In this document: in pieces, positions 1 to 32,176 of the stretch | Layout: every line of letters starts with the position of its first letter | How positions within the stretch are numbered: position 1 is the stretch's first letter | Virus record (IMG/VR): IMGVR_UViG_3300028027_000152 | Coordinates: 1 to 32,176 of that record | From: a virus | DNA: 32,176 nucleotides | Strand: one strand, 5' to 3' | Notes under the pieces: model-generated | Database searches by the model: none | What the model was told of the DNA's origin: nothing | What the model saw: only the letters and a program-made list of their open reading frames with translations | Program-made: the position numbers and the translations under genes

Positions 1-136
1 AATAAACTTAAAAAAAGAAATTATAAGGATGGATTTAAACGTAACATGAGAATATTTAATGTAAATGGTAAAACTAATTTTGTGGATGACAACAATGTAT
101 TCGTTGGATTTGATAAGGAAGGTAAATGTTGCGAGA
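1..136. repeat. Left copy of terminal overlap (circular join)
   Basis: Bases 1-136 match 32042-32176 except that the A run is seven long here (10-16) and six at the right end (32051-32056). Positions 11-136 match 32051-32176 exactly, 126 nt. Gene order is continuous through the join, so this is most simply an assembly overlap of a circular or circularly permuted genome. A physical direct terminal repeat is not excluded. Confidence 0.9.
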
Positions 137-414
137 GATTTGGTTATGCCTTTACTATGTTTATCCCTGAAGATATGGATGCATTATATTCTGATATAAA
201 AGAATCTTATTTAGAGGGGTATAACTTTGATAAAAATTTTATTAAAGATTTGCCATATCCAGAATATTATGAAAATGGTGGAGCGAAATGTTTTAGGTTA
301 GTAAAAGACGGAGAAGAAGCATATCTCACTATATATAATTACCATAATGGATATTATTCTCATGGATTTGAGTTTGTTAATGATATAGAAACAATAGAAG
401 AAGGGAGATTATGA
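46..414 (+). CDS. Small phage protein, function unknown (122 aa)
   Basis: Soluble 122-residue protein with an N-terminal motif NGKTNFVDDNNVFVGFD, a CC pair near residue 28 and a C-terminal aromatic NYHNGYYSHGFEF. This style recalls small conserved phage proteins of the DUF7448 kind; that is memory, not a search. The ATG is preceded by AAGGATGG at 27-34, rather far for an SD. The frame is open upstream to base 1, so in the seven-A version of the terminal repeat the protein would be N-terminally extended into the gene starting at 32021. It opens the early/accessory cluster and overlaps the next ATG by 4 nt. Confidence 0.75.
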   Translation: MRIFNVNGKTNFVDDNNVFVGFDKEGKCCERFGYAFTMFIPEDMDALYSDIKESYLEGYNFDKNFIKDLPYPEYYENGGAKCFRLVKDGEEAYLTIYNYHNGYYSHGFEFVNDIETIEEGRL

Positions 415-455
415 ATATGGATAATGAATTCCATAGAATGTTAGAAAATGGTTAA
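411..455 (+). CDS. 14-residue mini-ORF, probable collapsed mini-gene copy
   Basis: ATG at 411 overlaps the previous stop and has a strong SD, AAGGGAG at 401-407. The peptide is MNMDNEFHRMLENG. Its start (MDNE) and end (LENG) resemble the two ends of the mini-gene at 1642-1845 (MDKE...LENG), as if the middle had been deleted. It may only couple translation to the ATG at 448, which lies inside its end. Whether a peptide is made is unknown. Confidence 0.35.
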   Translation: MNMDNEFHRMLENG

Positions 456-705
456 TGAACTACATTATATTTTATATGATTTGGAAGAAACTTTTGAGGA
501 TACTAAATATTTCATTAATAATTTAAAAAATTTTAGTATAAAAGATAACGATATAAAAGGTGCAAAACATAGAAATAAAGAAAATTATGGCAAACTTCAA
601 AAAACTTTATTTTACAATAAAATATTTTTAAGAGCATTAGACCATAAGTTAGAAGAAAGCTATAAAGCAATAATAGAAAGCAGAGATAATGGAGACATGA
701 TTTGA
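448..705 (+). CDS. Small helical protein, unknown; possible distant mini-gene paralog
   Basis: An 85-residue, lysine-rich, mostly helical protein with no catalytic motif. It starts MVNEL and has RALDHKLEE near residue 63. This loosely echoes the MDKEL start and RALRDKLENG end of the mini-genes at 1425-1845, so a shared origin is possible but weak. The ATG lies inside the preceding 14-codon ORF. The stop TGA (703-705) overlaps the TTG start of the SSB gene, which suggests translational coupling in one early operon. Confidence 0.7.
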   Translation: MVNELHYILYDLEETFEDTKYFINNLKNFSIKDNDIKGAKHRNKENYGKLQKTLFYNKIFLRALDHKLEESYKAIIESRDNGDMI

Positions 706-1049
706 GAAATTTATTAATATTAGTAGGCAATCTTACCAAAGACGTAGAGCATAAGCAGATCAACGGTAAAGACTTTGTGCAATTTGATATTGGCGTTTAC
801 AAAAAACCAAATGAATCAATGTTCGTGCGTGTCAAGGCATGGGAAAAAACAGCACAGTTAATGCAGGATCTGAAGAAAGGTGACAGGGTGCAAGTAAGTG
901 GTAAACTTGATATTGAGTCATGGGATGGATCCGATGGGAAGAAACAATACAAGACAACATGTATTGCGAATAACTTTGAGAGATTAGTTAAAAAGATTAG
1001 TAATCCCAATGATGCCAACTTTGGAATTGAGGAAGAGGTTGAGTTTTAA
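702..1049 (+). CDS. ssb: Single-stranded DNA-binding protein
   Basis: A 115-residue OB-fold protein that would coat single-stranded DNA during replication and recombination. The fold is recognisable from NLLILVGNLTKDVEHK at the start, the FDIGVYKK strand, VRVKAWEKTAQ and the GDRVQVSGKLDIESW motif. The last residues EEEVEF resemble the acidic-aromatic tip by which SSBs recruit partner proteins. The start is TTG at 702, overlapping the upstream stop as TTGA. GGAG at 691-694 with a 7-nt spacer supports this start, and a search limited to ATG would miss it. It is shorter than host SSB (about 170 aa), as is usual for phages. A nuclease gene follows directly. Confidence 0.9.
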   Translation: MRNLLILVGNLTKDVEHKQINGKDFVQFDIGVYKKPNESMFVRVKAWEKTAQLMQDLKKGDRVQVSGKLDIESWDGSDGKKQYKTTCIANNFERLVKKISNPNDANFGIEEEVEF

Positions 1050-1441
1050 TGCCTTACATGAGTAGTAATAATCCAATACTACCAAGAAAAAGAACTCAAT
1101 TAGAGGATCCTTTCGCTCAATGGTTGGTATTTAAAAATATTAAATTCGTAAGACAATTTAAGCCTTTTAAGGATAGGAGATTTGCATGTGATTTTTACCT
1201 CCCTGATTATAATGTTGTAATTGAGATAGAAGGCGGACAATGGATAAACGGAAGACATCAAAGAGGGACAGGATATAAAAACGACATCGAGAAATATAAT
1301 TTAATTACTTTGAGTGGATATAAAATATTGAGATTAACGACAGATCATTTTATGAGAATAAGTAAGGATAGTTATGGCGTATCCGGATATAGTGCAAAGA
1401 TTATTGATTTGATTATGGAAAATCATGCAAAAGAATCATAG
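1049..1441 (+). CDS. PD-(D/E)xK-type endonuclease (DUF559/Vsr-like)
   Basis: A 130-residue protein with the core DFYLPDYNVVIEIEGGQW. D48 and E59/E61 are the likely metal-binding residues of a restriction-endonuclease-like fold. GRHQRGTGYKNDIEKYN follows, then YKILRLTTDHF, as in Vsr/DUF559-type nucleases. Small phage versions beside ssb could resolve recombination intermediates or cut branched DNA, but mismatch nicking or a moron role is also possible. The ATG overlaps the ssb stop by one base. The 3' end overlaps the next start at 1425 by 17 nt. Confidence 0.7.
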   Translation: MPYMSSNNPILPRKRTQLEDPFAQWLVFKNIKFVRQFKPFKDRRFACDFYLPDYNVVIEIEGGQWINGRHQRGTGYKNDIEKYNLITLSGYKILRLTTDHFMRISKDSYGVSGYSAKIIDLIMENHAKES

Positions 1442-1447
1442 GGAATT
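1425..1447 (+). repeat. 23-nt direct repeat, copy 1 (mini-gene start)
   Basis: The start of the gene at 1425 is identical over 23 nt, from the ATG on, to the start of the gene at 1852. Both encode MQKNHREL. It marks a gene-level duplication. Confidence 0.9.
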
Positions 1448-1649
1448 AATTGATTTAATAAATGATATAGATCAATTTATGGGATCTCTTCATCGTGATT
1501 TTATATGGTTTTTGGATCGAACCACAGAAGATAGATTAGAAGATTTAATAGAAGGACATTATCCAGAAATGATAAAATATATTCCTACGGATTGTGCAGA
1601 ATTATTATATAGCATTAGAGCTTTAAGAGATATAATAAAAAATGGATAA
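1425..1649 (+). CDS. Duplicated mini-gene A (74 aa, unknown)
   Basis: Small acidic helical protein without recognised domain. It aligns along its whole length with the next gene. Shared features are ELIDLIN-x-ID near the N-terminus, a central hydrophobic stretch (FIWFLD here, KFILEY in the neighbour), an acidic/aromatic middle, and RALRD-x-[IL]-x-NG at the C-terminus. The stop overlaps the next start in the junction AATGGATAA. Function is unknown; accessory interaction with a host protein is only a guess. Confidence 0.75.
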   Translation: MQKNHRELIDLINDIDQFMGSLHRDFIWFLDRTTEDRLEDLIEGHYPEMIKYIPTDCAELLYSIRALRDIIKNG

Positions 1650-1845
1650 AGAGCTTATAGATTTAATTAATAAAATTGATGAATGCTATAATACAATGCA
1701 ATCAAATGTAAAATTTATTTTAGAGTATGATAATAGGATTGATTCTTTTATAAATAAAGAATTTATAAATTTATTTACTCCTTATGATTTTAAAGAATTA
1801 ATTATATATTGTAGAGCACTAAGAGATAAATTAGAAAATGGATAA
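1642..1845 (+). CDS. Duplicated mini-gene B (67 aa, unknown)
   Basis: Paralog of the gene at 1425, with ELIDLINKID at residues 4-13 and RALRDKLENG at the end. Its ATG lies inside the last codons and stop of mini-gene A. Its own end again carries ATGGATAA (from 1839), which would open a third copy but is closed after four codons (MDNE, stop). The full copy then restarts at 1852. This looks like tandem duplication with decay of junction starts. Confidence 0.75.
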   Translation: MDKELIDLINKIDECYNTMQSNVKFILEYDNRIDSFINKEFINLFTPYDFKELIIYCRALRDKLENG

Positions 1846-1851
1846 TGAGTA

Positions 1852-1874
1852 ATGCAAAAGAATCATAGGGAATT
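1852..1874 (+). repeat. 23-nt direct repeat, copy 2
   Basis: Second exact copy of the mini-gene 5' end, here at the start of a 153-residue acetyltransferase-like protein. The two copies lie 427 nt apart. Confidence 0.9.
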
Positions 1875-2313
1875 GATAAGAGATATATTTGATTTAGATA
1901 AAGATATTAAGAAATTTTGTGATATGGATTATCTTGGATATATGCAGGACATATCGCAACAAATAATATTAAGAATAAATAAATGTTTAAGAGAGTATCC
2001 AAGTAGCTATATCTTTGTCGATGAGGATAGGAAATATTTTGCAGTATGGTTGAAGGCACATGGTGACAATGTATTATATAGTTTTGGAGTACATCCAGAA
2101 AAAAGAAGCGAAGAGAATTTGAGACTATTTTGGGAATACTTAGAAAGAGAGCATGATGATGGCTTTTTGTGTTATTTGTACAGCAATAATATTAGAGCGA
2201 TTAAATGGCTAAAAAAGAATGGAATGAGTGAAGTTGGAATGATCGTAGAGCGTCCTACTAAAGTAGCCATTAAATTATTACTTGACAAAAATAAACAGAG
2301 TGGTACAAATTAA
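1852..2313 (+). CDS. GNAT-like acetyltransferase with mini-gene-type N-terminus
   Basis: 153 residues. The first eight or so residues and 23 nt are identical to the start of mini-gene A. From about residue 45 the protein resembles small phage GNAT-like proteins: a short beta meander (YIFVDEDRKYFAVWL), LYSFGVHPEKRSEENLRLFWEYL in acetyl-CoA-loop/helix style, then LYSNNIRAIKWLKKNGMSEVGM, typical of the late GNAT helix and strand. No substrate can be named. A regulatory-only or virion-associated role, as in the T7-type DUF2833 proteins, is an alternative. It appears to be a fusion of the repeated 5' module to an unrelated domain. Confidence 0.65.
   Translation: MQKNHRELIRDIFDLDKDIKKFCDMDYLGYMQDISQQIILRINKCLREYPSSYIFVDEDRKYFAVWLKAHGDNVLYSFGVHPEKRSEENLRLFWEYLEREHDDGFLCYLYSNNIRAIKWLKKNGMSEVGMIVERPTKVAIKLLLDKNKQSGTN
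2282..2309 (+). promoter_or_regulatory. Candidate sigma70 promoter inside gene end
   Basis: A perfect -35 TTGACA at 2282-2287 is followed after 16 bp by TACAAA at 2304-2309. It lies in the last codons of the acetyltransferase-like gene, just before the small genes at 2316 onward. The -10 is imperfect and the -35 overlaps coding sequence, so chance is possible. Confidence 0.35.
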
Positions 2314-2315
2314 TC

Positions 2316-2513
2316 ATGCTTTGGTTGTCTATTGCTTTAGTCATAATTTCCTCCGAGATTGTATCAGCATATTTGTACTTAAATGCAATACGACATCCTA
2401 AGCAGTTGCAAAGCGATATTAATTTAGAAGATTTGAAAGAGAGAGTGAAGTTATTAGAGGATCAAGTTAGTAATATTCGAGTAGCACAGGGAATGAGGAG
2501 GAGGGATGGATGA
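2316..2513 (+). CDS. Small membrane-anchored coiled-coil protein
   Basis: 65 residues: one N-terminal hydrophobic helix (about residues 2-22, LWLSIALVIISSEIVSAYLY), then a charged heptad-like stretch (about 33-58, with LEDLKERVKLLEDQV) and a basic tail RRR. The topology is one membrane helix plus a cytoplasmic or periplasmic coiled coil. Function is unknown; a spanin-like or membrane-tether role cannot be separated from this sequence. It lies far from the lysis genes. It overlaps the next gene by 4 nt. Confidence 0.6.
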   Translation: MLWLSIALVIISSEIVSAYLYLNAIRHPKQLQSDINLEDLKERVKLLEDQVSNIRVAQGMRRRDG

Positions 2514-2761
2514 TATATTCTAGCACAGGAGGAGATGAGAATGTTTTTATGGTAAATGATCCTTGGCAATTGCATTATATATATTCTGTAGGATTCAGAG
2601 ATCCTTGGCAATCTCCAGTCAATGTAGTTGTATTAGATTATGGTGGATCTGTAAAAATACATGCTAAACCAACCGATACGGCAGAAAGTATAATAGAAGA
2701 GCTAGAAAAATTATTAGTAATTTATAAAAATATTATAAATAGGGATAAACGAGATGGATAA
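2510..2761 (+). CDS. Hypothetical protein (83 aa)
   Basis: Not recognised. It has a repeated DPWQ motif (residues 17-20 and 31-34), a beta-rich centre (VNVVVLDYGGSVKIHA) and a helical C-terminus (ESIIEELEKLLVIYK). The stop lies in the recurring junction GATGGATAA shared with the next start at 2754. GGAG elements at 2493-2504 provide the SD. Confidence 0.6.
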   Translation: MIYSSTGGDENVFMVNDPWQLHYIYSVGFRDPWQSPVNVVVLDYGGSVKIHAKPTDTAESIIEELEKLLVIYKNIINRDKRDG

Positions 2762-2906
2762 TATAATAAAGATAGATAAAAATAATAATAATAAAATTGT
2801 TAAAAATCATAATTTTATGATAAAAATTTATTTTGAAAATGAAGAACAATTACAAATTGCCTATAATGATTTAAGATTTAAATATAATTGCGAAGTGGAC
2901 AAGTAA
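2754..2906 (+). CDS. Small hypothetical protein (50 aa)
   Basis: A 50-codon ORF filling the gap between two coupled genes. It starts in the ATGGATAA junction and ends with TAA directly before the ATG at 2907. The sequence is MDNIIKIDKNNNNKIVKNHN followed by a short amphipathic segment (FMIKIYFENEEQLQIAYNDL). Perfect head-to-tail packing supports a real gene. Function is unknown. Confidence 0.55.
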   Translation: MDNIIKIDKNNNNKIVKNHNFMIKIYFENEEQLQIAYNDLRFKYNCEVDK

Positions 2907-3167
2907 ATGGACAAGATACTCAATAAACCTTTTAGACTGCCTTCTGGATCAGGAAAGAAATTTGGAGTATATGTTAAGAGCAAGCAAACAGGAAAAATTA
3001 TTAAAGTTACTTTTGGGGATCCTAATCTATCTATTAAGAGAGATGATCCAGAGAGGAAAGCCAGTTTTAGAGCTAGGCATAATTGCGAAGATGCTAAGGA
3101 TAAGACAACTCCTAAGTATTGGTCTTGTCGTATGTGGTCGAGTAAGCCAGTGAGTAAGATTGTATGA
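2907..3167 (+). CDS. Conserved phage protein, DUF5872-like
   Basis: 86 residues, basic. The C-terminal half carries SIKRDDPERKASFRARHNC, then DKTTPKYWSCRMW. This run is a widely conserved signature in phage proteins, often found near head or capsid-maturation genes; I recall it as DUF5872. C and H residues could bind metal, but that is inference. Its ATG abuts the previous stop and its end overlaps the ParB-like gene by 4 nt. No enzymatic function can be assigned. Confidence 0.65.
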   Translation: MDKILNKPFRLPSGSGKKFGVYVKSKQTGKIIKVTFGDPNLSIKRDDPERKASFRARHNCEDAKDKTTPKYWSCRMWSSKPVSKIV

Positions 3168-3754
3168 ATGCAATACGTATTTCAATCAAAGACATTAAAA
3201 GCAATCCGAACAATCCCAGAATTATCAAAGACGATAAATTTAAAAAGCTAGTTCAATCTATCATAGACTTTCCTAAAATGCTTGAAATACGACCGATCGT
3301 AATAAATGATGAGATGGTAGTCTTAGGTGGTAACATGAGACTTAAAGCATGTAAAGAGGCAGGATTGAAAGAGATACCTATCATCAAGGCAAGTGATCTT
3401 ACACCAGAACAACAGAGAGAATTTATCATCAAAGACAATGTAGGTTTTGGGGAATGGGATTGGGCTATGCTTGCAAATGAGTGGGATTCGGATGAACTAC
3501 AAGACTGGGGTTTAGATATACCTGGGTTTAATGTAGATGAAAATAAAATGGGTGATGAATTTAGTTTGCCAGATGGGGACAAAGCACCATTTCAACAAAT
3601 GACTTTTACATTAGCAGATGAGCAGGCTACATTTATTCAAAATGCAATATCAGATATTAAACAAACAGAAGAATATAAGTATGTGGAAACTTTTGGAAAT
3701 GAAAATTCAAATGGAAATGCTCTTTATTTATTGGTAACTAAATGTCTAAAGTAA
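3164..3754 (+). CDS. ParB-like N-terminal (ParB/Srx) domain protein
   Basis: 196 residues. The N-terminal ParB domain is visible as IKSNPNNPRIIKD (box I style) and MVVLGGNMRLKACKEAG at about residues 51-67 (GGNxRLxA, the ParB nucleotide-binding box). Phage proteins of this type also share DNVGFGEWDWAMLANEWD around residue 90-107 and often lie beside or fused to DNA methyltransferases. There is no HTH and no ParA partner, so plasmid partition is unlikely. A DNA-modification helper or nuclease role is more plausible. The ATG overlaps the preceding stop (ATGA). The gene overlaps the Mom-like gene by 13 nt. Confidence 0.8.
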   Translation: MNAIRISIKDIKSNPNNPRIIKDDKFKKLVQSIIDFPKMLEIRPIVINDEMVVLGGNMRLKACKEAGLKEIPIIKASDLTPEQQREFIIKDNVGFGEWDWAMLANEWDSDELQDWGLDIPGFNVDENKMGDEFSLPDGDKAPFQQMTFTLADEQATFIQNAISDIKQTEEYKYVETFGNENSNGNALYLLVTKCLK

Positions 3755-4542
3755 AAGATATTATAGTAAAAATTATACCTGCAAAGATTGCAAATGAGTT
3801 TATAAAAAAATATCATTATAGTGAGAAAGTAGTTATTGGTGGAAATGGTGTTCATTTTGGTTGTTTTCTTGATAACAAATTGCACGGAGTTTTAAGTTTT
3901 GGAAATCCATTAGATAAAAGAAAAATATTGCCTTTAGTTAAAGATACAAAATGGAATGAAATGTTAGAATTAAATAGAATGGCTTTTGACGATTGGTTAC
4001 CTAAGAATTCAGAAAGTAGATGCTTATCAATATCGATTAAATTATTAAAAAAAAATGCTCCACATATAAAATGGATTTTAAGTTTCGCAGATGGAACTCA
4101 ATGTGGAGACGGAACTATATATAGAGCTAGTGGGTTCAATCTTACTGCAATTAAAAAAAATAACCAATTAATAAAAACTAGCGATGGCAAAATAGTTCAT
4201 AAGCACTCATTGAACCAAGTAAATTTCAAAGGAGAGGGTGGAGATAAAAATTTTAAAGCATCAAATTTGCTTCAACTTACAAATGGATCATATAGCACTA
4301 AAAAATATTTTGAAGCAATAGGTAAAACATATGAGCCTTTAATAGGCTTTCAACTTCGCTACATATACCTAATAGATAAAACTTGCAAAATAACAGTTCC
4401 AATATTACCTTTTTCTAAGATTGACGAAATGAAGGCAGGTATGTACAAAGGTAAAAGTATAAGTATTGAAGATAGAAAACCTAAAAGCGTATTAAGCATT
4501 GATAATGATGCAACTCAAATCCATGAGGAGAAGGCAGTGTGA
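3742..4542 (+). CDS. Mom-like adenine modification protein (GNAT-type)
   Basis: 266 residues. It resembles the family of phage Mu Mom, a GNAT-fold protein that converts adenine in phage DNA to N6-carbamoylmethyladenine and so blocks many restriction enzymes. Supporting segments are IKKYHYSEKVVIGGNGVHFG (about 21-40), LELNRMAFDDWLP (75-87), LSISIKLLKKNAPHIKWILS (95-114) and ADGTQCGDGTIYRASGF (116-132), the family's most typical block. It follows the ParB-like gene with a 13-nt overlap. No Com-like regulator gene is seen. The exact chemistry and target bases are inferred only from the family. Confidence 0.75.
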   Translation: MSKVKDIIVKIIPAKIANEFIKKYHYSEKVVIGGNGVHFGCFLDNKLHGVLSFGNPLDKRKILPLVKDTKWNEMLELNRMAFDDWLPKNSESRCLSISIKLLKKNAPHIKWILSFADGTQCGDGTIYRASGFNLTAIKKNNQLIKTSDGKIVHKHSLNQVNFKGEGGDKNFKASNLLQLTNGSYSTKKYFEAIGKTYEPLIGFQLRYIYLIDKTCKITVPILPFSKIDEMKAGMYKGKSISIEDRKPKSVLSIDNDATQIHEEKAV

Positions 4543-4561
4543 GTCTGACCGATACGCACCA

Positions 4562-4957
4562 ATGAGCGAGAAAATCAATAAAAAATCAATTAAAACTGCC
4601 AGAGGTGGAACATTAGAGGCTGGTTATTATGGTCAAAAAAACGGCAGACCAAAAGGTGTCAGAAACAGATCCACAATAGTCCGAGAATGGCTAGAAGCCA
4701 CAGAGTCCATGAAAAACCCCATCACGGGAGAAAGTGAAAAGCTTACTCAATACGACATTATAACACTAGCATTAATTCAGAAAGCCAGAAAGGGAGATGT
4801 CCAAGCTTTCAAAGAACTTATGGATTCTAGCTTTGGAAAAATCCCAGACAAGCTACTAGCAGAAAACAAAAATACATTTCAATCAGATCTTACTCAAGAA
4901 GAATCAAGAAAAATTATCAATAAGTTAAAATCAAAACTGGATACAAATAACGGATGA
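4562..4957 (+). CDS. Terminase small subunit
   Basis: 131 residues from the ATG at 4562 (MSEK). It would bind pac/cos DNA and hand it to TerL. The basic N-terminus with YGQKNGRPKGVRNRST is the common start of phage small terminases or DUF5681-type proteins. A helical body follows (YDIITLALIQKARKGDVQAFKELMD, split here by function only), with a lysine-rich C-terminus. The start is uncertain: in-frame ATGs exist at 4499 and 4523, and the best SD (GAGGAGAAGG, 4525-4534) lies too far from 4562 to be certain. It overlaps terL by 4 nt. Confidence 0.75.
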   Translation: MSEKINKKSIKTARGGTLEAGYYGQKNGRPKGVRNRSTIVREWLEATESMKNPITGESEKLTQYDIITLALIQKARKGDVQAFKELMDSSFGKIPDKLLAENKNTFQSDLTQEESRKIINKLKSKLDTNNG

Positions 4958-6354
4958 ATTTAACTTTAGAAGAAAGAATAGTATTAATAAAACTAATAGA
5001 AGAAAGATGGAAATTAGGAAACCTGTATTACAAACTTAAAGATCATCAAATAGATTTGTATAATCAGATAACCAAAGGCAATAATAAAAAGCACGTGGTC
5101 AACTGTTCTCGTAGATTTGGAAAGTCTTATACTCTATGTCTTATTGCTATCGAACATGCTCTAAAAAGTAAAGTTCATGTAAGATTTGCAGCACCAACAT
5201 CAAAACAATTGAAAGAAATCATACAACCAATTATGGTTAAAATACTTTCAGATTGTCCAGAGGATTTAAAGCCAGACTTCAAAAGTCAAGACAACAAGTA
5301 TGTATTTCAGAATGGTAGCGAGATACACATAGCAGGGTGTGACAATGGTAACGCAGAGAATCTTAGAGGGCATGAGTCAGATTTAAATCTAATAGACGAA
5401 GCAGGTTTTATAGATGACTTGGAATATGTTCTCAAAGATATTCTAATGCCACAGACATTGACTACAGGAGGAAGAACGATTGTAAGTAGTACTCCTCCTA
5501 GAACTCCTGCTCATTATTATAATAGACTATGTACAGAAGCACAATTGGGAAGATTTTACTCTCTCTTTACTATCTACGACAACACAAGTATAGATCAAGA
5601 GACAATAGAGGAGTATTGTCAGGAAGCAGGAGGAGTGAACTCGACCACTTGGAAGAGGGAATATCTTTGCCAGTTTGTAGTAGATGAACAAATTGTTGTA
5701 ATACCAGAATGGAATGATTCTTATGTCGGAGATATAGAGCTTGACGCATGGAGAATGTACTACCATAATTATATTTCAATGGATATTGGAGGAAGGCATA
5801 AAACAGCTATTCTTTATGGGTATTATGATTTTAAAAAATCAATATTGCAAGTAGTGGATGAATCCATATTGACAGGTCAGGATACAACAACGGATTTAAT
5901 CGCAAAGACGATAGTTGCAAAAGAGGAAGAGTTATTTAATGGAATGACTGAGCCTAGACGTATTGCAGACAATAACAATGTTATACTATTACAAGATATG
6001 TCATTGATGCATGGTGTCCATTTTGCCCCAACTTCTAAAGACACTCTCTTGGCAATGGTCAATGAACTTAGGGTATTTGTGGCACAAGGAAGATTGTATG
6101 TTTCGGAGAGATGCCAAGAACTAATAGGATGTCTTAGGGCAGGGATCTGGAACAAGCAAAGAAATCAATTCGATGTGTCAGACATGTATGGACACTTTGA
6201 CGCATTGGCTAGTTTAATTTATATGGTTAGGAATATAGACCAATATACTAATCCAGTTCCCATTACTAATACGGCTTTACCAAGTACTCATTACATTCAC
6301 TTTGAGAGAGAGTCAAGTGAGAAAGCAAATTTAAAAAGGATGTTTAGAAGATGA
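4954..6354 (+). CDS. terL: Terminase large subunit (packaging ATPase/nuclease)
   Basis: 466 residues. It powers DNA packaging into the prohead and cuts concatemers. The ATPase domain shows a Walker A NCSRRFGKS (50-58, K57-S58) and Walker B LNLIDE (D148-E149), with SSTPPRTP (about 179) as coupling motif III. The RNase-H-like nuclease domain has D277 (SMDIGGRH), D339 (RRIADNNN) and D416 (GHFDALAS) as metal ligands. All key residues are present. It starts inside the terS end (ATGA). P22-like neighbours suggest headful packaging, but the terminase class would need a phylogeny. Confidence 0.95.
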   Translation: MNLTLEERIVLIKLIEERWKLGNLYYKLKDHQIDLYNQITKGNNKKHVVNCSRRFGKSYTLCLIAIEHALKSKVHVRFAAPTSKQLKEIIQPIMVKILSDCPEDLKPDFKSQDNKYVFQNGSEIHIAGCDNGNAENLRGHESDLNLIDEAGFIDDLEYVLKDILMPQTLTTGGRTIVSSTPPRTPAHYYNRLCTEAQLGRFYSLFTIYDNTSIDQETIEEYCQEAGGVNSTTWKREYLCQFVVDEQIVVIPEWNDSYVGDIELDAWRMYYHNYISMDIGGRHKTAILYGYYDFKKSILQVVDESILTGQDTTTDLIAKTIVAKEEELFNGMTEPRRIADNNNVILLQDMSLMHGVHFAPTSKDTLLAMVNELRVFVAQGRLYVSERCQELIGCLRAGIWNKQRNQFDVSDMYGHFDALASLIYMVRNIDQYTNPVPITNTALPSTHYIHFERESSEKANLKRMFRR

Positions 6355-6632
6355 GAAAAGAATTTCCATTACATGAAGAACGTAGAATAGAAAATGGATG
6401 GGATATTGATTTGATTTGGTGTCCATCTCAGATTATTAAAACATTTACGGTTGACGACAAAGAATATAAAATCTATCTAAGATGGCGATTTGATGATCCA
6501 TGGGATATACGTATTAATGGCGATTATTTAGATATGCTTATACTAAGAGAATATATGGCAGAAGAATATCGAGAAATGATAAATTTTATTGATAACAATA
6601 TAGAAGAAATAATAAAAGAATACGAGGGATAA
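6351..6632 (+). CDS. Hypothetical protein (93 aa)
   Basis: Not recognised. Acidic protein with alternating aromatic and charged residues. A beta-rich N-terminal half (KEYKIYLRWRFDDPWDIRI) is followed by a helical, very acidic tail ending KEYEG. It overlaps terL by 4 nt, lies between terL and a 47-codon gene, and precedes the portal. The position fits a packaging or accessory role, but nothing in the sequence proves it. Confidence 0.65.
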   Translation: MRKEFPLHEERRIENGWDIDLIWCPSQIIKTFTVDDKEYKIYLRWRFDDPWDIRINGDYLDMLILREYMAEEYREMINFIDNNIEEIIKEYEG

Positions 6633-6633
6633 A

Positions 6634-6777
6634 ATGAGCCAAGACGATATGCACGAAGAGCACATGAAGCAAGCTCAATTGGGATGGAATGAGATACAAA
6701 CTAAATGTATCAAAGAAGCTATAAATTTACACATGCTATACTTGAAAGAAGAACAGGAAAAAGATAATGTTAACTAA
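6634..6777 (+). CDS. Small helical protein (47 aa) before portal
   Basis: ATG at 6634 follows the previous stop by one base, with GAGGG at 6624-6628 as SD. The peptide begins MSQDDMHEEHMKQAQLGWNE and looks fully helical. The stop lies 11 nt inside the portal gene, so translation is probably coupled. Function is unknown. Confidence 0.6.
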   Translation: MSQDDMHEEHMKQAQLGWNEIQTKCIKEAINLHMLYLKEEQEKDNVN

Positions 6778-8755
6778 AACAAAGCTAGAACAAAACGCAG
6801 TATATTTTGCAAACTTAACAGTTGATGAGCTTGGGGGAGAACTCCAAAAGAAAGTGGATGATTACTATCAATATGTTCGTATTAATGGAATGCTTGATCT
6901 TTGGCGTAAGTCTTACCGACAATATTTTAGGGCAGGCTATCATCTTGGAGACATGGTTCGAGGAGGAGACACAGGAGAGTACAGTTTTCTTTTTGTAAAT
7001 CATTATAGGTCTATCTTACAAGCAATCTTATCTATCACAGTATCACAAAGACCAGCCTTTGACGCAAGGGCAGTTAACAACGATTATTCAAGCCAAGCAC
7101 AAACCAAACTTGCACAAGGTCTTCTTGATTATTATATGAGAGAGAAGAGATTAGAAAGATATGTTGCCGATGCGGTCGAGTTTGCCATATGGTCAGGTGA
7201 GGGTTACATTGTATTAAATTGGGATGTAGCATTAGGAAGAGAATATGGTGTAGGACAAAACAATGAACCAATCCGAGAAGGTGACATTAAATTTACATCT
7301 TGTTCAGGGATAGATATTATACGACATCCGTATCTCAGGAAGTTTGAAGACAGACAATATTTGATAGTCAGAGAGTTTGTAAATAAATATGAACTAGCTA
7401 AGAAATACCCAGATTTTGAAACCGATATTATCAATTCAGAAATGACAAGTGGAAGTTTAAAGAATGATTTCCTTGATTTTTACCGTATAACTGATTCTGA
7501 TTTGATCCCTCTTTATAGATTCTATCATGACAAAACTCAATCAGTTCCAAATGGCAGATACTCGGAATTTATAGAAGGAGGAACAGTCATCTTTGATAGT
7601 GACTTGCCATACCCTGAAATACCAGTATATGCACTTCATCCCGGGTCAATCTATGCCTCTCCTTTTGGATACTCAGTTAGTTTTGATATGTTACCTATTC
7701 AAAGGGCAGTCGATGGATTAGCATCTACAATTCAAACCAATCAAGAAGCCTTTGGAGTGCAAAATGTATTGGTACCAAAAGGATCTAATCTTGATGTCGA
7801 AGAATTGTCAGGAGGATTAAATATAGTCCAGTATGATCCTAAGATGGGAAAACCTGAACCAATGAACCTTACTGCAACTCCCGTAGAAATCTTTAATCGT
7901 TACAAAGAATTAGTCAACGAGATGGAATCAATATCAGGTATCAATTCAGTAGTACGAGGCAATCCAGAAGCAAGTCTAAAGAGTGGAGCTGCATTGGCAT
8001 TAGTTGCATCACAAGCAATACAATTTTTACAACTTACCCAACAAAGATATGTCCAGCTATTAGAGGACTCAGGAACAGCGATTATTAATATGTTAAAGTC
8101 CTATGCAGCCGTTCCGAGAGTAGCAACAATTGTTGGAAAAATGAACACCCCATATATGAAGGAATTCAAAGGATCGGATTTAGAGAATGTCCAAAGAGTA
8201 ATAGTTGATATGGGGAATCCTTTGAGCAAGACCACGGCAGGAAAGATCCAAATAGCTGACACTTTATTGCAATACGGATTTGTAAAGAATTCAGATATGT
8301 ACTTTGCAGTCTTGCAAAATGGACGATTAGATTCAATAATGGATCCAGTTCAAAGACAATTGATGTTAATCGCACAAGAGAACGAACAAATGTCAGACGG
8401 CATAGATCCTCCCGTGCTAGTGACAGACAATCATCCTATGCACATCCAAGAACACAAGCAATTGCTAGACAGCCCAGAAGCAAGGAATAACCCTGATTTA
8501 GTTGTAGTGGTATTGGGTCATATTCAAAAGCACATTGACCAAATGCGATCAGGAGACAAAGATTTATTTGCAATTCTTGGAATGCAGAATTTACCTCCTC
8601 AAACTCCTGAACAACCGTCAATTCCGCAAGTATCACAAGGTGGACAAGAAAACCCATTAGAGCAAGTCACTGGAGCATTGCCAAACTTACCAACTAATCC
8701 AATGACTGGTGAGAGATATCAGACAGCTAGTGGAGCAAGTGCGGTTCCAACATAA
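6767..8755 (+). CDS. Portal protein
   Basis: 662 residues, close to P22-type portals (about 725). It forms the dodecameric ring through which DNA is packaged and ejected. Recognisable parts are the N-terminal helical/wing segment with RINGMLDLWRKSYRQYFRAG, a repeated-helix core around residues 85-165 (ILQAILSITVSQRPAF, YVADAVEFAIWSGEGY), PFGYSVSFDMLPIQRAVDGL near 300, and ISGINSVVRGNPEASLKSGA near 390-410. The C-terminus is P/Q-rich. Position between terL and the scaffold is the canonical order. Confidence 0.9.
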   Translation: MLTKTKLEQNAVYFANLTVDELGGELQKKVDDYYQYVRINGMLDLWRKSYRQYFRAGYHLGDMVRGGDTGEYSFLFVNHYRSILQAILSITVSQRPAFDARAVNNDYSSQAQTKLAQGLLDYYMREKRLERYVADAVEFAIWSGEGYIVLNWDVALGREYGVGQNNEPIREGDIKFTSCSGIDIIRHPYLRKFEDRQYLIVREFVNKYELAKKYPDFETDIINSEMTSGSLKNDFLDFYRITDSDLIPLYRFYHDKTQSVPNGRYSEFIEGGTVIFDSDLPYPEIPVYALHPGSIYASPFGYSVSFDMLPIQRAVDGLASTIQTNQEAFGVQNVLVPKGSNLDVEELSGGLNIVQYDPKMGKPEPMNLTATPVEIFNRYKELVNEMESISGINSVVRGNPEASLKSGAALALVASQAIQFLQLTQQRYVQLLEDSGTAIINMLKSYAAVPRVATIVGKMNTPYMKEFKGSDLENVQRVIVDMGNPLSKTTAGKIQIADTLLQYGFVKNSDMYFAVLQNGRLDSIMDPVQRQLMLIAQENEQMSDGIDPPVLVTDNHPMHIQEHKQLLDSPEARNNPDLVVVVLGHIQKHIDQMRSGDKDLFAILGMQNLPPQTPEQPSIPQVSQGGQENPLEQVTGALPNLPTNPMTGERYQTASGASAVPT

Positions 8756-8937
8756 TGCCAGATATCAGTATGTGTCAAAATAACAATTGTATAAAAAAAG
8801 AATCATGTTATAGATTTAATGCAATTCCTAGTCGATATCAATCTTTTGCTGATTTTGATTATGAGATTGATAAAAGTTGTTTTATAAAATTTATAAAAGG
8901 AAACACAAATGGAAGAAATAGCAACAGAAGCGATTGA
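8755..8937 (+). CDS. Cysteine-rich small protein, possible metal binder (60 aa)
   Basis: Its ATG overlaps the portal stop by one base. Cysteines at about residues 7, 12, 18 and 42 (MCQNNNCIKKESCYRF, then DKSCFIKF) make a spacing suited to a small zinc site. Phages carry similar short C-x4-C-x5-C proteins between portal and scaffold genes. Function is unknown. The 3' end overlaps the scaffold start. Confidence 0.6.
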   Translation: MPDISMCQNNNCIKKESCYRFNAIPSRYQSFADFDYEIDKSCFIKFIKGNTNGRNSNRSD

Positions 8938-9811
8938 AGAGTCAGTCCCATCTGAAATACAGGAATCAGGGGAAGTAGTACAATCAACTCTTGAGATACC
9001 AATTAGAGAAGCCAAAGTAGAAGTAGGCGGTCAGGTAATGCAGATTAATGAGCGACAACTTAAAGCTCTTTGGGGTTTGCCAGAAAATGAACCAATCACT
9101 GACAAAGAATTTAAAACTATGGTGTCCAGTTACAAAGCACAGAAAACTTCTGATATTGCCACACGTAACGCAAGACATCAGGAGAAGCTAGTCAAAGAGA
9201 TTGCGGATTTAATCCAAACTAATCCTTGGCAATTACTCGAAAAAGCCGGTTACAATCCTAGACAACTTGCAGAAGAGTATCTCACTCAAGCAATCGAAGA
9301 GGATATGTTGCCAGAGAACGAGAGAGAACTCAGAAGAGTCCGATCCGAGAAAGAAGAATTAGAAAGGCAATATAAAGAAGAACTTACTCGAAGAGAACAA
9401 GAACAAATGCAATTTGCAGTGCAACAGGCAGAGCAAGAAATTACAGGTCAGATTATTGACGCTCTCGATAGCAGTTCTCTTCCTAGGTCTCCTGAAGTAG
9501 TAAAGAGAATTGCAAATTATATGTTAATTGCTGAACAAAAAGGAATTGCAATAAATCCTAAACAGATTATTCCATTGGTCGAGGAAGATTTTAGAAATCT
9601 CAATGCTCAAATTCTCAAGTCACTTGATCCCAACAAAAGGATTAATTATATTGGGGAAGATCTCCTTAAGCAAATCAGACAAGATGATCTTGCAAGGCTC
9701 AAGACCAATCAATCTCAACCTAATCAATCTCAACCTAAGCCAAAGCAGACTAACAAAAAATTGACTAAAGAGGAGTGGAGGAAAGAACTAGCAGAAAGAA
9801 TCAGGTCATAA
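8909..9811 (+). CDS. Capsid scaffolding protein
   Basis: 300 residues, acidic N-terminus, long charged coiled-coil middle (about 105-180, rich in E, R and Q), and a lysine-rich C-terminal tail with a Q/S/P repeat (TNQSQPNQSQPKPKQTNKK). This is the make-up of P22-type scaffolds, which guide coat assembly through a basic C-terminal end. The start at 8909 has AAAGG at 8897-8901. It is the last gene before a terminator. Identification rests mainly on position and composition. Confidence 0.75.
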   Translation: MEEIATEAIEESVPSEIQESGEVVQSTLEIPIREAKVEVGGQVMQINERQLKALWGLPENEPITDKEFKTMVSSYKAQKTSDIATRNARHQEKLVKEIADLIQTNPWQLLEKAGYNPRQLAEEYLTQAIEEDMLPENERELRRVRSEKEELERQYKEELTRREQEQMQFAVQQAEQEITGQIIDALDSSSLPRSPEVVKRIANYMLIAEQKGIAINPKQIIPLVEEDFRNLNAQILKSLDPNKRINYIGEDLLKQIRQDDLARLKTNQSQPNQSQPKPKQTNKKLTKEEWRKELAERIRS

Positions 9812-9850
9812 TTATCTCATTAGTTTTCCCAATTTTCCAAAAAAACCTTG

Positions 9851-9877
9851 TCCCTCTCCTCCAGAGGGATTTTTTTA
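9851..9877 (+). terminator. Intrinsic terminator after scaffold gene
   Basis: A 7-bp stem TCCCTCT/AGAGGGA with loop CCTCC (9851-9869) is followed at once by a run of Ts (9870-9876). It lies 40 bases after the scaffold stop. It would reduce read-through from the packaging genes and let the coat gene be set independently. Confidence 0.85.
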
Positions 9878-9886
9878 ATATTTTGC

Positions 9887-9923
9887 TTGACAAATAAAAA
9901 TAGTATGGCAAAATTCCTATAAT
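9887..9923 (+). promoter_or_regulatory. Candidate coat-gene promoter (unusual spacing)
   Basis: Perfect boxes TTGACA (9887-9892) and TATAAT (9918-9923) lie just after the terminator, but 25 bp apart rather than 16-18. Either one box is used with a poor partner, or an activator is needed. Position before the coat gene favours a real promoter. Confidence 0.45.
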
Positions 9924-9948
9924 AGTGTAAAACACACCACTTCTGTAA

Positions 9949-10047
9949 ATGACTGATGGACACCATAATAATAATCATGATCCGCAGACTATAAGTTGGG
10001 GTTGGGGTCTGATGATTCCTGAAGCGAAAAAATACACGCAATACTAA
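9949..10047 (+). CDS. Possible 32-residue leader ORF
   Basis: ATG at 9949 opens a 32-codon frame, MTDGHHNNNHDPQTISWGWG and onward, ending QY. There is no good SD. The His/Asn-rich start and WGWG motif are distinctive, but the frame could be chance in the 5' leader of the coat mRNA. Confidence 0.25.
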   Translation: MTDGHHNNNHDPQTISWGWGLMIPEAKKYTQY

Positions 10048-10131
10048 TACAACAAGGGTCTAAGCTGATTCGATATACCAAGAGAAAAGAACTCTTTAAA
10101 ATCTTATTACTAAATTTATCGAGGTATAACG

Positions 10132-11694
10132 ATGTCAGCAAATACACTTGCCACACTGAATGGCTTTTACAAACAGATTTACGGTGACTCCCTAATCAAT
10201 CTAATCCCAGAGTCTGCAAAATTCATTAAAGAAGTTCCCTTCGAAAGACGTAAAAAACTTGGGGATTTCTATAATGTCCCAGTCGTATTGCAAGCAGAAC
10301 AGGGCTTTACTTATAACGATGGTGACGGAACAGCTTTTGCATTAAATGGTGCATTGGCAATGGGAACCAAAAACGCACAAGTAAGAGGTGCGGAAAAAGT
10401 ACTACAATCTCAAATTTCTTACAAAGCAGCAGCAGCAGCTACTTCCAACAAAGAAGCCTTCGCAGATGCTACAAGCACTCTCTTTGAAAACATGGTCGAG
10501 TCTATGTCCAACAGATTAGAACTAAGTTCATTCTACGGTCAGTCAGACATTGCAGAAGGAAGAGGAAGTGTTGCAACAGCATCAACTACAGGAGTGGGAG
10601 CATCTTTTGGAGTGGCTACTTATACAAGAGCTACAACCACAGCAACAGTGACTACAACTGCTCCTCATGGGTTGGTGGCAGGTCAAAAAGTATATTTTAC
10701 AGATGATGCAGGAAACTCCGTAGTACCAACTACAGGTTTAGTTTTATCTACTGGATTAACAGCAACAACCTTCCAATTAACTGTAAACACTGGGACTAAT
10801 GCATCTGCACAAGCTTGTACTATCGCTCCTTTTGTTAGAACTGGATCTGCAACAGATTCTTTCTGGTTTTACGTGGATAGAAATCAGTGGTCAACAGGAT
10901 TGTGGGCAGGAAAAGTAGGAGCTGAATTACAGATTTTCTATGATGATAATTCTACTCTAATTTCTTCTGGAGCAAACTCGGTATTAACTGTTGCTGCTAT
11001 CGATCCATTATACAAAAGAATTCGTATAACAAGTACATCTACAGGAACAACAGCTATCGAAACAGCAGCAGGAACAAAAGCTAATTTTGATACTGGTTTT
11101 AGAGTGTATTTCAATGGAACATATACAGGATCTGCTTATAAAGATTTTGTTGGTATTGATAAAATTATCACTACTTCAGGAACTCTTTTTGGTATTGATA
11201 ACAGTGTTTATTCTCTCTTTAAAGGAAACGAATATACTGCAAGTGGTGCCTTGTCTCTCAGTAGCATAATTGCAGCAACTGAAAACGCAGTCGCTCAAGG
11301 ATTAATGGAAGATGTTTGTGCTTATGTTCCTATTAGTGCTTGGAATGTTCTTGCATCAACTGAAGCAGGCTTAAGACGATACGATCAGTCTTACAAGAAT
11401 GCTAAGGCAGAAAACGGAGTCCAGTCATTAGCTTTCTATGGTGCAAATGGTAAGATTGAAATTGAGCCTCATCCAGTATTAAAAGCAGGGGAAGTCTTTA
11501 TTATTCCTAAAAAGCAATTTATTCGAGTAGGTTCAACCGATGTTACTTTTCAAACACCTGGAATGGATAGCACAGAGATATTCTTGCAATTGCCAAGCAA
11601 TGCAGGTTATGAGGTTCGAGCTTATGCAGATCAAGCTCTTCTTTGTATGGCTCCTGCTAAGTGTACAAAAGTTACTGGCTTCACTGTAGCTTAA
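10132..11694 (+). CDS. Major capsid (coat) protein
   Basis: 520 residues. HK97-fold coat protein judged by position after scaffold and by N-terminal segments such as IPESAKFIKEVPFERRKKLG and NVPVVLQAEQGFTY, plus a C-terminal block with SAWNVLASTEAGLRRYDQSY and KIEIEPHPVLKAGEVFIIPK. Residues of about 145-345 form an unusual beta-rich T/S/G insertion with TAPHGLVAGQKVYF near 175, likely an Ig-like or FCCH-like surface domain. SD GAGG is at 10121-10124. Its own control region suggests high late expression. Confidence 0.85.
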   Translation: MSANTLATLNGFYKQIYGDSLINLIPESAKFIKEVPFERRKKLGDFYNVPVVLQAEQGFTYNDGDGTAFALNGALAMGTKNAQVRGAEKVLQSQISYKAAAAATSNKEAFADATSTLFENMVESMSNRLELSSFYGQSDIAEGRGSVATASTTGVGASFGVATYTRATTTATVTTTAPHGLVAGQKVYFTDDAGNSVVPTTGLVLSTGLTATTFQLTVNTGTNASAQACTIAPFVRTGSATDSFWFYVDRNQWSTGLWAGKVGAELQIFYDDNSTLISSGANSVLTVAAIDPLYKRIRITSTSTGTTAIETAAGTKANFDTGFRVYFNGTYTGSAYKDFVGIDKIITTSGTLFGIDNSVYSLFKGNEYTASGALSLSSIIAATENAVAQGLMEDVCAYVPISAWNVLASTEAGLRRYDQSYKNAKAENGVQSLAFYGANGKIEIEPHPVLKAGEVFIIPKKQFIRVGSTDVTFQTPGMDSTEIFLQLPSNAGYEVRAYADQALLCMAPAKCTKVTGFTVA

Positions 11695-11706
11695 GACTAT
11701 CAAATC

Positions 11707-11726
11707 GAGAGGAGGAAACTCCTCTC
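11707..11726 (+). promoter_or_regulatory. GAAA-tetraloop hairpin after coat gene
   Basis: A perfect 8-bp stem GAGAGGAG/CTCCTCTC closed by a GAAA tetraloop, 13 bases after the coat stop. Only three Ts follow, so it is more likely an mRNA stabiliser, processing site or partial attenuator than a full terminator. It could keep coat mRNA in excess over fibre mRNA. Confidence 0.6.
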
Positions 11727-11751
11727 TTTGCAATACTACAAGGAGATAAAC

Positions 11752-11820
11752 ATGTACGGTAAAAAATCAGGCTCTAAGATGCCCGTTAAAAAACCAATGT
11801 CCAAAAAGAAAGGAAAGTAG
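11752..11820 (+). CDS. 22-residue basic microprotein
   Basis: ATG at 11752 with a perfect SD AAGGAGAT (11740-11747). The peptide MYGKKSGSKMPVKKPMSKKK ends GK and is almost all basic. Similar short K-rich peptides lie next to coat genes in other podovirus-like genomes. It could bind nucleic acid or the capsid interior; no function is established. Confidence 0.6.
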   Translation: MYGKKSGSKMPVKKPMSKKKGK

Positions 11821-11823
11821 TAA

Positions 11824-12990
11824 ATGTCATATCCTATTGATGTCAATGGAGTATCAATAAATTATCCACAAACAGGAGATACAAATTGGAGCGATGAAGC
11901 TACAAACTTTGCAATTCAGACATCGTCGGCATTAGGCAAAATTGGTTTATCAAGTGGAACTAGTGTTGATGTAGTAGGAGCTCTTGATGTCACAGGAGCA
12001 ACAACTCTTGATTCGGCATTAACAGTTGCAGGTACTACAACTTTAAACGGAACAGCTAATTTAAACGGAAATACTAATTTAGGCAATTCTAATAGTGATA
12101 CGATTGCAGTTACTGGAGTATTCAATGTTGACTCGGGTGTATTGTATGTCGATCCTACTAATAATAGAGTTGGAGTTAATAAGACTAATCCTGCTCAAGC
12201 ATTAGATGTCGTTGGTAATTCTGCAATAAGTGGAAATGAAACAGTAGGCGGAACTCTTGATGTAACTGGAAATGCTTTGATTAGTGGAACTCTTGGAGTT
12301 ACAGGAAATACTACAATTACAGGAGATGTAATTACTTCAATAGTGAAGGCTTCTGGAAGTGGAGGATTGACGATTGATAGCAACGGTGGAACCGATGTTG
12401 CATTATTTGGAGCAGGCGGAGGATCAGGAACAACTCTCTATGGTGGACTAAACGGTACTACAGCAACTTTTAGTGGTGTCATATATGCAGATGATGATAC
12501 AACAGCTAATACTCCAGTAATATCATTTACAGGAGATACAAACACAGGTATAGGAAGAAGTGCAGCCGATACTTTAGACTTTGTCACGAATGCAGTATCA
12601 AGGGCAAGGATATCATCAGTAGGTTTGCAATCTTCCGTGATACCTGATCTGTCAGGAAGCAATACGACATTATTTCCAGAGTATAAATGCAGAGCATGGG
12701 TAAACTTCAATGGAACGGGGTCAATAGGATCACAAACCATTAGAGGAAGCGGAAATATTTCTAGTGTTTCAAAAACTGGAACAGGCCAATATACTGTTAA
12801 TATTGATACAGATATGCCAGATGCTAACTATGCAGTATCTATTATGCAAGGTGGCACATCCTCTGTTATTGGAATTAGAACACATGAAGATGTTACGGCA
12901 AGAACAGCAGGGGCATTTACTTTTGTAGTGTTTAATTCAACTTTTGGAGCAGCAGATGCATCACAAATAAATGTAGCGGTATTCCGATGA
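11824..12990 (+). CDS. Tail (or head) fibre protein
   Basis: 388 residues. The N-terminal two-thirds is made of short repeats of the type LDVTGATTLD, TVAGTTTLNG, GNTNLGNS and TVGGTLDVTG, typical of a trimeric beta-helical shaft. The region RVGVNKTNPAQALDV is a standard fibre motif. The C-terminal domain begins KCRAWVNFNGTGSIG and includes DADMPDANYAVSI-like sequence (DTDMPDANYAVSI), a conserved phage fibre tip domain; the chain ends VAVFR. There is no S74 peptidase chaperone. Two small chaperone-like genes follow. Confidence 0.75.
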   Translation: MSYPIDVNGVSINYPQTGDTNWSDEATNFAIQTSSALGKIGLSSGTSVDVVGALDVTGATTLDSALTVAGTTTLNGTANLNGNTNLGNSNSDTIAVTGVFNVDSGVLYVDPTNNRVGVNKTNPAQALDVVGNSAISGNETVGGTLDVTGNALISGTLGVTGNTTITGDVITSIVKASGSGGLTIDSNGGTDVALFGAGGGSGTTLYGGLNGTTATFSGVIYADDDTTANTPVISFTGDTNTGIGRSAADTLDFVTNAVSRARISSVGLQSSVIPDLSGSNTTLFPEYKCRAWVNFNGTGSIGSQTIRGSGNISSVSKTGTGQYTVNIDTDMPDANYAVSIMQGGTSSVIGIRTHEDVTARTAGAFTFVVFNSTFGAADASQINVAVFR

Positions 12991-13196
12991 AAATAATAGT
13001 ATATACTCAATCAAATAATCAAGTAGCAGTCATGATCCCATGTACTACAGAATTAACACTTGTAGAGATAGGAATTAAAGATGTTCCTATAGATATACCT
13101 TTTTGGATTATTGACGAAAGTGAATTGCCTAGCACTCCTCAAGAATCTTGGAAACTTGAAAATATGGGCAATCCCGATGGAATAGGAACAAAATGA
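12987..13196 (+). CDS. Fibre-associated small protein (69 aa)
   Basis: Starts MKIIVYTQSNNQVAVMIPC and contains KDVPIDIPFWIIDESELP. This arrangement is common in small phage proteins encoded directly after fibre genes. It overlaps the fibre gene by 4 nt and the next gene by 4 nt, a translational cassette. A role in fibre assembly is inferred from position. Confidence 0.65.
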   Translation: MKIIVYTQSNNQVAVMIPCTTELTLVEIGIKDVPIDIPFWIIDESELPSTPQESWKLENMGNPDGIGTK

Positions 13197-13417
13197 TAAT
13201 TACTAATCAACAAGTATTAGAAGAAATCAAGAAAGATAATTGCAAGTCAAAAGCGAAAGATTTGATTGCTAATTGTGATTGGTCAGTCTTGCCAGACGTT
13301 AAACTGCAAAATAAAATAGACTTTGAAAACTATAGAAGTCAATTAAGAAATTATATTATTAACCCAGTGGAAAATCCCATTTTTCCAAATGAACCCCAAC
13401 CAATATGGAGCGTATAA
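13193..13417 (+). CDS. Tail fibre assembly chaperone-like (XkdW/APC type)
   Basis: 74 residues. The C-terminal half has NCDWSVLPDVKLQNKIDFEN and YRSQLRNYIINPVENPIFP, then PQPIW. The pattern DW-x-VLPD-x-L...F-x-YR-x-LR...NP...W is that of phage tail assembly chaperones of the APC/XkdW group encoded after fibres. The ATG overlaps the preceding stop. Confidence 0.75.
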   Translation: MIITNQQVLEEIKKDNCKSKAKDLIANCDWSVLPDVKLQNKIDFENYRSQLRNYIINPVENPIFPNEPQPIWSV

Positions 13418-13418
13418 C

Positions 13419-13577
13419 ATGAATAATGAAAAGAAAGGTTTGTATGACAATATACATGCAAAGAGAAAAAGAATAGAGGCAGGTTCAGGGGAAAGAATGC
13501 GATCAACTAAAAATCCTAATTCTCCAAGTGCAAAAGATTTTAAACAAGCAGCTAAGACTGCCAAGAAAAAAAAGTAA
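13419..13577 (+). CDS. Conserved small basic virion-region protein (52 aa)
   Basis: ATG at 13419 is chosen over an in-frame upstream ATG at 13389, because GGAG (13407-13410) is correctly spaced and the upstream start would lie within the chaperone gene. The sequence KKGLYDNIHAKRKRIEAGSG followed by ERMR and SPSAKDFKQAAKTAKKKK is a recurrent small protein in podovirus-like genomes. Function is unknown; the basic tail suggests DNA or capsid contact. Confidence 0.75.
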   Translation: MNNEKKGLYDNIHAKRKRIEAGSGERMRSTKNPNSPSAKDFKQAAKTAKKKK

Positions 13578-13588
13578 GGAGCAGTAAA

Positions 13589-13882
13589 ATGCCTGGTATT
13601 ATGAAAGGTGCAAAAATGAAGGCAATAATGGATATCATATCTCAAATGGATGATATGGAATTATCAAGATTAATGCCTAAAGATGAGATGGGCATGGAGC
13701 CGATGGATGAAGAAATGATGAAGCCAGAAAAAAAAGGCATTACAATCATGAAATTAGAAGCATCCAAAAAGCCAGAGATGGAAGAAGAAGATGATATGGA
13801 AGAGGAAGATGATGAAGAGTCTATTGATCCTTTGTCTTCTCTTGCCAGACTTAAAGATAGATTAAAAAAAGGTAGAATGTAG
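13589..13882 (+). CDS. Met- and acid-rich structural-region protein (97 aa)
   Basis: SD AAGGAG at 13577-13582. The N-terminal part is Met-rich (MPGIMKGAKMKAIMDIISQM), the centre very acidic (EEEDDMEEEDDEE), and the tail basic (LARLKDRLKKGRM). Such charge-split small proteins occur between coat and connector genes. Scaffold-like or minor virion roles are possible, but none can be proved. Confidence 0.65.
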   Translation: MPGIMKGAKMKAIMDIISQMDDMELSRLMPKDEMGMEPMDEEMMKPEKKGITIMKLEASKKPEMEEEDDMEEEDDEESIDPLSSLARLKDRLKKGRM

Positions 13883-13886
13883 CTAA

Positions 13887-14771
13887 ATGGATTTTACATC
13901 CACAGGGTTAATTGCACAAATAAAACGTAGGGCATTAATCCCAACAAGTCAGAATTTATTCACAGATTCAGACTTAATTGCAATGCTAAATGAGGAATTA
14001 CAAAATAGGATAATTCCTTACATATTAGCAGTGAGAGAAGATTACTTTTTGACGTATGACGAATATACTCAGAATGGTAGTACAACAGAAATTAATATTC
14101 CTACTAATGCAATTGGAAATAAAATTAATCAAGTAAATCTATATACTGCTAATACATCAGACTCATTCTTTCAAAGTATTCCCAGAATAACAGTATCGCA
14201 AGTAAATGATTATTACGGTGGCTATTATATCCAAGGAAGTAAGATTAAAATATTTCCTCAACCTATTTCGAGTGGAATACTCAGAATCTATTATTATAGA
14301 AGACCATCTGAAATAGTATCAACATCAAGAACTGCAATCATAAGCACAGTGAATACTAATACGTCGATTGTATGTAGTACTAATCTTCCTGCAAACATAA
14401 CTACTGGATCATTAATTGATATTGTAAGCAATAACCAACCATGGGACACAGTGACAGAAAGAACTGCAGGAACAGTGTCAAGTGCTACATTAAACTTGAC
14501 AGATACATCAGATATCGAGACAAATTATTATGTAGCGACAAGGGGGGAATCTCCTTTTGCACAAATCCCACAGGATACGATTCCATTACTAATACAAGCA
14601 GTAGTGGTACGAATGATGGAATACATGGGGGACACAAACGGATTGCAATCAAGTCTTTTGACTTACGCACAGATGGAAAGCGATAACAGAAATTTAATAA
14701 GTCCTAGAGTGGATGCACAGCCAAAGAAAATATCATCCAGAAATAGAATAGCAAGGTATTTATGGAAATGA
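13887..14771 (+). CDS. Head-to-tail connector/adaptor protein
   Basis: 294 residues. The N-terminal helices GLIAQIKRRALIPTSQNLFT and SDLIAMLNEELQNRIIPYIL match the helical start of P22 gp4-like adaptors that attach beneath the portal. FPQPISSGILRIYYYRRPSE (near 130) is a typical adaptor strand pair. A beta-rich insertion at about 150-215 follows, then a C-terminal helical block (IPLLIQAVVVRMMEYMGD). Placement before the large tail protein fits. Confidence 0.75.
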   Translation: MDFTSTGLIAQIKRRALIPTSQNLFTDSDLIAMLNEELQNRIIPYILAVREDYFLTYDEYTQNGSTTEINIPTNAIGNKINQVNLYTANTSDSFFQSIPRITVSQVNDYYGGYYIQGSKIKIFPQPISSGILRIYYYRRPSEIVSTSRTAIISTVNTNTSIVCSTNLPANITTGSLIDIVSNNQPWDTVTERTAGTVSSATLNLTDTSDIETNYYVATRGESPFAQIPQDTIPLLIQAVVVRMMEYMGDTNGLQSSLLTYAQMESDNRNLISPRVDAQPKKISSRNRIARYLWK

Positions 14772-14772
14772 T

Positions 14773-17226
14773 ATGGCTCAAATATTAAATCTTAAAATAT
14801 CAGGATTATATACTAACCCTAATCAATTTAGCGAGATACCAGAAGGGGCACTACAAAGAGCCGATAATATAGTAATAGATAAAGGGTCAGTTGCAGAACC
14901 CAGAAGAGGACAAGCAAAATATGGTCAATTACCTGCAAGTTACACAGGATCGGTTGACGCTTTGTATGACTACAACGGAACATTGCTTGTAAGTTATGAC
15001 AATAAACTTGCTAGAGACAACGGAAGCGGAACATTTACAGCTTATAGTAATACATATAGTCCTCCAAGTGGTCATAGAATTAAATCAACTCAAGCAAATA
15101 AAAACTTTTATTTCACTACTTCGTCCAATATTAAAAAAATGTCGGTCGTTAGCGATGAACCAATTAATGCAGGGGCTCCAAGAGCATTAGAGGGATATTG
15201 TGCAATCGGTGGGACAAGTGGATTTTTATCAAATAACAATTCTTGTGCTTATCGATTTGTTTGGGGTTATAAGGACGCCAACAATAATTTAATTATTGGA
15301 TCCCCGTCGGGAAGAGCAACAATAACTAACACAGTAGGCGGAGATAGGAATGTAACGATAACTCTTTATATACCTGATTCTGTCTTGGATGGATATTTTT
15401 ATCAAGCATATAGATCAGTGCAAGTTGGAACAGGCATTGAACCTCCCGATGATTTACAATTAGTTTATGAGGGAAATGTTACTCCAGCCGAAAGAGCGGC
15501 AGGTTTACTGACTATCCCTGATATAACTCCCGATGATTTACGTGGAGCATTTCTCTATACTTCTCCAACTCAAGAGGGAATCTTACAGTCAAACGATGAG
15601 CCTCCTTTTTGCGTTGATCTATGCACCTATAAGAGTATGACATTTTATGCGAATACCAAAGGAAGACAAAATATATTTTTAACTTTGATATCTGCAACAG
15701 GCACGGCTCCAGGATTATCTAATGGTGATACAATAACTATTAATGGTGTAATATATACAGCATCAACTGCAGGGGAAACTCCTTTGAGTGGAATTTTTCA
15801 ATTGTTTAGTTCGGGGTCATCCGCATCGGCACAGATTGCAGACACTGCAAGAAGTTTAGTTAAGGTTATTAATTTACGTCAATCAACCATTAGTGCATAT
15901 TATATTTCAGGGTTTGGAGACTTACCCGGGAAGATTTATATTCAAGCAAATGATTATAGCACATCTGAATTTTATGTAACATCGACAAGAACCACATGTT
16001 GGAACCCAGTATTAAGTTCATCGGGAACAAACAATGCAAGCACTAATGATGAGAATCCTAATAGAATATATTTCAGCAAAATCCAACAGCCCGAAGCAGT
16101 CCCTTTACTAAACTATGTCGAGGCAGGGAGTAGAGGCAACGAAATACTAAGAATTATCCCATTGAGGGATTCTGTATTTGTATTAAAAAATGATGGGATT
16201 TATAGAATTATTGGAGAAGATCCTAGTTCATTAAGAATATCTTTATTTGATAATACAGTAGCTTTGTTATCTTTAGGGTCTGCAGTTGAAATTAATAATC
16301 AAATCTATTGTTATACAGATCAAGGCATCACAGCAATATCAGACAATGGTGTACAGGTATTATCAAGACCGATAGAAGACCAAATACAACAAAGAGAAAT
16401 AATAAGTAATTTCTTTACAACTTCCTTTGGGGTATCCTATGAGGTTGATCGTAAATATATTTTCTATTGTAAGGCACTAGAAACAGATTCATACCCTACT
16501 GAAGCATACGTTTTTAATTTCTTTACAAACGCATGGACAAAATATCTAAATGATCGTTCTTGTGGTATTACATTTAATGATAGATTGTATATGGGAGGAG
16601 TCGATGGATTTATATACAGAGAAAGAAAATCTTTAAACTCATCCGATTATGTAGATAATTCTTATAGTATTACAATTAACTCTATCAGTGGGAATGTCTT
16701 GACTCTTGCCAGTGCTACAAATATTGCAATAAATCAAATCATAAGAAAGGGAGCAGTTAGCTCGGTAGTTACTGCAGTAAATGGTAACGATGTTACAATT
16801 CAGAGTGCAACAGGTTTTACAACTGGATCTGCAAATTCCTATGAACCGATAGAATCTATAATTGAATGGTCGCAGAATGACAGCCAAAATCCAGGCATTT
16901 TAAAACATTGGAGAGAAATCACAATGTTATTCAGAGCGGCCGATTTTATTTCTATCGAGTTAGGGTTTGCAAGTAACTTTGATTCGAACGTGGAATACAC
17001 AGAGATAACTCCTATTAGGTCAGATCTTTGGGGAAGTTTTGCATGGGGGTCAATACCTTGGGGAGTCGGGACAGGTTTGGCTTATCCCATTAGGACTTAC
17101 ATTCCATTGTTAAAAAGAAGAGCTTCATGGTTATTTTTTCGAGTCAGATCCAAGAAAGCACAAAACTATTTTGCAATACAGGGATTGTCGGCTATGTTCG
17201 AACCGATGTCAGAGAGGTTTAAATAA
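14773..17226 (+). CDS. Large tail hub/stabilization protein (P22 gp10-like)
   Basis: 817 residues. The start LKISGLYTNPNQFSEIPEGA and DNIVIDKGSVAEPRRGQAKYG is the common opening of phage stabilization/tail-nozzle proteins. Beta-strand-rich blades run through the protein, such as IPLRDSVFVLKNDGIYRIIG and EDQIQQREIISNFFT, which suggests a propeller core. A T/S-rich insert of the coat type occurs near residues 625-690. Late aromatic repeats (LWGSFAWGSIPWGVG) form the C-terminal part. It follows the adaptor by one base. Confidence 0.8.
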   Translation: MAQILNLKISGLYTNPNQFSEIPEGALQRADNIVIDKGSVAEPRRGQAKYGQLPASYTGSVDALYDYNGTLLVSYDNKLARDNGSGTFTAYSNTYSPPSGHRIKSTQANKNFYFTTSSNIKKMSVVSDEPINAGAPRALEGYCAIGGTSGFLSNNNSCAYRFVWGYKDANNNLIIGSPSGRATITNTVGGDRNVTITLYIPDSVLDGYFYQAYRSVQVGTGIEPPDDLQLVYEGNVTPAERAAGLLTIPDITPDDLRGAFLYTSPTQEGILQSNDEPPFCVDLCTYKSMTFYANTKGRQNIFLTLISATGTAPGLSNGDTITINGVIYTASTAGETPLSGIFQLFSSGSSASAQIADTARSLVKVINLRQSTISAYYISGFGDLPGKIYIQANDYSTSEFYVTSTRTTCWNPVLSSSGTNNASTNDENPNRIYFSKIQQPEAVPLLNYVEAGSRGNEILRIIPLRDSVFVLKNDGIYRIIGEDPSSLRISLFDNTVALLSLGSAVEINNQIYCYTDQGITAISDNGVQVLSRPIEDQIQQREIISNFFTTSFGVSYEVDRKYIFYCKALETDSYPTEAYVFNFFTNAWTKYLNDRSCGITFNDRLYMGGVDGFIYRERKSLNSSDYVDNSYSITINSISGNVLTLASATNIAINQIIRKGAVSSVVTAVNGNDVTIQSATGFTTGSANSYEPIESIIEWSQNDSQNPGILKHWREITMLFRAADFISIELGFASNFDSNVEYTEITPIRSDLWGSFAWGSIPWGVGTGLAYPIRTYIPLLKRRASWLFFRVRSKKAQNYFAIQGLSAMFEPMSERFK

Positions 17227-17645
17227 TGGCAAGTCTTCCAACAATTAAGAGAGTACAAAGATCTGATTTAGGGGGAGATATTCCTGAGTGGGTTGACTCT
17301 CTTCTCTCTCCTCTCAATCAATTTATAGAAGAGGTGTACAGTGCTTTCAATAAAAATTTAACTATACCTGAAAATGTTAAAGGTCAAATTAAAAACTTAA
17401 CTTTTAGGACATCATCAAATTATACATCCTCAAAAGAATTTACAGAAATAACTTATTTGAATACTCTCGGACGTAAGACACAAATTTTATTATTAGGATA
17501 TGTCGAAGAGATTGGAACGCCAAAGAAAAAACATGATGCGATTACTGTATCATGGTATGACAATAATGATGGAACAGTTAGTATACATTATATTAGTGGG
17601 CTATCAAATAGTAAAAATTATAATATTACGATACTAGGATTTTAA
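17226..17645 (+). CDS. Small tail protein (139 aa)
   Basis: Starts inside the previous stop (AATGG). It has an N-terminal helix (WVDSLLSPLNQFIEEVYSAF) and a beta-rich C-terminus (VSWYDNNDGTVSIHYISG). Conserved phage proteins of this size sit after the hub and may form part of the tail tip or needle. Identity with P22 gp26 is not supported by sequence. Confidence 0.65.
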   Translation: MASLPTIKRVQRSDLGGDIPEWVDSLLSPLNQFIEEVYSAFNKNLTIPENVKGQIKNLTFRTSSNYTSSKEFTEITYLNTLGRKTQILLLGYVEEIGTPKKKHDAITVSWYDNNDGTVSIHYISGLSNSKNYNITILGF

Positions 17646-17646
17646 A

Positions 17647-18993
17647 ATGGCAATAACAGAATTTAGACCACAAGATCAAAATCAAAACCCTTCGCAGGCT
17701 CCTACTTTAGGAGAACAAAGCGGAACATTTGGAGCGAATGCTCAACAAAGAAGAAATATTAATCAGCAAGGGGGTAGTGGTAGATTTACAAATTTACAGC
17801 AATACGTTCAAGCTAACGAAGCAAACAATCCTAATGCCCGATTACTACAAAGAGAAGCACAAACGAGACAAGGAGAACTTGGAACAAAGCAAGCTCAATT
17901 CACTACTCAAGCTACTCCTATCAAAACTGGACTTGAAACAGTCAGATCAGGACAACAATTTGTACAGAGTGCATTACAGGATCCTACTCAGTATGTGACC
18001 CCAGAGAGACTCGAACAATTCGCAGGATATAGAGCGAGTGGAGTAGGTGACATCGAGACACCATATAACCAATTTCAAAATTTAAGATCAGGACTCGGAA
18101 CACAACAAGAACAACTTGCAAGCGGACTTGAAACAATTAAGTCAACTCCTACGGCTTTACAAAACTTTATTCAATCCCAAAGAGTAAACCCAGCATTAGC
18201 AACAAGAGGGGAGAATGTTCTTGATAGATTTTTAACTCAAAGCACTCAATCAGGGCAAGAGGCAATTGCAGGACTCGGAACGACTGCAGGTGCAATACGA
18301 CAAGCACAAGCTCCAAGTATATCAAGTGATATTGAGACATTGAGAACACAGGCACAAACGGGGCCAGTATCAAGTGCAGATGTTAGAAATTTAATTACTG
18401 CTCAAACAAATCCAGAGGAAGAATTTGTTAGAAATTTAAATAATTTATATGTAGCACAAAGAGTTGGATTAGGGGCAGCAACATCACCTGATACTATAAG
18501 TTTTAATCCACAAAGTAATGTTTTATCGACTCCATTAATGGATTATGTAGAGCCTGAGAATTTAGGTACTGCCACGCAATCGAGTATTGACGAAGCAAAA
18601 AAGCAATATGATGCGTATAATAATTTTTTAAACAGAAGACAAGAATTAGAAAGTCAAATTGCACAAGGCGAAAAAAATCAACAATCATTTGACTGGAATG
18701 TTGCGAACGCTAATTATGATGTAGGTTTTGCAATTGAAAATGCAGAGAAATCAAGAACTAACAAAAATACATTAGAAAAATTAAAAAACGAAAGAAGTCA
18801 ATTATTAAGACAATCTGATAATATAGATGTATCAAAAGTTCCGATATATCAACAATATTTAAGCCAACTTGGAAAAACAAAAGAGCAATTATTATCCGAG
18901 TATGATCCAACTAGACTTTCAAGAATCCAAGCATTACAACAACTTGCAGGTACTACACAATTTAGTCCATTATTACAACAGAGGTTAGCATAA
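17647..18993 (+). CDS. Q-rich virion protein, probable ejection protein
   Basis: 448 residues, very rich in Gln, Asn, Thr and Ser at the N-terminus (PQDQNQNPSQAPTLGEQSG) and long amphipathic helices beyond, e.g. QEEQLASGLETIKS-like repeats and NRRQELESQIAQGEKNQQS near residue 320. It starts one base after the previous stop and overlaps the next gene by one base. Position after the tail hub is that of P22-type internal ejection proteins. No enzymatic motif is seen. Confidence 0.65.
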   Translation: MAITEFRPQDQNQNPSQAPTLGEQSGTFGANAQQRRNINQQGGSGRFTNLQQYVQANEANNPNARLLQREAQTRQGELGTKQAQFTTQATPIKTGLETVRSGQQFVQSALQDPTQYVTPERLEQFAGYRASGVGDIETPYNQFQNLRSGLGTQQEQLASGLETIKSTPTALQNFIQSQRVNPALATRGENVLDRFLTQSTQSGQEAIAGLGTTAGAIRQAQAPSISSDIETLRTQAQTGPVSSADVRNLITAQTNPEEEFVRNLNNLYVAQRVGLGAATSPDTISFNPQSNVLSTPLMDYVEPENLGTATQSSIDEAKKQYDAYNNFLNRRQELESQIAQGEKNQQSFDWNVANANYDVGFAIENAEKSRTNKNTLEKLKNERSQLLRQSDNIDVSKVPIYQQYLSQLGKTKEQLLSEYDPTRLSRIQALQQLAGTTQFSPLLQQRLA

Positions 18994-19970
18994 TGCCAGT
19001 TACAACAGCACTAGTCGCAGGAGGAGCAGGAACCGTCGCAGGTGGTCTAATGGGCTATCTCACAAGACCAGACTTGTCAGCATCAACAAACTCAGCAAAA
19101 ATTCAAGCATTAACAGCATTACTTAATCGACCTCCTGAGATACCAGAAATTGAACTACAAAAATATTCTACTCCAGAAGCATTAGCATATCTCGGCAATT
19201 TTACCCCAGAAGAACTCCAAGCAACTGGACTTCCTGCAGGTGTAATTAATCAAGCAATGAGAACAAAACAATTGCAAGCACTCGGAGGAGTCGAGGAACT
19301 TTCTCAGACTGGATTGAGTGCAATTGACAGAGCGGCATTAAGTGAAATACAAAATGAAATTGCAATGCAAGAGAGAGGACAAAGAGAATCCATCTTGCAA
19401 AATATGGCTCAAAGGGGATTGTCAGGAAGTGGCCAGGAGTTGGCGGCACAATTGCAATCATCTCAAGCCGCATCTCAATTAGCATCTCAGCAAGGATTAC
19501 AGCAAGCCGCACAAGCACAACAGGCGAGAGTTAATGCGTTAAGTAATTTGTCTAATATGGCAACAGGAATCGAGAGTACAGATTTCCAGAGACAGGCACA
19601 AAAAGCACAGGCTCAAGATGTTATTAATCAATTTAATACGCAAAACAGAAATGTAGCAAAATTAAGAGATTTGGATTTACAACAAAATTTACAAACTGAA
19701 TTTGACAGAGAAAGAAATCGTATTGCACAAGCGAATACAGATTTAGCTAATAAAGAAATTATGCAAAATCAAGTCAATAGACCATTAGCTCAATATGGTT
19801 TACAAACTCAATATACAAGTGCACTCGGTCAAGGAATCGGAGGAGTAGGACAGACTCAGACTCAACAACAACTTGCAAATCAGCAAGCTATGTCTCAAGG
19901 TCTTGGAACAGGTCTTACAGTAGGCGGAACCGTAGCAGGTGCAGCATTGACAGGGCCAAAGAAATCTTAA
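18993..19970 (+). CDS. Q/A-rich probable ejection protein with N-terminal glycine zipper
   Basis: 325 residues. The N-terminus VAGGAGTVAGGLMGYLTRP is a glycine-rich hydrophobic segment. The middle is helical and Ala/Gln-rich (QRGLSGSGQELAAQLQSSQA, QAAQAQQARVNALSNL), and the end is again Gly/Ala-rich and hydrophobic. This composition is typical of proteins ejected from the head to build a DNA conduit across the cell envelope. It overlaps the previous gene by one base. Confidence 0.65.
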   Translation: MPVTTALVAGGAGTVAGGLMGYLTRPDLSASTNSAKIQALTALLNRPPEIPEIELQKYSTPEALAYLGNFTPEELQATGLPAGVINQAMRTKQLQALGGVEELSQTGLSAIDRAALSEIQNEIAMQERGQRESILQNMAQRGLSGSGQELAAQLQSSQAASQLASQQGLQQAAQAQQARVNALSNLSNMATGIESTDFQRQAQKAQAQDVINQFNTQNRNVAKLRDLDLQQNLQTEFDRERNRIAQANTDLANKEIMQNQVNRPLAQYGLQTQYTSALGQGIGGVGQTQTQQQLANQQAMSQGLGTGLTVGGTVAGAALTGPKKS

Positions 19971-19980
19971 GGAGTATTGT

Positions 19981-21138
19981 ATGCCAGATATAAGAGGATC
20001 AATAAAACCAATATTAAGTAAAAATAAAATGAATGCTACTGTTAATAATACTAGTTCAACGCCTTCATTTTTCCCAGAAGAAGCATTTCTATTGCCAGAA
20101 GATAAGCCTTTATCTAGTCCAGTTATTCCATCAGCAACCTCTCCTCGTGTCCCTTCTGCAATGCCTCCTCAAAATGTCATACGCAATGCAGGAATACAAA
20201 TGATGCCAGAAGAACCAAACGATGATAGTTCTAATTTTCTCGGTTCATTGATTGCTCAAGGTATCACAGGAATCGGAACGGGTCTTATGGGTGGGGATTC
20301 TTATGATATAATGAGATCTGCAAATGTATTTCAAAGCATGCGAGACAGACAAGCAAATGAGAAAAGAGCGAAACTTCTCACGGATCCGAAAAGTGAAGAG
20401 AGCAAAAGAAGAAGATTGGTATTCGAGAAAGCATTAAAATTTAAAATACCAGAGGAATACAGCTATACTGATTTAAATGATCCAGTTGTGTTACAGAGCA
20501 TAAGAGATATGAATATGCAGGCTATAGCTCCAAAGGGTGGAATTGGTGGAGCTCGTGGTGGTGGTGTAGGGCAGACAAAGCCAGAAAAGGAAGTAAAGTC
20601 TGATAAGAAATCCCTTGCGGAATATAAAGAGCATGTTTCTGCTTTAACTGAAATGAGTGGCGTGATAGATAATATTAAAAAATTAGGCAGAACAAGAATC
20701 GGGGGAATTACTCCTGATTTCTCAATAGATACAGAAGCTTTTTCATCTAGTCTTGATAGAGCCGCTCAACCTATGATTAAAACTTTAGCAGGACCCGGAA
20801 CTCTTCAAAAAGAAGAAAGAGATACATATTCTAAACTTGTTCCAACTGGAAATACTAGATCTGATTTAGCGTTAAGACAAGCCAATGATATTATACTTGA
20901 TGGAACGAAAATATCATTAGGTAAAATGAATACTGATTTAAGTATTGGAAATTTAAATAGGCAAGATTATAATTCCTTAATTAATCAATATAATGAACAA
21001 TTAACCAAAAAAGGCATTGGAGTAAATCAAGTAATTAATCCTGCAACTGGACAATTAGAGCCAAGAGAACAAAAAGAAGTAGAACTAAAAGACGGAAGAA
21101 AAGTCATAATAGATCAATTTGGATATACATGGGAGTAA
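19981..21138 (+). CDS. Virion protein, probable ejection-module member (385 aa)
   Basis: SD AAGGAG at 19970-19975. P/S-rich N-terminus (FLLPEDKPLSSPVIPSATSP), a Gly-rich hydrophobic segment (SLIAQGITGIGTGLMGGDSY), a Gly-rich linker (GGIGGARGGGVG), then a charged helical C-terminal part with LAGPGTLQKEERDTYSKLVP. This last block is similar in style to C-terminal domains of phage DNA-transfer proteins. The role is inferred from position and composition. Confidence 0.6.
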   Translation: MPDIRGSIKPILSKNKMNATVNNTSSTPSFFPEEAFLLPEDKPLSSPVIPSATSPRVPSAMPPQNVIRNAGIQMMPEEPNDDSSNFLGSLIAQGITGIGTGLMGGDSYDIMRSANVFQSMRDRQANEKRAKLLTDPKSEESKRRRLVFEKALKFKIPEEYSYTDLNDPVVLQSIRDMNMQAIAPKGGIGGARGGGVGQTKPEKEVKSDKKSLAEYKEHVSALTEMSGVIDNIKKLGRTRIGGITPDFSIDTEAFSSSLDRAAQPMIKTLAGPGTLQKEERDTYSKLVPTGNTRSDLALRQANDIILDGTKISLGKMNTDLSIGNLNRQDYNSLINQYNEQLTKKGIGVNQVINPATGQLEPREQKEVELKDGRKVIIDQFGYTWE

Positions 21139-21144
21139 ATTAAG

Positions 21145-22806
21145 ATGCCAAGAATAAATTTAGATGATGTTGTTTCTAGTAAACCTATTCAACAAATATC
21201 TCAACCTACTCCTCCTCAAGTCTCAAAAACAGAATCTGCAATACGTGGGGGAGCTCAAGGCCTTATGTTTGGATTTCCAGACGAAGCAACTGCATTGCTA
21301 GAATCATTAACTACTCCTAAAAAATACGAACAAGCACTAGAAGAATCAAGGCAAGCATATAGACAAGCACAAGAAGCCAACCCAATCACTTACACAGGGT
21401 CAGAAATTGCAGGGGGTGTACTTCCTGCATTAATTCCAGGTGTCGGGCAAGCAGCAACAGGGGCAAAGCTTGGAAGATTGGCACTAGTTGGGGCAGGGAC
21501 AGGTGCATTATCAGGACTAGGAATGTCAGAGGGTAAGACGACAGGCGAGGTAGCAAAGGATGTTGGTATCAGTGGGTTATTGGGTGGAGCTTTGCCAGTA
21601 TTGGGGAGAGGTATTGCGAAAGGAATAGAATACATACCTAAAATGTCAGACATTGCAATTAAAAAAGGATTACAGGGTGGTCTTGGCGTATCATCTGAAT
21701 TATTAACTGAAGCAGAAAAAAACCCTAAAGCAGTAGAAAAAATTATGAAAGTTTATGCAGGGGAAAATATTAAAAAAGATATAATTCCTGCAAAAGCGAA
21801 TATAGTAGAATCTTTTATGCAGGATAATCCAATTGCAAAAAGAGCAATAAAAAATAGTAAGCTAGCAGTTGAGTCAATACCAGACGATATTACTGTTGAT
21901 AAAAACTTAGCAATAAATGCATTAAAAGATCAAATCAAAGTGTTAGAAAAATCTATGGGTGTCTCCGATGTAAGAAATCAAGCTATTAAAATGTTGGAAG
22001 ACAAGATTAAAGAATTTGGTAATGTTCCTGATAATATACCTGGAGTTAATTTAAAACCAATATTGCAAGGTATTGATGACGACATTACGGCTGCAGGTGG
22101 GTGGCAAAATCCTTTAAAGAATAATTTATATAGAGATGGATTAGAGAATGCAAGGGGTGCATTAGATAAAGACTTAAAAACACAAGTACCAAAATATAAA
22201 AAATTAATGAAAAAAGTATCACAAGATTATGAACTTTCCAATAATCTTACTAAAAGATTTGCAACTGAAAAAGGTTTTGATGAGAACAAAATAGCAAATA
22301 CTTTAAATGCTCAGTTAAGGAAAGTGGATACTAATCTACAAAAAGATTTCAAAAGACTTGGAGCATATGGCAAGGTAAGTGAATATGGAAACCAATTAGA
22401 ATTAAATGAATTTTTAAATGATATGGCACTAAAAAGAGATATTGAGCAATACGGAGGGAAAGGATCATCAATATCTAATAGATTAACTGGATTATTTACT
22501 ATGGCAGGGACATCTATTGCAGGGCTCCCAGGTGGTGCAATAGGAACAGGACTTGGGTCAATTGTTGGAAGTGAAGTGGAAAAGAGAGGGGGTCAAATTG
22601 CATTAAAAGGTCTTAAAGCATTTGAGCCTTTAACTAAAGCCACAATTCCACAAGCAGTAACTAGACCATTCCAATCTTTCCCAATACAACAAGGATTGCA
22701 GAAACCATTAGTAGATCAATTCTTAGCAGACAATGCTCCAGAAGTTAGACGCAAACAAGAAATGAAATCTAAATTTGAACAAGATAACAAAAACAGAGTA
22801 AAGTAA
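21145..22806 (+). CDS. Probable DNA-ejection protein with glycine-zipper helices (553 aa)
   Basis: Residues of about 30-140 contain alternating Gly/Ala helices (IRGGAQGLMFGFPDEATALL, IAGGVLPALIPGVGQAATGA, LALVGAGTGALSGLGMSEG). These are typical of membrane-inserting internal virion proteins. The middle is long charged helix, and a second Gly-rich hydrophobic segment (MAGTSIAGLPGGAIGTGLGS) lies near residue 455. The last residues are basic. It ends the structural operon, two bases before a separate promoter. Confidence 0.7.
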   Translation: MPRINLDDVVSSKPIQQISQPTPPQVSKTESAIRGGAQGLMFGFPDEATALLESLTTPKKYEQALEESRQAYRQAQEANPITYTGSEIAGGVLPALIPGVGQAATGAKLGRLALVGAGTGALSGLGMSEGKTTGEVAKDVGISGLLGGALPVLGRGIAKGIEYIPKMSDIAIKKGLQGGLGVSSELLTEAEKNPKAVEKIMKVYAGENIKKDIIPAKANIVESFMQDNPIAKRAIKNSKLAVESIPDDITVDKNLAINALKDQIKVLEKSMGVSDVRNQAIKMLEDKIKEFGNVPDNIPGVNLKPILQGIDDDITAAGGWQNPLKNNLYRDGLENARGALDKDLKTQVPKYKKLMKKVSQDYELSNNLTKRFATEKGFDENKIANTLNAQLRKVDTNLQKDFKRLGAYGKVSEYGNQLELNEFLNDMALKRDIEQYGGKGSSISNRLTGLFTMAGTSIAGLPGGAIGTGLGSIVGSEVEKRGGQIALKGLKAFEPLTKATIPQAVTRPFQSFPIQQGLQKPLVDQFLADNAPEVRRKQEMKSKFEQDNKNRVK

Positions 22807-22808
22807 AC

Positions 22809-22836
22809 TTGACAATATTAAACAATGTACTATAAA
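22809..22836 (+). promoter_or_regulatory. Sigma70-type promoter of the lysis cassette
   Basis: TTGACA (22809-22814), a 16-bp spacer, then TATAAA (22831-22836). A strong SD (AAGGAG, 22842-22847) and the ATG at 22855 follow closely. This is the best-spaced promoter in the window. It would let lysis genes be transcribed apart from the virion operon. Confidence 0.75.
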
Positions 22837-22854
22837 GTCATAAAGGAGACAAGT

Positions 22855-22989
22855 ATGCCAGCCAAAAGTAAAGCACAAGAGAAATTAATGCAAGCCGTAG
22901 CACATAGTCCAAAGTTTGCAAAGAAGGTAGGGATACCCGTCGAAGTAGGAAAAGAATTTATAAAGCCGATGGCAAAGAAGAAAAAATAA
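22855..22989 (+). CDS. DUF3008-like small protein (44 aa)
   Basis: MPAKSKAQEKLMQAVAHSPK at the start matches the opening of small phage/bacterial proteins of the DUF3008 type (MPAKSKxQ). The tail is basic (MAKKKK). SD AAGGAG lies 7 nt upstream. The stop overlaps the next ATG by one base. Function is unknown. It is the first gene after the lysis promoter. Confidence 0.65.
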   Translation: MPAKSKAQEKLMQAVAHSPKFAKKVGIPVEVGKEFIKPMAKKKK

Positions 22990-23195
22990 TGAATCTAAGA
23001 TTAGACTTTAAAGATATAATTACTTATGGGTCATTTATTGTATCTTTGACAGTAGCGTACTACACACATGAAGTAAGAATTGTAAAACTAGAAAGCGAAG
23101 CACAGCAGGACAGGAAAGTAATACAGGAAATAAAAGACGAATTAAAAGAAATCAAAGCAGACATTAAAGAATTGCTAAAACATAATAAATTATAG
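22989..23195 (+). CDS. Membrane/coiled-coil protein, possible holin or spanin-like
   Basis: 68 residues: a hydrophobic helix at about 10-27 (ITYGSFIVSLTVAYY) and a charged coiled coil from about 30 to 64 (KLESEAQQDRKVIQEIKDEL). One N-terminal membrane helix plus a coiled coil is the topology of inner-membrane spanins, although it is short for one and no outer-membrane spanin lipoprotein is visible. A holin or anti-holin role is equally possible. It lies immediately before a second small membrane protein. Confidence 0.6.
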   Translation: MNLRLDFKDIITYGSFIVSLTVAYYTHEVRIVKLESEAQQDRKVIQEIKDELKEIKADIKELLKHNKL

Positions 23196-23204
23196 AGGTA
23201 TAAA

Positions 23205-23405
23205 ATGAAATTTGATATTAACGGATATTACAAACCAACACCATCCAAGATTAGAAAAGTGGGTGACATCATGCAATACGGGGCACAGATTGCCACAGGT
23301 GCTTCTATCGTAAACGATAAGCCAGAATTAGGATTGGTTGTTATGATCATTGGGGCAGTCGGAAAGATTCTTTCTAATTTCTTTGTGGAAGACGATGCCA
23401 AGTAA
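23205..23405 (+). CDS. Probable holin
   Basis: 66 residues. N-terminal DINGYYKPTPSKIRKVGD, then two hydrophobic segments (about 22-36 and 42-60, GLVVMIIGAVGKILSNFF) and a short acidic tail. The start motif and two-helix layout resemble small holins encoded just before endolysins in other phages. It would form membrane lesions that release the peptidase to the cell wall. It overlaps the endolysin gene by 11 nt. SD: AGAGG at 23194-23198. Confidence 0.7.
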   Translation: MKFDINGYYKPTPSKIRKVGDIMQYGAQIATGASIVNDKPELGLVVMIIGAVGKILSNFFVEDDAK

Positions 23406-23871
23406 GGCAGAAATCAAATATGGAAATGTCATGGAATCGCCTGAGAAACTTCAGGCATTCCAGAAAATCAATATGGGCATGCTCGATTTTACCGAGTATG
23501 CCAAGGTAAACAAAAAGCTACCTAACAAAATTTATTGTAATAAAATTATCATGGAAGATCTTTGTAAGGTCTTTAATGATCTTGTCCTGACAAAACTAAT
23601 ATCTGAAATCATATCCTACGATGGATGTTTTAATCCTAGATATATTAGGGGACTTGAGCATAAAAAGATATTGAGCAATCATGCCTTTGGGACGGCTTTA
23701 GACTTTAACGCATCACAAAACCCATTAGGTAAATCGAGAGAAGATTGTATTGTGGCAGGTTTGAAACCATTTAGTAAACAATTTATTCAGGTTTGGGGAG
23801 AGTATAATTTCTTGAGTGGTGAGAAATTTCCTAGAAAAGATTTAATGCATTTTGAATATACCAAGCTATAA
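23395..23871 (+). CDS. Endolysin, M15-family peptidoglycan peptidase
   Basis: 158 residues from the ATG at 23395, preferred to the longer frame from 23350 because it gives the normal small overlap and a GGAAG SD. SNHAFGTALDF (94-104) carries the SxHxxGxAxD zinc motif with H96 and D103. DLMHFEY supplies the third ligand H152, with E154 nearby. M15 enzymes of this type (VanY or L-alanyl-D-glutamate peptidase) cut peptide cross-links in the wall. There is no signal peptide, so export depends on the holin upstream. Confidence 0.9.
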   Translation: MPSKAEIKYGNVMESPEKLQAFQKINMGMLDFTEYAKVNKKLPNKIYCNKIIMEDLCKVFNDLVLTKLISEIISYDGCFNPRYIRGLEHKKILSNHAFGTALDFNASQNPLGKSREDCIVAGLKPFSKQFIQVWGEYNFLSGEKFPRKDLMHFEYTKL

Positions 23872-23884
23872 TTTTATAGCTTGG
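23861..23884. terminator. Palindrome between convergent genes, possible bidirectional terminator
   Basis: A perfect 11-bp inverted repeat CCAAGCTATAA/TTATAGCTTGG with a 2-nt loop spans the endolysin stop codon. It lies between the 3' ends of the endolysin gene and the leftward gene at 23895. Neither side has a long T run, so it may also slow or process transcripts. Confidence 0.55.
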
Positions 23885-23894
23885 CTTTGTATTA

Positions 23895-24395
23895 CTAATC
23901 TAACTTAATATTTTTCCAACTATTTTTAAATGTTTCCTCAGTATTTCCAATCTCGCTATCATATTGCTTTACAGCCAATTCAGTTAAATAGATTATAATA
24001 ACTATCGGCAATATACTCATAATAAGCGACTGCCCAAACATCATAACAGTTCCGAGGTCATCAAGGGCATTCTTACAAGATCCGGCACAAGCAAAATAAG
24101 TAGTGGTATTGGCACCAAGGGAAATCATAAAGGCAAACATTGACGAGCCTAACATTAGTGGGTATATTCTTGCAAGGTGAAATATTATAATACTCACGTC
24201 GAGAGCCATAGTGATTCCGATTGCGTAAATAGTTAGGGATACCTCAGAGCCGAGAAAATCTATTCGGGTCTGGCCTAGAAAGTATTTAAGAGCAGAGTAA
24301 TTAGATACTACGCCGATGGTTCCGAAAAATATTACTAAAGATAGTTTTAATCGTTTGGTTTTAAAAAACTCAAAGAATTTTGATTTATTTTGCAT
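23895..24395 (-). CDS. Four-helix integral membrane protein, only leftward gene
   Basis: 166 residues with four hydrophobic segments at about 17-39 (LSLVIFFGTIGVVSNYSALK), 52-74, 78-103 (YPLMLGSSMFAFMISLGA) and 114-141 (FGQSLIMSILPIVIIIYLTE). A basic N-terminus (KSKFFEFFKTKRLK) predicts an inside start. Two Cys sit in the loop ACAGSCKNA. SD AGGAG precedes the ATG on the minus strand. It is not recognised as a known family. Its opposite orientation means independent expression: superinfection exclusion, immunity or lysis control are candidates, all inferred. Confidence 0.75.
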   Translation of the reverse strand: MQNKSKFFEFFKTKRLKLSLVIFFGTIGVVSNYSALKYFLGQTRIDFLGSEVSLTIYAIGITMALDVSIIIFHLARIYPLMLGSSMFAFMISLGANTTTYFACAGSCKNALDDLGTVMMFGQSLIMSILPIVIIIYLTELAVKQYDSEIGNTEETFKNSWKNIKLD

Positions 24396-24450
24396 GGTTA
24401 TTGTCTCCTAGACATAATATCTTTCAAGACATAAAAAAACTTAAGTAAAA

Positions 24451-24500
24451 TATTTTTTATTATTTTTTTCTTTTTTTTTATTTTTTTGTTTACTTTTTTT
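24451..24500. other. T-rich tract in divergent intergenic region
   Basis: About 50 bases made almost entirely of Ts with a few A, C and G, upstream of the leftward gene and of the rightward early operon. On the minus strand this is a set of A-tracts, known to bend DNA or serve as promoter UP elements. No hairpin is attached to it. Confidence 0.6.
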
Positions 24501-24516
24501 AGGGGTAGATTACGAT
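24489..24516 (+). promoter_or_regulatory. Candidate promoter of rightward early operon
   Basis: TTTACT (24489-24494), 16 bp, TACGAT (24511-24516), followed by an SD and the ATG at 24543. Each box is two or so bases off consensus. Overlapping TATA-like sequence (24517-24527) is an alternative -10. Position at the head of the early genes supports it. Confidence 0.45.
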
Positions 24517-24542
24517 ATATTTATAAAGAGAGGAAAACAACA

Positions 24543-24725
24543 ATGAACATTAAAATTAAAAACAAAAAATACACAGTAAAAGAAACTAGCAAAGCACAAG
24601 AAAACCTATCAAAAGAATTAGAATCAAAAGGTTTTTTGCCATATACTTATATTATAGCAGGCGTTCGAAATGCTCTACATTTAGCATATCAAACAAAAAA
24701 TGGAAATTTTGTAATAGTAATCTAG
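24543..24725 (+). CDS. Small hypothetical protein (60 aa)
   Basis: ATG at 24543 chosen: AGAGGA at 24528-24533 is the SD, and the longer frame from 24486 would begin in the promoter. Basic N-terminal half (MNIKIKNKKYTVKETSKAQE), then a hydrophobic/aromatic end (YTYIIAGVRNALHLAYQTKN). It is not recognised. First gene of the early operon. Confidence 0.6.
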   Translation: MNIKIKNKKYTVKETSKAQENLSKELESKGFLPYTYIIAGVRNALHLAYQTKNGNFVIVI

Positions 24726-24734
24726 CCTGATGAT

Positions 24735-24753
24735 GGGGAGCTTGCCACTCCCC
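24735..24753 (+). promoter_or_regulatory. GGGGAG/CTCCCC hairpin in early leader
   Basis: A 6-bp GC stem GGGGAG/CTCCCC with loop CTTGCCA lies between the genes at 24543 and 24809, with no T run after it. It could be a processing or attenuation element in the early transcript. Confidence 0.45.
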
Positions 24754-24808
24754 GAAATTCCTTAACTGGGATCGCTAGAAGCACATGGAGATCAATAAGG
24801 AGAACACA

Positions 24809-24985
24809 ATGAAAAATAAAAAGAAATTAAGTTACTCATCCATTCCAGTGGATGATGTAACAATAATCAAAATCACAAAACGCTACTCAGATGAGACGGG
24901 CATTCAGCCTGAGTATATAACCAAGCGATCAATAGTAAACATGATTTTGGCTAATTATGCCAATGGAAAACTTAATGAAAATTAA
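24809..24985 (+). CDS. Small hypothetical protein (58 aa), possible DNA binder
   Basis: ATG at 24809 has SD AAGGAGA at 24798-24804, which rules out the in-frame ATG at 24785. Basic N-terminus (MKNKKKLSYSSIPVDDVTII), then a possible helix-turn-helix or ribbon-helix-helix stretch (KITKRYSDETGIQPEYITKR, SIVNMILANY). No family can be named. Confidence 0.55.
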   Translation: MKNKKKLSYSSIPVDDVTIIKITKRYSDETGIQPEYITKRSIVNMILANYANGKLNEN

Positions 24986-25439
24986 AAATAAAATGGAAAA
25001 TATAATGGAAAATGATGAGTTAGTGGCAGTTTACAAATTAGATATTGAAGTGCTCAAGCAGGAAGGATATATCACAGAAGATATGTCCAATAGCCAAAAA
25101 TATAAGATGATCCGATTGAACCAGCAATGGTTATTATGCGAAGAGTCCGATGACGGCATCATGTGTATTACTAAAAAGCGTCAATGGATGCAACAAAACC
25201 CTGACAATTTTGAGTATGGGTTACTTGGTAAAAATGCGTATTTTGTCCATTGTGGAGTCGTAGGCGAAGGATATATTTATGGTATTGGTCGATGGTATGA
25301 CAGGATGTATTATGTTAAGACTGATTCGTTTGATAACGTCAAAAGGGCAAGAATACATGAGTCAGATATATATTTAAGTCTTGATGAATTATTTAAAGCA
25401 TTAAATACAAAATATAAAATTGGGAAAAATAATGAATAA
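24975..25439 (+). CDS. Hypothetical early protein (about 154 aa)
   Basis: Not recognised. The start is uncertain: in-frame ATGs occur at 24957, 24975, 24993 and 25005. 24975 gives an 11-nt overlap, as at the portal gene, with GGAA upstream. The body has LDIEVLKQEGYITEDMSNSQ, a Cys/aromatic middle (WLLCEESDDGIMCITKKRQW) and a beta-rich part (AYFVHCGVVGEGYIYGIGRW). The end overlaps the recombination-type gene by 8 nt. Confidence 0.6.
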   Translation: MKIKNKMENIMENDELVAVYKLDIEVLKQEGYITEDMSNSQKYKMIRLNQQWLLCEESDDGIMCITKKRQWMQQNPDNFEYGLLGKNAYFVHCGVVGEGYIYGIGRWYDRMYYVKTDSFDNVKRARIHESDIYLSLDELFKALNTKYKIGKNNE

Positions 25440-26262
25440 CGAATTAGTAATACAAGAAAACAATCCTATGGCAAACATCAAACGATCAACCGATGTCGCA
25501 GGTGCATGCAAAGAAATAGTCGCTCGAACATCAATCAAGATCCAAAACAGAAAGTATGTGCCCGTCGAAGGATGGATGGCAATTGCTACGGCTCATGGCT
25601 GCAATCTCTCGGCATGCGATGTCAAGCAGGTTGACGGCGGCATATCAGCACGTGGAATAGTAAGACGTATTAGTGATGGGGTCATATTGGGCGAGGCTGA
25701 AGGCTTTGTTGGGGACGACGAGAAGACGTGGTCTAATCGTCCACTATTTGCACGTAGAGCCATGGCACAAACAAGATCCATGTCCAGAGCGGCAAGGTCA
25801 GTATTTGCTCACGTAGTCGTTTTGATGGATGCTGGATTAGAAACAACGCCAGCCGAAGAGATGGGGCACGAAATAGAGATTAATAAACCTGAAGTAGTTA
25901 AACCTGAAATTACTAAGCCAGTAGCAAAAGAACCAATAAAACCAAGCCTAGAAGAGACATTTAGTAAATATAAAACTGCAATATCCGAATCAATAGCTCA
26001 ATTTGATATTAGTAGATTTATTAAAGCAAATGGGACTTTTCAGAAATACATTGATAAGTTACCACAAGAGATCTTTGAAGAGTATGAGCACTTTATAAAC
26101 TCGATGTTTAGTCGTATATGTGATGCGATTGAGTCAGGATCTATCACTGTAACACAAGACCAGGAAAAAGAATTGATTGCGATTAATGGTAACTGGAAGT
26201 TACAAATCCAGACTTCAATTCTTAACGGCAAAAAATCAAAAGATGACGAGGCTATATTTTGA
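25432..26262 (+). CDS. Conserved phage protein, probable recombination/ssDNA-annealing type
   Basis: 276 residues from the ATG at 25432. The N-terminal domain has KRSTDVAGACKEIVARTSIK, KYVPVEGWMAIATAHGCNLS, VDGGISARGIVRRISDGVIL and RAMAQTRSMSRAARSVFAHV, ending near AGLETTPAEEM at about 140. This is a widespread phage domain usually found in replication/recombination modules; Rad52- or annealase-like function is my inference. The C-terminal half is helical and variable. The last base pairs overlap the TTG-initiated next gene (TTGA). Confidence 0.65.
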   Translation: MNNELVIQENNPMANIKRSTDVAGACKEIVARTSIKIQNRKYVPVEGWMAIATAHGCNLSACDVKQVDGGISARGIVRRISDGVILGEAEGFVGDDEKTWSNRPLFARRAMAQTRSMSRAARSVFAHVVVLMDAGLETTPAEEMGHEIEINKPEVVKPEITKPVAKEPIKPSLEETFSKYKTAISESIAQFDISRFIKANGTFQKYIDKLPQEIFEEYEHFINSMFSRICDAIESGSITVTQDQEKELIAINGNWKLQIQTSILNGKKSKDDEAIF

Positions 26263-26414
26263 GCAAGGAATACTACGTTTACAAACAGGGTCGATTAGTG
26301 ATACGTCACGAATTGACCAAAGAGAACGCAATAAAGGAAGCCGAGAAACAACGGCTTCTGATTACTGCAGTGGATAAGATATGGGATGAATTAGGATTAA
26401 AGGGAAGGGGATAA
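26259..26414 (+). CDS. Small helical protein with TTG start (51 aa)
   Basis: TTG at 26259 overlaps the previous stop as TTGA, with GAGG at 26248-26251 as SD, exactly like the ssb start. The peptide is MSKEYYVYKQGRLVIRHELT followed by a charged helix (KENAIKEAEKQRLLITAVDK) and a GRG tail. It fills the gap between coupled genes. A search limited to ATG starts would miss it. Function is unknown. Confidence 0.65.
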   Translation: MSKEYYVYKQGRLVIRHELTKENAIKEAEKQRLLITAVDKIWDELGLKGRG

Positions 26415-26416
26415 TA

Positions 26417-26740
26417 ATGGAAGAGATAAAATTTAAAACAAAGAGAAATATTAAATTTCGAGCATGGGATCAAGAATTGAAATATATGTTACAATGGGAT
26501 AGATTAGAAATGTATCATTTTTATGATGATGATTATATTTTAATGCAATACATGGAACATAAAGACGTTAACGGTAAAGAAATTTACGAGCGTGATATAT
26601 TAAAAGCTGACTGGGGATATGTTGGTGTAGTGGAGTATGATTGGTTTATGTTTATGAAATCAGAAGGCAGAATTTCAGATAATGTTGAAGTCGTTGGTAA
26701 TACTTATGAGAACCCTGAACTAATGGAGAATAAAATATGA
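26417..26740 (+). CDS. YopX-family protein
   Basis: 107 residues with the YopX pattern: IKFRAWDQELKYM near the start, MQYMEHKDVNGKEIYERDIL in the middle, GVVEYDWFMF and VEVVGNTYENPEL near the end. YopX proteins are common in phages of many hosts; their function is not established. It follows the previous stop by 2 nt and overlaps the next gene by 4 nt. Confidence 0.85.
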   Translation: MEEIKFKTKRNIKFRAWDQELKYMLQWDRLEMYHFYDDDYILMQYMEHKDVNGKEIYERDILKADWGYVGVVEYDWFMFMKSEGRISDNVEVVGNTYENPELMENKI

Positions 26741-26994
26741 AATACAAATATAAAAAAAATGATACTGTATATATGATATTCGCAGGAGAATTAATAAAAG
26801 GAATTATTACAAAGAGATATAAATCCAATGATGGAGAAAATTTATATCATGTAGATTTTAGATCATTAAATGCAGGATTGGGAATTACCGCAGATTTTGT
26901 TCATATTCATGAAAATAGATTAGATAAAAGTTATCAAACTTTATTAGATAATATGTTAGATAATTTAATAGACAGATTAAAATTAGAGGACTAA
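26737..26994 (+). CDS. Hypothetical early protein (85 aa)
   Basis: Not recognised. The N-terminal half is beta-rich and basic, with YKKNDTVYMIFAGELIKGII and GENLYHVDFRS, suggestive of a small barrel. The C-terminal half is helical (LLDNMLDNLIDRLKLED). It overlaps the YopX gene by 4 nt in the early operon. Confidence 0.6.
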   Translation: MKYKYKKNDTVYMIFAGELIKGIITKRYKSNDGENLYHVDFRSLNAGLGITADFVHIHENRLDKSYQTLLDNMLDNLIDRLKLED

Positions 26995-26998
26995 AACC

Positions 26999-27247
26999 AT
27001 GAACCAACGTTACTTCGACATAGCAAATAAAACCGTGTATGACGTGCTCGGCAATAAAGATCAAGATGACGTTAATGCAGCTAATAATATGTTAAGCAAA
27101 CTACTTATCGAGAATACTGACCTTAAGATGTTTCTGCTATCTACTAACAAGTGGTTTGAGTATGAGGCATGGATTAGACGGTTCAAGGCGAAGAATCCTG
27201 GAATCGAGAGCTACATAAAGAATAATTTAGAACTGGAGGAAGTATGA
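26999..27247 (+). CDS. Hypothetical early protein (82 aa)
   Basis: Not recognised. Helical, with YFDIANKTVYDVLGNKDQDD, a middle NNMLSKLLIENTDLKMFLLS, and WFEYEAWIRRFKAKNPGIES at the end. It begins 4 nt after the previous stop and overlaps the next gene by 4 nt. Confidence 0.6.
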   Translation: MNQRYFDIANKTVYDVLGNKDQDDVNAANNMLSKLLIENTDLKMFLLSTNKWFEYEAWIRRFKAKNPGIESYIKNNLELEEV

Positions 27248-27435
27248 CAGATATACAAATAGAAAGCGAATTAATAACCTTGATCACAGTCGAGGCATAC
27301 TTAGAACGATCCTTGAAAAGTATCCTAAGCAAAAAAGAAAAGGATCAATTGAAACAGATTCGAAGATCACTAAATGAAACTAGAGTAGCAATGCTTGAAT
27401 TGTTAGAGATTTATAAAGTGGAAGAGCATGTATGA
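27244..27435 (+). CDS. Small helical protein (63 aa)
   Basis: SD GGAGG at 27235-27239. An almost wholly helical, heptad-like protein (EAYLERSLKSILSKKEKDQL, NETRVAMLELLEIYK). No function is recognised. It overlaps the methyltransferase gene by 4 nt (ATGA). Confidence 0.6.
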   Translation: MTDIQIESELITLITVEAYLERSLKSILSKKEKDQLKQIRRSLNETRVAMLELLEIYKVEEHV

Positions 27436-28238
27436 AATCTACTGACATTTTATTTAATGACCATTTTCAAAATTTTAAACGATATCAAATTCCAAAGGCT
27501 CAATTAATAATTGCAGACATGCCATATAATCTTGGTAATAATGCTTACGCTTCAAATCCATCTTGGTATAAAGATGGTGACAATAAAAATGGAGAAAGCG
27601 AATTAGCAGGGACTGAATTTTTTGATACTGATAAAGATTTTAGACCAGCAGAATTTATGCATTTTTGTTCTCAAATGCTAAAGAAAGAACCAAAAGAAAA
27701 ATGTGATGCACCATGCATGATTGTATTTTGCGAGTTTGAGCAACAATTTTATTTAATAGAATTAGCTCGAAGATATGGAATAATGAATTATATTAATTTA
27801 GTATTTCGTAAAAATTTCTCTGCACAAGTCTTAAAGGCTAATATGAAAGTTGTTGGAAATTGTGAATATGGTTTATTGTTATACAGAGATAAACTTCCAA
27901 AGTTTAGAAATGAAGGTAAGATGGTTTTTAATTGTATTGATTGGGAAAAAGATAATAATGATTTTGAAAAAATTCATCCTACTCAAAAACCAGTAAAATT
28001 AATTAAAAAACTTATAAATATATTTACAGATGAAAATGATGTTGTAATTGATCCAGTCGCAGGAAGTGGATCAAGCATAATAGCAGGACTAGAGCTTAAT
28101 AGAAAATCTTTTGGATTTGAAATAAAAAAAGATTTTTATAGGCAATCTTGCAAATGGATAGATTACACGTTAGATAACATAAATAATTTAAAAACAATAG
28201 GATTTAAAAAAAATACTGTTGATAATTATTTATTTTAA
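27432..28238 (+). CDS. DNA methyltransferase (beta-class N6-A/N4-C type)
   Basis: 268 residues with the motif order of beta-class enzymes: catalytic IIADMPYNLG (D29-M30-P31-Y32, a variant of DPPY) near the N-terminus, HPTQKP (182-187) and the SAM-binding VIDPVAGSGSS (205-215) near the C-terminus. DMPY replaces the usual second residue, and the SAM loop reads AGSGS rather than AGSGT; activity is likely but not certain. No restriction partner is adjacent, so protection of phage DNA or regulation is more plausible than R-M. Target sequence is unknown. Confidence 0.8.
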   Translation: MKSTDILFNDHFQNFKRYQIPKAQLIIADMPYNLGNNAYASNPSWYKDGDNKNGESELAGTEFFDTDKDFRPAEFMHFCSQMLKKEPKEKCDAPCMIVFCEFEQQFYLIELARRYGIMNYINLVFRKNFSAQVLKANMKVVGNCEYGLLLYRDKLPKFRNEGKMVFNCIDWEKDNNDFEKIHPTQKPVKLIKKLINIFTDENDVVIDPVAGSGSSIIAGLELNRKSFGFEIKKDFYRQSCKWIDYTLDNINNLKTIGFKKNTVDNYLF

Positions 28239-28247
28239 CTTTACAAA
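28219..28247 (+). promoter_or_regulatory. Sigma70-type promoter for antirepressor gene
   Basis: TTGATA (28219-28224), a 17-bp spacer, and TACAAA (28242-28247). Transcription would start near 28254 and produce a leader of about 120 nt that contains the hairpins described for 28277-28369. The -35 lies inside the methyltransferase gene end. Confidence 0.6.
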
Positions 28248-28276
28248 AAACCTAAGCAACATAACATAGCACTAAG

Positions 28277-28369
28277 CCCGATGCCCTCACATCGGGTAGA
28301 TTCTTGAGGGAGAATCAAAACCTACCACAAATTTCTACCCATGCAATCGGGACTCAATTAAAGGAGTCC
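28277..28369 (+). promoter_or_regulatory. Structured 5' leader of antirepressor gene with SD-sequestering stem
   Basis: Three hairpins in a row: CCCGATG/CATCGGG (28277-28296), GATTCT/AGAATC (28299-28316) and GGACTC/GAGTCC (28350-28369). The last stem includes GAG of the SD AAAGGAG (28360-28366). A second ATCGGG (28346-28351) can pair with CCCGAT of hairpin 1 and would break the SD stem; CTACCC (28335-28340) can pair with GGGTAG (28294-28299). The alternatives are mutually exclusive, as in attenuators or riboswitches. No known class is recognised. Confidence 0.6.
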
Positions 28370-28373
28370 AATA

Positions 28374-29096
28374 ATGGAAAATCAAATAATTAATCAAAAC
28401 GATCCTAATATTTTAGGAACTATTCAATTTAAATATACTACTAAACAAATAGCTGAAGGATTTGAATGTGATGATAGTGCTATTAGACAAATTAAAAGTA
28501 GATATGAATCTGAATTTATTAAAGGAATAGATTGGAAAAATGATTTTGTGACAGATGTCACGAAAGGTCGTCCATCTGATATTTGGTCTAAAGAAGGCAT
28601 TATAAAACTTGCATCTAAATTAAAACTTACACCCAAGGCAATTGAGTTTTTAATAAGCATTAGAGTCGAAGAAGAAAACAAGATTAAAACCCCTAAGACA
28701 TTCGCTGAAGCGTTAAGGCTTGCCGCAGATCAACAGGAACAAATTGAAGAGCAACAAAAACAATTAGAAGAACAAAAGCCAAAGGTAGAATTAGCGAATA
28801 GTATAATTGGGCATAGGACAAACTTTAGTGTAAAAGAGTTTATTGATAACTTTAAAATAATTGTAGGTAAGAATAAGTTTTTAGAAATATTGAGAAATGA
28901 TGGAATTCTTATGGATCATCCAAACAGAAATCATCCATATCAACAATATTCTAAATATTTTAAAATTCAGAGAGTAATTAAAAATGAAGAGTCAAGAGAA
29001 AAGATTTTAATTACTCCTGAAGGTTATGTTTATCTATCTAAGAAATATCAAAATCTTATGGAAAAAATTGAAGTAAATTATTTAATAGAAAATTAA
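28374..29096 (+). CDS. KilAC-domain phage antirepressor-like protein
   Basis: 240 residues. The N-terminal region is novel (TTKQIAEGFECDDSAIRQIK, a possible HTH). The middle has TPKTFAEALRLAADQQEQIE followed by an E/Q coiled coil. The C-terminal KilAC/ANT domain is recognisable from NFSVKEFIDNFKIIVGKNKF, LEILRNDGILMDHPNRNHPY and KILITPEGYVYLSKKY. Antirepressors relieve repression to favour lytic growth, but in this window no CI-like target gene is visible, so it may act on a host or prophage repressor. It has its own promoter and a structured leader. Confidence 0.85.
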   Translation: MENQIINQNDPNILGTIQFKYTTKQIAEGFECDDSAIRQIKSRYESEFIKGIDWKNDFVTDVTKGRPSDIWSKEGIIKLASKLKLTPKAIEFLISIRVEEENKIKTPKTFAEALRLAADQQEQIEEQQKQLEEQKPKVELANSIIGHRTNFSVKEFIDNFKIIVGKNKFLEILRNDGILMDHPNRNHPYQQYSKYFKIQRVIKNEESREKILITPEGYVYLSKKYQNLMEKIEVNYLIEN

Positions 29097-29099
29097 AAT

Positions 29100-29120
29100 G
29101 GTGTATTTTTTCGTTACACC
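29100..29120 (+). promoter_or_regulatory. Hairpin with T-rich loop after antirepressor gene
   Basis: GGTGTA/TACACC stem with the loop TTTTTTCGT. Since the Ts are in the loop, this is not a normal terminator. It starts 4 bases after the antirepressor stop. Confidence 0.45.
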
Positions 29121-29139
29121 GTCTAAGCCAACAAATTAA

Positions 29140-29168
29140 AGTCTAGTAGGCTACCAACCTACTAGACT
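29140..29168 (+). promoter_or_regulatory. Perfect 11-bp hairpin upstream of replication gene
   Basis: AGTCTAGTAGG (29140-29150), a 7-nt loop, CCTACTAGACT (29158-29168). No T run follows. It could bind a regulator as DNA, or act in RNA to set initiator synthesis. The next gene starts at 29200 with SD AAAGGA (29188-29193). Confidence 0.6.
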
Positions 29169-29199
29169 CACAACAACAAACTCAATCAAAGGATAAGAT

Positions 29200-30843
29200 A
29201 TGAATAGTACAGAACACGATAAAAGCAATCAAAAAAACATTGATTATAGAAAAGAATTACTTAAAACTTTTAAAGATGATGCTTATTGGTTAGTGAATAA
29301 ACATCTAGCAAGTCATCTTGGATTGGTTCCAACGATTCTACTATCTGAATTAATCTCTAAGGATAACTATCATCATATAAGGTCAGAATTGATAGAAGAG
29401 AAATACTTTTACCATAAATCGGAAGTTATAGAAGAGAATTTATTTATATCACCCGATAAAAGACGATCATCAATAGAAATATTAAAGAATTCTGAAACTA
29501 TCTCAGTAATGACAAAAGGTATGCCTGCAAAACATTATTATTCAATAAATCATCAAAGAATAATAGAACTAATGTCAATGGAGTCAGGAACAAGAGAAAA
29601 TAGAGAGAAATTAAAGCAGGCAAAAAGCAGATCGGAAACGCCAACACAAGAAGTAGACTTTCCCAGTGACAGGAAAATCCAATCTCTTGTTGTGGCATTT
29701 TCCGACCTAAGTGACAAGGAAATCCAACCTAAGAGCTCGGAAAATCCAATCTCTTGTGGTGGGGAAAATGGCATCACTATATATAATAATAAAGATGATA
29801 TTAAAGATAATATTAAATGTGAGAATAATAAAGCACTCGAGGAGAAAATCGAACAGTTCGGAAAAACCGAAGAGTTCAAAAATTCAGCACACACTCAGGA
29901 TATAGATCTTCCAAAGGAATTTAGCAAAGAGGAATACGAGCTTGCAAGGATGTTAGGTTTTAACATCGACGAAGCACTACAACCAGAAGACTCCAAACAG
30001 CTAGCAATCAGAACTAAACAGGAAGAGATAAACATCCACTACTCGAATGAAATAGCTAGGGTAGAGCAAGAATTGAATCTACAAAGTGACATAATGATAC
30101 CGAAATTAACGATAGAATCCCTATTAGAGGCCTCCGAAGACTTCCTTGGTAGGGTGGGTATAGGCTTCGATAATAATCCCCGTAGGATTTTGAATTTAAT
30201 CTATAATCAGCTACCCAAAGATTTTGTGATTAAAGAGGATTCAAAAGATGTCGAGATCCTAGGAGACATGATCCGAAAATATATGTCCAGTGGGAAGGAT
30301 GAGCGGGACAGTATAGCCAAGAGAATTTACCAAGCGGTTGAGGCTATGTTGAAAATCTATGTGATTAAGAAATATGGTGAACCTTACCGAGAGATAGTCT
30401 TTCCAGAAATTACTAGAGCCAATCTTATTTTATATCTTAATTGTAATCCAACTTTTAAATATTGCTTGGGTGGGTTCTCCAATGACATCGATGGGGTTTA
30501 TTCTGAGGTTTGCAGGTTAGCGGCGAAGGATTCTAAAAAAAAGGTCAGCGAGATTAAAATTGAACACGATAAAAAATTACGTCAACTTCAGGCGAATAGG
30601 ATTGCTGACATGCAAGCTATGTTTAGCGAGGAAGAGAAACTACGATTCCAGGAAAGAACAAATGATATCTTGAACAGAATGGACAATAAACCTGATGTTA
30701 GTGATGAACCATTGGCAAAACCTATCAAGGCAAACTTGACACCTGAGGAAACTATAGAGATGAGTAAATTGTTTTTACTTAAGGATCCAAGTAAGGAAGA
30801 TTTAGATAGATTAAATTATTTATTCAAGAAGAGTAAAAAATGA
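29200..30843 (+). CDS. Replication initiator protein (lambda O-like)
   Basis: 547 residues. The N-terminal part (about 10-130) looks like a winged-helix DNA-binding domain: HLGLVPTILLSELISKDNYH, then HHIRSELIEEKYFYHKSEV and MTKGMPAKHYYSINHQRIIE. The middle (145-205) is low complexity and carries the iteron array in its DNA. The C-terminal 300 residues are helical, e.g. LLEASEDFLGRVGIGFDNNP and ANRIADMQAMFSEEEKLRFQ, with no polymerase or ATPase motif. By analogy with lambda O it should bind the internal origin and recruit host helicase. The N-terminal domain assignment is by pattern, not search. Confidence 0.6.
   Translation: MNSTEHDKSNQKNIDYRKELLKTFKDDAYWLVNKHLASHLGLVPTILLSELISKDNYHHIRSELIEEKYFYHKSEVIEENLFISPDKRRSSIEILKNSETISVMTKGMPAKHYYSINHQRIIELMSMESGTRENREKLKQAKSRSETPTQEVDFPSDRKIQSLVVAFSDLSDKEIQPKSSENPISCGGENGITIYNNKDDIKDNIKCENNKALEEKIEQFGKTEEFKNSAHTQDIDLPKEFSKEEYELARMLGFNIDEALQPEDSKQLAIRTKQEEINIHYSNEIARVEQELNLQSDIMIPKLTIESLLEASEDFLGRVGIGFDNNPRRILNLIYNQLPKDFVIKEDSKDVEILGDMIRKYMSSGKDERDSIAKRIYQAVEAMLKIYVIKKYGEPYREIVFPEITRANLILYLNCNPTFKYCLGGFSNDIDGVYSEVCRLAAKDSKKKVSEIKIEHDKKLRQLQANRIADMQAMFSEEEKLRFQERTNDILNRMDNKPDVSDEPLAKPIKANLTPEETIEMSKLFLLKDPSKEDLDRLNYLFKKSKK
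29666..29840 (+). other. Candidate origin of replication (iterons plus AT-rich region)
   Basis: GGAAAAT or GGAAAT occurs at 29672, 29718, 29739 and 29763, with an inverted copy ATTTTCC at 29697-29703. The spacings are 25, 21, 21 and 24 bp, close to two helical turns each. Two units share 19 identical bases (29672-29690 and 29739-29757) but in different reading frames, so protein coding does not explain them. A strongly AT-rich stretch (about 29775-29835) follows. This is the layout of the lambda origin inside O. Confidence 0.65.
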
Positions 30844-30861
30844 TTGCAATTTATTTGCTAA

Positions 30862-30867
30862 TATAAT
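30862..30867 (+). promoter_or_regulatory. Consensus -10 box before HTH gene
   Basis: TATAAT at 30862-30867 in an AT-rich 45-bp gap, with no good -35 at 17 bp; TTGCAA (30844-30849) is only 12 bp away. It may be a weak or activator-dependent promoter. Confidence 0.3.
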
Positions 30868-30888
30868 TTTTTATTTTTGGAGGAAATC

Positions 30889-31341
30889 ATGATAAGGACA
30901 GAGGCTCAAAAATATTTAGGCGTAGGTCAAGGGACATTTAATAATTTTGTAATTAAATATAATATTAGATCGGAAAAGAACGGATCAAGATTGTATTATA
31001 ACATGGAAGACTTGGATAAGATAAAGTTAGAATTAGAAGAGAGAAAGCGTATTGCACTGCCTCCAGTTTATAAGCAATTCAGACGGCTTGACTGGAAACC
31101 AGAACCAAGAGAAAATTATTATGACTTGCAAGATATATGCAAGATGCTTGATTGCAGTAAGGCTCATGCAGTTAATATTATTAATTCATGCAAATATAAG
31201 TTTGCAAAGTTTTTTACCAAAGTTAAAAAAATCTATTATCTAAAAAGGGAAATAGACGAAAATTTATTTAACGAGATTCGTAAAATGAATTTTACATCAA
31301 AATCTAAACTATGGAAGATAATATACAACGATGAGCCCTGA
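30889..31341 (+). CDS. Tandem helix-turn-helix DNA-binding protein
   Basis: 150 residues from the ATG at 30889, set by SD GGAGGAAA (30879-30886). Two MerR/excisionase-like HTH units are visible: TEAQKYLGVGQGTFNNFVIK with GSRLYYNMEDLDKI (4-50), and YYDLQDICKMLDCSKAHAVN with IYYLKREIDENL (80-130). Both have the helix-turn-helix then beta-wing 'xYY' pattern. It may regulate the early genes or replication, but no operator is identified. The end overlaps the next gene by 11 nt. Confidence 0.7.
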   Translation: MIRTEAQKYLGVGQGTFNNFVIKYNIRSEKNGSRLYYNMEDLDKIKLELEERKRIALPPVYKQFRRLDWKPEPRENYYDLQDICKMLDCSKAHAVNIINSCKYKFAKFFTKVKKIYYLKREIDENLFNEIRKMNFTSKSKLWKIIYNDEP

Positions 31342-31498
31342 AGAGATACAACAATCAAAAGACAAAATAGATAGAGAATTAAGATATATGAGATTAATAA
31401 ATAAGCATGATACCGAGATGCAAAGTAAAGCAATAATGATTGTAGGCTTTACTATCTTTGGTTTTTTAGCTGGATTAATCATAGGTAGGATATTATGA
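31331..31498 (+). CDS. Small membrane protein (55 aa)
   Basis: Starts inside the HTH gene end; the frame is 55 codons and overlaps the next ATG by 4 nt. Charged, helical N-terminal half (EEIQQSKDKIDRELRYMRLI), then a single transmembrane helix near the C-terminus (IMIVGFTIFGFLAGLIIGRI). C-terminal anchored topology. Function is unknown. Confidence 0.6.
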   Translation: MSPEEIQQSKDKIDRELRYMRLINKHDTEMQSKAIMIVGFTIFGFLAGLIIGRIL

Positions 31499-31716
31499 CA
31501 CAAGATGAATTTAATCATCATTATAAAATACTTTATGGGGATATGATAATGAAGGATCTTGATATTAATGAACTTCGAGAAATGGCGTCATGTGCCATGT
31601 CCTACATTAATCTTACTTGCAAGTATGACGATTATTTGAAGTTTAAAAAAGCATTAAAAAAACATTTAGCCGATCAGGATATTAGGGTAAGCATGTTTGA
31701 GGAAAGGGAAGAATGA
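31495..31716 (+). CDS. Hypothetical protein (73 aa)
   Basis: Not recognised. A helical, acidic protein with FNHHYKILYGDMIMKDLDIN, ELREMASCAMSYINLTCKYD and a basic segment KFKKALKKHLA. It is coupled to both neighbours through 4-nt overlaps. Confidence 0.6.
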   Translation: MTQDEFNHHYKILYGDMIMKDLDINELREMASCAMSYINLTCKYDDYLKFKKALKKHLADQDIRVSMFEEREE

Positions 31717-31817
31717 CTACAGAAACATTGATTGCATATCTTGCATATTGCACAACTGCCACGATTGGAATTATGGCTATTTATTATTTTATATGCGTGA
31801 TTAACGAAGATGAATGA
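31713..31817 (+). CDS. 34-residue single-helix membrane peptide
   Basis: SD GGGAAG at 31706-31711, ATG at 31713, and an 8-nt overlap with the next gene. MTTETLIAYLAYCTTATIGI continues into IMAIYYFICVINEDE, nearly all hydrophobic. Perfect embedding between coupled genes supports expression. Function is unknown. Confidence 0.55.
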   Translation: MTTETLIAYLAYCTTATIGIMAIYYFICVINEDE

Positions 31818-32028
31818 CCATTACGGCGGCAAGGAAAACCCACATGAGCCAATCAAGGTTATCGAGTATTACGGACTTGGCTTTAATTTGGGGAATGTCG
31901 TAAAGTATATCCTAAGGGCTGGAATTAAGCATCCAACTATCGAGGGCACTATTGAGGATTTAAAGAAGGCTATTTGGTATTTGGGTAGAGAAATAGAAAA
32001 CTTGGAAAAGAAGGTTGATGATGGGTGA
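31810..32028 (+). CDS. DUF3310 protein
   Basis: 72 residues. HYGGKENPHEPIKVIEYYGL, GFNLGNVVKYILRAGIKHP and IEDLKKAIWYLGREIENLEK match the DUF3310 signature (H-Y...P-I...V-I...NLG-N-x-x-KY-x-x-R). This family is found in many phages and sometimes called nucleotide kinase-like; biochemical function is not settled. It overlaps the next ORF by 8 nt at the circular join. Confidence 0.85.
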   Translation: MNDHYGGKENPHEPIKVIEYYGLGFNLGNVVKYILRAGIKHPTIEGTIEDLKKAIWYLGREIENLEKKVDDG

Positions 32029-32089
32029 TATAGATTTTATAAATAAACTTAAAAAAGAAATTATAAGGATGGATTTAAACGTAACATGA
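32021..32089 (+). CDS. 22-residue ORF across the join, or 5' end of next gene
   Basis: ATG at 32021 reads MGDIDFINKLKKEIIRMDLN, then VT and a stop that overlaps the ATG at 32086. In the left copy of the repeat, one extra A shifts the frame, so the same start would continue without a stop into the 122-aa protein at 46. Which version is real cannot be told here. Confidence 0.4.
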   Translation: MGDIDFINKLKKEIIRMDLNVT

Positions 32090-32176
32090 GAATATTTAAT
32101 GTAAATGGTAAAACTAATTTTGTGGATGACAACAATGTATTCGTTGGATTTGATAAGGAAGGTAAATGTTGCGAGA
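32042..32176. repeat. Right copy of terminal overlap (circular join)
   Basis: This is the second copy of the first 136 bases with one A fewer in the homopolymer. With six As, the reading frame from 32021 stops at 32089, over the next ATG. With seven As, the same frame runs into the gene at 46. The A count therefore decides whether there is one gene or two. Confidence 0.9.
32086..32176 (+). CDS. Partial repeat of first gene (cut by window end)
   Basis: The first 30 codons of the gene at 46 occur again here in identical sequence, because the window overlaps itself. It should not be counted as a second gene. Confidence 0.85.
   Translation, partial: MRIFNVNGKTNFVDDNNVFVGFDKEGKCCE

Follow-up and report, generated by a model that had tools for sequence, protein, structure and literature searches.

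Only a few phages, most of them infecting enterobacteria, are known to control antirepressors through a leader RNA complementary to its own operon (c4, CI, and IsrK). In P1 and P7, the leader of the antirepressor operon supplies C4 (RF01695; c4–a1b1 targets, RF03163), a structured antisense RNA that is processed to about 77 nt and acts in trans. In the IsrK–orf45–anrP system of Gifsy-1, the leader RNA base-pairs with sequence farther downstream, ahead of the antirepressor, and two exclusive structures result; ribosome access reportedly depends on this pairing, and a short form works in trans (PMC4825925). According to the same source, the P4 CI RNA (seqA–seqC) is a processed leader RNA that binds complementary stretches of the transcript it comes from. 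In P22, according to PMC12197685, a separate small antisense RNA, sar, pairs with the ant mRNA.

The window analyzed here is the whole 32,176-nt stretch, an IMG/VR virus record that codes for a terminase, a P22-type portal protein, and a Mom-like protein. The Mom-like DNA modification protein has a ParB-like/methyltransferase-related protein as its neighbor, upstream of the terminase (3164–4542). A very T-rich tract (24440–24500) lies 5′ of a short ORF and adjoins the only longer minus-strand ORF of its region (23895–24395). The leader under study is a 135-nt gap (28239–28373) that separates the stop of a DNA methylase gene (27432–28238) from the ATG of an antirepressor gene (28374). Within the methylase gene, 41 bp (28100–28140) match adenine methylase genes of Streptococcus prophages at 92.7% identity; the rest of the 1151-bp query has no shared sequence. 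All elements named in the initial annotation are present: hairpin 1, the hairpin around the Shine-Dalgarno sequence (SD), a second ATCGGG, and complementary GGGTAG and CTACCC segments. They belong to two alternative folds, referred to as states I and II, whose parts are as follows.

28240–28267, plus strand: promoter-like TTTACA-16-TAACAT at the 5′ edge of the conserved leader (weak, 9 of 12; putative function)
28276–28297, plus strand: hairpin 1 of state I, GCCCGATG-CCCTCA-CATCGGGT (folding; three double changes, all in L012)
28277–28283, plus strand: antisense segment b′, the 5′ strand of hairpin 1
28284–28289, plus strand: loop 1, CCCTCA, complement of loop 2
28294–28301, plus strand: antisense segment a′, GGGTAGAT, overlapping hairpins 1 and 2 (pairing, covariation)
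28299–28316, plus strand: hairpin 2 of state I, GATTCT-TGAGGG-AGAATC (folding; double changes at two pairs, plus G-U variants)
28305–28310, plus strand: loop 2, TGAGGG, complement of loop 1 (five loop variants, every one fully complementary)
28333–28340, plus strand: target a, TTCTACCC, the state II partner of a′ (pairing, covariation)
28345–28351, plus strand: target b, AATCGGG (CATCGGG in relatives), the state II partner of b′ (pairing, covariation)
28350–28369, plus strand: SD-sequestering hairpin, GGACTC-AATTAAAG-GAGTCC (folding; an equivalent can be drawn in 10/10 leaders)
28360–28366, plus strand: SD, AAAGGAG, 7 nt from the ATG at 28374
28374–29096, plus strand: antirepressor gene, 240 aa, KilAC/ANT domain (PF03374, 57.1 bits; phrog_63)

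The layout recalls that of C4, in that b′ and a′ are complementary to targets a and b, which lie in that order just 5′ of the ribosome site. In contrast to C4, in which one closing stem surrounds two hairpins, the leader has two tandem hairpins and no closing stem, and its antisense segments sit in stems, where those of C4 are looped or single-stranded. Target b is upstream of the SD in the leader but over it in the C4 system, where the P1 pairing represses, and the icd-like gene of P1 has no counterpart in the window. The C4 covariance model did not match the leader up to an E value of 5 (P1 control, 68.8 bits), nor did a scan of the leader against Rfam, at gathering score and up to the same E value, yield any family, riboswitch, or thermometer. 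Membership in the C4 family was rejected on the missing Rfam match and the different fold; the likeness in layout stands.

By behavior, the nearest system is IsrK, with two exclusive leader structures before an antirepressor and a trans-acting short form. IsrK has a terminator and a 45-codon ORF route, both absent from the window, and its inactive cis fold is the small RNA paired with the downstream stretch, whereas such pairing (state II) is here predicted to be the more open form. The IsrK model (RF01394) matched none of eight records, with a positive control that was silent too, and whole-Rfam scans also returned no IsrK match. The leader shares with P4 CI RNA the pairing with complementary stretches of the transcript that carries it; as described in PMC4825925, CI controls transcription termination of replication genes, whereas no plus-strand terminator was found between 27900 and 29300 of the window. 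With P22 sar it would have in common RNA control of antirepressor translation (PMC12197685), but sar is a separate antisense RNA and the leader is self-complementary. By analogy, the leader probably resembles c4, CI, and IsrK control in an unrelated RNA, and a short form may act in trans, as for c4 and IsrK.

Covariation of the two exclusive folds

The leader folds with a predicted energy of −33.5 kcal/mol, below all 200 dinucleotide shuffles (z −4.17). In hairpin 1, the arms CCCGATG (28277–28283) and CATCGGG (28290–28296) are lengthened by a G-U pair (28276–28297); the arms of hairpin 2 are GATTCT (28299–28304) and AGAATC (28311–28316), and those of the SD hairpin are GGACTC (28350–28355) and GAGTCC (28364–28369). 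Related leaders were found in nine further phages (see below), and comparison among the ten shows three helices of state I, including a pairing between loops 1 and 2, two helices of state II, and the mutual exclusion of the two states.

Five loop variants occur (CCCTCA/TGAGGG, CGCCCA/TGGGCG, CCCATA/TATGGG, CCGTCA/TGACGG, and, in L094, CCCTAT/ATAGGG inside 7-nt loops), each fully complementary to its own partner only. In hairpin 1, GATG/CATC is replaced by AGAG/CTCT in L012. On the ungapped alignment A3, comprising hairpin 1, hairpin 2, and the loop–loop pairing (20 pairs), 140 of 140 cells are paired and nine pairs show double changes; the score was reached by 0 of 500 shuffles, and slid versions are only 35–53% paired. 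The initial annotation had held that hairpin 1 and the SD hairpin can coexist, and both indeed belong to state I; hairpin 2 and the loop–loop match were absent from it. The SD hairpin is formed from a different sequence in L011 (CTCGGC/GCTGAG), and its loop holds an inserted hairpin in L012 (TATAAC-AAAA-GTTATA, ~3440–3465) and in L024 (GTTTC-AAAAT-GAAAC, ~1955–1985), with the ends of the SD stem intact in both.

In state II, CCCGATG and GGGTAGAT pair with ATCGGG and (A)TCTACCC, immediately 5′ of the SD hairpin. The a′–a pairing joins GGGTAGA (28294–28300) to TCTACCC (28334–28340), and ATCGGG of target b (28346–28351) shares G28350–G28351 with the SD stem. Target a reads ATCTACCC, ATCCACCC, ATCCATCC, ATCCACTC, or ATCTACTC in relatives, and the hairpin 1 arm plus linker (GCCCGATG...GGGTAGAT) pairs with the a/b targets or their variants in 10/10 leaders (−21.0 to −27.3 kcal/mol), reaching into the hairpin 1 loop in L012, L011, L023, and L024. 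The duplex energy alone is only moderately unusual, with 1–15 of 300 shuffles as good in nine leaders and 0 of 300 in L024.

Counted on concatenated segments (alignment A5), with the b register of L012 and L011 picked to maximize pairing, a′a and b′b are 94% paired, and their covariation score was reached by 0 of 500 shuffles; with the loop–loop pairing added, and the L094 loops cut by one base each in this combined alignment, 95.8% of cells are paired and 18 carry double changes. The linker base A28298 is particularly informative. It is unpaired in state I and has its state II partner in target a, and it is changed to G in L011, L023, L024, and L094, each time with U changed to C in target a. 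The annotated GGGTAG–CTACCC alternative is part of a′a, and the proposal of mutually exclusive folds, with selection acting on each, is upheld by covariation of the pairs of both states across homologs. The helices of both states keep G-U pairs on the plus strand, where the other strand would have A-C mismatches. Since the homologs all belong to one phage group, the number of independent changes is small, with five loop variants and with double changes in hairpin 1 confined to L012. A second target elsewhere in the window was sought; none of the best-scoring matches had the a+b layout, these being unrelated G-rich stretches.

Linkage of the leader to downstream regulators

Related phage contigs were gathered from IMG/VR by antirepressor, neighbor-protein, and terminase searches. 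The leader is carried by ten related, uncultured, podovirus-like phages: that of the window, L013, L006, L014, L010, L011, L012, L023, L024, and L094, the last recovered by a covariance model built without it (E 3e-5). On whole records, the covariance model finds one significant leader copy each. No match to the leader was found in 50,697 phage records; a pattern scan of 84,980 species genomes gave three matches, all in high-GC sequence without hairpin 2, and broader patterns in viral contigs gave chance sites only, apart from the known relatives. A 14-nt match in L095/G001 was rejected as chance-looking: its surroundings are not leader-like, and the covariance model finds nothing in the record.

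Across the ten phages, the leader is more conserved than the gene that follows it. Between the window and L013, the leaders are 95.6% identical, while the proteins match over the C-terminal domain only, at 42%. The protein of the window passes the curated cut-off of PF03374 (57.1 bits against 25.3). The protein behind the leader has ANT in the window and L014, Bro-N plus ANT in L013, and is a phrog_63-type regulator in L010 and L024. In L006, an unassigned 134-aa ORF (1594–1998) takes the place of the antirepressor directly 3′ of the leader; in L011, a likewise unassigned 90-aa ORF (545–817) does so and is followed by an antirepressor relative. On the other side, the conserved block starts in most relatives immediately 3′ of the stop of the upstream gene, which varies. 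Sequence comparison thus shows a modular linkage of the leader to antirepressors, and the leader–regulator unit appears to move as a cassette, since the window terminase is nearest to those of L008–L012 (86–87%) whereas its leader is nearest to that of L013.

Transcription may start at the edge of the leader itself. TTTACA is kept in 10/10 leaders and lies 21 nt 5′ of TAGNAYTAAG in 9/10; a constant −10 element was not found across the ten, and the weak support for the promoter-like site at 28240–28267 reflects four such sites found against seven expected in shuffles. Beyond the antirepressor, a long perfect hairpin (AGTCTAGTAGG/CCTACTAGACT, 29139–29169) occupies the interval before the next gene and is kept in L013; it is terminator-like on the minus strand only, and the GGTAG of the leader is a possible pairing partner of its loop, CTACCAA.

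The initial annotation framed the downstream gene as a lysis–lysogeny type regulator. The antirepressor assignment holds, but the wider framing is less secure: a temperate lifestyle is assumed from the antirepressor alone, as no tyrosine integrase (PF00589), serine recombinase (PF00239), or HTH_3 repressor (PF01381) was recognized in the leader-bearing records searched.

A bistable model and its alternatives

Because ten related phages hold both folds by matching base changes, the two-fold leader is probably a real control switch. The favored reading, to which we assign a probability of roughly 60%, is that the leader, a conserved and modular RNA, is bistable and controls the translation of the antirepressor gene that follows. 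In such a model, the two hairpins with complementary loops would arise immediately from the 5′ half (28276–28316), followed by the SD hairpin, giving state I with the SD closed. Transcription completes hairpins 1 and 2 well ahead of a and b, so that state I should come first. Segments a and b in the 3′ half amount to an antisense of the hairpin 1 arm with its middle omitted, and pairing of a′ and b′ with them, in cis or through a short 5′ fragment in trans, would dismantle hairpins 1 and 2 while b captures the outer strand of the SD hairpin. The SD and start region would then be cheaper to open, and translation would be favored (state II), with the equilibrium set by kinetics or by RNA in trans. 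The sign of control would accordingly be closed in state I and open in state II.

Computed energies are compatible with such a switch. The two states are predicted to be nearly equal, differing by −3.5 to +2.9 kcal/mol in 9/10 leaders and by −7.1 in L024 (pseudoknots ignored), and the path from state I to state II carries a predicted barrier of ~8–15 kcal/mol. By ensemble energy, state II is more stable in 8/10 leaders; L013 and the window favor state I, the latter by 2.9 kcal/mol, a figure that leaves out loop–loop and pseudoknot energy. Opening the region from the SD to the start codon would cost 4.5–11.2 kcal/mol in state I and 2.1–6.1 in state II, the latter being lower in 10/10 leaders by 0.6–5.3 kcal/mol. 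The annotated CCCGAT–ATCGGG pairing had been expected to free the SD. The predicted easing bears this out in part; in the window, however, state II only shortens the SD hairpin, which loses two outer G-C pairs.

Two alternatives retain some plausibility. In the first, a putative small antisense RNA from the 5′ half would, as in c4-type repression, act in trans on a and b and block translation of the antirepressor, whether encoded by its own phage or by a superinfecting one, and so confer immunity. The P1 order of parts (structured antisense RNA, a, b, ribosome site, with b′ before a′) is shared, and an antirepressor lies downstream in both P1 and the window, which gives this reading a low but real probability; b2 of P1, however, covers the ribosome site and stops 11 nt short of the icd start, whereas b of the window stops 23 nt short of the ATG, on the 5′ side of the SD, with a pairing predicted to ease SD opening, and the lack of a C4 match and the different fold also count against it. 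A timer acting only in cis is about as tentative a proposal. The nascent leader would be trapped in state I and relax late to state II, or the reverse, thereby timing antirepressor synthesis without a trans partner or ligand. The early completion of hairpins 1 and 2, the predicted barrier, and the greater stability of state II in most leaders fit this proposal, but in the window and L013 unaided relaxation would not occur, as state I is the more stable, and the models omit the loop–loop pairing, which could favor either state.

The favored translational switch could also be taken further. The loop–loop pairing fits state II as well, in which it and a′a would be stems 1 and 2, respectively, of an H-type pseudoknot. 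If loops 1 and 2 paired between two leader molecules, or formed this pseudoknot core in state II, the state, and antirepressor translation with it, would depend on how much leader RNA is present and thereby on how many phage genomes have infected the cell; the leader would then be a new RNA family that senses copy number by RNA alone for the lysis decision, which we consider improbable. Still less probable is a ligand riboswitch, protein-binding leader, or RNA thermometer using the same two folds: exclusive folds before a ribosome site are its classical layout, but the loops and arms vary while pairing holds, the leader alignment has no obvious invariant unpaired pocket past the 5′ edge, and Rfam gave no match. 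A DNA-level role of the inverted repeats, as operators for a repressor or as a site of replication or recombination, is suggested by the palindrome CCCGATG-N6-CATCGGG and a further half-site (28345–28351) but is very unlikely, and the operator-type reading was rejected because the palindrome spacer covaries with the hairpin 2 loop and only one strand retains G-U pairs; the SD hairpin, moreover, persists despite changed sequence.

The two-state leader is small (~100 nt) and self-contained. That an unrelated RNA has the same layout, with the antirepressor exchanged behind it, suggests more than one origin of such control, with the RNA rather than the protein as the constant part.
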